Part shown: in pieces, positions 1 to 43,387 of the stretch
Layout: each line of letters opens with the position of its first letter
Position numbering within the stretch: the first letter of the stretch is position 1
Source of the DNA: Clostridiales bacterium
Lineage (GTDB): Bacteria; Bacillota; Clostridia; Oscillospirales; Oscillospiraceae
Direction of reading: 5' to 3'
NCBI GenBank assembly: GCA_022787565.1
Contig: JALFVN010000031.1
Span: 1 to 43,387 of the forward strand
Length of the DNA: 43,387 nt
Translations under genes and position numbers: made by a program
Notes under the pieces: model-generated
What the model saw: only the letters and a program-made list of their open reading frames with translations
Databases searched by the model: none
Told to the model about the DNA's origin: nothing

Positions 1-246
1 AACAGCAGCTGCCTGACGGCTTCTTGCACCGCTGAGACAATGAACAAAAATGGGGGTAGATTTATTGTCAATCATTCCGGCCACTTTGCTAATGGACTTC
101 AAAGGAACATTTTTACTGCCGGGGATATGCCCCTGCCGGTATTCGTCAGGTGTGCGAACATCCAGCAAAACTGCGCCATTCGTAGTTCTATATTCTTTGA
201 CACCCTGATTGATGTCAGGGTCTTTCATAAAATCGAAGAATCCCAT
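1..246 (-). CDS. Rhodanese-like domain protein (3' end beyond window)
   Basis: The reverse strand from 246 reads MGFFDFMKDPDINQGVKEY and runs open for 82 codons to the window edge, so the C-terminus is missing. It shows rhodanese landmarks: a LLDVRTPDEYRQGHIPG segment at residues 28-44 and an active-site loop HCLSGARS near residue 71 whose cysteine would carry the persulfide sulfur. Rhodanese single-domain proteins move sulfane sulfur; the substrate here is unknown. The ATG is preceded by GGAGGTGC at good spacing. It starts 12 bp after the stop of the upstream rhodanese lipoprotein gene, so the two are probably cotranscribed. There is no signal peptide, so it is likely cytoplasmic. The family is clear, the role is not. 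Confidence 0.85.
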   Translation of the reverse strand, partial: MGFFDFMKDPDINQGVKEYRTTNGAVLLDVRTPDEYRQGHIPGSKNVPLKSISKVAGMIDNKSTPIFVHCLSGARSRQAAAV

Positions 247-258
247 CTTTGCACCTCC

Positions 259-674
259 TTACAGCATGGCGAGAATCTGAGCCTTAGGTCTGGCACCGGT
301 GACTGTTTCACCGTGCCAACTATTAATTCCGCCGATCTCAATGATATTGGTGTAGCCCAGTTTCACCAGTTTTTCAGATGCCTGCTTACTCCGATTACCG
401 CTGCGGCAGTATACCAGAATCAGCTGATCTTTATCCGGCAGTTCAGAGATAACCTCTGTGCCAATGGATTCGTTGGCAATATTGATAGCACCGGGAATAT
501 GCTTTTCGCTATATTCCTGAGCAGTACGACATCGAGGATGATGCATCCGGTTTCCTCCTCCATCATCGTAATAGCTTCCTCCATAGTAATCTGTCGATAG
601 GTTTTTTCAGCGGCTTGCGTTGCACAACCAGAGAGAAGCAGTAAAGTCATTAAAATGGGAATGATTCTTTTCAT
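259..674 (-). pseudogene. Rhodanese-like lipoprotein, broken by a 1-bp frameshift
   Basis: The 5' frame encodes a lipoprotein signal peptide (MKRIIPILMTLLLLSGCATQ, lipobox LSGC) followed by the start of a rhodanese domain ending in GCIILDV. The rest of the domain continues in another frame from RTAQEYSEKHIPGAINIA through the active-site loop YCRSGNRS to the stop. Adding one base near 527 (GATGTCGTACT would become GATGTCCGTACT) restores a single reading frame of about 138 residues with the expected LDVRT motif. The intact protein would be a surface-anchored single-domain rhodanese. The lesion may be a true pseudogene mutation or an assembly error. It is followed closely by a cytoplasmic rhodanese gene. 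Confidence 0.8.
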
Positions 675-757
675 GTGTATACCTCCATATTTTGAAGATA
701 GGGCAGCTATTTCCAGCTGCCCTGTTTCCTTTTTTATGTTCTTGCCATATATTTTAA

Positions 758-785
758 ATTATAACATGCCTTTTTTGGTTTTCAA
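758..785 (-). promoter_or_regulatory. Promoter of the rhodanese gene pair
   Basis: On the minus strand TTGAAA (785-780), a 16-bp spacer and TATAAT (763-758) preceded by TG form a good sigma-A promoter with an extended -10. Between it and the lipoprotein start lies an 8-bp stem, GGGCAGCT/AGCTGCCC at 701-708/715-722, which would be in the mRNA leader. The role of the stem is unknown. Confidence 0.65.
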
Positions 786-1320
786 TAATTAACCATGACA
801 ATTTTGCGAAAGGTTGCTTGGTTCGTCATTGCATCATGTCGTTCTTCGGTTCAAATCCACCCACCGCTAACTTTTTCCGACTACTTTGCTCAGTTAATTT
901 GAAGTAAAAGGTGCGCGGGATTTTTGGCTCGAAAACGCAAAAAAACAGCCCCGGTCTGGCTATGATTGCCATTCCGAAGCCGGTTTTCTCTGGTTTTACA
1001 GTATTTTGGGCTGTTTTTGCCCTAAAAGCAAAAAAATTGCCTGATTTATCCGGTAGACAAATCAGGCAATCCATTTGGAAAAGGTAGGCCATTTTGATAC
1101 AATTCTACACGTGGGGTGCACCGGCTGAAAAGTGGGGTGCACTTCTTGTTTTGTGGGGTGCATTTGACATGACGAGAATAACATTATGTCAACCAAACTG
1201 GCTGAATTTTTCCTCGGTTTTACAGTCAACTGGCTGTCGCATCCCATCTGGCGCTTTGGTATAATCAAGGCGATAATTCCTGGTTAATGAGATTTATCCA
1301 AACTATGATCTATCCTTGCA
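786..1320. other. Intergenic region without a convincing gene
   Basis: This gap holds short minus-strand ORFs (826-1092 and 1062-1268) with no recognisable domain, no clear ribosome binding site and a composition unlike the neighbours; I do not call them genes. Two structures stand out: three copies of GTGGGGTGCA at a strict 21-bp period (1111-1162), and an inverted pair TTGACAT (1164-1170) / ATGTCAA (1186-1192). They may mark an insertion-sequence end or a regulatory site downstream of the rhamnose operon. Confidence 0.5.
1111..1162. repeat. Three GTGGGGTGCA repeats at 21-bp period
   Basis: The 10-mer GTGGGGTGCA begins at 1111, 1132 and 1153, exactly 21 bp apart, so the copies lie on the same helical face. 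Multiple internal terminal repeats of about this size are typical of IS21-family ends, but no transposase gene is nearby, so this would be a remnant. A regulator binding array is the alternative. Confidence 0.6.
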
Positions 1321-2136
1321 TCACAAATACAGAAAATCCTTGCGGTAATCAACTCCAAAGTGTTCGGCAAGCTCCACCATCTGGTCGTCCCGGATGGTGT
1401 TTACTCTGGGCAGGTGGGCGGTGAGCATATAGATTTGGGCAGCCTTTTCCACGGTCTCAATGAGTCCGAAGGTCTCGTCCATGGTTTTCCCGGCGCCGTA
1501 GATGCCGTGCATGCCCCAGACCACCAGCCTAAACTCCTTCATTTTCTCTGCAGTTGCCTCGCCGATGGAGTTAGTGCCGCAGAGCATCCAGGGAAGCACC
1601 CCCACGCCGTCCGGGAACACTACAATGCACTCGGTGCACATCTCCCAGAGCGTATGGGTGAACTTCTTCTCGTCCAGCTCGTGAACGAAGTTCATAGCCA
1701 GGGTGTAGGTGGGATGGCAGTGCATCACTACCCGGTTTTCCGGGTCAACAGAGAGACGGGCCATGTGGCTCATCAGGTGGGCGGGAAACTCGGAGGTGAA
1801 TTTGCCGCCGTCCTTGTAGCCCCACAGCAGCTCAGCGGTTTGACCGTCGGCAGCAATGCGAACGATGCCCAGATTGGTTTCCGGATCAGCGTCCACATTC
1901 TTAAAATACTTGCCTGTGCCGGTGACGATAAAGATCTTGCCGATAATGGCGGTTGCGTCAAAGCCCAGAGGGATAGTGCGGATGACCTTGTTCAGATCCA
2001 GATATTCGGCAACCTGGGACTCGTCCAACAGATAGCTGATGTTGCCGCCGTTGCGCTCGTCCCAGCCCAGGCGGTACATGTTGGCAGTGGTCTGCCGCAT
2101 CTCCTCCACAAAGGGGGCGGTAAAAATGTCTTTCAT
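1321..2136 (-). CDS. rhaD: Rhamnulose-1-phosphate aldolase
   Basis: Class II aldolase that splits L-rhamnulose 1-phosphate into dihydroxyacetone phosphate and L-lactaldehyde, the last step of rhamnose catabolism, in the cytoplasm. The 271-residue protein matches the RhaD length. It carries the zinc-binding HCHPT segment in the middle, a third histidine in WGMHGIYGAG, and an N-terminal GWDERNGGNISY motif typical of this family. I start at MKDIFTAPFV (2136), which has GAGAGG at proper spacing; an upstream start at 2196 would overlap rhaA without a ribosome binding site. It lies 5 bp after the rhaA stop and is the last gene of the operon. No lactaldehyde reductase or rhamnose mutarotase gene follows. 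Confidence 0.95.
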   Translation of the reverse strand: MKDIFTAPFVEEMRQTTANMYRLGWDERNGGNISYLLDESQVAEYLDLNKVIRTIPLGFDATAIIGKIFIVTGTGKYFKNVDADPETNLGIVRIAADGQTAELLWGYKDGGKFTSEFPAHLMSHMARLSVDPENRVVMHCHPTYTLAMNFVHELDEKKFTHTLWEMCTECIVVFPDGVGVLPWMLCGTNSIGEATAEKMKEFRLVVWGMHGIYGAGKTMDETFGLIETVEKAAQIYMLTAHLPRVNTIRDDQMVELAEHFGVDYRKDFLYL

Positions 2137-2141
2137 GAAAA

Positions 2142-3392
2142 TTAACCTCTCTTGCTCAGAACTTCTGCTTCGTACTTCTTGACCTTCGGGTACCATTCCC
2201 CATCAGCGGGCGCGCCGCACTCCCGGCAATACTGCTCCCAGATTTCCCCAAAGGGCATAGTTTTCAACTCTTCCTGCCGTACCATCAGCTCCGTCCAGTT
2301 GCCCTCATTCTGCATAGCGGTCAGGTCGGGGGTACACAGGGCCAGCAGCAGAGCCTTCTGCACATTCCGGAATCCCACCGTCCAGGCGGAAATCCGGTTG
2401 ATGGAGGCATCGAAATAGTCAAGGGCCATATTCACCCTGCCCTCCAGGCCGCCGCAGCGGACAATCTCCTTGCAGATTTCCTTAGTCTCGTCGTCCAGCA
2501 GAACCACATGGTCAGAATCCCAGCGTATGGGCCGGGTGATGTGCAGGGCGATTTCCGGGAAGAAGGTAAGCAATGCGGGAATTTTGTCGCTGACAACCTC
2601 AGTCGGGTGATAGTGGCCGTTATCCATCAAGGGGATGCACTTTTCAAGATTCATAGCGGCGTAGCTCAGGGCGAACTCAGCGGAGCCGACGGTGTAGGCC
2701 TCCACGCCGATGCCGAAAACCTTGCTTTCGATGCAGGGCTTGACTTTCGTAAAATCGTAAGGCTCAGAGAGGATTTCGTCGATGCTCTCCCGGTAGTGCA
2801 CTCTCGGCCCCATCCGGTCGGCGGGGATGTCCTTGAAACCGTCACCCGTCCAGATGTTCATGACGCAGGGCTGGCCCAGTTCTTCCGCCAGATAGTTGGA
2901 GATGCGGATACACGCCTTTCCATGCTCGATCCAGAATTTACGAATTTCCGGATCGGGAGAGGACAAAGTCAGTCCATTCGCTTTCGGATGGGAGAAGAAG
3001 GTGGGGTTAAAGTCGCAGCCCAGACCCCGTTCCCTGCAGAAGTCCACCCATTTGGCAAAATGCTTCGGCTCCAGTTTGTCCCGGTCCGCCCACTCGCCGT
3101 CCTCGAAGATAGCGTAGGAGGCGTGAAGGTTCATCTTCTTGGTGCCGGGGCACAGCTTCAGAGCCTGGTCAATGTCCGCCATCAGTTCCTCCGGGGTTCT
3201 GGCCCGGCCGGGATAGTTGCCGGTGGTCTGGATTCCGCCGGTCAGAGGCTTGGTGGGGTCGGTGTCGAAGCCCCGCACATCGTCACCCTGCCAGCAGTGC
3301 AGGGAAACGGGGACGGTTTTCAGTTTGGCAATAGCGGCGTCTGTATCCACGCCGAGTAACAAATATTTTGCTTTTGCTTCTGCGTAACTCAT
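2142..3392 (-). CDS. rhaA: L-rhamnose isomerase
   Basis: Converts L-rhamnose to L-rhamnulose, a metal-dependent aldose-ketose isomerisation. The 416-residue protein is full length for RhaA. The N-terminus holds the family-typical SLHCWQGDDVRGFD segment (about residues 30-43), and later come NLHASYAIFE, IWTGDGFKDIPADR and the DNGHYHPTE/WDSDHVVLLDDET segments that contain metal and substrate ligands. The ATG overlaps the rhaB stop by 4 bp (ATGA), showing translational coupling, and has GGAGGCAGATAA in front. It belongs to the rhamnoside operon. Confidence 0.97.
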   Translation of the reverse strand: MSYAEAKAKYLLLGVDTDAAIAKLKTVPVSLHCWQGDDVRGFDTDPTKPLTGGIQTTGNYPGRARTPEELMADIDQALKLCPGTKKMNLHASYAIFEDGEWADRDKLEPKHFAKWVDFCRERGLGCDFNPTFFSHPKANGLTLSSPDPEIRKFWIEHGKACIRISNYLAEELGQPCVMNIWTGDGFKDIPADRMGPRVHYRESIDEILSEPYDFTKVKPCIESKVFGIGVEAYTVGSAEFALSYAAMNLEKCIPLMDNGHYHPTEVVSDKIPALLTFFPEIALHITRPIRWDSDHVVLLDDETKEICKEIVRCGGLEGRVNMALDYFDASINRISAWTVGFRNVQKALLLALCTPDLTAMQNEGNWTELMVRQEELKTMPFGEIWEQYCRECGAPADGEWYPKVKKYEAEVLSKRG

Positions 3393-4666
3393 TTATCTGC
3401 CTCCATTTGTATTTTCAGATTACCTAAAGCGGTGGCTTCAATGGGCAGGGCTATGACTTTTTTCCCGGTTGCTTCTTCCGTCAGGCGGTTCAGGAACGCG
3501 TTTTTCGCGCCGCCGCCCACGATGTACAGCTTTTTATAAGTGCGTCCCGTGTTCCGTTCCAGCTCGTCCAAGGCCTGCCGGTAGCTGGCTGCCAGAGAGC
3601 GATAGGCACAACGAAAATAATCACCGACGGTTCCCAGTGCATTGCCCGTTGCCTTGTCAAAGGCTGCTTTCATGCTCTTGGGTGCAAGAAATTCCGGGGC
3701 GTTGGCATCTACCAGTACACTACAGATGCTGCTTTCTGCCAGCTCCACGATCTCCGGGAAAGGCATGTCCGGACAGAGTTCTCTTTGCAGCTCATTCACC
3801 AGCCACATACCCATAATGTTTTTCTGGTATCGGTTGTAGTCCACGCCGCCCTCGTTGGAGTAGTTGGCTTCCTCGCTTGCTTTGTCCGTGATGGGCTTAG
3901 GGGTCTTGACACCCAGCAAAGACCAGGTGCCGGAGGAAATATAAGGCTCATTACCCTCCATAGGAATGCCCTCTACCGCGGAGCCGGTGTCGTGGGTGGC
4001 GCAGAGAACGCACTGGATTCCCTCATATTCTCCAACCACCGTCCCCGGCTGGCTGAGCTTCGGGAACAGGTGCTTGGGATACCCAAGCGTTCTGATGATT
4101 TCCTCATCGAACGCTCCGGTTTGGGCGTTGACCATGCCCATAGTGGTAGCATTGGTGTATTCCCGTGCTTTGACCCCGCAGAGCTTCCAGAGCAGGTACT
4201 CAGGAATCATCAACAGATCCGTGACGCCCTCCAGTCGCCCTGCCAGCTTGTCAGCATAGAGCTGATAGATGGAATTAAAGGGCTGGAACTGGCAGCCGGT
4301 ATGGCGGTACAGTACCGAAAAGGGCATCTTCTCATGTACCGGCGAAATTACCGCCTCGGTGCGGCTGTCCCGATAGGCATAGACCGGCAGTACTTCCGAA
4401 TCGTCCCGGAGCAGTACATAGTCCACGCCCCAGGTGTCGATGGAGAGACTTTGAATGTCAGAAAATTCCGCTTTTGCCGCACGGATGCCGTTTTTCACTT
4501 CCCGGAGCAGGGCCTCTATGTCCCAGACCAGATGGCCCTCTTCCTGATGCACGCCGTTGGGGAAGCGGTAGACCTCTTTGGTGTAAATCTCGCTCTCCTC
4601 CTGCCATCCCACGATGTGACGCCCGGAGGAAGCGCCGATGTCGATGGCCAGACAGATATTTCTCAC
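3389..4666 (-). CDS. rhaB: Rhamnulokinase (GTG start)
   Basis: FGGY-family kinase that phosphorylates L-rhamnulose at O-1 with ATP. The N-terminal phosphate-binding AIDIGASSGRH segment, SIDTWGVDYVLL, the substrate-contact YRDSRT, ATHDTGSAV and the C-terminal IVGGGAKNAFLN nucleotide loop are all visible. I choose the GTG at 4666 (MRNICLAIDIG) because GAGAGGTGA lies just upstream, inside the end of the GH78 gene; a TTG at 4681 is in frame but poorly placed. At 425 residues it is somewhat shorter than the E. coli enzyme but has all family blocks. It begins 4 bp after the GH78 stop and overlaps rhaA by 4 bp, so it is tightly coupled on both sides. Confidence 0.95.
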   Translation of the reverse strand: MRNICLAIDIGASSGRHIVGWQEESEIYTKEVYRFPNGVHQEEGHLVWDIEALLREVKNGIRAAKAEFSDIQSLSIDTWGVDYVLLRDDSEVLPVYAYRDSRTEAVISPVHEKMPFSVLYRHTGCQFQPFNSIYQLYADKLAGRLEGVTDLLMIPEYLLWKLCGVKAREYTNATTMGMVNAQTGAFDEEIIRTLGYPKHLFPKLSQPGTVVGEYEGIQCVLCATHDTGSAVEGIPMEGNEPYISSGTWSLLGVKTPKPITDKASEEANYSNEGGVDYNRYQKNIMGMWLVNELQRELCPDMPFPEIVELAESSICSVLVDANAPEFLAPKSMKAAFDKATGNALGTVGDYFRCAYRSLAASYRQALDELERNTGRTYKKLYIVGGGAKNAFLNRLTEEATGKKVIALPIEATALGNLKIQMEADK

Positions 4667-4670
4667 GCTC

Positions 4671-7229
4671 TCACCTCTCAAAACGCCATGCTCCGGCAGT
4701 CAGGCGGCAGGGCTCCTGACCGGGCAGACAAAGCTCCGCCGTGCAGTTGGCGGGCACGGTAATTTCAAAAACAGTCTTACCCCTTTCCCGGGTCCAGCCG
4801 CTCTCCACCCGGCCATAGACGCTCTGGTAACCGGCTTTGGCATAAGTGAAATGTCCGCCGGGCCGGGGGCTGATGGTGAAGTGATTTTCCCCGTCTACCC
4901 GGATGCCGCACATGGTCTTGAAGAGCCACTCACAGGCGGCTCCCTTGGAATAGTGGTTCAGGGAGGCGATGCCGTCCTGGGCCTGGGTCCCTTCCCAGGA
5001 CTCCCAGATGGTGGTGGCGCCGTTTTTTGGCATGAAGAGCCAGCCGGGCATCTCCTCGTTTTCCAGCAGTCGGTAGGCAGCTTCCGTGTCGATCTCCGTC
5101 AGCACGTCCAGAATCAACGGCGTGGAGAGAAAGCCGGTGCCCAGCCGCCAGCCGTAGTGCTCCAGGGCCTGAAGGAGCCGTTTTCTCGCAAATTTTGTCT
5201 GCTCCTCATCCAGCAGCGCGAAGGCCAGGGGGCGCACAAGCCTTGCCTGCCGGTCGGTGTCCAGAGAGAATTCAGGCCGCTTCGCCAGAGCCTGATAGGC
5301 CCTTTTGCAGCCCTCGTGATATTCGTGATAGAGGGGGATATCCTCCTCCTTGCCCAGGGCCCGGGCAATCTCCTCCATAATGCCCATCACATGGGCGGTG
5401 TAGGCGGTGGATACCTCCGGGTGGGGTTCGGCAAAATCCAGCCATTTCATGGCATACACGTCGGTGGGCTCCGCCCATTCGCCGTAGGACTGGCCCCGGT
5501 TGACCAGATACTTTTTCTCCGGACCTTTCACGCCCAGAGGCTTTGCGTATGGCCCGCCCCACTTGCCGCAGCGGGAGATCATAAATCCGGCATATTTTTT
5601 CATCCCCTCGTAGTGCTGACGCAGCAGGCTGTCGTCCCCGTACAGCTTCCAGAAGCGGTAGGGGATCAGAATACCGGCGTCGGACCAGCCCACGCTGCCG
5701 TTCATCACATTCATGTAAAAATCCACGCCGCCCATGGGCGCGATTTGGGGCAGACGGCCGTTTTTCTTCTGCCAGTCGTACATATCGTTCAGATATTTCC
5801 GGAAAAAGGCCGCGCTGTCCAGCAGATACCCGGCGGTGTCAAAGAAGATCTGGGCATCGCCGGTCCAGCCGTGACGCTCCCGGGTCGGGCAGTCCGTGGG
5901 GATGTCCGCGAAATTGTCTTTGGCCGACCACACGGTTGCCTCCACAAACTGATTAAGAAGTGTATGGGAGCTTTCAAACCAGCCTGTCCGCTCCAGATTG
6001 GAATAGACCGCAATGGCGGTGAAGTCCTCCGCACGGAAGGAAACATCGGTCTCAACCAGCACATACTGAAAGCCGAAGATGGCAAATGTGGTTTTGTAGT
6101 GGTTTACGCCCTCTTTGCAAAAGTACTCCACCTGCTGCAGGGGGGTGGTGATCTTTTTGTTGGAGCACTGGATGTTCTTCTGGGAAAATTCGCCCTTTTC
6201 GTCCAGCATCTCGCCGAAGCGGAGGAAGACGCGCTGGCCCTGATGAGCATTCACCGTGAATTCCGCGTATCCGGCAATGTTCTGCCCAAAGTCCAGAACG
6301 GTTTTGCCATAGGGGGTGGTGATCATTTTGGGTTTAAAGCGCTCATGCTCGGTCACTGCCACATTATTGGAGGCTGTAGGAATGACGGGATGGGTCGTCT
6401 CTTTTGCCTTTTCCGCGTAACTGGGTGTGCGGGCGGCGTCCACGATTTCTCCGTCTTTGTTGTCGGCAAAGCGTACAGGGCCGTCATGACTCCAAGCCCA
6501 GCTGCCGTCGGTGGCCACGGTCTGAACACTGCCGTCAGCCATGGTCAGCTCCAGCTGGGCCAGCAGTTTGGTCTCTGTGCCATACTGGTTTTTCAGGCCC
6601 CAGGCGCCCACGCTGCCCCGGTACCAGCCGTCGCCTAACTGAAAGGTCAATTGGTTTTCACCGTTTTTCAGCAGCGCGGTCACATCATAGCTCTGGTACT
6701 GCACCCGCCTGCGGTAGTCGGTGATACCGGGCGCAAGGATAAAATCGCCGATGCGCTTGCCGTTCAGCCGTCCCTCATAGACACCGCAGGCCGTGGCGTA
6801 AAGCCGGGCTTTTTTTACCGCGCCTGCGGAAAACACTTTGCGGAAGCAGTCCACGGGGTAGCGCTGCTTTTTGTTCACCCTGTAGTTTCCGGCGATCCAT
6901 TTCGCCTGCCAGTCGGATGCGTCCAGCAGCCCCAACTCAAAATTCGCTTCCTCCGACCAATCGCCGGGCCGGTCGTTCTCGTCCCACAGCCGCACTTGCC
7001 AAATGACCCGACTGCGGCTTGTGAGGACCTCGCCAGCGTACTGCGCCCGCATGGCGCTACCGGGGGTCTTTCCGCTGTCCCACAGCGTATGGCCCTCTTC
7101 GTCCCGGCAAAGGATCTGGTAAGCCGTCTGGGTCACACCGCCTTCGCAGTTCCAGAAGAGCCGGGGCTGTACAATATCTATCCCCATGGGATTATGTAAG
7201 TATTCGGTTTTTATGTTTACGGCAAGCAT
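4671..7229 (-). CDS. Alpha-L-rhamnosidase, GH78
   Basis: Inverting exo-glycosidase that releases terminal L-rhamnose from rhamnosides such as flavonoid diglycosides or pectin oligomers. The 852-residue protein has N-terminal beta domains (about 1-400), the (alpha/alpha)6 catalytic domain (about 410-760) and a C-terminal beta domain. The acidic motif DCPTRERHGWTGDAQ places D446, E451 and D458 at family catalytic positions, and IWESWEGT near 741-748 supplies the proposed general base. There is no signal peptide, so hydrolysis should occur inside the cell on imported oligosaccharides. The start at 7229 has GGAGG in front and lies 1 bp after the symporter stop. Substrate linkage cannot be told from sequence. 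Confidence 0.95.
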   Translation of the reverse strand: MLAVNIKTEYLHNPMGIDIVQPRLFWNCEGGVTQTAYQILCRDEEGHTLWDSGKTPGSAMRAQYAGEVLTSRSRVIWQVRLWDENDRPGDWSEEANFELGLLDASDWQAKWIAGNYRVNKKQRYPVDCFRKVFSAGAVKKARLYATACGVYEGRLNGKRIGDFILAPGITDYRRRVQYQSYDVTALLKNGENQLTFQLGDGWYRGSVGAWGLKNQYGTETKLLAQLELTMADGSVQTVATDGSWAWSHDGPVRFADNKDGEIVDAARTPSYAEKAKETTHPVIPTASNNVAVTEHERFKPKMITTPYGKTVLDFGQNIAGYAEFTVNAHQGQRVFLRFGEMLDEKGEFSQKNIQCSNKKITTPLQQVEYFCKEGVNHYKTTFAIFGFQYVLVETDVSFRAEDFTAIAVYSNLERTGWFESSHTLLNQFVEATVWSAKDNFADIPTDCPTRERHGWTGDAQIFFDTAGYLLDSAAFFRKYLNDMYDWQKKNGRLPQIAPMGGVDFYMNVMNGSVGWSDAGILIPYRFWKLYGDDSLLRQHYEGMKKYAGFMISRCGKWGGPYAKPLGVKGPEKKYLVNRGQSYGEWAEPTDVYAMKWLDFAEPHPEVSTAYTAHVMGIMEEIARALGKEEDIPLYHEYHEGCKRAYQALAKRPEFSLDTDRQARLVRPLAFALLDEEQTKFARKRLLQALEHYGWRLGTGFLSTPLILDVLTEIDTEAAYRLLENEEMPGWLFMPKNGATTIWESWEGTQAQDGIASLNHYSKGAACEWLFKTMCGIRVDGENHFTISPRPGGHFTYAKAGYQSVYGRVESGWTRERGKTVFEITVPANCTAELCLPGQEPCRLTAGAWRFER

Positions 7230-7230
7230 C

Positions 7231-8676
7231 TTATTTTTCCCTCCGGGCCTTGATCTCCGCCTGCTTCTTGCCGATATCCTTCTCCACATTCAGGAAGATC
7301 AGCAGAACCGCAAGGATCACGCCGGTGAATACCTCCAGTCCTACAAAACCAAAGGTGATCACGCTTTTGACCGTCTCCGGCTGGGCCGCCGCCACGGTCA
7401 CACCGTTCACGATCTCCGGGGCCACATACCCGGCAGAGGACAGCATCCCGTTGAAGATGCCGGTGCAGACGCCCACCATGGCCACAGCGATGATGTTATA
7501 CACGGACATGGCGATGCCGTCACTGCGAAAGCCGGTTTTCCATTCCATATGATCCAGCACGTCGGCGAACAGCGCCATGAACACATAGGCGCAGGGCAGG
7601 CCGCCGATGTTCTTGATGAACTGACCCACCAGCATAATGGTCATATTGGTGGGGAACATCCAGCAGATCACGCCGCCGATGGCATAGAGAATGAAACCGG
7701 CCAGGGTAACATTGCGTTTACCGAATTTCTTTGCCAGAGGCCATACGGCGAAGATACCGATGCCCATGGGGATGCCGCCGATGACGGAGAGCATGGTCTG
7801 GGTGAAGCCGTCGTTATAGGTACCCAGCACATAGTTGCAGAAATAGACCAGGCTCACGTTTTTAATGGAGGAGCCGGCAGTAAAGAGCAGAAAATAGACA
7901 TAAATAAGGATCATGTACCGGTCGGTAAAGATCGCCCTCAGCTGCTGCCTGAACGGAACAGCCTGTTCTTCGCCCTCATCCTGATTCTCCAGCGTGACAC
8001 GCTCCTTGGTAAAAAAGTATTCCAGCAGGGTAAGGGGCAGGGCGAGAGCGGAAAGAACGCACATCAGCGCGATCCACTTGCCCTTGTCCACGCCGATCAT
8101 GGGCATGATGACCATGGGGAAAACCAGCGCCACCAGAATACCGCTCATCATGATGGTTGCGATCTGGTTGAACACCGACAGGCTGCCCCGCTGGGTGGTG
8201 TCCCGGGTGGACAGGGGCACCATCAGATTGTGGCTCATGTTGAAGATGGTATAGGCAAAGGAATAGAACAGATTGTAGGACAGCACGACCCAGATCACCT
8301 GCACGGTCTCTGAGGCATTGGGCACGGTGAACAGCAGGATCCCCGTAACGGTGAGCAGAGGAGCGGACAGCAGCAGCCAGGGCCGCGCCTTGCCCGCCGG
8401 CGTGTGGGTACGGTCGATCACATAGCCCATAAGCACGTTTGTGAAAGCGTCCACCACTTTGGAAATAATGGGGAATACCACCAGGAAGGCGCCGCCCCAG
8501 ACGGTGGTCAGCTTCAATACATCCGTGTAGTACACGTTCAGATAAGTCGCCAGAACCGCGTTGAGCAGCAGCGCCCCGGCAGGGCCCAGCAGATAGCCCA
8601 GCCATTTTTCCCTGTTTGTCACGTCCTGTGACCGGATCCGGCTGGCCGGAAGACGTTTTGATGTTGTTTGTTTCAT
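7231..8676 (-). CDS. GPH-family glycoside:cation symporter
   Basis: A 481-residue membrane protein of the glycoside-pentoside-hexuronide (MelB-like) branch of the major facilitator superfamily. It has about 12 hydrophobic segments, an N-terminal [13 protein letters not shown] motif, YYTDVLKL, and [22 protein letters not shown], which corresponds to the MelB cation-site helix with its conserved Asp. Its position between an exo-beta-glucosidase and a rhamnosidase that both lack signal peptides suggests that it imports a rhamnose-containing glycoside for cytoplasmic hydrolysis; the exact substrate is inferred. Start ATG at 8676 follows AAAGGAGAG. The C-terminus is charged and lysine-rich. Confidence 0.93.
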
Positions 8677-8713
8677 CGTATCTTCTCTCCTTTTTTCAGC
8701 GGGGATGTTCCCA

Positions 8714-11056
8714 TTATTTCCTCAGCATGGCGGCAAGGCCCTTCAGAAAATGGCCGTTGGCCATATGCAGAAGCCCCGCGGCAACGCCGTCGCTCATGCT
8801 GCCGCCGCTGCTGATGATAACGGCCCGCATGGGGCAGTCGGTGGCGCAGGTGAGCATCATGCGGTAGGAGGGGTCCGTCAGATCCTTTTTTCCGCCGAAA
8901 TCCTTTGCGATGATATGCTCGGTCACTTTATACTGAATCTTCATGATGAAGGAGCTGTCCTTCATCTCCAGGCAGGAGTTGTCCATGGTGAAGCCGCCCT
9001 TTTTGGGCTCTGGCAGGATCGTAACGGGATGGCCCATCAGCTTTTCCCATTCCTCCCGGCTGGGCTTGCCCTGCAAGGTCTCATACCAGCTGCCCGGTTG
9101 CCAGACCGGGGCCGGGATTTTTTCTCCTGACACTTCAATTTCTGATTTTAGCCGGATATCCCGGCTGGAAGAACCGATGAGGACCCGATAGGTCCCGCCG
9201 GGGATTTTCCATCCGCCGTCCCAGAGGGCAAAGCTGCGGTCGTCCAGCGTAAAGGCAAGGGTTTTGCTTTCCCCCGGCTCCAGCTCCACCCGGTCAAAGC
9301 CTTTCAGCTCCTTCTCCGGGCGGAACAGGCCCTCTTTTGGCGGGGCGATGTAGAGCTGCACTACCTCCGCGCCCCTGACCGCGCCGGAATTGGTGATGCG
9401 GACGCTGACCGTCCTGCCATCTACCTTTAAATCGCTGTATGTAAACGCAGTATAGGACAGGCCGTGGCCAAAGGGGTAGCGGACTGCTTTTTTCGCCTTG
9501 TCGTAATAGCGGTAGCCCACATAGATTCCCTCCCGGTACTCCACGTCCCGCTTGCCGAAGCTGTCCTTGCAGATCACATCGTCGTAGGAGAGCGGCCAGG
9601 TCTCCGTCAGCTTGCCGGAGGGGTTAGCCTTCCCGGTCAGCAGATTGGCAATGGCCTCGCCCCCAGCCTGACCGGGCAGGCCCATATAGAGAATGGCCTT
9701 GACCTTGTCCGCCCAGGGCAGCTCCATAGCGCTGCCGCCCAGCAGGACCACCACGGTGTTGGGATTTTCCGCCGCCACCGCTTCGATCATCCGGTTGTGG
9801 CCCTCCGGCAGGCCCATATACTCCCGGTCAAAGGCCTCCGATTCATAAATCTCCGGCAAGCCTGCCACCACAATGGCAATATCATGGGCTTTCGCCGCCC
9901 GGGCAGATTCCCGCAGGGCATCTTCTGTCGCGTTTCCTTGAGCGTCACAGCAATCCACGAACGGAACGCCGGGCATGGCGTCGGTCAGATTGACCAGCTT
10001 GGTGGAGTTGACATGACTGCTGCCGGTACCCTGATAGCGCATTTCCTTTGCCATATGGCCGATCAACACCATGTCCCGGGCAGAAAGAGGCAGGATACCG
10101 CCCTCGTTTTTCAGCAGCACCGCGCCCTGCTCCGCAATGGTCCGGGCCAGCGCGTGGTGAGCGTCCCAATCCACCGGAGCAGCCTTGGCCTGCTGCGCAT
10201 TTTCCACCAGCCGTAGGATCCGCTGCACGGCGGCGTCAATATCCGCCTCAGACAGGCTCCCGTTTTTCACTGCTTCCATGGTTGCCCGCTCCATAAAGCG
10301 GGAGCCGCCGGGCATGTTCAGGTCGCAGCCCGCCTGAAAGCCCCTGATCCTGTCGTTCAGTGCTCCCCAGTCCGTGAGCACCATGCCGTCAAAGCCCCAC
10401 TCCTTACGGAGAATGTCCGTCAGCAGTTTTTTGCTGTCGCTGCAATGGACACCGTTGATCTTGTTGTAGGCGCACATCACCGTGCCGGGACGCCCCTCTT
10501 TCACGGCGATTTCAAAGCCGGTGAAGTAGATCTCCCGTAAAGTCCGCTGATCCATCTGGCTGTCGCCGTTCTGGCGCTTGTACTCCTGGCTGTTGGCGGC
10601 AAAATGCTTCAGACTGGAGGCCGCCCCGGTGCTCTGCTGCCCCCGGATAAAGGCGGCGGCCATTTTGCCGGCAAAATAGGGGTCCTCCGAGATGTACTCA
10701 AAATTCCGTCCGCCCAGCGGGCTGCGCTTGATGTTGCAGCCGGGGCCCAGCACCAGGGAAACCCCTGCCGCCAGGGCTTCCTTGCCGATGGCCTCACCCT
10801 CGGCGGCGTACAGCTCCCGGTTCCAGGAGGCACCCGCCGTTACCGCCGTGGGGAAGCAGGTCGCCGGCAGGGACTTGTTCACGCCCAGCATATCCCCGTC
10901 CCCCTTCTGGCAGCGCAGACCGTGGGGGCCGTCCGCCATCATTATGGCCGGAACACCCCATTGCGGAAGCTCCTTCGTGTGCCAGAAGTCCGCGCCGGTG
11001 CAGAAGGCGATCTTCTCCCGCAGGGACATTTCCGAAAGAATTTTCTCTGTATTCAA
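8714..11056 (-). CDS. Beta-glucosidase, GH3 (TTG start)
   Basis: A 780-residue GH3 enzyme: TIM-barrel domain with substrate motifs ADGPHGLR (41-48) and [10 protein letters not shown] (150-159), catalytic nucleophile D229 in VLTDWGA, the alpha/beta sandwich domain, then a fibronectin-III-like domain (about 560-645) and a C-terminal extension of about 130 residues that is common in Firmicutes GH3 proteins but of unknown role. No signal peptide is present. The start codon is TTG, with GGAGGG upstream; no better ATG exists. It is the first gene of the rhamnoside operon, so I infer that it removes the glucose exposed after the rhamnosidase acts, for example from rutinose- or neohesperidose-type glycosides. 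Beta-xylosidase activity cannot be excluded. Confidence 0.93.
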
Positions 11057-11082
11057 TAGCTTTCCCTCCCCGATTATTCTAT

Positions 11083-11148
11083 GCTATTGGTATAATAGCA
11101 CAGCCCCAGCCGAAAATGCTTGTATTTTGGTAAGCAAAACATTATAAT
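11083..11148. promoter_or_regulatory. Divergent promoter region of rhamnoside operon and araC-type gene
   Basis: The 114-bp gap between divergent genes carries TTGTAT (11120-11125), a 17-bp spacer and TATAAT (11143-11148) for the rightward regulator. For the leftward operon an extended -10 TGCTATTAT lies on the minus strand at 11100-11092, with no good -35, as expected for an activator-dependent promoter. Two inverted repeats may be operators: GCTATT/AATAGC (11083-11088/11094-11099), which overlaps that -10, and TGCTT/AAGCA (11117-11121/11132-11136). Confidence 0.55.
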
Positions 11149-11170
11149 TGTAACGAATTGGAGGGGGAAC

Positions 11171-12370
11171 ATGAGAGATATCGACCTTGACTATATCTGC
11201 AGGACCATCGGCAATCTTTCCGGCGTACCCATCCGGGTAATTCAGGGGGAGGAGCTGTGTTTTTATCACTCCCTTGCTTATCTGCCGAAGGATCCCATGG
11301 CGGCTTACCGGGAGGACATCCGCCACGTCAGCGCCCATGTGGGCTATTTTGTGACCCCCCAGTTTCACTACTATGGCATCGTCAACTCCGGCGAAACGAA
11401 GATCGTCATCGGCCCTACCAGCCAGACCCCCGGCAGCGAGCAGGAGATGAGGGAGCTGGCCTTTCTGGCCGATGTGCCGCCGGAGGATGTAGAGGAGTTC
11501 ACGGCGGGTATGAAAAGTATCGTCCATATGCCTTTGGAGAGCGTTATGCAGATGCTCTGCACCATCAACTATATCCTCAACGACGAAAAGCTGGAGCTGG
11601 AGGACATCACCATCTATGAGTCTGAGCAATCCGGCCTGAAAACGCTGCTGGAGCAGCAGCGAAGCGCCGGGGCCTATGCCGTCCCCGCGAAACCCCAGAA
11701 TCTTGAGCACAACACCTATACCCTGGAGCAGCAGATGCTGCGCATGGTTCGCAAGGGCGACACGGCGGCGCTGCGGGAGTGGATCGCCTCGGCCCCGGCG
11801 ATTCGGGGCGGCACCCTGGCCGCCGACCAGCTGCGGCAGGTGAAGAACACCTTTGTGGTCTCGACCACCCTGGTTTCCCGGGCAGCCATCCAGGGCGGAC
11901 TGGACACGGAGGACGCCTTCTCCCTCAGCGATGCCTTTATCCAGAAGTGCGAGCTGCTCAGCGCCCTTGACCGGATCGGCAATCTGCAATACCGCATGGT
12001 GCTGGAATTTGCGGAGCGGGTGGAGCGGATCCGCTTGGGAAAGCAGCCTACCCAGTTGAGTATTGCGGTGAGTAATTACATCCAGCACCACCTGTCCGAG
12101 CCCATCCGGGCCGAGGAAATGGCCCGGGCGCTGTATATGAGCCGGCCCTATCTGTCGGCAAAATTCAAAGAGGAGACCGGCGAGACGCTGACAGATTTCA
12201 TCCTGAAAGAGAAAACGGAGGAAGCCAAACGCCTTCTTCGCTATTCGGATAAATCCTCCACGGCCATTGCCGCCTATCTGGCTTTTTCCTCACTGAGCCA
12301 CTTTTCCCGGGTGTTCAAAAAGTATGCCGGGCTGACCCCCGGCGAATACCGGGTGAAATATACCGGCTGA
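11171..12370 (+). CDS. AraC-family transcriptional regulator
   Basis: A 399-residue protein with a large N-terminal sensory region (about 1-290), which I cannot assign to a named ligand domain, and a C-terminal pair of AraC helix-turn-helix motifs (about 300-399). The latter is recognised by YMSRPYLSAKFKEETGETLTDF, split over two helices, and the closing LSHFSRVFKKYAGLTPGEYR signature. The start at MRDIDLDYIC has GGAGGGGG in front; an in-frame ATG at 11120 lacks this. It is divergent from the rhamnoside operon and is most likely its activator, with rhamnose or a rhamnoside as inducer by inference. Confidence 0.92.
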   Translation: MRDIDLDYICRTIGNLSGVPIRVIQGEELCFYHSLAYLPKDPMAAYREDIRHVSAHVGYFVTPQFHYYGIVNSGETKIVIGPTSQTPGSEQEMRELAFLADVPPEDVEEFTAGMKSIVHMPLESVMQMLCTINYILNDEKLELEDITIYESEQSGLKTLLEQQRSAGAYAVPAKPQNLEHNTYTLEQQMLRMVRKGDTAALREWIASAPAIRGGTLAADQLRQVKNTFVVSTTLVSRAAIQGGLDTEDAFSLSDAFIQKCELLSALDRIGNLQYRMVLEFAERVERIRLGKQPTQLSIAVSNYIQHHLSEPIRAEEMARALYMSRPYLSAKFKEETGETLTDFILKEKTEEAKRLLRYSDKSSTAIAAYLAFSSLSHFSRVFKKYAGLTPGEYRVKYTG

Positions 12371-12621
12371 ATTTTGAATAGTGTTCGGGATTATTCAGGC
12401 TACTGTCTGACATTTTTCCATAAAGCCGGAGAATCCCGGAAGCCCTTGCACAGCAAGAATTTCCGGGATCACGAATACAAGATACCGGAAGCAGCTATGA
12501 AGGGCACTGATGTCACCCGCCAAAGCCTGCTGCCATGTGCCCATGTTTATGGCTGAGAAATATGCCCGCTCAGCGCCCGGCCCCAGCGGCCACGGCAGGA
12601 ACCGCTGAAGCGAGGAAAAAG
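12371..12621. other. Gap after araC-type gene, one hairpin
   Basis: No gene is supported here. A hairpin with outer arms ATCCCGGAA/TTCCGGGAT (12433-12441/12461-12469) and inner CTTGC/GCAAG could end transcription of the regulator gene, although a T-run is absent. The remaining sequence shows nothing I recognise. Confidence 0.4.
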
Positions 12622-12957
12622 TTATCCCATCAAAACATGCACGCTTGCCTCATTGCAGCCATCCAGAAGATCATCCGTAAGATAAGCGCCATTCACTTGC
12701 TTCCCATTTACTGTCATCGACTTCACTCCATGCTGAACATGCTCGGGGTTTTCTGCCTGAATGGTAAGTTTGCAGCCGCGATAGAGCCTTTCCACCGTGT
12801 AACCGTCCAACTGGGCAGGAATGGCCGGATCGATCAGCAGACCCTTGAGGGTCGGGCGCACACCGAGCAGATATTGCGTCGACACCACGTCCATCCACGC
12901 CGCCGTGCCGGTGACCTGGGATACGCAGCCCCAGCCGAATTTCTCATAAAAGGCTGG
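12622..12957 (-). pseudogene. C-terminal remnant of a GH94 glycoside phosphorylase
   Basis: The minus strand reads PAFYEKFGWGCVSQVTGTAAW, divided across the fragment start, followed by MDVVSTQYLLGVRPTLKGL, IDPAIPAQLDGYTVERLYRG and a closing beta region to a stop at 12622. This is the extreme C-terminus of cellobiose/chitobiose-type phosphorylases (GH94). Everything upstream, including the catalytic domain, is missing; homology stops abruptly at about 12957, where an unrelated plus-strand frame begins. No start or ribosome binding site fits. I read it as a truncated relic of another glycoside locus. Confidence 0.75.
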
Positions 12958-13420
12958 CGGCCATGCTTACGTCGTGCCTAGAAAAAGGCGAAGTAACACT
13001 TCAGGATTACGCGGACATAGGAGAAGAGAGCAAACTGTACACAGATATGCTGTTTGCCCTTCAGCTCGGCATTGTAGAGAAAGAAAATGCCCGGTGCTAT
13101 CGGATATTGACAGAAGTAAAAGACGGCCCGCCCGCGCTGAGCAAATCTCAGAAACGGATCATCACAGAGATGTATGAGTCCTTCGGCGATGGTCGTGGCC
13201 ACGCTTGATTATTCAGGGGCGCACACAAGCGCAGTCCTGCACCAGTTCACGCTGATGAAGATTCCTTCCAATCTTGGGATGGAATTGACTTTTGAAGATC
13301 TCTTTTCCAAGTTCGCTGAAAACTATTGGAATCTGATAACGAAGTATCACTTGAAACAATTACGCATCGTGAAGGGTTTGAACTCCTTGCAAAAAAATGC
13401 TGGGATAAATATGGAGCAAA

Positions 13421-13480
13421 CTGAACGATTACTAGAATTATGTAAACCAAGTGAACGATTGCCCCTGAAAGTGAACGATT
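13421..13480. repeat. Three (G/C)TGAACGATT repeats
   Basis: CTGAACGATT at 13421 and GTGAACGATT at 13451 and 13471 are spaced 30 and 20 bp apart in the same orientation. Such short, regularly spaced repeats resemble the multiple terminal repeats of IS21-type elements. No transposase is nearby; a remnant end is my inference. Confidence 0.5.
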
Positions 13481-13575
13481 ACTCGGGGAGCAAGTGCAAG
13501 AAAAGGCCGCAGAAAGCAAAAAATCGGCCGCCCGAAATGACGAGCGACCGAGAGCGATTTGAATTTCAAAGCGAG

Positions 13576-13618
13576 AAATGCGAAGAAATAGCTGAATTTC
13601 GGCTATTTCTTCGCATTT
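13576..13618. other. Perfect 17-bp stem-loop
   Basis: Arms 13576-13592 and 13602-13618 are perfectly complementary with a 9-base loop. No T-run follows on either strand, so it is not a standard terminator. It lies just beyond the tRNA terminator and may be a palindromic repeat or a backup terminator. Confidence 0.6.
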
Positions 13619-13632
13619 ATAGGCAAAAAGTT

Positions 13633-13665
13633 TAGGTAGGTTATTCTATCAAAATAACCTACCTA
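13633..13665 (-). terminator. Terminator of the tRNA-fMet gene
   Basis: A perfect 13-bp stem (13633-13645/13653-13665) with a 7-base loop begins 4 bp after the encoded CCA on the minus strand and is followed by AACTTTTT, giving a rho-independent terminator. Confidence 0.7.
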
Positions 13666-13668
13666 ATA

Positions 13669-13744
<76 letters not shown>

Positions 13745-13822
13745 ATATTCAACTCAGCTTGGTTATAATAACACAGTTCAGGCCTGAAGTCAATACCTGA
13801 GGGCAAAGTTTTTCTCTCCAGA

Positions 13823-13854
13823 TTTCGACGCCCCGGAGGAACGGGGCGTCGAAA
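13823..13854 (-). terminator. Hairpin after minus-strand fragment
   Basis: A 13-bp perfect stem (13823-13835/13842-13854, arm TTTCGACGCCCCG) with a 6-base loop lies 5 bp beyond the stop of the minus-strand fragment ending at 13860; AGAGAAAAAC rather than a T-run follows, so termination is plausible but weak. Confidence 0.5.
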
Positions 13855-13859
13855 TGCGT

Positions 13860-14111
13860 TCACCAGACCACTTCCGTCCGGCGCTGGGCAATGATGCCCT
13901 TCATCTCCGTGGGCGCGAAGAGCTGACAACTGTCCTCAGCCCGGCTTACGATCTGGCGCGTCACCTTGTCTGTGTTCTGCGTCTCAATGATCAGATACTC
14001 CGCACCCTCGCAGGGCCGGATATCCTCCGGCAGAGTCTCCGGCGTGTAATCCTCCGTCTGGAGCAGTTCACTGTCTTTTGACATATGGAGAACCCGATAA
14101 GTCTGGGGCAT
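13860..14111 (-). pseudogene. Unrecognised C-terminal gene fragment
   Basis: The frame from MPQTYRVLHMSKDSELLQTE to QRRTEVVW reads like real protein (acidic, mixed secondary structure) but begins directly where the LarC homology stops (about 14112), in a different frame and without a start signal. I read it as the C-terminus of an unrelated gene joined to larC by deletion or rearrangement. I do not recognise the family. Confidence 0.4.
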
Positions 14112-14113
14112 CT

Positions 14114-14641
14114 GAGCGCCGCTCCGGTGGGGATGCACATCTCGCACGGGATTTCCCCGGGAAAAACGGGAATACCCCGAAGCAGCAGAGCCGTCGCAGG
14201 GGCCGGCACCGGAAGAATGCCGTGGGCACAGGATACCGTGCCGTAGCCTGTGCATACCGGAGAGAAAATCACCCGTTCAGGCGACAGTTTCTCCATCATC
14301 AGACAGACCGCGGTAATATCGGCCAGGGCATCCATGGTGCCAGGCTCATGAAAATGAATGTTGGACATCTCCCTGCCGTGCACTTCGGCCTCGGCCAGGG
14401 CAATTTTTTCATAGACTTCTTTTATTTTGCTGCCGGTCTTCTGACTGACAGGAAAGGTATCCACCACGGAAAAGATGTCGGCCAGACTGTGATGATGGTG
14501 GCCGTGCCCGTTGCGGTCATGTTCGTAATGGTTGTGTTCGTGGTGATCGTGTTCGTGATGATCAGGCTCGCCCTGGTGCTCTTCCCGGCCGTTGAAGATG
14601 ACCCTGAAGTGCGTGCAGCCGATGCCGTGACGGAAGAGTTT
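14114..14641 (-). pseudogene. Internal fragment of larC (nickel-pincer cofactor synthesis)
   Basis: The minus strand encodes a His-rich linker (HHEHDHHEHNHYEHD and GHGHHHH), then SLADIFSVVDTFPVS, IALAEAEVHG, IHFHEPGTMDALADI, TGYGTVSCAHGILPVPAPAT and MCIPTGAAL, the ordered landmarks of LarC, the nickel insertase that completes the nickel-pincer nucleotide of lactate racemase. Both the N-terminal part and the C-terminal domain after PTGAAL are missing, and both ends run into unrelated sequence. It cannot make a working LarC. No larA, larB or larE is present. Confidence 0.75.
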
Positions 14642-14651
14642 CTCGGCGGAA

Positions 14652-14966
14652 TTGGTTATGTGCATCGCTTTCATCTGCATGATGACCGGCGGCTCCACAA
14701 CCGGCACACAGATTGCCCTGCCTATCATTACACCCGCACTGACAAAACTGGGATTGAGCCTGCCTTTCATCCACCGCGTCGGCACTTTTGCTGCCACCAT
14801 GCCGGATTCTCTGCCTAACAGCGGAGCCGTAATTATGGCCGTTGGATTAGCTGATCTGAAGATGAAGGACGGTTATCCCCCGGTGTTTGTATCCACGGTA
14901 CTCGCAACCACCTGCGGAACAATAGCAGTAGCGGTGGTTATGACTTTGTTCCCCATGCTTCCCTGA
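14652..14966 (+). pseudogene. C-terminal fragment of a GntP-type permease
   Basis: The plus strand encodes hydrophobic segments with IALPIITPALTKLG, FIHRVGTFAATMPDSLPNSG and a last membrane helix ending MTLFPMLP, which match the C-terminal part of GntP-family (gluconate:H+ type) permeases. Only about 100 of about 440 residues remain, and the 5' side abuts larC sequence on the opposite strand. An aldo/keto reductase fragment follows 15 bp later in the same direction, probably a former operon partner. Confidence 0.65.
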
Positions 14967-14981
14967 TGAAAGAAGTAAAAT

Positions 14982-15224
14982 ATGGAGTATATCAATATCA
15001 AAGGTCTTACCACAAAGGTATCCGACATCAGTTTTGGCACAGCAACTTCCACGCTTGAAGATGAAGCAAAGATTCACGATATGCTGGACTATTATGTGAG
15101 CGTAGGCGGCAACTATATTGATACCGCACGCTTTTACGGCAGAGGAAGCGGCATCCAGCATACGGAAGAAATCCTTGGAAGATGGCTGGAGAAGAATGAC
15201 AATCGCAGCAAGGTCGTTATATAG
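14982..15224 (+). pseudogene. N-terminal fragment of an aldo/keto reductase
   Basis: MEYINIKGLTTKVSDISFGT, then GNYIDTARFYGRG and TEEILGRWLEKN give the N-terminal third of an aldo/keto reductase, including the catalytic Asp and Tyr of the family (DTARFYG). The frame ends with TAG after KVVI, where intact enzymes continue for over 200 residues. A strong terminator follows at once. It lies directly behind the permease fragment. Confidence 0.75.
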
Positions 15225-15251
15225 TTGCGCAGCCCCACTCCTTAAACGCGG

Positions 15252-15290
15252 GAGAACCGGTGCCCCTTCCACCGGTTCTCTCATTTTTTT
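15252..15290 (+). terminator. Rho-independent terminator
   Basis: An 11-bp perfect stem GAGAACCGGTG/CACCGGTTCTC (15252-15262/15270-15280) is followed by TCATTTTTTT on the plus strand, ending the permease/reductase remnant. Confidence 0.85.
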
Positions 15291-15418
15291 ATTATCCTGA
15301 AAAAATTTTGGCTCCAATCGCGGGTGAAGATGCTTTTGATGACCTGGGCGGACAAAAGCTGACAGCCTCACAGAGGATGTTGCTGACATTTGTCCAGGAT
15401 ACAGGCGGAGAGGCATGA
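15287..15418 (+). pseudogene. Short unrecognised C-terminal fragment
   Basis: An open frame gives APIAGEDAFDDLGGQKLTAS and RMLLTFVQDTGGEA before a TGA. It has natural-looking composition but no start or ribosome binding site, and it begins within the preceding T-run. Probably the tail of a deleted gene; family unknown. Confidence 0.3.
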
Positions 15419-15481
15419 CTGCCCGATCTGCATTGCAGCAGGGCTTTGCCTCCGGAAAAAGGATTTATCGGGAAAACAGCG

Positions 15482-15853
15482 TTACAGCGCGGCGATAACT
15501 TCGCACTCCAGCAGCACGTCCTTGGGCAGTCGTGCTACCTCCACGCAGGAGCGGGCGGGGTAAGGCTCGGTGAAATACCGGGCGTAAATGGCGTTGATGG
15601 CGGCAAAGTCGTCCATGTGCTTGATAAACAGGGTGGTCTTTACCGTTTTGGAGATATCCGTCCCAGCAGCCTCCAGCAGCGCCGTGATATTCTGAAACAC
15701 CTGATTTGCCTGACCCTCCAGACCGATGGCCAGCTCTCCCGTCTCCGGGATGATGGGAATCTGGCCCGAGGCGAACACCAGACCGTTTACGATCCGGGCC
15801 TGGGAATAGGGACCGATGGCCGCAGGGGCCTTATCCGTTTTTACAACATTCAT
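15482..15853 (-). CDS. ridA: RidA-family enamine/imine deaminase
   Basis: A 123-residue YjgF/RidA protein with APAAIGPYSQARIVNGLVFA at the N-terminus, SGQIPIIPETGEL, and the C-terminal PARSCVEVARLPKDVLLECE signature with the arginine that binds the substrate carboxylate. RidA proteins hydrolyse reactive 2-aminoacrylate and iminobutyrate made by PLP-dependent dehydratases. Here it lies 14 bp downstream of threonine dehydratase on the same strand, which fits that role directly. The start has AGGAGTAATATGA in front. Cytoplasmic, likely trimeric as in the family. Confidence 0.95.
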   Translation of the reverse strand: MNVVKTDKAPAAIGPYSQARIVNGLVFASGQIPIIPETGELAIGLEGQANQVFQNITALLEAAGTDISKTVKTTLFIKHMDDFAAINAIYARYFTEPYPARSCVEVARLPKDVLLECEVIAAL

Positions 15854-15867
15854 TCATATTACTCCTT

Positions 15868-17079
15868 TCACTGTTCCAGTTCAATGCGAAAGCCACGGGA
15901 GCGGAGAGCGTCGATCACGGCCAGGCCGTGCTCCTCGCCGCCTACCTCGCAGGCAATGTGGACATTGGTCTCGTTGGGATTCAAGCCCGCGTTCAATTTG
16001 TCGTGCTCTACGGTGAGAATATTGGCCCCGGAATCTGCAAGTACGTTCAGCAGCTGGACCAGACTGCCGGGCCGGTCCAGCAAGGTCGCAATAAATTTAA
16101 TGCGCCGGTGGCGGGCAACCAGGCCCCGTTCAATGATGCTCTGGATAAAGCTCACATCGATGTTGCCGCCGGACATGACGCAGACCACACGGCGGCCCTT
16201 CACGTCCAGCTTGCCGCTGAGCACTGCCGCCAGGGGCGTGGCTCCCGCAGGCTCCACCACCTGCTTGCAGCGCTCGATCAGCAGCAGGATGGCGTTGGCG
16301 ATCTCCGAGTCGGACACCGTTACCACACCGTCGGCGTAGCGGTTGATGAGCTCCACAGTAATGTCCCCCGGAGCCTTGACCGCGATACCGTCGGCAATGG
16401 TGGCGGCAGAATCGGTGCAGACGAGCTGCTTTTCTTTAAAGCTGCGGGCGATAGCGTCCGCCCCCTCGGCCTGAACGCCGTAGACCTTCACCCGGGGATT
16501 GATCTGCTTTACCGCACAGGCCACGCCGGCCAGCAGGCCGCCGCCGCCGGCGGGGACCACGATCATATCCACATAGGGCAGGTCAGCCAGGATCTCCAGA
16601 CCCAGGGTACCCTGCCCGGCGATGACCTCCGGGTCATTGTAGGGGTGGAGAAAGGCCGCGCCCTCCTCCTCGCAGATACGCAGGGCACGGGCATAGGCGT
16701 CGTCATAGCAGTCCCCGTCCAGCACCACCCTGGCGCCGTAGCCGCCGGTGGCCTGCACCTTGGCGATGGGCGCGGCCTTGGGCATGACGATGGTGGCAGG
16801 GATGCCGAAACGGGAGGCGGCATAGGCCACGCCCTGGGCGTGGTTGCCCGCCGAGGAGGCTACAACGGAGCATTTTTCTCCCCGTTCGATCATGGCCGCG
16901 ATCTTGTTGCTGGCTCCACGGATCTTAAAGGAGCCGGTTTTTTGCCGGTTTTCGCATTTCAGATACACCCGTCCGCCGGTCATGGCCGAAAAAGTGGAGG
17001 ACAGGTCCAGCTCCGTGTGGTGCAGGATGGGTTTCAGCCGCTCGGCGGCAAGTTCAATGGCGGATAGCTCAATATTCAT
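15868..17079 (-). CDS. ilvA: Threonine ammonia-lyase with ACT domain
   Basis: PLP enzyme that deaminates L-threonine to 2-oxobutyrate. The PLP lysine is K52 in KTGSFKIRGA; SSAGNHAQGVAYA and the glycine-rich VPAGGGGLLAG phosphate loop are present. The C-terminal 75 residues (RRIKFIATLLDRPGSLVQLL onward) form one ACT domain, as in the 400-residue TdcB/IlvA type of Firmicutes, so whether it serves isoleucine synthesis or threonine breakdown cannot be decided. The ATG follows GAGGTAATCTCC. It is cotranscribed with ridA downstream; the VOC gene lies 36 bp upstream in the same direction. Confidence 0.94.
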   Translation of the reverse strand: MNIELSAIELAAERLKPILHHTELDLSSTFSAMTGGRVYLKCENRQKTGSFKIRGASNKIAAMIERGEKCSVVASSAGNHAQGVAYAASRFGIPATIVMPKAAPIAKVQATGGYGARVVLDGDCYDDAYARALRICEEEGAAFLHPYNDPEVIAGQGTLGLEILADLPYVDMIVVPAGGGGLLAGVACAVKQINPRVKVYGVQAEGADAIARSFKEKQLVCTDSAATIADGIAVKAPGDITVELINRYADGVVTVSDSEIANAILLLIERCKQVVEPAGATPLAAVLSGKLDVKGRRVVCVMSGGNIDVSFIQSIIERGLVARHRRIKFIATLLDRPGSLVQLLNVLADSGANILTVEHDKLNAGLNPNETNVHIACEVGGEEHGLAVIDALRSRGFRIELEQ

Positions 17080-17115
17080 GGAGATTACCTCGTTTCGGGT
17101 AATTTTGAAGGGAAC

Positions 17116-17481
17116 TTATCGTTGGGGAATGATCTCGATCCAGTAGCCGTCAGGATCCTGAATGAAATAGATGCCCATATCCGGGTTTTCAAAGCAGATG
17201 CAGCCCATGGCGCTGTGCCTTTCGTGGGCGGCGGCAAAATCGTCGGTGTGGAAGGCCAGATGGAATTCCTCGTCTCCCAGATCATAGGGCTCACTGCGGT
17301 CACGGAGCCAGGTCAGCTCCAGAGTGAAGTCGCTCACTCCATCGCCAACATAGACCAGCTTGAAGCTGCCGTCGGCGGCCTCCTTTTCCCGCACGGGGAC
17401 AAGGCCCAGGGCGTCGCGGTAAAAGGCCAGACTGCGGTCCAGGTCAAGAACGTTGAAGTTGAAGTGCGTGAAACGGAACAT
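17116..17481 (-). CDS. VOC-family protein (glyoxalase-like)
   Basis: A 121-residue vicinal-oxygen-chelate protein with two beta-alpha-beta-beta-beta modules: FRFTHFNFNVLDLDRSLAFY at the start and EFHLAFHTDDFAAAHERH, then IYFIQDPDGYWIEIIPQR at the end. The His near residue 5 and Glu at position 117 (WIEI) match metal ligands of lactoylglutathione lyase (GloA), which detoxifies methylglyoxal. Other VOC activities are possible. I start at MFRFTHFN (17481), which has AAAGGAGGAACACCC; the longer frame from 17520 lacks a site. It may be first in the ilvA-ridA unit. Confidence 0.88.
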   Translation of the reverse strand: MFRFTHFNFNVLDLDRSLAFYRDALGLVPVREKEAADGSFKLVYVGDGVSDFTLELTWLRDRSEPYDLGDEEFHLAFHTDDFAAAHERHSAMGCICFENPDMGIYFIQDPDGYWIEIIPQR

Positions 17482-17578
17482 GGGTGTTCCTCCTTTCCTG
17501 TCATGAGTACAATTTAGCACCCCCGGCCGGGGATGTCAATGAGGGATTGCGGCCGTGATCTCAGCGGCAAAAAGAACA

Positions 17579-17605
17579 GACGCCCGGGAGGTGTATCCGG
17601 GCGTC
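17579..17605 (-). terminator. Terminator of the ECF operon
   Basis: A 9-bp stem GACGCCCGG/CCGGGCGTC (17579-17587/17597-17605) is followed on the minus strand by TGTTCTTTTTG, about 70 bp after the last gene of the sigma operon. Confidence 0.7.
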
Positions 17606-17675
17606 CGCTCCTTTTGAAACTATGGTTTAACATGCACCAGGGGGGAAGGCACATGATAAAGGTGTTTTTTTCCGC

Positions 17676-17960
17676 TCAGCTTTTGGCGGCGATGATGTTG
17701 TATTTTATCTTCCAGAATACGCCGGTGCTTTGGCTGTCCTGCACCTCCGCATCGCTCATGGGCTCGGTATCCAGGCCCAGCACGGTTCCTTCCGCAGCGT
17801 CCAGATACAGCTGGTAGCGCAGATAGTCCGTGCAATAGCGGATATCATACAGCCCGCCGTCCAGAGTACAGCGTACCCGGAATACCTGCTGCCGGTCAAG
17901 GCCCGTTTCCTGCAAGGCCCGATCAAGGGCCAGTTTTGGACTGACGATCAATTCGTGCAT
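17676..17960 (-). CDS. Small PepSY-like protein
   Basis: A 94-residue protein (MHELIVSPKLALDRALQETG...) with the PepSY pattern: an N-terminal helix resembling A-x-x-x-AL-x-x-x-G, then a strand pair with VRCTLDGGLYDIRYCTDYLR and a TVLGLDTEP turn. PepSY domains often inhibit proteases or act with anti-sigma factors; the preceding anti-sigma factor contains a similar domain. I choose 17960 because AGGAGAACAA precedes it; an ATG at 17981 is possible. No signal peptide or membrane helix is seen, so its site of action is unclear. It is the last gene of the ECF operon, 37 bp after its neighbour. Confidence 0.75.
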   Translation of the reverse strand: MHELIVSPKLALDRALQETGLDRQQVFRVRCTLDGGLYDIRYCTDYLRYQLYLDAAEGTVLGLDTEPMSDAEVQDSQSTGVFWKIKYNIIAAKS

Positions 17961-17997
17961 TTGTTCTCCTTCCTGTTTCATCCATCGGAGAGGCGGA

Positions 17998-19314
17998 TCA
18001 GCCGAAAAGGCTCTCGGCCCAGGATTCCCACAGCTCGCCATAGTTTTCCCAGGTTCGGCCCTGGGCCCGCGCCCAGCTCTCGATCTCTGCGGCGTGGTCC
18101 CGTGCCCAGGCCTCCCAGTCTCCGCCGTACTGCTCTGCCCAGACCTCCCACAGGCTGCCGCTCTCCTCGGCCCAGCGTTTGATCTCCTCGTCGTGATTCT
18201 TTATCCACTCCGCCCAGTCACCGGAGGTACTGCTGAGCCATTCCTCCAGACTCTGGCTCTGCTCCTGTACCAGATCTGCCATGCTGCCGGTCTGCTCCTG
18301 CAGGATCTGCCCGGCTTCGCCGCTTTGCTGTTCAAGCAAAGTCTCCAGTTCTTTCGCGCTGCTGATGATCTGACCGGTCATGGCTTCCACGATATATTGA
18401 TAGCTGCTTTCACCGTCGTCAAAGGCCAGGTCATAGACCATAAGGCCATCTTCCCAGTCCATGCTGGAGGAAGGGGCAGCGATGCGGTCACTGCTGAGCC
18501 CTGCGTCTGCCAATGCGGCCTCCAGAGCCGCGGCGGAGCCAATATAACCCGCCTCGCTGGCCTGGCCGCTGCGCTGTACGCCTTGCAGGGGCAAACCACT
18601 GCTCAGAAGATTCAGCTGATTGATGGTCAGACCGGCCAGATCGGCAAAGCTGTAGCGGCTGTCCTGGGCCGTGATGTTCCGGATCAGCTGGGCCTTGCCC
18701 AGACTCAGACCGTGTTCCTCTGCCAATGTGCGCAGCTGATCATCCGCGTCCACCTGCTGGCTGATCACTGCGCTGCCGACTCCGCTGCTTTCCAGCAGAC
18801 CGCCGACCTCTTCCCGCAGCCGCTGTTCCAGAGCTGCCGCCTGCTCACCGTCGGCACTTTCCACGCTGATCAGCACGGAGTTTGCCGACACGCTGAGATA
18901 GCCCTGCCGCAGCATGGAGCCGACCAGGGCGTTCACCGTCACTTCCAGGCTGCTGCCTTCAAAATCCATGTTCGCGATGACCTGCTGTCCGTCCTCGTTC
19001 AATGCGGTGACGGAAACCACCTTTTCCTTTTCGTTTACCTTGATCTCCACGCTGGGGTTTACATCCAGGGATACGCTGGCTACAGCGGTGTTCTCCAGCC
19101 GCCACAGCCCCAGGGCGGACACGCCGCCCACCATCAGCAGCAGCGCCGCCGCAATTCCGGCGGCGGAGCGCAGAAGCCTCCCTTTCCGCCGGGGCTTCAT
19201 GCTGACAACCTTCCCGGACTGCATGCGGCAGTCGGTAAGGACGCTGTCAAAAATATCCGGCGTCAGGCCGTCAAAAGCCTGCTTTACCTGCCGGTCAAGC
19301 TCACGGTCTTCCAT
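17998..19314 (-). CDS. RsgI-like anti-sigma factor with PepSY domain and Trp-rich tail
   Basis: About 438 residues. The N-terminus (1-65) is a short cytoplasmic domain that should hold the sigma factor; one membrane helix (about residues 49-70, LLRSAAGIAAALLLMVGGVS) follows. Outside the membrane come an RsgI middle-type domain (VASVSLDVNPSVEIKVNEKE), a helical region, a PepSY-like domain (about 255-320), a Gln/Glu-rich helix and a Trp-rich tail made of two similar units, each with GDW..W, a WA motif and WE (about 365-438). ATG at 19314 or TTG at 19320 could be the start; the latter overlaps the sigma gene by 4 bp. The extracellular part probably senses an envelope or polysaccharide signal; this is inferred. 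Confidence 0.88.
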   Translation of the reverse strand: MEDRELDRQVKQAFDGLTPDIFDSVLTDCRMQSGKVVSMKPRRKGRLLRSAAGIAAALLLMVGGVSALGLWRLENTAVASVSLDVNPSVEIKVNEKEKVVSVTALNEDGQQVIANMDFEGSSLEVTVNALVGSMLRQGYLSVSANSVLISVESADGEQAAALEQRLREEVGGLLESSGVGSAVISQQVDADDQLRTLAEEHGLSLGKAQLIRNITAQDSRYSFADLAGLTINQLNLLSSGLPLQGVQRSGQASEAGYIGSAAALEAALADAGLSSDRIAAPSSSMDWEDGLMVYDLAFDDGESSYQYIVEAMTGQIISSAKELETLLEQQSGEAGQILQEQTGSMADLVQEQSQSLEEWLSSTSGDWAEWIKNHDEEIKRWAEESGSLWEVWAEQYGGDWEAWARDHAAEIESWARAQGRTWENYGELWESWAESLFG

Positions 19315-19316
19315 AT

Positions 19317-19886
19317 TCAAACGCTCTCCTTCTCCAAAATTGATTTTAGTTTTTTCGCGGCACGGTTGTATTTCGAGATCACTGTGGACAGGGGCAGCTC
19401 CAGAAAGTCCGCGATCTCCCTGTGCTTGAAGCCCGCCACCGCGTGGAGCAGCAGCACCTTCTGCTCGTCGTCCCGAAGGGCGGACAGACAGGCGCGTACC
19501 GTCAGCCGGTCGGCCTCACTCAGCCCTGTCAGCGCGGGCAGACGTTCCCAGTCCTCCTGACTCAGCTCCTCCGTCCGCCTTCGCTGCCGCAGGGTCTGAA
19601 AACACAGGTTCTTCGCAATGGACATGATCCAGCCCATAGGGCGGCCCTGGCTTCGGTAGCTTCGGGCGGCATGATAGACATTCACATAGCAGTCATGGAG
19701 CACATCCTCCGCGTCCTGGCGGTTTTTCAGCACCGAAAGGGCGTAGGCGTAAACTGCCGGGGCGGTCTCCCGGTAGAGCCGTTCAAACGCCCGGGCGTCG
19801 TTCTCCGCTGTCAGGCGGATGCATTGGTCCAGCCGGGTACTGCGGCTGGCGTTGTCGTCGGCTGGGGTCATACAAGTCAGCGGCAC
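19317..19886 (-). CDS. ECF RNA polymerase sigma factor (GTG start)
   Basis: A 189-residue sigma-70-family ECF factor with region 2 (FERLYRETAPAVYAYALSVL, then DAEDVLHDCYVNVYHAARSY, the -10 binding part) and region 4 (LSALRDDEQKVLLLHAVAG, FKHREIADFLELPLSTVISK, the -35 helix-turn-helix). I choose GTG at 19886 since AAAGGAGAGG lies just upstream; an ATG at 19922 has none. The gene is immediately followed by the membrane anti-sigma factor, the usual arrangement for SigI/ECF-type pairs. Its regulon cannot be inferred from this window. Confidence 0.95.
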   Translation of the reverse strand: MPLTCMTPADDNASRSTRLDQCIRLTAENDARAFERLYRETAPAVYAYALSVLKNRQDAEDVLHDCYVNVYHAARSYRSQGRPMGWIMSIAKNLCFQTLRQRRRTEELSQEDWERLPALTGLSEADRLTVRACLSALRDDEQKVLLLHAVAGFKHREIADFLELPLSTVISKYNRAAKKLKSILEKESV

Positions 19887-20159
19887 GGCGACCTCTCCTT
19901 TCCGTTTGGTTTTTGCTCTCATCAGGTTAATGATTCAGAGCGGCATTTTATCGCAGGGGAAGAAAATATTTTTTTTATTTTACCATGGAGAACCGAACAG
20001 GGGCAAGAAAAGTAACGGGTAATCATGAAAGTGATGATGTGAGGAGTCGACTGCGGCCACCTTACTTCTTCACTATTCACTTTTACTTTTTACTTGCCCA
20101 TCCGGGAAGTCACCCTTCTCCCCGGATGGGCATAGAATGGCGCGGAAGGAAGGGTCTTT
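19887..20159. other. Divergent gap between ECF sigma and feoA
   Basis: No gene is supported. The stretch contains an AT-rich dispersed repeat (20057-20094) and a stem-loop (20096-20131, arms GCCCATCCGGG/CCCGGATGGGC, 14-base loop) ending 28 bp before feoA. The hairpin may be the leader or attenuator of feoAB; I see no Fur-type palindrome. Confidence 0.5.
20057..20094. repeat. Dispersed AT-rich repeat (CTTCTTCACTATTCAC family)
   Basis: Contains TTACTTCTTCACTATTCAC followed by TTTTACTTTTTAC. Related sequence recurs at 30798-30904 (both arms) and 33283-33315. It behaves as a short dispersed intergenic repeat. Confidence 0.6.
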
Positions 20160-20408
20160 ATGGACGGAGCGTTCTGCCTGGGGCGGATGGAGCCGGAAAT
20201 GTCAGGCCGTGTGCTGGCGCTGCACTGCGCACCGGCCCTGTCCCGCAGGCTTTCGGATATGGGGGTATTCCCCGGCACGGAGATCCGCTGTCTGGCCCAA
20301 AGTCCCCGGGGTGATCTGACGGTCTGCCTGATCCGGGGCGCTGTGGTGGCTCTGCGGCGGCGGGACTGTGAAAATATCCTGATGGGAGGGGCGGAGAATG
20401 AGATTTGA
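20160..20408 (+). CDS. feoA: Ferrous iron transport protein A
   Basis: An 82-residue SH3-like protein with GRVLALHCAPALSRRLSDMG and VFPGTEIRCLAQSPRGD, the FeoA signature. FeoA is a small cytoplasmic partner of the FeoB channel. The frame overlaps feoB by 11 bp, showing tight coupling. The start ATG follows GGAAGGGTCTTT; a closer in-frame ATG is not better placed. Confidence 0.9.
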   Translation: MDGAFCLGRMEPEMSGRVLALHCAPALSRRLSDMGVFPGTEIRCLAQSPRGDLTVCLIRGAVVALRRRDCENILMGGAENEI

Positions 20409-22278
20409 GCATGAGGGGCATGGGCGGGCCGGAAACCGGCCCATCATCGCCCTGGCGGGGATGCCCAATGTGGGCAAAAGCACACTCTTTAACGCCCTCA
20501 CCGGGCTGCGGCGTCACACCGGCAACTGGACCGGCAAGACCGTAGGCGTGGGGCTGGGGCGATGCCGGGGGCAGGATTGGATCATTGCCGACCTGCCCGG
20601 TACATATTCCCTGACGGGCCGCTCTCAGGAGGAGTGCATTGCCGGGGAGTTTTTGCGCCAGGGAAGGGCCGCCCTCACCGTTGTGGTCTGCGACGGCAGC
20701 TGCCTTGTCCGTGGACTGGCGCTGTCATTGCAGGTGATGGCCCTGGGGACGCCGGTGCTGGTCTGCGTGAATCTGCTGGATGAAGCGCGGCGAAAGGGAC
20801 TGGAGATCGACCTTAAGTCCCTGGAACAAAAGCTGGGCGTGCCCGTCGTCGGCCTGGTGGCGCGGAAGCGAGGGAGCCGGAAGCGCTTTGTTCAAGCCGT
20901 AGGGGCGACCCTTGCGGTCGCCCGCGAGACCGGAATGTCTGACGGAGATAATACAAGCGGGCGACCGCAAGGGTCGCCCCTACACTCCTCCGGAATATCC
21001 GGCGTTGATGAGGAAAGGGCCTACGCCCGGGCGGAGGAGCTTTGCCGTCAGGTGGTGAAACAGAGCGGCCATCATCCGCTCTGGGGGCGGCTGGACCGGC
21101 TGCTTACCGGGCGATTTACCGGAGGGGCCGTGATGCTTCTGATGCTCCTTGGCCTGTTCTGGCTGACGGTCAAGGGCGCAAATTATCCCTCGGCCCTGCT
21201 GTCCCGTCTGCTGTTTTCACTGGAGGGGCCGCTTGACCGCGCTCTTGCCGCCCTGGGCGCACAGGAATGGCTCTGCGGTATGCTCTGCCAGGGGGCTTAC
21301 CGTACTCTTGCCTGGGTGGTGGCCGTCATGCTGCCGCCCATGGCCATCTTTTTTCCCCTGTTCTCCCTGCTGGAGGAGCTGGGTTATCTGCCAAGGGCGG
21401 CCTTCAATCTGGACCGGCCCTTTGCCGCCTGCGGCAGCTGCGGCAAGCAGGCCCTGTGCATGTGCATGGGCCTGGGCTGCAACGCCGCCGGGGTGGTGGG
21501 CTGCCGGATTATCGAGACCCGGCGGGAGCGGCTGCTGGCCGTACTGACCAACAGCTTTACCCCCTGCAACGGCCGTTTTCCCACCCTCATCACCCTGACT
21601 GGCTTGTTTTTTGCCTCCGGGGGTCTGGGGCAGGCGGCGGTGATGACCGGGCTGATCCTCTTCTCCGCCGGAGTGACTCTGGCGGCGACAAAGCTGCTGT
21701 CCCTGACGCTTCTGCGGGGAGAGCCGTCTCCCTTCGTGCTGGAGCTGCCTTCCTGGCGGCCGCCCCGGATCTCTCAGGTGCTGCTGCGCTCGCTGCTGGA
21801 TCGGACCCTCTCCGTGCTGGGCCGGGCGGCGGCAGTGGCGGCCCCGGCAGGGGCTGTGCTCTGGCTTCTGGCCAATGTACGGATAGGGGAGGGGAGCCTT
21901 TTGACCCATATGGCAGCGTCCCTGGAGCCGATAGGCAGCTTTCTGGGCATGGATGGGGCGATTCTGCTGGGCTTTATTCTGGGCCTGCCCGCCAACGAGA
22001 TCGTGCTGCCCGTGATTTTGATGATTTACACCGCCGGGGGAAGTCTGGCGGAGATCGGAGACACTGCCGCCCTGGGCACCCTGCTGACCCAAAACGGCTG
22101 GACGACGGCGACAGCGGGCTGTGTCATGCTTTTTTCCCTGCTGCACTGGCCCTGTTCCACCACCCTTTTGACCATAAAAAAAGAGACCGGCAGCCTGGGC
22201 TGGACGGTCCTTGGGGCAATATTGCCCACAGCGGTAGGAATCATTATTTGTGCGCTTGTTGGGACGATTTGCCGGTGA
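20398..22278 (+). CDS. feoB: Ferrous iron transporter B, carrying an in-frame repeat insertion
   Basis: A 626-residue Fe(II) transporter. The N-terminal G domain shows G1 GMPNVGKST, the switch region RRHTGNWTGKTVG, G3 DLPGTYSL and G4 NLLD. After a helical spacer come the membrane helices (about 240 to the end), with Gate motifs around CGSCGKQALCMCMGLGCNAAG and FTPCNGRFPTLITL (both split by loop residues). The sequence is shorter than the usual 650-750 residues. Residues about 168-195 come from a palindromic repeat (20899-20983) that keeps the frame open and falls in the linker between the G domain and helical region, where it may be tolerated. GGAGGGG precedes the ATG. Confidence 0.95.
   Translation: MRFEHEGHGRAGNRPIIALAGMPNVGKSTLFNALTGLRRHTGNWTGKTVGVGLGRCRGQDWIIADLPGTYSLTGRSQEECIAGEFLRQGRAALTVVVCDGSCLVRGLALSLQVMALGTPVLVCVNLLDEARRKGLEIDLKSLEQKLGVPVVGLVARKRGSRKRFVQAVGATLAVARETGMSDGDNTSGRPQGSPLHSSGISGVDEERAYARAEELCRQVVKQSGHHPLWGRLDRLLTGRFTGGAVMLLMLLGLFWLTVKGANYPSALLSRLLFSLEGPLDRALAALGAQEWLCGMLCQGAYRTLAWVVAVMLPPMAIFFPLFSLLEELGYLPRAAFNLDRPFAACGSCGKQALCMCMGLGCNAAGVVGCRIIETRRERLLAVLTNSFTPCNGRFPTLITLTGLFFASGGLGQAAVMTGLILFSAGVTLAATKLLSLTLLRGEPSPFVLELPSWRPPRISQVLLRSLLDRTLSVLGRAAAVAAPAGAVLWLLANVRIGEGSLLTHMAASLEPIGSFLGMDGAILLGFILGLPANEIVLPVILMIYTAGGSLAEIGDTAALGTLLTQNGWTTATAGCVMLFSLLHWPCSTTLLTIKKETGSLGWTVLGAILPTAVGIIICALVGTICR
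20899..20983. repeat. Palindromic repeat inserted inside feoB
   Basis: Perfect 27-bp inverted arms (20899-20925/20957-20983; each begins or ends with GTAGGGGCGACC or its complement) flank a 31-bp centre. It resembles REP/MITE-type palindromes that carry GTAGGGGCGACC ends. It is translated in frame within FeoB. Confidence 0.85.
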
Positions 22279-22282
22279 AAAA

Positions 22283-22304
22283 GGGCGGCCGAAAGGGCCG
22301 CCCC
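22283..22304 (+). terminator. feoB terminator hairpin, copy 1
   Basis: GGGCGGCC-GAAA-GGGCCGCCCC begins 4 bp after the feoB stop. The same 22-bp hairpin recurs at 22473-22494 (one base changed) and 22661-22682, flanking each copy of the element between them. Only a short pyrimidine tail (TTC) follows. Confidence 0.7.
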
Positions 22305-22472
22305 TTCAAGGCGTCGACAAAGTTCGACGCCTTGAAAACTTATTCAGGAGTATTCAAAAATACTCCTGAATATAAGCATAGATTGAACGCCGAAAGGGGA
22401 CTCCCGTCCCCTCTCTGCGCTCTCCCCATGCATTTCTATACGCTGCCGATGGCTTTGTCTACAGTCTGTAGG
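22305..22472. mobile_element. Terminator-associated short element, copy A
   Basis: 168 bp, no ORF. Order of parts: 13-bp stem TTCAAGGCGTCGA/TCGACGCCTTGAA (22305-22317/22324-22336), 14-bp stem TATTCAGGAGTATT/AATACTCCTGAATA (22341-22354/22359-22372), a GGGGAC hairpin, then a conserved single-stranded part ending near TTTGTCTACAGTCTG. Flanked on both sides by the feoB terminator hairpin. See also 22495-22660 and 29804-29963. Confidence 0.75.
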
Positions 22473-22494
22473 GGGCGGCCGAAAGGGCTGCCCC
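22473..22494 (+). terminator. feoB terminator hairpin, copy 2
   Basis: Same 22-bp hairpin as at 22283 with one C-to-T change in the right arm. It separates element copies A and B. Confidence 0.65.
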
Positions 22495-22660
22495 TTCAAG
22501 GCGTCGACAAAGTTCGACGCCTTGAAATCTTATTCAGGAGTATTCAAAAATACTCCTGAATAAGCATAGATTGAACGCCGAAAGGGGACTCCCGTCCCCT
22601 CTCTGCGCTCTCCCCATGCATTTCTATACGCTGCCGATAGCTTTGTCTACAGCCTGTAGG
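22495..22660. mobile_element. Terminator-associated short element, copy B
   Basis: 166 bp, nearly identical to copy A (a 2-bp difference after the second stem and a few substitutions). Same order of hairpins. The two copies form a tandem array with period 188-190 bp that includes the hairpin. Confidence 0.75.
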
Positions 22661-22682
22661 GGGCGGCCGAAAGGGCCGCCCC
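22661..22682 (+). terminator. feoB terminator hairpin, copy 3
   Basis: Identical 22 bp to copy 1. It lies between the element array and the convergent methyltransferase gene and is followed by CTATATTATT. Confidence 0.65.
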
Positions 22683-22690
22683 CTATATTA

Positions 22691-23836
22691 TTATTTGTCA
22701 ATCAGCGTGAGCAGCGTCTGGGTAAAGCCGTATTTCTTTGCCAGGGCGCGGCAGGCGGGCAGTTCCTTTTCTCTGGGCGGGCGAACACGCCGGGCACGGA
22801 GCATGATGTTCTTGGGCGAATGCTCAAAATCCACAAACTCGATCATGTCTGTCTTATAGCCCATATCCTCCAAGGCGGAAGCCCGGATGCTGTCGGTAAG
22901 CAGCGCGCAGACACGCTCCTTCACAATGCCGTGGCGCAGGAAAATGTCCAGCTCCCCGGCTTTTTTGATCTGGTTGTTGACCTCATGCTGGCAGCAGGGG
23001 ACGGAGAAAATGTAATCCGCCTGCTTCTGTATGGCATAATACAGCGCGTAGTCCGTGGCGGTGTCGCAGGCGTGGAGAGTCACCACCATGTCGATATGCT
23101 CGTCGTAGAGCTTGTCTTTGGTCACATCCGCCACCACAAAGCGGAGCTTGTCATAGCCGTATCGGGCAGCCACCGCGTTGCAGTGCTCCACCACGTCCGC
23201 TTTCAGATCGTAGCCGATGATGCGCACATCCATGCCCCGCTTCACCGCAAAATAGTAGAACATGATGAAGGTCAGGTAGGATTTGCCGCAGCCAAAGTCC
23301 AGAATCGTCAGGCTTTTCCGCTGTGAAGCGGCAAATTCATCGTCGATAAGCTGGATGAAGCGGTTGATCTGCCGGTATTTGTCGTATTTGGATTTCACAA
23401 TGCGAAAGTCCGGAGTGAATACCCCCAGATCCACCAGCGCGGGGATGTTCTCCCCCTCGGACAGCAGATAGGTCTTTTGCCGGTCGTGGTCCGGGACTCC
23501 GCCGCCGGGGGCGGCCGCCAGGGCTTTGGCAGTACGTCTGTAGCTGCCGTCCCGCTTTAAAACGTACTGGGCAGCCCCTGTGCCGGTGGTGATCAGAACC
23601 TGGCGGTAGCGGCCGTCCAGTTCCTCATCAAACAGGCGTAGAAGCCCCTGCTCGTCCAGATTCTGGTGGTAGGCCTTGTTGTCCCGGAGGCCCTCCGTCT
23701 GAAAAGCCAGGCGGTCCTTCAGCTTCACCGGGCGGATGCTCAGCTTTGTTCAGGGCGCGGCGGCTGTGGGCTGGGAAAACACGGCTTTGCTGAGATCAGG
23801 CAGAGCCAGAGCCAGATCGGTTTTTAAGGTGGGCAT
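22691..23836 (-). pseudogene. Class I SAM-dependent methyltransferase with in-frame TGA
   Basis: The reading frame from ATG 23836 (RBS AAAGGA) gives MPTLKTDLALALPDLSKAVF, then stops at TGA (23752-23750, codon 29) and continues in the same frame with TKLSIRPVKLKDRLAFQTEG to the normal end. The C-terminal 250 residues hold a Rossmann methyltransferase fold: ILDFGCGKSYLTF (SAM loop), VVADVTKD and LHACDTATDYALY. Cysteines in SVPCCQHE follow. This resembles the Methyltransf_32 group, probably acting on RNA or a small molecule, target unknown. A GTG at 23728 could restart translation after the stop and give 345 residues, so function may be kept. Readthrough, mutation or a base error are all possible. 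Confidence 0.75.
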
Positions 23837-23893
23837 ATTCCAATCCTTTCTTATTGGCGCGCGAGGACAAGCCTCACTCCCTGTAAAATACGC

Positions 23894-23983
23894 TGTCATT
23901 CTGAGGACCGTCAGTGACGAAAAATCCCGTAGTTGAACGCGAAGCCTTTTTATACGGGATCCTTCGCTGCGCTCAGGATGACA
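23894..23983. repeat. TCATCCTGAG-type palindromic repeat, copy 1
   Basis: Begins with TGTCATTCTGAG, contains ATCCCGTA and ACGGGATCCTTCGC near the middle, and ends with CTCAGGATGACA: an imperfect long palindrome. The same family recurs at 27969, 36921, 37025, 40858 and, as a half unit, 41883. Confidence 0.85.
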
Positions 23984-24004
23984 AAATGATTTGATGTCGG
24001 GGGT

Positions 24005-24880
24005 TCAGGCCTCAAACATCCGTTTCAGGTTCAATGCGGCCGCTTTCAGCTCGTTTTTGGAATAGGAATTGTTCTCGTCGTTCAAAAGAGCCGTAACCGC
24101 ATCCCGGGAGCTGAGTCCATCCCGCAGCATAGCGTCTACCAGCAGCGCCTCCGCGCTGACGGCGTGCTCTTTCCGGTTGAAGAAGTAGGCCTCATCGACC
24201 TCCACGATCACGGCGTATTCGCCCTTGTCGTAATTCCCCTTGGCCAGAAGCTGCTCTTTGACCTCTGCCGGAGTGCCCCGGAAGGCCATCTCATGGAGCT
24301 TGGTCATGTCATTGCACAGGCACATGCGCACCAGGGCCTGCTGGTCAATGAAGAAATCCACCAGATCCATGATGCGCTTAGGGCTTTCATAAAAGGCAAA
24401 AGTGCGGGTGTCTCCCCGCCGCAGCTTCTCCAGCAACTTTCGCCGGTCGGCGTTCTCCCGGGGGAAAAAGCCGTAAAACATAAAGCTGGACAGGTCAAAG
24501 CCCGAGATGGACAGGGCATTTACCGCCGCGCAGCAGCCGGGGACGCCGATCACCGGGATGCCGGCCTCCACCGCCGCCCGGATCAGCTCGTTGCCCGGGT
24601 CGGAGATGCAGGGGGTGCCGGCGTCTGTGATCACGGCCACGCTCTTGCCGGAGAGCATCTCGTTGATGAAATATCTGGCCTTGCCGTATTCGTTGAACTT
24701 GTGGTTGGAGACCAGGCGGTTGCGGATCTCCAGCTTGTTCAGCAGCACCATAGAGCGGCGGGTGTCCTCCGCCGCGATGATGTCCACCGTGCTCAGAATT
24801 TCCCGGCCCCGGGGCGACATGTCCCGGGAGTTGCCGATGGGGGTGGCTACAATGTAGAGTTTTCCGGTGCTGTTGTCCAT
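24005..24880 (-). CDS. rsmI: 16S rRNA (cytidine-1402-2'-O)-methyltransferase
   Basis: A 291-residue tetrapyrrole-methylase-fold protein that 2'-O-methylates C1402 of 16S rRNA using SAM. The N-terminus holds LYIVATPIGNSRDMSPRG and VDIIAAEDTRRSMVLLNKL; further blocks are AVITDAGTPCISDPGNELI and VIGVPGCCAAVNALSISGFD, all typical RsmI. The ATG follows AAGGATCATTGTAAA. A plsC gene lies 36 bp upstream on the same strand, so the two may be cotranscribed. Length is normal. Confidence 0.96.
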   Translation of the reverse strand: MDNSTGKLYIVATPIGNSRDMSPRGREILSTVDIIAAEDTRRSMVLLNKLEIRNRLVSNHKFNEYGKARYFINEMLSGKSVAVITDAGTPCISDPGNELIRAAVEAGIPVIGVPGCCAAVNALSISGFDLSSFMFYGFFPRENADRRKLLEKLRRGDTRTFAFYESPKRIMDLVDFFIDQQALVRMCLCNDMTKLHEMAFRGTPAEVKEQLLAKGNYDKGEYAVIVEVDEAYFFNRKEHAVSAEALLVDAMLRDGLSSRDAVTALLNDENNSYSKNELKAAALNLKRMFEA

Positions 24881-24916
24881 TTTACAATGATCCTTCCGTT
24901 TAATTCTCTGCGAGAT

Positions 24917-25729
24917 TTATGCGGCAATTTTCAACTGCTGCTCCATCAGGGAACGGGAGTAGTCCGCCAGCTCGTTGGTGCTCATGGCCTTCACCTGCCC
25001 GGCGGGGATGACCTCCAGAATATCCAGATACACGTCCACACTTTTGAACAGATGGGGACGCTTCACCTTTTCACTGCCCCGGACGCAGGCCACCACAACA
25101 GGCGCACCCGCACGCTGGGCAATCTTGAAAGATCCGGCGTGGAAGGGCAGCATCTCGCCGGTCCGGCTTCTGGTGCCCTCGGGGTAGATGCCCATGTTGC
25201 ACACGCCCTTTTTTAAATACTCCGCCGCCTGGAGAATGGTTTTCAGCGCTTCCCGGTTGTTTTCCCGGTCGATGGGCAGAAAGCCCGCGTTCTTGGCAAT
25301 GACGCCCGCTATCGGGATTTTCAGGTTGGAGGGCTTGGAGATAAAGGAGATGTTCTGCTTTTTCATGGCCCCCATGACCACCAGGGGGTCAAACATGGAC
25401 TTGTGGTTGCAGACAAACAGATATTTCTGATCCTGGGGCAGCTTTTCCAGACCGCTGATGTGCGCCCTGACGCCGGCGTAAAAGCAGAACAGGTCTCCCA
25501 CCCCGGCACAGCAGGCCCGGGCCAGGTTGCTCTGCTTTTCGATGGTCCGGTCATGGTACAACAGACGGATCAGGCACAGACCCAGCACATAGACCAGGTG
25601 AGTAGTGATAAGAGCCAGCACATAGGCCGGGATAAGCTTCCAAAGCTGGGGCAGGGCCGTTACGCCGCCCAGCGCGGCCCAGAGCACCGTCAGCGCAAGA
25701 GCGGACAGATAGAGACACCATATCAGCAT
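24917..25729 (-). CDS. plsC: 1-acyl-sn-glycerol-3-phosphate acyltransferase
   Basis: Membrane acyltransferase that makes phosphatidic acid from lysophosphatidic acid. The catalytic NHKSMFDP box (H109, D114) and the EGTRSR substrate motif (about residue 183) are present, with further blocks AVIAKNAGFLPIDRENNREA and APVVVACVRGS. Two hydrophobic segments at the N-terminus (residues 1-20 and 33-55) anchor it in the membrane. The ATG follows AGGAGATGG. 270 residues is normal for the family. It lies upstream of rsmI. Confidence 0.94.
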   Translation of the reverse strand: MLIWCLYLSALALTVLWAALGGVTALPQLWKLIPAYVLALITTHLVYVLGLCLIRLLYHDRTIEKQSNLARACCAGVGDLFCFYAGVRAHISGLEKLPQDQKYLFVCNHKSMFDPLVVMGAMKKQNISFISKPSNLKIPIAGVIAKNAGFLPIDRENNREALKTILQAAEYLKKGVCNMGIYPEGTRSRTGEMLPFHAGSFKIAQRAGAPVVVACVRGSEKVKRPHLFKSVDVYLDILEVIPAGQVKAMSTNELADYSRSLMEQQLKIAA

Positions 25730-25799
25730 GATTTACCATCTCCTGAATGATTTCGTTTCTCTTGATTGTACCACGGTTTCGCCTGAGAACAAGGGAGTT

Positions 25800-25976
25800 T
25801 TGAAATTTTTGATGGAAAGTTTACATTTAATTCTCCTCCCTGCATAACGGTGCTTTTCTTGGAACGGACGGACAGAATGACGGCCCGGTTTTGCCGTAAA
25901 AAAGCAGAAGTTTGGCCCTGCATGAGGAAAATCCGAACTATTCCTTGACTTTCCTTCGGTTAAAGCTTACATTTAA
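25800..25976 (+). promoter_or_regulatory. Two related promoters upstream of the XRE-S24 gene
   Basis: TTACATTTAA occurs twice, at 25821-25830 and 25967-25976, 146 bp apart. In each case TACATT can act as a -10: with TTGAAA (25800-25805, 16-bp spacer) and with TTGACT (25945-25950, 17-bp spacer). The second is the likely promoter of the repressor gene. The shared sequence over the -10 could be an operator for autoregulation. The rest of this 296-bp gap shows nothing else I recognise. Confidence 0.5.
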
Positions 25977-26025
25977 GGGGCAATACTATTTCGCCATGTA
26001 CAAAAAAGAAAGGGACGCCTGAAAA

Positions 26026-26835
26026 ATGGATAAGATCGGCTATGACAAGGACATATTTGCGGAAAATCTGCTGCGGCTGATGAAGGAAAACCACTGCCGG
26101 CAGATCGACATTGCCCGGATGCTGGATGTGAGCAAGGCCACCGTCAGCGCCTACTGTGCCGGCAAGCAGATGCCCCGCATGGACAAGATCGAACAGCTGG
26201 CCCGCCATTTCGGCGTTTCCCGGGCGGATTTGATCGAAGAGAATACCGGACCCGGCCAAAGGGAGGGGACAGGCCCGGCTGCTTGCGGCGTCTCCGCCCA
26301 AGGAGGGAACAGCCCGCTCCTTCAGTTGTATAATGCCCTGAACGACACGGGGCAGGCAGAGCTGATGCGCTATGGCCGCTATCTTATGGCCCAACCGGAA
26401 TATAAGGCGGGAAAACCCCGGGGTGAGATCCTGACCATCAAGCACTATATCGTCCCCGCTGCCGCAGGCTATGCCAGCCCCATCGAGGGCGAGGATTATG
26501 AACTGATCCCCCGGCCGGAGAATGCCCCTGCCCGGGCCGATTTCTGCATCAGCATCTCCGGCGACAGCATGGAACCCTATATTCACGACGGGGAGCTGGC
26601 CTTTGTACAGCGGGACGCGCCGCTGCGGGAGTTTGAACCCGGCGTGTTTTTTGTTGACGGCGATGTTTACTGCAAGCAGTGGTGCGTGGACTATGCGGGC
26701 ACGCTCCATCTTCTGAGCGCAAATCCAGAACGGGAGGACGCCAACATCCACATTCCCCGGGACAGCGGCCGCAGCTGCATCTGCTTTGGCAAGGTGCTTC
26801 TGAACCGCAGCCTCCCCCGTCCCGTGTACGATTAA
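26026..26835 (+). CDS. XRE-family regulator with S24 (LexA/CI-like) peptidase domain
   Basis: A 269-residue repressor. Residues 8-70 form an XRE helix-turn-helix (IARMLDVSKATVSAYCAGK). A linker leads to an S24 peptidase domain with the self-cleavage site A147-G148 in PAAAGYAS, the nucleophile S181 in SGDSMEP and the lysine K217 in DVYCKQW. Proteins of this type lose repression after RecA-stimulated self-cleavage upon DNA damage. No prophage genes are nearby, so this looks like a chromosomal, perhaps autoregulated, repressor. It does not have the LexA winged-helix domain and so is not LexA itself. Confidence 0.93.
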   Translation: MDKIGYDKDIFAENLLRLMKENHCRQIDIARMLDVSKATVSAYCAGKQMPRMDKIEQLARHFGVSRADLIEENTGPGQREGTGPAACGVSAQGGNSPLLQLYNALNDTGQAELMRYGRYLMAQPEYKAGKPRGEILTIKHYIVPAAAGYASPIEGEDYELIPRPENAPARADFCISISGDSMEPYIHDGELAFVQRDAPLREFEPGVFFVDGDVYCKQWCVDYAGTLHLLSANPEREDANIHIPRDSGRSCICFGKVLLNRSLPRPVYD

Positions 26836-26872
26836 CGAATGAAAGGGAAGTGCAGGGGCCTGCCCCCGCACG

Positions 26873-28729
26873 ATGGTAACGAAAACAATGAAAAGTACCT
26901 ATCTTCTCCCTGTCCTGACGGCCCTGCTGATCGTCCTGTTTTTCTTAGGGCTGCCGGGGCTGAAAACCGTCTCTCTGCCCCAGGCCCGGGACCGGCACAT
27001 GGGCCGACGGGACGCCCTGTTCATCACCCTTCTGACCTTGGTCTATGCCGCGGTGGCCTTCTGGAACCTGGGCGACAGCCGCGCGCCCCAGACCGTGCGC
27101 AGTCTGGACGGCGAAAGCGCCCTGATCGACCTGGGTGGTCAGGAGACGGTCTCCCGGGTGCAGTTTTACACCGGCATCGGACAGGGCAGCTATACCTTTG
27201 AATTCTCCCCGGACGGGGAGAGCTGGCTTGCCGCCGGAACCTTCGAACAGGGCCACGCCGCCCTGCTGAAATGGCAGGAACTGGAGCTGCCCGATGCGCC
27301 CCGGAGCCCGGTCCGTTATCTCCGCATCACCGGCTCCGGCCCGGCGGAGCTGGGAGAGGTGGCGGTGTATGGCGAAAGCGGAGAAATGCTGCCCGTCAGC
27401 GCCGACTGCCCAGAGCTCTGCGACGAGCAGGCTCTTGTCCCGGCAGAGGCCAGCTACCTGAACTCCAGCTACTTTGACGAGATTTACCACGCCCGCACGG
27501 CCTGGGAGCATCTGCGGAATATCTACCCCTATGAGGTATCGCACCCGCCGCTGGGCAAGCTGATTTTGTCCATCGGCATCAGCCTTTTTGGCATGACGCC
27601 CTTTGGCTGGCGCTTTATGGGCACCCTGTTCGGGGTGTTGATGTTGCCGGCGATGTATGCCTTTGCCAAAAAGCTCTTCGGCGGGCGGCTGGTACCCGGC
27701 TGCTGCGCGGTGATCTTCGCGGCGGACTTTATGCACTTCACCCAGACCAGGATCGCAACCATCGACACCTATGCGGTGTTCTTCATTTTGCTGATGTATT
27801 TGTTTATGTGGCTCTTTGTCAGCACGGACAGGTGGCGGTATCTGGCGCTGTCGGGGCTGTTTTTCGGTCTGGGCGCGGCCAGCAAATGGACCTGCCTCTA
27901 CGCCGGGGCCGGACTGGGGCTCATCTGGCTGATCTATTGGATACGCGAAGCCCTTTCCCAAAAAGACCGTCATCCTGAGGAGCAACGCGACGAAGGAGCC
28001 CGTATACAGGACAAGCTGCTCCAGCGGCCGGGATCCTTCGCTGGCGCTCAGGATGACAGCAGGGTTTGGGACGCGTTTTTCAAAAATGTGCTGTTCTGCC
28101 TTGTATTCTTCGTCCTGATCCCCGGCGTCATCTACTACCTGTCCTACTATCCCTACGCGCTGGCCAAAGGCATCACTTCTCCCTTTGACCGGGGCTATGC
28201 CCAAATCGTCCTGGAAAACCAGAAGTTCATGTTCACTTACCATTCCGGCGTGACGGCGGAGCACCCCTACTCCTCCCGCTGGTATCAGTGGATGCTGGAT
28301 ATCCGGCCCATCCTGTATTATCTGCACTATTACCCGGACGGGACCCGTTCTAGCTTTGGGGCCTGGGTCAACCCGGTGCTGTGCTGGGCAGGACTGCTTG
28401 CCCTGTTTGTGCTGGGCTATATGGCTCTGGCCCGGCGGGACAAAAAGGCGGCTTTTCTGCTTCTGGGCTACCTGGCCCAGCTGCTGCCCTGGGTGTTTAT
28501 CCGCCGCATCACCTTTGAATATCACTATTTCCCCTGTACGGTCTTTCTGATCCTGGCCCTGGGCTATGTGTTCAGCCTGATGGGACGGCGGGAGCGCTGG
28601 CGGATCCTGGGCCTGACGGGGCTTTGCGCTGCGCTGTTCGTGCTGTTTTATCCGGCACTCAGCGGACTCCGGGTGGATAATACCGCCGCTTCGGCTCTGC
28701 TGCAGTGGCTTCCCACCTGGCCGTTTTAG
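26873..28729 (+). CDS. GT39 protein mannosyltransferase with discoidin-like insert
   Basis: A 618-residue multi-spanning membrane enzyme of the dolichyl-phosphate-mannose:protein mannosyltransferase family, which would transfer a sugar from a lipid carrier to proteins outside the membrane. After two N-terminal helices comes a beta domain (about 78-185: SALIDLGGQETVSRVQFYTG ... WLAAGTF ... RYLRITGSG) resembling F5/8 type C, then the PMT core with FDEIYHARTAWEHL, in which the acidic residue matches the catalytic DE loop, and HPPLGKLILS. Residues about 366-395 derive from an inserted 90-bp palindromic repeat and lie in a cytoplasmic or lumenal loop. ATG 26873 or 26888 could be the start; neither has a strong ribosome site. 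Confidence 0.9.
   Translation: MVTKTMKSTYLLPVLTALLIVLFFLGLPGLKTVSLPQARDRHMGRRDALFITLLTLVYAAVAFWNLGDSRAPQTVRSLDGESALIDLGGQETVSRVQFYTGIGQGSYTFEFSPDGESWLAAGTFEQGHAALLKWQELELPDAPRSPVRYLRITGSGPAELGEVAVYGESGEMLPVSADCPELCDEQALVPAEASYLNSSYFDEIYHARTAWEHLRNIYPYEVSHPPLGKLILSIGISLFGMTPFGWRFMGTLFGVLMLPAMYAFAKKLFGGRLVPGCCAVIFAADFMHFTQTRIATIDTYAVFFILLMYLFMWLFVSTDRWRYLALSGLFFGLGAASKWTCLYAGAGLGLIWLIYWIREALSQKDRHPEEQRDEGARIQDKLLQRPGSFAGAQDDSRVWDAFFKNVLFCLVFFVLIPGVIYYLSYYPYALAKGITSPFDRGYAQIVLENQKFMFTYHSGVTAEHPYSSRWYQWMLDIRPILYYLHYYPDGTRSSFGAWVNPVLCWAGLLALFVLGYMALARRDKKAAFLLLGYLAQLLPWVFIRRITFEYHYFPCTVFLILALGYVFSLMGRRERWRILGLTGLCAALFVLFYPALSGLRVDNTAASALLQWLPTWPF
27969..28058. repeat. TCATCCTGAG-type repeat inserted in frame in GT39 gene, copy 2
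   Basis: 90 bp, an exact multiple of three, starting GTCATCCTGAGGAG and ending CTCAGGATGAC. It is translated as a hydrophilic stretch (HPEEQRDEGARIQDK ...). Same family as 23894-23983. Confidence 0.85.
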
Positions 28730-28779
28730 AATACGCTTCCACGGAAAAACTGTTTTTGGATTAAATTCACAAAAAAGAC

Positions 28780-28808
28780 TTCAAATCTCTGGGCCGCTAT
28801 GCTATAAT
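28780..28808 (+). promoter_or_regulatory. hpf promoter
   Basis: TTCAAA (28780-28785), a 17-bp spacer and TATAAT (28803-28808) preceded by TG make an extended -10 sigma-A promoter 24 bp before the hpf start. Confidence 0.7.
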
Positions 28809-28831
28809 GTAACCAGAAAGGAGTTGGCGAA

Positions 28832-29380
28832 ATGAAGTTCACTTTCACTGAGAAAAAGATGGGTTCTTCCGATTCCCTGCGCGCTTATGCGGAGAAGAAG
28901 ATCGGCAAGCTGGACCGCCTGTTCAAGACAGAGGCAGAGGCCACGGTCACCTTCAGCATGGAGCGGGGCCGGTATCTGGCGGAGATCACCATCCACAACA
29001 ACGGCCTGTACTACCGTGCAAGCGAGCTGACCAACGACATGTACGCGTCGGTGGATTCCGGCGTGGCCGCCATCGAGCGGCAGATCCGCCGCAACAAGAC
29101 CCGGCTGGAAAAGCGTCTGCGTGAAGGCGCGCTGGAGCGGGACACCATGCCGGACTATGTCCCGGCCGCTGCGGAGGATGAGGAGGACGAGGAGTTCAGG
29201 ATCGTCCGCCGCAAGCAGTTCCCCATCAAGCCCATGTCGGTGGAGGAGGCCATCATGCAGATGAACCTGCTGGATCACGAGTTCTTTGTGTTCCGCAATA
29301 TGGAGGACGAAGAAGCCATATCCGTTGTGTACCGCCGCAAGCAGGGCGGTTACGGCCTGATCTCCGACAGCCGGGACTGA
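28832..29380 (+). CDS. hpf: Ribosome hibernation promoting factor, long form
   Basis: A 182-residue protein. Residues 1-100 are the S30AE/YfiA ribosome-binding domain (MKFTFTEKKM..., SLRAYAEKKIGKLDRLFK, basic helix RQIRRNKTRLEKRL). An acidic linker (EDEEDEE) leads to the C-terminal dimerisation domain (about 120-182: KPMSVEEAIMQMNLLDHEFF, VVYRRKQGGYGLI). The long form joins two 70S ribosomes into inactive 100S particles in stationary phase. The ATG follows AAAGGAGTTGGCGAA. It is probably a single-gene unit behind its own promoter. Confidence 0.97.
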   Translation: MKFTFTEKKMGSSDSLRAYAEKKIGKLDRLFKTEAEATVTFSMERGRYLAEITIHNNGLYYRASELTNDMYASVDSGVAAIERQIRRNKTRLEKRLREGALERDTMPDYVPAAAEDEEDEEFRIVRRKQFPIKPMSVEEAIMQMNLLDHEFFVFRNMEDEEAISVVYRRKQGGYGLISDSRD

Positions 29381-29396
29381 AAAGATAGATAATATT

Positions 29397-29421
29397 CGGG
29401 CGGCCCCCGCAGGGCCGCCCG
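29397..29421 (+). terminator. Hairpin after hpf
   Basis: A perfect 10-bp GC stem CGGGCGGCCC/GGGCCGCCCG (29397-29406/29412-29421) lies 16 bp after the hpf stop. It lacks a T-run, so termination strength is uncertain. Confidence 0.6.
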
Positions 29422-29476
29422 TATCCGACAATATGTGATAAAATCCAAATAATACTTGCAAAAATTGTTGTAATGT

Positions 29477-29503
29477 AATAACATATAATCGATATATGTT
29501 ATT
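29477..29503. promoter_or_regulatory. Perfect palindrome over the promoter of the zinc-ribbon gene
   Basis: Arms AATAACATATA and TATATGTTATT (29477-29487/29493-29503), 5-bp spacer, cover TATAAT (29484-29489), a likely -10 for the gene starting at 29538. The arrangement is that of a repressor operator. -35 candidates are weak. Confidence 0.6.
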
Positions 29504-29537
29504 TGCTTGACGGCAAAACCAACAGGAGGGAGAAAGT

Positions 29538-29780
29538 ATGAAATGTCCGCGCTGCGGAGCTGAGATGACCCCCGACAACCACCGCAAGTACACCCTGAAC
29601 ATGTGCTATGAATGCGGTTATATGGAGGGCCTGATCGAAAATCCCATTAAGAACCGGGACAACAACTTCAAGCGTCTCAAGACCATGAACTTCAACGAAA
29701 CTGTGGCACTGCTGCATAATGGCCTTGGTATTGACAAGGATAAGCTTGTTGATTGGCTGTACCAGGACGCAAAGAACTGA
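29538..29780 (+). CDS. Small zinc-ribbon protein of unknown function
   Basis: An 80-residue protein with two CxxC pairs, CPRCGAEM at residues 3-10 and CYECGYMEGL near residue 23, which together would bind one zinc. The rest (about 40-80) is helical, with NETVALLHNGLGIDKDKLVD. No DNA-binding or catalytic motif is apparent. GGAGGGAGAAAGT gives a strong ribosome binding site. The gene stands alone with its own palindrome-covered promoter and a terminator directly after its stop, so it is probably regulated on its own. Similar short zinc ribbons occur in Firmicutes without known role. Confidence 0.8.
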   Translation: MKCPRCGAEMTPDNHRKYTLNMCYECGYMEGLIENPIKNRDNNFKRLKTMNFNETVALLHNGLGIDKDKLVDWLYQDAKN

Positions 29781-29781
29781 T

Positions 29782-29803
29782 AAAACGCCCTCCCGGGCGT
29801 TTT
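29782..29803 (+). terminator. Terminator of the zinc-ribbon gene, copy 1
   Basis: AAAACGCCC-TCCC-GGGCGTTTT, 22 bp, starts just after the stop. Its T-run is cut short by the element that follows; the same 22 bp recur at 29964-29985 with the full T-run. Confidence 0.75.
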
Positions 29804-29963
29804 CAAGGCGTCGACAAAGTTCGACGCCTTGAAAACTTATTCAGGAGCATTTAGAAAAAACTCCTGAATAAGCAGGATTAAACGCAGAAAGGGGACTCCC
29901 GTCCCCTCTCTGCGCTCTCCCCATGCAAGTCTATACACTGCCGATAGCTTTGTCTTCAGTTTG
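29804..29963. mobile_element. Terminator-associated short element, copy C
   Basis: About 160 bp with the same parts as copies A and B: stem of TCAAGGCGTCGA type (29802-29833), stem around TATTCAGGAG/CTCCTGAATA with changed centre, AGGGGAC hairpin, and an end TTTGTCTTCAGTTTG. It is more diverged than A and B are from each other. It sits between two direct copies of the zinc-ribbon gene terminator. Confidence 0.75.
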
Positions 29964-29987
29964 AAAACGCCCTCCCGGGCGTTTTTT
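29964..29987 (+). terminator. Terminator of the zinc-ribbon gene, copy 2 (intact T-run)
   Basis: Same 22-bp hairpin as at 29782 followed by TTTTTTGC, thus the complete rho-independent terminator. Confidence 0.8.
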
Positions 29988-30056
29988 GCTAAGCATTGAC
30001 TCGAGGGGAATAATATGCCTGTGAACCGGTGATTACCGGCAAAGAAAGGAACAAAA

Positions 30057-30791
30057 ATGGAAAACGTTGCACTCATTACCGGCTCCTCCCGGGGCATCGG
30101 CGCAGCTGTGGCCACGCTGCTGGCCCAGAACGGCTGGGCGGTCTGCATCAACTATATCGAACAGCGGGAAAAGGCGGAGGAGCTGGCTGACGCGCTGAAT
30201 TTTCTGGGCTTCCGGGCCATCGCCCATCAGGCGGACGTGTCTGACCGGGCGGCGGTAGACGCCATGGTACGCCGTGTGGAGGAGGAGCTTGGCCCGGTGA
30301 GCCTGCTGGTGAATAACGCGGGCGTGGCCCGGCAGCAGCAGTTTCAGGATATCGAGCCGGAATACTGGCAGCACATCTTCTCCGTGAATCTGGGGGGCTG
30401 CTTTAACTGCACCCAGGCGGTACTGCCCAACATGCTCCACGAGCACGAGGGCTGCATTGTGAACATCAGCTCCATCTGGGGTACCCACGGCGCATCCTGC
30501 GAGACGGCCTATTCGGCCACCAAGCACGCCATCGTGGGCCTGACCCGTTCCCTGGCGGCGGAGCTGGCGCCCAGCAACATCCGGGTCAATTGCATCACCC
30601 CCGGGGTGATCGACACGGACATGGTGCAGGTCCTGGGGCAGGAGACGCTGGAGAGCCTTGCCCGGGATGTGATCCCCATGGGTCGCCTGGGCCGGCCGGA
30701 GGAGATCGCCCGCGCGGTGCTTTATCTGGCCCGGGACGCCACCTACACCACCGGCCAGATCCTCTCCTGCGACGGCGGATTCTTTATTTGA
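30057..30791 (+). CDS. Short-chain dehydrogenase/reductase (FabG-like)
   Basis: A 244-residue SDR with NAD(P) motif TGSSRGIGAA (about residues 8-17), NNAGV (about 84), the catalytic Ser in NISSIWG, and Y-x-x-x-K as AYSATKHA, followed by PSNIRVNCITPGVIDTDM. It is close in length and motifs to 3-oxoacyl-ACP reductase (FabG), but no fatty-acid genes are adjacent, so the substrate is open. The ATG follows AAAGAAAGGAACAAAA. A bidirectional terminator separates it from the convergent next gene. Confidence 0.92.
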   Translation: MENVALITGSSRGIGAAVATLLAQNGWAVCINYIEQREKAEELADALNFLGFRAIAHQADVSDRAAVDAMVRRVEEELGPVSLLVNNAGVARQQQFQDIEPEYWQHIFSVNLGGCFNCTQAVLPNMLHEHEGCIVNISSIWGTHGASCETAYSATKHAIVGLTRSLAAELAPSNIRVNCITPGVIDTDMVQVLGQETLESLARDVIPMGRLGRPEEIARAVLYLARDATYTTGQILSCDGGFFI

Positions 30792-30797
30792 GGGGAT

Positions 30798-30904
30798 AAG
30801 TAATAGTGAATAGTGAAGAAGTAAGGTGTCGCCTGCGGCGACAGATTTAAATCCGTCCGATTCACGGCCGCCGCACTTCTTCACGCTTCACTTTTACTTC
30901 TTAC
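30798..30904. repeat. Two-armed AT-rich dispersed repeat
   Basis: Left arm 30798-30828 contains AGTGAATAGTGAAGAAGTAA; right arm 30874-30904 contains CACTTCTTCACGCTTCAC, an imperfect complement. Single-arm relatives lie at 20057-20094 and 33283-33315. Confidence 0.65.
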
Positions 30905-30907
30905 CTG

Positions 30908-30956
30908 AAAACCTCCCCGTACTGCGAGTTTTTGTCCTGCGGTACGGGGAGGTTTT
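30908..30956. terminator. Bidirectional terminator
   Basis: Perfect 15-bp arms AAAACCTCCCCGTAC/GTACGGGGAGGTTTT (30908-30922/30942-30956) lie between convergent genes, with T-rich tails on both strands. The loop is 19 nt. Confidence 0.85.
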
Positions 30957-31423
30957 TATTTGAATTGTTCTGCTTTTTTTATGTAGTATTCCGCGTTGCC
31001 CTGAATGTACTTCTGCTTCTCCCGGCTCACTTTTCCGGCGATCCGGGCGGGATTGCCCAGCAGCAGCGAGCCCTCCGGCGCAACGGTCTTTCCGGTTACC
31101 ACGGCCCCGGCACCTACAAGACAGTGAGGGCCGATTGTGGCCCCAGTGAGCACCACCGCGCCCATGCCGATCAGGCTGTAGTCCCCCACGGTGCAGCCGT
31201 GGACCACGGCGCCGTGGCCGATGGTACAGAATTTGCCGATGGTGGTCTCGTCGTGGAGCACGCAGTTATCCTGAATGTTTGTGCCCTGCCCAACCCGGAT
31301 CGGGCCGTTGTCACCCCGGAGCACCGCACCGTACCAGACGTTTACATCCTTTTCCAGGCTGACGTCTCCGCAGATCACCACACCAGGAGCCAGAAGCGCC
31401 CCTTCAGTCATTGGCTTGTCCAT
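30956..31423 (-). CDS. Gamma-carbonic-anhydrase-like hexapeptide protein
   Basis: A 155-residue left-handed beta-helix protein. Hexapeptide repeats run through most of the chain (GDVSLEKDVNVWYGAVLRGD, IGHGAVVHGCTVGDYSLIGM). Metal-site histidines are seen in CVLHDE, GHGAVVHG, typical of the gamma-CA/PaaY/YrdA family, which are trimers with metal at subunit interfaces. Whether it has carbonic anhydrase activity is unknown; many bacterial relatives do not. It lies 11 bp downstream of the nucleoside phosphorylase gene and is probably cotranscribed. Confidence 0.92.
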   Translation of the reverse strand: MDKPMTEGALLAPGVVICGDVSLEKDVNVWYGAVLRGDNGPIRVGQGTNIQDNCVLHDETTIGKFCTIGHGAVVHGCTVGDYSLIGMGAVVLTGATIGPHCLVGAGAVVTGKTVAPEGSLLLGNPARIAGKVSREKQKYIQGNAEYYIKKAEQFK

Positions 31424-31434
31424 TTTTGCCCCTC

Positions 31435-32739
31435 TTACCGCACGATACCCTTGATGAACACAGGGCGGTCTACGGCCTCGTTGCTCAGACTGTAGCAGCT
31501 GCGGAGCAGATGCACTGCCTCCCGGCCCCGGGCGGCGTCGTTGGCGTGAATGGTGGCCAGACTCTCCCCGGCGTGGACATAGTCGCCGACCTTCTTGTGC
31601 AGCACCGCGCCCACAGCCAGATCGATCTTGCTCTCCTTGGTGGCGCGTCCTCCGCCCAGATGCATGGACACAAGACCCACCTGCTCGGCCTGAATATGGG
31701 AGACATATCCGCTCTTCTCGCAGGGAACCTCCAGCTTCAGCCTTGCGTCGGGCAGCAGGGAAGTGTCGTAAACAGCCCGGCTGTCGCCATGCTGGGCGGA
31801 GACCAGATCGGCCAGCTTCTTCAGGGCGCTGCCGTCGTCAATGGCCTTCTGGAGCATCTCCCTTGCCTCCCGGTCGCCGGCGGCAAATCCCGCCTCGGTG
31901 AGGATGCAGGCGCCCAGCGTAAGGCACAGCTCCAGAAGTTCACCCCTGGTCTCACCCTTCAGGACGGAGATGGCCTCCTTGACCTCCAGGGCGTTGCCCA
32001 CGGCGCAGCCCAAAGGCTGATCCATGTCGGTAATGACGGCGGCACAGCGCTTGCCGGCCAAACGGCCCACCCGGGTCAGGCCCCGGGCCAGCTCCTGAGC
32101 CTGGCTGGCGGTCTTCATAAAGGCGCCGCTGCCGCACTTTACATCCAGCACGATCACGTCCGCGCCTGCCGCCAGCTTTTTGGACATGATGGAGCTGACG
32201 ATCAGCGGAATGGAGGGAACGGTGCCGGTCACGTCCCGGAGGGCGTAAAGCTTTTTGTCGGCAGGGACCAGATCGGCGGTCTGCCCGGCGATAGCGATGC
32301 CGTAACGGTTGACATTGGCGTAAAATTCCTCTTCGGAAATGCCGGTGACAAAGCCGGGAAAGCTCTCCAGCTTGTCGATGGTGCCGCCGGTGTGCCCCAG
32401 ACCCCGGCCGGACATCTTGGCGATCTTCACGCCGCAGGCGGCTACCATGGGGCAGAGGATCAGGCTGGTCTTGTCGCCCACGCCGCCGGTGGAGTGTTTG
32501 TCGGCCTTGACGCCGTGGATGGGAGAGAGGTCAAGGGTCTCGCCAGAATGGACCATGGCCATGGTCATGTCCAGGGTCTCCCGGTCATCCATGCCACGCA
32601 GAACGATAGCCATACACATGGCGGACATTTGATAATCCGGGATCAGACCATGGGTGTAATTTTTGATCATATAATTGATCTCTTCTGTGGACAGCGTCCC
32701 GCCGTCCCGCTTTTTCGCGATCAGATCGGTCATCAGCAT
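31435..32739 (-). CDS. pdp: Pyrimidine-nucleoside phosphorylase
   Basis: A 434-residue enzyme that splits uridine, deoxyuridine and thymidine with phosphate, in nucleoside salvage. The glycosyltransferase-family signatures are clear: KADKHSTGGVGDKTSL with the phosphate-site lysine and serine, MSGRGLGHTGGTIDKLES (thymidine/pyrimidine phosphorylase signature), and the C-terminal domain YDTSLLPDARLKL to HAGESLATIHAND. I use MLMTDLIAKK (32739), which lies behind AAGGAAAAAGGAT; an in-frame ATG 11 codons upstream is less likely. Downstream is the gamma-CA-like gene. Confidence 0.96.
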   Translation of the reverse strand: MLMTDLIAKKRDGGTLSTEEINYMIKNYTHGLIPDYQMSAMCMAIVLRGMDDRETLDMTMAMVHSGETLDLSPIHGVKADKHSTGGVGDKTSLILCPMVAACGVKIAKMSGRGLGHTGGTIDKLESFPGFVTGISEEEFYANVNRYGIAIAGQTADLVPADKKLYALRDVTGTVPSIPLIVSSIMSKKLAAGADVIVLDVKCGSGAFMKTASQAQELARGLTRVGRLAGKRCAAVITDMDQPLGCAVGNALEVKEAISVLKGETRGELLELCLTLGACILTEAGFAAGDREAREMLQKAIDDGSALKKLADLVSAQHGDSRAVYDTSLLPDARLKLEVPCEKSGYVSHIQAEQVGLVSMHLGGGRATKESKIDLAVGAVLHKKVGDYVHAGESLATIHANDAARGREAVHLLRSCYSLSNEAVDRPVFIKGIVR

Positions 32740-32795
32740 AATATTGTCATCCTTTTTCCTTCGGTATATCATTGGGAAACTTTATTATACTCCCT

Positions 32796-33269
32796 TTACC
32801 GTCTGAAAACAAGATATTCCCTGCCGTTGATCACGCGAATATGGGAAAAAACTGAGGTTTTATCCCGCAACCGGGCGGGCAGGGCGATCAGCTTCTCTTC
32901 CGGGCAGAACAAAACCCCGCCTTGCAGACTATACCAGACGCGGTCTCCGCTCCTGTCTTTCTTTGCCGGAGGAGGCGGCTGAGAAGGGGCGGGCGGAGCA
33001 TCTTTTTCCTCCGGGCACAGTTCCCCCGCATATTCAATGACGGGAGGAAAGCCCCGCATATCGTTTTTCGTCAAGCGCCGGGAGAAGAACAGCTCTCCGC
33101 CCCGGGGCAGCATACGCCCCAGCAGGGCGCGTTTTCCTCCGCCGTATACCAGCAGAAATATTGGCTCTGTCCCACATGCTTTTGCGGTGAACACAGTATA
33201 TAGTCCCTGCCGCTGCACCCAAAGCCGCCCTGACTTTTTCCCGCTTATGTAGATCGGATATTCCGCCAT
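32796..33269 (-). CDS. Hypothetical protein, proline-rich linker
   Basis: A 157-residue protein not recognised. Residues 1-85 look like a compact beta domain (MAEYPIYISGKKSGRLWVQR, GLYTVFTAKACGTEP, LLVYGGGKRALLGRMLPRGG). A PPAPSQPPPPAKK linker (about 91-104) leads to a second, similar beta stretch ending in REYLVFRR. No signal peptide or membrane helix. A weak GGGGAAATATTT precedes the ATG. It stands between pdp and mazF on the same strand, separated by repeats. Confidence 0.7.
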   Translation of the reverse strand: MAEYPIYISGKKSGRLWVQRQGLYTVFTAKACGTEPIFLLVYGGGKRALLGRMLPRGGELFFSRRLTKNDMRGFPPVIEYAGELCPEEKDAPPAPSQPPPPAKKDRSGDRVWYSLQGGVLFCPEEKLIALPARLRDKTSVFSHIRVINGREYLVFRR

Positions 33270-33282
33270 AAATATTTCCCCG

Positions 33283-33315
33283 CCACTTCTTCACTATTCT
33301 CTCTTACCTATTACC
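33283..33315. repeat. Single arm of AT-rich dispersed repeat
   Basis: CCACTTCTTCACTATTC followed by TCTTACCTATTACC, related to 20057-20094. Confidence 0.5.
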
Positions 33316-33323
33316 AAATTGAA

Positions 33324-33354
33324 TCTCCCCTGTCCAGAATATGAACAGGGGAGA
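33324..33354 (-). terminator. Terminator of mazF
   Basis: A 10-bp stem TCTCCCCTGT/ACAGGGGAGA (33324-33333/33345-33354) lies 18 bp beyond the mazF stop on the minus strand, followed by TTCAATTTGG. Confidence 0.65.
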
Positions 33355-33371
33355 GAAAATATTTGTATTCT

Positions 33372-33722
33372 TCAGCCGTTGAGCCCAAAGCTGACAGCAA
33401 GGGCATTATCTACGGCGTTCATGGTGCTTTCGTCCAGACGGCCCATGCGCTCCCGGAGCCGGGATTTATCCAGCGTGCGGATTTGCTCCAGCAGGATCAC
33501 GCTGTCCCGGTTCAGGCCCACGCTGTGGCCGGACAGCTCAATGTGCGTCGGGAGCTTGGCTTTGCCGGTCTGACTGGTGATGGCGGCGGCGATGACGGTA
33601 GGACTGTGGCGATTGCCGGTGTCGTTTTGTACGATCAGCACCGGGCGCATACCGCCCTGCTCGCTGCCCACCACAGGGCTGAGATCGGCGTAATAGATGT
33701 CTCCCCGTTTGACCATGCTCAT
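33372..33722 (-). CDS. mazF: MazF/NdoA-type mRNA endoribonuclease, no antitoxin adjacent
   Basis: A 116-residue PemK/MazF toxin: [20 protein letters not shown], with the typical GDIYYADL and GSEQGG blocks, [37 protein letters not shown] and [17 protein letters not shown]. It is close to Bacillus NdoA, a UACAU-cutting RNase, with R and T active-site residues (RPVLIV, ITSQT). I start at MSMVKRGD (33722), behind GGAGTGAGAAAC. Toxins of this type usually follow a small antitoxin gene; the 95 bp upstream hold only a terminator, so the antitoxin is elsewhere or lost. Confidence 0.92.
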
Positions 33723-33808
33723 GTTTCTCACTCCGGTAAAATAATGTCGCGCCCAATACATAATATGTAGGACAGTGACTATTCTCCCCCCGGCAGGCAG
33801 AAATTATA

Positions 33809-33853
33809 CATCCTCCCATCGAAGCCGGGAAAAGCAGCTTTGATGGGAGGATG
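33809..33853 (-). terminator. Terminator of the SGNH gene
   Basis: A 17-bp stem with one G-T pair (33809-33825/33837-33853, arms around CATCCTCCCATC) begins 4 bp after the SGNH stop on the minus strand, followed by TATAATTTC. Confidence 0.8.
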
Positions 33854-33856
33854 ATA

Positions 33857-34693
33857 TCAGTTCAGTGCATGGGTCCTGAGCCAGCTCATCACGGCGCTGA
33901 GGCCGGTGCCGCTGAGGCCCTTGCCGTCGGAATCGGCGTACTGGCCGATCAGCTTGCCCTCGGCGGTCAGGTTATAGGCAATATCGGCGTACCATGCGCC
34001 GGTGTCGATGCAGATCTGCTGGATCCAGCCGTTAATCTGTTCCGCACCGGCACTGTCCAGCCCGTCTGCGCCGGTATAGGCGTCGGTGACGGGGAAAACG
34101 GAGCAGCAGATCACCCTGGTTTCGGGGCTTGCGTCCAGCACACCGCGGACCAGATTCTCGTAGCCGGAAATAAAGTCCTCCTGACTTATGCCCACTGCGC
34201 CGTCACTGCCGATAGCCAGAATGAGCACAGAGGGCTTGGCTACCATGGCGGCGTTTGCCGGGCTGATGGCGGAGCCGTCGCCGGGATAGACGATGGTCCA
34301 GCCGGAAATATCGGACATGGAAAGACCGCTGCTGCCTACCCAGACCTGTCCGGCGGTCAGGCCGGAGGTCTTGAGGGAGCTGAGAGAGCTGTCCGCCAGG
34401 AAGGTGAGGGAGTCAATATAGCCCTGCCCGGCGTCGGTGCTGCCGGGGAGCGTCTTGAGAGAGCCGTCGGAGACCGTAGCGAGGCTTCCGCTGCCGGTGA
34501 CCCCGGCGTCGATCCCGCTCTTATCATTTTTGCTGCCGGAAGAAGCAGAGGAGAGCACCATCACAGGGCGCTCCCGTTCCCCGGCGTATCTGCCGATGGC
34601 GGCGAAAAAGAAACCGATCAGCAGCGCAAGAATACACACGGCAATCCCCGCTGCCCAGAGCAGATCTTTCAGTCCGGATAATTTATTCGTCAT
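33857..34693 (-). CDS. Membrane-anchored SGNH-like protein, catalytic site degenerate
   Basis: A 278-residue protein with one N-terminal membrane helix (residues 11-34) and an extracytoplasmic SGNH-hydrolase-type domain. The block-I position reads YIDSLTFLADSSLSSLKT, where active members have (F/I)GDS; the Ser is kept but the Gly is Ala. The end reads DSDGKGLSGTGLSAVMSWLR, while active members have D-G-x-H-L; the catalytic His is replaced. SVFPVTDAYTGADGL fits the middle of the fold. I infer a non-hydrolytic, perhaps binding, relative. A gene for an EF-G-like protein lies upstream on the same strand, after a terminator. Confidence 0.75.
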   Translation of the reverse strand: MTNKLSGLKDLLWAAGIAVCILALLIGFFFAAIGRYAGERERPVMVLSSASSGSKNDKSGIDAGVTGSGSLATVSDGSLKTLPGSTDAGQGYIDSLTFLADSSLSSLKTSGLTAGQVWVGSSGLSMSDISGWTIVYPGDGSAISPANAAMVAKPSVLILAIGSDGAVGISQEDFISGYENLVRGVLDASPETRVICCSVFPVTDAYTGADGLDSAGAEQINGWIQQICIDTGAWYADIAYNLTAEGKLIGQYADSDGKGLSGTGLSAVMSWLRTHALN

Positions 34694-34719
34694 AACTTAT
34701 TCACTCTTACTTTTCACTG

Positions 34720-34751
34720 AAAAAACACGGCGGGGCAAGACGCCCCGCCGT
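34720..34751 (-). terminator. Terminator of the EF-G-like gene
   Basis: ACGGCGGGGC/GCCCCGCCGT (34727-34736/34742-34751) with TGTTTTTT on the minus strand right behind, 13 bp after the stop. Confidence 0.9.
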
Positions 34752-34764
34752 ATTATGTGTATGA

Positions 34765-36780
34765 TTATTCGGCCTCGGCCAGAGCCTTTGCCTCTTCAAT
34801 GACCTTCTGCTGCACGTTGCCGGGGGCTTCCTCGTAACGCACGAACTTGCAGGTGAAGGAGCCGGAGCCCTGCGTCATGGAGCGCAGGTCGATGGTATAG
34901 GTGGTCATCTCGGCCATGGGAACCTCGGCCTCGATGGTGGTCATGCCGTCGTCGGCGGGCATGGAGCCCATCATGGTGCCGCGGCGCTTGGAGTTGATGT
35001 CGCCGATGATGGCGCCCTGGTACTCGTCGGGAATGGTGACAAAGAGCTGGCCGATAGGCTCAAGGATGGTGGGCTTGGCCTTGGGGATGCCGTCCTGGTA
35101 TGCCAGACGGGCGGCAGTCTGGAAAGCCATATCGTTGGAGTCCACAGGGTGGTAGGAGCCGTCGTACAGGGTGGCCTTCAGGCCCACCAGCGGGTAGCCC
35201 GCCAGTACGCCCTTCTGCACGGCGTTGCGCAGACCCTTTTCCACGGAGGGGAAGAAGTTTTTGGGCACGGAGCCGCCGAAGACCTCCTCGGCGAAGATCA
35301 TGTCGTCCTGCTCCTCCTGGGGCTCGAAGCGGATCCACACGTCACCGAACTGACCGGAACCGCCGGACTGCTTCTTGTGGCGGCCGTGAGCTTCCACCTT
35401 GGACTTGATCTTTTCACGGTAAGCAACGCGGGCGGGGTACAGCTCGGTGTCCACGTTGTAGAGAGATTTCAGCTTGGAGCAGAGCACGCCGATCTGGATG
35501 TCGCCTGCGCCGGAGATGACCATCTGGTGGGTCTCGGCGTTGTTGACCAGCGTGAAGGAGATGTCCTCCTCGTTGAGCTTTGCCAGACCTGCGGCAACCT
35601 TGTCGTCCTGACCCTTGGTCTTGGGAGCGATGGCCATGGAGTAGCAGGGTTCGGGGATCTCGATGGCGGGCAGCTCCACATCGTCCTTGCCGTCTACCAC
35701 CACGTCGCCGGTCTTCCAGTCCATCTTGCCGATGGCCACGATATCGCCGCAGACGGCCTCGGTGACCTCGGTGCTCTTCTTGCCGCACATGGTGTACATA
35801 CGGCCCAGCTTGTCGGTGCTGGAGGCGCGGCAGTTGCGCAGGGACATGCCAGCGGTGACCTTACCGGCCAGAACCTTGATGAAGCTGTATTTGCCGAACT
35901 TGTCGGAAACGGTCTTGAATACGAAGCCCAGTGCGGGGCCTGCCTTGGCCTCAGGGGCGGGGCAGTAATCGGCGATGCCCTGGAGCATGGCGGCGGTGCC
36001 AACGTTGGTCATAGCGTCGCTGGCGAAAACGGGAACCACGGAGCGCTCCTTCACGCCAACCTTCAGGCCCTCAACGATGTCGGCCTCGTTCAGCTCCATG
36101 GTGTCAAAGAATTTCTCCATCAGTTCCTCGGTGGCGCCTGCGGCAGCTTCCATCAGCTCAGCGCGCAGCTCCTCCACCCGGTCTGCGTCGGCGGCAGCCA
36201 CGGGGCCCTTTTCAAACTTGGAGCCAACGGTCTTGTAGGCCACGTTGTGCACCAGGTCGATGACGCCGGAGCCATCGGAAGAGGGAATGGTCACGGGGCA
36301 GACGATGCTGCCGTACTTGCCCTTCAGGGTGTTCAGGGCCTTGAAGTAGTCACCGTGCTCTTCCTTGCACTTGGAGATGCAGAACATGACAGGCAGACCT
36401 GCGTTTTTCAGGTACTTCCAGGAGCGCTGTGCGCCAACGGCCACGCCCTCGCCGGTATCCTTGGCGGAGCAGAGAATGACGCCGGCTTCCACGGCGCGCA
36501 GGGAGCAGAGAACGTCGCCTGCAAAGTCAAAAAAGCCAGGGCAGTCCAGAACGTTGATCTTGCAGCCGGCGAAGTTCACCGGAGCCACGGAGGTGGCGAT
36601 GGTGATCTGGCGGGCGATCTCTTCGGGGTCGTAATCGCAGACGGTGTTGCCGTCGCTGACCTTGCCTAGACGGTCGACAGCGCCGGTGATGTACAGCATG
36701 CTTTCGGCCAGACTGGTCTTACCGGTGTTGCCGTGACCCAGCAGGGCAATGTTGCGGATGTTTTTGGTTTCGTAGCTCAT
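34765..36780 (-). CDS. EF-G paralogue (EF-G2-type translational GTPase) with altered G4
   Basis: A 671-residue GTPase with EF-G domain order: G domain (about 1-260), domain II (LAGKVTAGMSLRNCRASSTD), domains III-V with GAGDIQIGVLCSKLK, RHKKQSGGSGQFGDVWI and the C-terminal VPMAEMTTYTIDLRSMTQGS. G1 GHGNTGKTS, G2 EIARQITIATS and G3 DCPGFFDF are kept. The guanine-specificity motif NKxD is replaced by ISKCKEE, as partly seen in EF-G2-like paralogues. The intact house-keeping fusA would be elsewhere. The start at MSYETKNIRN has GAGAGGA in front. Function may be in translation under stress or unknown. Confidence 0.9.
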   Translation of the reverse strand: MSYETKNIRNIALLGHGNTGKTSLAESMLYITGAVDRLGKVSDGNTVCDYDPEEIARQITIATSVAPVNFAGCKINVLDCPGFFDFAGDVLCSLRAVEAGVILCSAKDTGEGVAVGAQRSWKYLKNAGLPVMFCISKCKEEHGDYFKALNTLKGKYGSIVCPVTIPSSDGSGVIDLVHNVAYKTVGSKFEKGPVAAADADRVEELRAELMEAAAGATEELMEKFFDTMELNEADIVEGLKVGVKERSVVPVFASDAMTNVGTAAMLQGIADYCPAPEAKAGPALGFVFKTVSDKFGKYSFIKVLAGKVTAGMSLRNCRASSTDKLGRMYTMCGKKSTEVTEAVCGDIVAIGKMDWKTGDVVVDGKDDVELPAIEIPEPCYSMAIAPKTKGQDDKVAAGLAKLNEEDISFTLVNNAETHQMVISGAGDIQIGVLCSKLKSLYNVDTELYPARVAYREKIKSKVEAHGRHKKQSGGSGQFGDVWIRFEPQEEQDDMIFAEEVFGGSVPKNFFPSVEKGLRNAVQKGVLAGYPLVGLKATLYDGSYHPVDSNDMAFQTAARLAYQDGIPKAKPTILEPIGQLFVTIPDEYQGAIIGDINSKRRGTMMGSMPADDGMTTIEAEVPMAEMTTYTIDLRSMTQGSGSFTCKFVRYEEAPGNVQQKVIEEAKALAEAE

Positions 36781-36920
36781 GTGTTGCTTCCTCTCTGTCA
36801 AAGTATATGTGAAAAGAAAAATTCTTTTTCGTCAAACAACAATCAATTTATTATACACTAATTGCCGGTATTTTGGCAACAGTTATTTTCATCTCCTCCC
36901 GCAGTCCTCAAAAGTCCGCG

Positions 36921-37009
36921 GTCATCCCGAGCGAAGCGAAGGATCCCGTGCTGTTTCGCTTGGCGTACTGTTCACGGGATTCTTCGTCGCGTTGCTCCTC
37001 AGAATGACA
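36921..37009. repeat. TCATCCTGAG-type repeat, copy 3
   Basis: Starts GTCATCCCGAGCGAAGCG, has GGATCCCG and ACGGGATTCTTC inner arms, ends CTCAGAATGACA. Member of the family at 23894. Confidence 0.85.
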
Positions 37010-37024
37010 GAAAGGGAAAATACA

Positions 37025-37145
37025 TGTCATCCTGAGCGAAGCGAAGGATCCCGTTGTCAGATCCTCTGGGCTTCGATTTGGCAAGCAATGGGCTGAGGCG
37101 TTCTAACCACGGGATTCTTCACCGCGTTGCTCCTCAGAATGACAG
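37025..37145. repeat. TCATCCTGAG-type repeat, copy 4
   Basis: Starts TGTCATCCTGAGCGAAGCG and ends CTCCTCAGAATGACAG, with a longer centre than the other copies (about 40 bp more). In the same orientation as copy 3. Confidence 0.85.
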
Positions 37146-37172
37146 GCGGTTTTCGGGGCGTGAGAGACGATC

Positions 37173-39809
37173 TCAGGCTTTCAGAATAAAGCTCAGCAGA
37201 ACTTCCGGAATCAACCACAGCACCATATACCAGAACAAAAAGCCCACGCCGATGCTTCCGGCGCCTACCAGCTTGACAAACACAATCAGCATCCCCAGCA
37301 GGGCGCAGAGCAGCGTCAGCAGCAGATTCATGCGGATGGTGACATACATGCTCCGTCCGGTGTCGGCCATGTGGGTCAGGGGGCCCAGACCCTCCCGGCA
37401 GACCACGGCGGCCACCTTGCTGTCCTCAGAGGGGACGGCTTCGCTCATTTTGAAACGCTCCACATAGGGCGGGAAGTCGTAGCCATCGGTGGCCACGTCA
37501 AAGCAGCCGCGGAGCATCTCCGGGGTGGCGTTGAAGTCCCGCAGGGCAAAGATCGGGTGGCGGTTGGAGCGCATCAGGTTCACCAGCGCTTTGCGGACCT
37601 TGGGATCGGCAGTGTATTTCATGTTGAAGATGCCGTAGAGGATCCCGTCCACGGCCAGCAGAATCGAGGTACGGCCCACCAGCCGGAAGGGTACCCGCAC
37701 GTTCATCAGCTGCATCAGGTCGCTGCTGCCGCAGAGAATGACGGAGCTGTCGATAATGCCCTTCATTCCGCCGCCGGGCAGGTATTCAAAGTTTTCGATC
37801 TTGCGGAGGGAACAGCCGTTTTTCTCCATCAGATCGGCAAAGCAACTGGCCACGCCGCAGCCGGAGGCGGTGAGCATACTCCCGGCGTAGGAGATGATCC
37901 GCTCGGGCTTGGCATCGGCAAATATACGCACGCCCTCCAGCTCCACGGTGCCCTCGGGGAACAGATCCCGGTCGGTGACGATCAGGTTTTTGCTCTGCCC
38001 GATGTCGCAGAGACCGGACCAGCCGGCAATCCCTGCCCCGCTGGAAAAAATGCGCACCGAGCCGGTAAAGAAGGGCAGGGCGAAGCAGAGCAGAGCACCG
38101 ACAGGCACGGCAGGGCAGAACACTGCCGAAAGAATGAAAGCCAGATCGGTGTAATTTTTCTTTACAATGGCAATGATCAAGGTGAAGAACAGCGCCAGGA
38201 TCATCAGGGGAACAGATATTTTGCGGTAAAGCTCCTCGTCGGGGGCGGCCTCCTCAGCCCGGCGCACAAAGCCCTTGGACGAGCGCAGGGATTTGAGAAG
38301 GGTGATCTCGCCCTTGTTGATCCCGGTCTCCCCGCTGACGGCGTAGGCGTTCAGACCGATGGCTGGGACACGCAGGGCCTTGCGCAGACCCCGGCAGCTG
38401 AACAGGTTTGCCACAGATATGCCCACCAGAGACAGGGAGGAGATAAGACAAAGGGGCATGTGCGCCCCGGCAAAGTCGGTCACGCCGGTCAGCAGCGCGT
38501 CAAGGGAGGTGAGCAGACAGCTGAGCACCGCCATGGTCTCCGCGCCCGGGCGCAGGCGAACGGCGCTCATAATGCCGTTGGTGACCACGTCCAGACTGAG
38601 CAGCATGATGCACAGCTGCAGCCCCATACAGAACAGTCCTGCCACCCGGTAATTTTTCAGCAGTCCGGTCACGGGCAGGCCCAGAGAGAGCCAGGCCATG
38701 AACACCAGCAGCAGCAGACTGACCCGCAGCCGCAGGCGCATGGGCTTGATGAAGCTGCCGTAGTAGGCGGAGGCGGCCTTGGCCGTTACTTCCGGCCCTA
38801 AGTCCTCGTCATCCTCCTGAACGGTGGCGGAGCCGCTGGCTCCTCCCCGCAGCTTATACAGCAGGGAAGTGATGATGGAGAAAATATATTCCTTGAAGCT
38901 GGAGGGGAAAAAGTCCTCCTTGCTGTTGAACTCGGCGGTTTCGTTGATCTCCCGCTCGATGTCGTACTCGCCGTCGTCGGCGTAGTCCGCAGGCGTGGCG
39001 CCGTAGTCCCGGAAGCTGGCCGCAAACTCGTCGTCCTCGCTGCTGATCCGGCCGGAAGGCTCGACGTAGAGCTCTTCCTCCTCTTCGGGAGGGGGAGTCT
39101 CCCGGACAGCGGCGGCCGGGGCTTTCCGCTCCTTGCCCCGGGTTTTCTTTCCACCCCGCTTTTTGCGGAGGCGTCCCACAAATCCGGGCTCCGGGTCGGG
39201 CTCTTCCTGCTCATCTCCGTCGCGGTCGAACTGATCCGGGGCGTAGGTGGAAACGTATTCCGCCTTTTTGGGCGGCTCATAGTCCTCGTCGGGGCTGATG
39301 TCGGTTTCGCTGTCGCCGTACATCATCACGTCGGGCCCCTGCTTAAAGTCTTCCCTGGTCAGAAAACGGGGGTCAAACTCCGGCTCCTGATAGGGGGCGG
39401 ACTGCCCGGCATCCAGGTCGGAATAGTCGCCCCGGGCGAAAGCCTCCATATAGGCGCGGATCTCGTCCTCGCTGGGCAGGGAGCTCTTTCTCCCCGCCTC
39501 AGCCGCGGGAGACTCCCCGGAATCGGGAAGCTTCGTGTCAACAGGGGCAGACTCCTCCTGCTCCGGCATATCGGGCAGATCCCAGAAATGTTCAGCGTCG
39601 GGGATCGGCTGCGGCTTCGGCGTTTCCCGGCGGACAGGCTCCAACGGCTCTCCGGCTATGCGGAAAAAGTCGCCGTCCGGCTCCGGACCGGCCTGTGGGG
39701 CAGGGGAGGGGGCGGCAGGGCCGTCCGACTGGTATTCTGCCAAAATATCGTCCAGCGACAGATCTATATTCAATTCCGTCAGGTCAAGATCCTGCTCATA
39801 TCTGTCCAT
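37173..39809 (-). CDS. Pseudo P-type ATPase (P1B-like) with long acidic N-terminus
   Basis: An 878-residue protein. Residues 1-300 are low-complexity, acidic and proline-rich, with one basic patch (RLRKKRGGKKTRGKERK, 213-229). After a helix at 305-320 come four membrane segments (about 363-470), an insertion domain, two more segments (533-583) holding SAVFCPAVPVGALL in place of the transmembrane CPC motif, a soluble P/N-like domain and two last helices (827-877). The order equals a heavy-metal P1B ATPase, but DKTGT is DRDLF (613-617), TGDN is LRDFN, and GDGxND is GPLTHMAD (809-816). The enzyme could not form the aspartyl phosphate normally. Function unknown; perhaps a scaffold or sensor. rlmB lies 103 bp upstream. 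Confidence 0.75.
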   Translation of the reverse strand: MDRYEQDLDLTELNIDLSLDDILAEYQSDGPAAPSPAPQAGPEPDGDFFRIAGEPLEPVRRETPKPQPIPDAEHFWDLPDMPEQEESAPVDTKLPDSGESPAAEAGRKSSLPSEDEIRAYMEAFARGDYSDLDAGQSAPYQEPEFDPRFLTREDFKQGPDVMMYGDSETDISPDEDYEPPKKAEYVSTYAPDQFDRDGDEQEEPDPEPGFVGRLRKKRGGKKTRGKERKAPAAAVRETPPPEEEEELYVEPSGRISSEDDEFAASFRDYGATPADYADDGEYDIEREINETAEFNSKEDFFPSSFKEYIFSIITSLLYKLRGGASGSATVQEDDEDLGPEVTAKAASAYYGSFIKPMRLRLRVSLLLLVFMAWLSLGLPVTGLLKNYRVAGLFCMGLQLCIMLLSLDVVTNGIMSAVRLRPGAETMAVLSCLLTSLDALLTGVTDFAGAHMPLCLISSLSLVGISVANLFSCRGLRKALRVPAIGLNAYAVSGETGINKGEITLLKSLRSSKGFVRRAEEAAPDEELYRKISVPLMILALFFTLIIAIVKKNYTDLAFILSAVFCPAVPVGALLCFALPFFTGSVRIFSSGAGIAGWSGLCDIGQSKNLIVTDRDLFPEGTVELEGVRIFADAKPERIISYAGSMLTASGCGVASCFADLMEKNGCSLRKIENFEYLPGGGMKGIIDSSVILCGSSDLMQLMNVRVPFRLVGRTSILLAVDGILYGIFNMKYTADPKVRKALVNLMRSNRHPIFALRDFNATPEMLRGCFDVATDGYDFPPYVERFKMSEAVPSEDSKVAAVVCREGLGPLTHMADTGRSMYVTIRMNLLLTLLCALLGMLIVFVKLVGAGSIGVGFLFWYMVLWLIPEVLLSFILKA

Positions 39810-39912
39810 AAAATTTCAAACCTTTATCTTTGTATGGTGTGCGGTCGATCCGGGAATCGTAAAATCGGCCGCAATGCGCAGAAGGAAAAGGCGGCTTTGG
39901 GGCCTTGTCGGG

Positions 39913-40665
39913 TCAAATGCTCCGCTGCCTCAGCACCTCGTACATGACGATTGCGGCAGCGGCGGAGGCGTTCAGGGAGCTGACCTGCCCTTTCATGGGC
40001 AGGCTGACGATAAAATCGCAGCTCTCCCGCACAAGACGGCCCATGCCGTCTCCCTCGGAGCCGATGACCAGGGCCATGCTGCCGGTGAAATCCGTGTTCC
40101 ACAGGCCGCTCTGCCCGTCGGCGGCGGTGCCGTAGATCCACAGGCCGCGGTCCTTCAGCTCTTTGATGGCGGCGGGGATGTTGGGCACTCTGGCAATGGC
40201 CATGTGCTCGGCGGCGCCGGCGGAGGCCTTGTCCACAATGGCGGTCAGCCCGGCGCTGCGGCGCTTGGGGATGATGACCCCGTGGGCGCCGGCACACTCG
40301 GCGCTGCGGATGATGGCGCCCAGATTGTGGGGGTCGCTGATCTCGTCACAGACGATGATGAAGGGCTTCTCGTCCCGCTCTTCGGCAAGGGCGAAAATGT
40401 CGTCCACACTGCAGTACTCCCGCACGGCGCAGAGGGCGATGACCCCCTGGTGGGCATGGGTCTGGCTCATGAAGTCCAGCTTTTTCCGGTCACTCTCCAC
40501 CACAACGATGCCCTTTTCCCGGGCTTTGGAGGCAATGTGGCCCAGGGTCTTGTCCACGTCGCCTCTGGCGATGAATATTTTATCGATGGCGCGCCCGGCC
40601 CGCAGGGCCTCGATCACGGCGTTGCGCCCCTCGATGATTTCGTTTTTTATCTCATTATCCGGCAT
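39913..40665 (-). CDS. rlmB: 23S rRNA (guanosine-2'-O)-methyltransferase, RlmB/TrmH family
   Basis: A 250-residue SPOUT methyltransferase. The N-terminal substrate-binding domain (EIIEGRNAVIEALRAGRAID) leads to the knotted catalytic domain with motif 1 ISDPHNLGAIIRSAECAGAHG, given here in two parts as DPHNLGAIIRSAE and CAGAHG, motif 2 ALVIGSEGDGMGR and motif 3 IVSLPMKGQVSSLNASAAAA (split at the knot). It would methylate G2251 of 23S rRNA or a related site. I start at MPDNEIKNE (40665), behind GGAGATTATT. The pseudo-ATPase gene follows on the same strand. Confidence 0.93.
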   Translation of the reverse strand: MPDNEIKNEIIEGRNAVIEALRAGRAIDKIFIARGDVDKTLGHIASKAREKGIVVVESDRKKLDFMSQTHAHQGVIALCAVREYCSVDDIFALAEERDEKPFIIVCDEISDPHNLGAIIRSAECAGAHGVIIPKRRSAGLTAIVDKASAGAAEHMAIARVPNIPAAIKELKDRGLWIYGTAADGQSGLWNTDFTGSMALVIGSEGDGMGRLVRESCDFIVSLPMKGQVSSLNASAAAAIVMYEVLRQRSI

Positions 40666-40857
40666 AATAATCTCCAAGCATAAACATACGTTTACCATAA
40701 TACCACAGCTTTACAAAAACATAAAGGATTATTTTCAGCCTTTACAATTTTTTCATAGACTTTGTATCCGAAAAAGGGTATAGTTACGTCAGAAGCAGCC
40801 GGCCCCACTGCCCGCTGCCCTTCTTCGTTATCGATCATACGGCGTTTTCATTTTTCC

Positions 40858-40950
40858 TGTCATCCTGAGCACCGGCGAAGGATCCCGTTTGCTTATCTGC
40901 AAGTGTCCTGTTTACGGGATTCTTCACCGCTTCACGGTTCAGAATGACAG
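40858..40950. repeat. TCATCCTGAG-type repeat, copy 5
   Basis: Starts TGTCATCCTGAGCACCG, inner arms GGATCCCGT and ACGGGATTCTTC, ends CAGAATGACAG. It lies 68 bp before the rhomboid-like gene. Confidence 0.85.
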
Positions 40951-41017
40951 CGTTTTGCAGGATGGAATGTCCTTGCTCTGCCCCCGCGCACAAACTTTAG
41001 CAACAGGAGCCAATGTT

Positions 41018-41848
41018 ATGAAAGACCCCATGAACTATGTAGAGCGTTTTTGCTACAAGCACCCCAATTTCGGCATCAGGAATCTGATGCTGTATATCAC
41101 CATCGGCAACGTGGCCTTCTGGATCCTGGGGGCCGTCAACCCTGTGCTGATGCGCTATCTGACCTTCTCCCCCTACCATATTCTCCACGGGCAGGTCTGG
41201 CGGCTGGTGACCTTCATGCTGTATCCGCCCAGCAGGGGGATATTTGCCTTCATCGCCTTCTATTTTTATTATTTGATCGGCAATACCCTGGAGCAGTACT
41301 GGGGCAAGGGGCAGTTCACCATCTACTTTTTCACCGGCGTGATTTTGACGGTGATCTACGGCTTCGCGGTGTATTTTATCAGCGGGATCAATCTTGAACT
41401 GACTGCCACATATATTTACCTCTCCATGTTCTTCTCCTTCGCTGTGCTGTACCCCAACATGCAGGTTCTGCTGTTTTTCTGCCTCCCCATCAAGATCAAG
41501 TATCTGGCCTATGCGGACGCGGCACTGTTTGTGGTGGCGCTGTTCACCACGCCTTTCCCCCTGAATATGCTGCCGCTGGTGGCCGTGCTGAACTTCTTCA
41601 TCTTCTGCGGCGGCCAGCTGTGGAGCCAGCGGCCCCGGAGAGACAGCAGGAACACGGTGAATTTCCGCCGGGAGTCCCGGAGAATACGGCGGGAGCAGGA
41701 GCAGCGGCTGTACAATCACAAATGCGCGGTCTGCGGCCGGACGGATACGGAGTTTCCGGAGCTTGAGTTCCGGTACTGCTCCCGCTGCCAGGGATACCAT
41801 TGCTTCTGCCAGGACCATATCAATAACCACATTCATTTTACGGAGTGA
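41018..41848 (+). CDS. Rhomboid-like membrane protein with C-terminal zinc ribbon, no catalytic Ser motif
   Basis: A 276-residue protein with about six membrane helices in the rhomboid order: first helix NLMLYITIGNVAFWILG, a WRLVTFMLYPPS amphipathic stretch typical of rhomboids, GNTLEQYWGKGQFTIYFFTG, then ATYIYLSMFFSFAVLYPNMQ, where active rhomboids have GxSG; no catalytic Ser or His is evident. The basic linker (RRESRRIRREQEQR) ends in a zinc ribbon, CAVCGRTDTEF ... CSRCQGYHCFCQDH (four Cys plus His). It resembles inactive iRhom/derlin-type proteins. I choose 41018, behind AGGAGC. Function unknown. Confidence 0.8.
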   Translation: MKDPMNYVERFCYKHPNFGIRNLMLYITIGNVAFWILGAVNPVLMRYLTFSPYHILHGQVWRLVTFMLYPPSRGIFAFIAFYFYYLIGNTLEQYWGKGQFTIYFFTGVILTVIYGFAVYFISGINLELTATYIYLSMFFSFAVLYPNMQVLLFFCLPIKIKYLAYADAALFVVALFTTPFPLNMLPLVAVLNFFIFCGGQLWSQRPRRDSRNTVNFRRESRRIRREQEQRLYNHKCAVCGRTDTEFPELEFRYCSRCQGYHCFCQDHINNHIHFTE

Positions 41849-41882
41849 AGCGCCGGAGTGGCTGCCAGTCTTAAAATCCAGC

Positions 41883-41919
41883 TGTCATCCTGAGGAGTGA
41901 AACGACGAAGGATCCCGTA
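41883..41919. repeat. TCATCCTGAG-type repeat, half copy 6
   Basis: Left half only: TGTCATCCTGAGGAGTG to GAAGGATCCCGTA. The matching right arm is absent. Confidence 0.7.
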
Positions 41920-41944
41920 TTCAGAAGAAAAGCACTCCTAAAGG

Positions 41945-42079
41945 GCATGCAAGATAGGGAGACGGCAGGTTTTGAGCGGGCCTTTTCCGCCCATGCTTCA
42001 TGAAAAATTGCGGAAATACACGCAAGTATTCCCGCAATTTTTCATTTTACCTGAACGAAAAAATCCTCGCGCAAAACTG
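41945..42079. repeat. Diverged copy of the 141-bp repeat
   Basis: AGGGCATGCAAGATAGGGA, CGGCAGG, CTTTTCCGCCCATGCTTCAT and a hairpin with GAAATAC-type centre follow the same order as 43247-43387 but with many changes. It contains a perfect 13-bp stem TGAAAAATTGCGG/CCGCAATTTTTCA (42001-42013/42032-42044). It abuts the inverted copy at 42085. Confidence 0.6.
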
Positions 42080-42084
42080 CTATG

Positions 42085-42225
42085 CACCTGAAAAAGAGAG
42101 CTTTTTCTGTCAGGCGAGGCGAAAAGCGCAGAAATACTGGAGTAGTATTTCGAGCATTTTCAACGAAGCATGGCGGGAAAAAATCCTTTTTCAGGCTGCC
42201 GGATCCCTACCTTGCATGCCCTAAG
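42085..42225. repeat. 141-bp inverted repeat, left copy
   Basis: Starts CACCTGAAAAAGAGAGC and ends TTGCATGCCCTAAG. The reverse complement lies at 43247-43387 with about 4 differences (about 97% identity by eye). Internal stems include GAAATACT/AGTATTTC and CCTGAAAAAG/CTTTTTCAGG. No ORF. Confidence 0.9.
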
Positions 42226-42246
42226 CCGGGACGTTTTCGTCTTTCC

Positions 42247-42690
42247 TTATTCATCTGCCAGCCGGTATACCACGCCGATTTCCGTTAAGATGTAGCGCGG
42301 CTTTGCCGGCGACTTCTCGATCTTTCGCCGGAGCGCCGCCATCAGGGCCCGCAGAGTCTGGGTGTCGCTGCCGTATCCGGGGCCGTAGATCGCGTTGATG
42401 ATATACTGGGTCGTCAGTACCTTCCCGATATTTTTGAAGAAAAGCGCCAGCAAATTGTATTCCATCGGGGTGACATGGAGTTTTTCCCCGTCCAGATTGA
42501 CCTGGTGCCGCTCCAGATCAATGGACAAGCCGCCGACAGAAAACACGGTCTGCGTCTTGTTGCCCGCCGTTTTATAGGAGTGGCGGAGCGCCACCCGGAT
42601 CCGGGCCATGAGTTCCGTGGCGGAGAAGGTCTTGGTCAGATAGTCGTCCGCACCGCCGTCCAACGCCGAGGCTTTCTCATTGTCCTGATC
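42247..42690 (-). pseudogene. kdpE remnant: DNA-binding part of a KdpE-like response regulator
   Basis: The frame begins abruptly with RDQDNEKASALDGGADDYLT in receiver-domain sequence (the conserved Lys in DYLTKTFS remains) and continues into an OmpR/PhoB winged helix (HVTPMEYNLLALFFKNIGKV, TLRALMAALRRKIEKSP). The first 75 or so residues with the phosphoacceptor Asp are missing; they have been replaced by kdpD sequence in another frame. KdpE controls the Kdp potassium ATPase with KdpD. No kdpFABC genes are in the window. The product cannot work as a normal regulator. Confidence 0.8.
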
Positions 42691-43142
42691 CCGGCAATTT
42701 CATCCGCGCTCTCCGCGTCCGCCAGATGGCTGGTCAGATAATACAGCGCGCCGGATTCCTGCTCGTTGCGTATGGCTTCCGCCGTCATTTTCTTCGCCTT
42801 GGAGGTCAGGGCGCTGGTGATGATGGAGGTAATGGCCATGATGGCAAAGGTAATAAAATAGGTCGGATCATCCACCGACAGGGTATAGTACGGATGCGTA
42901 AAAAAGATATTGAAGGCGCAGGTGGACAGTACCGTTGCCAGAATACCCCAGATATATCCGTCCGAAAATCTGGCTGTCAGAATGACGGACAGGATGTATA
43001 CAACCACAATATTGGTCTCCGGAAACTGAAGCAGACGGAACACCCATCCGATTCCGGTGGCTGCGCACACCAATGCGGCTGCACAGAGAAAACTGCGTAC
43101 ATCGGCCCGGCGATTCATCCGTTTTCTTTTCATGGGCGGCAT
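42691..43142 (-). pseudogene. kdpD-like sensor remnant: DUF4118 membrane domain only
   Basis: MPPMKRKRMNRRADVRSFLC begins behind AAAGGAGGG, so the 5' end is real. Four membrane helices of the DUF4118 type follow (IVVVYILSVILTARFSDGYI, GILATVLSTCAFNIFFTHPY, FITFAIMAITSIITSALTSK), then the KKMTAEAIRNEQESGALYYL linker. At SADEIAG the sequence jumps into kdpE; GAF, histidine-kinase and ATPase domains are deleted. It also lacks the N-terminal KdpD/USP part, as do some short KdpD relatives. The pair is enclosed by the 141-bp inverted repeats. Confidence 0.8.
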
Positions 43143-43246
43143 ATCCCTCCTTTACTTCTTTTGTTCCTTTTTCTATTCCCTCATGACCTGCTGGCAGAGG
43201 AAAAACAAACGGCGTTTTTCTCTTCAGGGCTTGAAACGGTGCGGCC

Positions 43247-43387
43247 CTTAGGGCATGCAAGGTAGGGATCCGGCAGCCTGAAAAAGGATCTTTTCCCGTC
43301 ATGCTTCGTTGAAAATGCTCGAAATACAAATCCAGTATTTCTGCGCTTTTCGCCTCGCCTGACAGAAAAAGCTCTCTTTTTCAGGTG
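43247..43387. repeat. 141-bp inverted repeat, right copy
   Basis: Reverse complement of 42085-42225; starts CTTAGGGCATGCAAGG and ends TTTTTCAGGTG at the window edge, so it may extend further. Confidence 0.9.

Follow-up and report, generated by a model that had tools for sequence, protein, structure and literature searches.

Group IIC introns insert near terminator hairpins, are RNA-based and are not known to have inverted repeats or hairpin duplication, and the target duplications made by DDE transposases are usually short and of constant length. The EFAR repeats of Enterococcus faecalis are reportedly miniature elements of ~170 bp with two stem-loops that integrate at stem-loops of 24-37 bp with unrelated sequences, and this integration is said to delete most of the target stem-loop. 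By that description, EFAR and the repeat family of the present study are alike in size and stem-loop target and unlike in target deletion. Within the IS1182 family, IS1272/TnSha1 of staphylococci targets stem-loops without sequence specificity, according to the available parts of two reports (PMC4923244, PMC5678879), and in the first of these several of the targets are confirmed terminators and the stem-loop is lost with no target duplication (PMC4923244). In the available part of the second, duplication of the whole stem-loop appears in Fig 13 as pathway b, a hypothetical alternative to the replacing pathway a, and the authors assign pathway a to IS1272 (PMC5678879). For ISCaa15, an IS1182-family element of Amoebophilus, 4-bp direct repeats are given in the table of PMC3196728. 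Hairpin targeting by IS1182 members (IS1272) is already known, and in the parts of these sources covered whole-hairpin duplication is only a hypothetical pathway. No report of such duplication by an IS1182 member was found in the mainly open-access literature covered; ISfinder or reviews may note one.

The window analyzed in the present study is the whole 43,387-nt stretch of a Clostridiales bacterium contig (JALFVN010000031.1). Three copies of a ~162-bp ORF-less repeat were observed in the window (22306-22469, 22496-22657 and 29803-29964). In all likelihood, as judged from comparison of sequences, this repeat would be a non-autonomous MITE moved in trans by a DDE transposase of the IS1182 family, with a target duplication defined by structure. 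The features are as follows, with all coordinates in the window.

20398..22278, plus strand: feoB, the gene whose terminator was hit (Pfam FeoB_N, 8.5e-47)
22283..22304, plus strand: left copy of the feoB terminator hairpin (target duplication), from the sequence and from the single hairpin at the homologous site in the relative G062 (L240)
22306..22469, plus strand: MITE copy 1, TCAAGGCGTCGACAAAG ... TTTGTCTACAGTCTGT
22470..22495, plus strand: middle feoB hairpin copy, common to MITE copies 1 and 2, with one mismatch (GGGCTGCCCC)
22496..22657, plus strand: MITE copy 2, with 3/162 differences from copy 1, gaps uncounted
22657..22685, plus strand: right feoB hairpin copy TAGGGGGCGGCCGAAAGGGCCGCCCCCTA, its edge base common with the element
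22691..23728, minus strand: convergent methyltransferase-domain gene on the far side of the array (Pfam Methyltransf_32, 1.3e-40)
29782..29803, plus strand: left copy of the second terminator hairpin AAAACGCCCTCCCGGGCGTTTT, present in one copy only in the relatives G110 and G062
29803..29964, plus strand: MITE copy 3, its edge bases common with the hairpin repeats and therefore ambiguous
29964..29985, plus strand: right copy of the second terminator hairpin, followed by a T tract

In the feoB array, copies 1 and 2 are accompanied by a hairpin present three times, as GGGCGGCCGAAAGGGCCGCCC and close variants of it, and copy 3, located 3' of a small gene, is flanked by two identical 22-bp hairpins AAAACGCCCTCCCGGGCGTTTT. 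A first-pass annotation of the same DNA had noted both feoB-side copies and the 29.8-kb copy, which are present as noted, and had named the upstream ORF as feoB, which the Pfam match bears out. The body length of 166-168 bp given there is to be corrected to 160-164 bp, with no ORF and no transposase gene, and of the direct copies of one 22-bp hairpin described after feoB, direct copies are indeed present, but the middle one is mismatched.

The repeat has the class features of a MITE, being short, multicopy and devoid of a transposase gene. The draft genome of the host (2.63 Mb in 77 contigs) holds 12 copies covering at least 154 of the 164 query bases, plus partials. Matches were obtained in 10 of the 40 genomes searched, the host included; nine of these fall among the 25 genomes of the host genus (host again included), and the tenth gave a single 27-base match. 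The copies start with TCAAG(G/C)(C/T)GTCGACAAAG or similar and finish with TTTGTCTACAGTCTGA, an imperfect terminal inverted repeat for which the family forms are TCAAGGCGTCGACAAAG on the left and, reading inward, TCAGACTGTAGACAAAG on the right. The exact right end (16 bp) was found in four host copies and is changed in the window copies. Similar ends and hairpin duplication were also observed in longer MITE-like elements, 204-217 bp in length (L078, L082, L088 and L097 (G007), and L096 in the host). One host locus, L046 on contig C27, is a permuted copy, with the right half of the element, a hairpin and then the left half, and looks like the remnant of an array. Broken element copies at L046 and L049 are linked by a further repeat, CAGCTTGTCAAAAAAGTCC with an inverted arm after it, and next to copies L042 and L043 lies a dispersed repeat whose core is GACGAAG(A/G)ATCCCGTG; the part of the query holding this dispersed repeat has many matches in G110 and G062.

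Several lines of evidence bear on how the copies were placed. First, the flanks were compared for 35 two-ended copies (12 from the host and 23 from relatives), with both ends found by pattern and 3 reverse readings removed; the 29.8-kb copy of the window, L046, L047, L049, L050 and the fragments are outside this set. A direct repeat of a locus-specific hairpin (score of at least 12) flanks 28 of the 35 copies, compared with 3 of 1190 mismatched pairs built from the flanks of different copies; two of these three control pairs are explained by shared feoB hairpins, and the third joins the left flank of L101 with the right flank of L015. The best stem begins at most 2 nt from the element in 29/35 left flanks and 32/35 right flanks. 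The host copies sit at differing stem-loops, although for L045 and several fragments among the host copies no clear hairpin was seen. The hairpin is a property of the site, not of the element, and the possibility raised by the first-pass annotation, that one invariant flank hairpin forms part of the element, is excluded by the variation of the hairpins from locus to locus and by the absence of the element in relatives at 12/12 host loci compared. With respect to the terminator, 15 MITE copies lie in one orientation and 6 in the other, with 7 ties and 7 skipped, a weak lean that we do not trust, and the IS copies described below show no bias (19 versus 18, with 6 ties).

Second, the ends of the MITE are those of insertion sequences encoding IS1182-type transposases. 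At a contig edge of G017, an IS1182-type gene (L108) has the end TCAAATTGTCGACAAA ~30 bp past its stop, and relatives of this gene were detected in 24 of 102 genomes of the genus. With the genus IS1182 query, nothing related was detected in the draft genome of the host; the autonomous enzyme for its MITE would have been lost, be missing from the assembly or come from another source. A protein search of the genus gave 27 loci, of which four (L113-L116) have an end pair (at most 3 mismatches) around the gene, and so the other IS1182-type genes have other ends, no ends or cut contigs. The ends are TCAGCCTGTAGACAAA and TCAGACCGTAGACAAA in L113, and TCAGACTGCAGACAAA and TCAGACCGTAGACAAA in L114. 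Each of the six tested transposases scores above the cut-off of the IS1182 model NF033551 (444.8 bits for L113, against 270), and the PF13751, PF05598 and PF01609 domains are present in 3/3 IS1182 transposases. IS1634, considered as a candidate mover, was rejected. A search with PF13751 and PF01609 yielded IS5-type genes (including L111 of the host) as well as L110 of the host, and also L109, with no matching end pair found around them; L109 passes the IS1182 model, and L108 is the only locus of that search with an end beside an IS1182-type gene.

The L113 protein was also searched for in reference genomes, which gave 100 loci; the 80 best were used. The IS analysis covered 58 loci, comprising 56 of these 80 (24 with cut flanks being omitted) together with L115 and L116, and three of the 58 are without an end pair. 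Matching flank duplication was observed in 43 of the 55 full elements with both ends, compared with 2 of 2970 control pairs. The right end of the MITE family, TCAGACTGTAGACAAA, is found at both ends of 20/55 full IS copies, and the left end matches the IS ends imperfectly; no likeness was found between the interiors of the MITE and the IS, and only the ends were seen to agree. The first-pass annotation had suggested a possible undescribed element class, a suggestion that is not upheld, since the ends tie the element to IS1182-family insertion sequences and the hairpin preference is already published. It had also held that copies without hairpin duplication would count against its reading; a minority of such copies exists, 7/35 for the MITE (L003, L032, L045, L048, L059, L101 and L104) and 12/55 for the IS, whereas the majority is duplicated. 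In this respect the elements differ from IS1272/TnSha1, in which the stem-loop is removed and no duplication is made.

The duplicated IS copies come from, among others, Lachnospiraceae, Bacillus, Priestia, Streptococcus, Enterococcus, Ureibacillus and Anoxybacillus. Of the eight full copies returned from Lachnospiraceae bacterium GAM79, whose genome is complete, six lie between repeats of a hairpin that is different for each of them, and six carry TCAGACTGTAGACAAA ends; locus L214 of this genome has no end pair. In Enterococcus mundtii, the hairpin is duplicated at both copies (L195 and L196), and this element has matches of at least 99% identity in 242 Enterococcus plasmid records, with ISEfa7 annotated on many of those listed. 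ISEfa7, an IS1182-family element of Enterococcus, has TCAGACTGTAGACAAA ends, a hairpin target and hairpin duplication as for the MITE; compared with ISEfa7, the window element has ~162 bp and no transposase gene, and only the ends are seen in common. Among four plasmid copies of E. faecium, judged by eye, duplication was seen in two (L257 and L260) and not in L258 and L259. The hairpin is also repeated at distant plasmid copies in E. casseliflavus (50.0% identity) and Providencia rettgeri (41.5%), and no hairpin repeat was found at the plasmid copies L263-L266 (22.8-28.8% identity), with inverted repeats likewise not found for L264. These few samples suggest a duplicating clade inside IS1182. 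ISCaa15, with the same transposase family, has 4-bp repeats in the table available where hairpin duplication is found here, and so the hairpin habit is not family-wide in IS1182.

Third, the duplicated length tracks the fold. In-register duplication was examined in 78 copies, namely all 35 of the MITE and 43 of the IS that had been chosen for having a duplication, and was observed in 68 (42/43 IS and 26/35 MITE), with a length of 17-34 bp and a median of 24 bp. Its outermost bases pair with each other in 66/68, and at least 6 pairs run inward from its edges in 66/68; the median number of inward pairs is 10 in register, compared with 1.3 when the windows are shifted by 3-8 nt. Thus, the duplicated piece is the stem-loop itself. 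A duplication whose size tracks the fold points to a transpososome reading both bases of a stem-loop.

Fourth, empty sites were sought, as the first-pass annotation had proposed, and the element is absent in G110 and/or G062 at each of the 12 host loci compared. When the third copy of the window served as query, both relatives matched the two flanks of the 29.8-kb locus (89-92% identity) and not the element, and a single hairpin is present at this site, AAAACGCCCTCTCGGGCGTTTT and AAAACGCCCTTCCGGGCGTTTT, respectively. Eleven further predicted pre-insertion sites were queried against four relatives, and the G110 and G062 regions were then aligned (better flank matches of roughly 79-96% identity); the host copies L045, L046, L048, L049 and the fragments are outside this comparison. 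The same hairpin is found once at nine of the 12 loci. Both flanks align around it at feoB (in G062), at 29.8 kb, L004 and L050 (in G110 and G062), and at L003 (in G062), where the host copy is without duplication; at L002, L005, L006 and L047 one flank is replaced or not alignable. A single diverged hairpin is present at L008 and L096, and at the remaining locus, L007, the relative has a different hairpin, a right flank that is not alignable and no element. The element is absent in relatives with similar flanks, and the insertions are therefore recent on the genus scale. Insertion into a terminator, with the whole hairpin becoming duplicated, as first proposed from the window alone, is thus supported by the locus-specific repeats, the mismatched-flank controls and the empty sites.

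Herein, we propose a joining scheme for these elements. First, the transposase would recognize a stem-loop, probably one that is extruded as a cruciform or exposed as a single strand. As the products suggest, each of the two 3' ends of the element would be joined to one 5' foot of the stem, with the two joins on opposite strands. Gap repair would then copy the whole stem-loop to both sides of the element, so that the duplication would be as long as the stem-loop. Every insertion would leave two hairpins, each a possible new target, and the gene would still have a terminator hairpin ahead of the element, so that little harm is to be expected from insertion. This scheme is that of pathway b in Fig 13 of PMC5678879, as far as the available part of that report describes it. 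We consider it likely that one clade of IS1182-type transposases with TCAGACTGTAGACAAA-like ends makes a target duplication set by the secondary structure of the DNA, with strand transfers at the feet of the stem-loop, and that the MITE family uses this activity and a host gene with its terminator could be transported by it. The TCAGACTGTAGACAAA-like ends occur in Clostridia and Bacilli, with similar ends on one Providencia plasmid. The MITE and IS copies would make the hypothetical duplicating branch of the IS1272 model testable, for which no demonstration was found in the literature covered. Duplication would explain how repeats load the ends of genes while the hairpin persists, and duplicating transposases of the IS1182 type would be natural enzymes for landing in terminators. 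In L122 (G070), the end of an IS1182-type gene is followed by a hairpin that occurs twice, on either side of a short MITE copy, and therefore several elements do load one hairpin.

The fold of the MITE invites other readings. In an RNAalifold alignment of 24 chosen copies, three covarying stems were obtained in place of the two strong stems reported at first, with 24 of 35 pairs changed on both sides, the structure being derived from the same alignment as the covariation test. Pairing was observed in 97.3% of cells, compared with 79.0% in shuffled and 41.6-45.6% in slid alignments; further pair types, one of the five measures, did not exceed the shuffles (33 versus 36.7). The left terminal repeat lies within the first stem, and copy 1 with both flanking hairpins, folded as DNA, gave z = -10.3. 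Compensatory changes in all three helices are consistent with stems kept for a host job, such as RNA 3'-end stability or insulation, in an element whose mobility is past. Arm-to-arm copying during replication can also keep palindromes paired, and the 12/12 loci without the element in close relatives point to recent insertions, so that we regard this reading as unlikely.

The feoB array bears on a second alternative, in which the terminator region contains the element as a constant component, or the repeats were formed via tandem duplication or recombination and not via insertion. The tandem copies have few differences and a common altered right end, and this array may have grown by unequal crossing-over; they also have only 4-7 differences from L002, L004 and L005 elsewhere, and both a second insertion into the duplicated hairpin and unequal crossing-over are possible origins. 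For the family as a whole the alternative is very improbable, as the same element is found at different hairpins in different loci, is missing at the host loci compared in relatives and has ends common to IS elements. Still less probable is a structured RNA or retroelement, for example the remnant of a minimal group IIC intron, inserting after terminators. The strong conserved fold and the terminator-adjacent sites would suit such an element, but the ends are inverted repeats that match those of DDE insertion sequences, and the target is duplicated; in the Rfam search of the window no group II intron was matched and only a tRNA reached the gathering score, and the first-pass annotation was right to set the group IIC intron aside. 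In a similar search, the plasmid element L265 of Mammaliicoccus, which we take from its 16-bp end to be IS1272-like, gave no direct repeat. IS1272-like transposition, in which the hairpin is replaced and the flanking repeats are secondary, agrees with the transposase family and the kind of target in the available parts of PMC5678879 and PMC4923244, but is the least credible reading, as most copies keep repeated hairpins on both sides.

The 12 IS copies in which no flank duplication was seen were examined further. In nine of these (L139, which is L113; L177, which is L114; L115, L116, L148, L186, L190, L197 and L216), a stem of at least 6 pairs lies directly against both IS ends, with differing sequences on the left and right; L140 and L150 have no such abutting stems at both ends, and the left boundary of L167 is doubtful. 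Neither of the two hairpins of L190 was found again in the genome that carries it (at most 2 mismatches). Among the nine, only L148 (AP018536.1) is accounted for; it has an extra, identical 39-bp IS left end ~2 kb upstream of the IS. The resulting 3.66-kb unit (818-4481 in L148) comprises this left end, a 570-aa gene with a chemotaxis-receptor signaling domain (PF00015, 1.7e-35), a hairpin and the full IS1182 element, and direct copies of a second hairpin, GAATTGTGGTGACACAATTC, flank the whole unit. Thus, the enzyme can carry a host gene plus its terminator, a carriage like that described for TnSha1. The remaining unduplicated copies with two hairpins may be rearrangements between copies. At L123 (G054), an end-like sequence, TCAGTCTGTCAAAAAAC, occurs twice in tandem at 787-820, ~700 bp from a match to an IS1182-type gene, and recalls the duplicated left end reported for IS1272.
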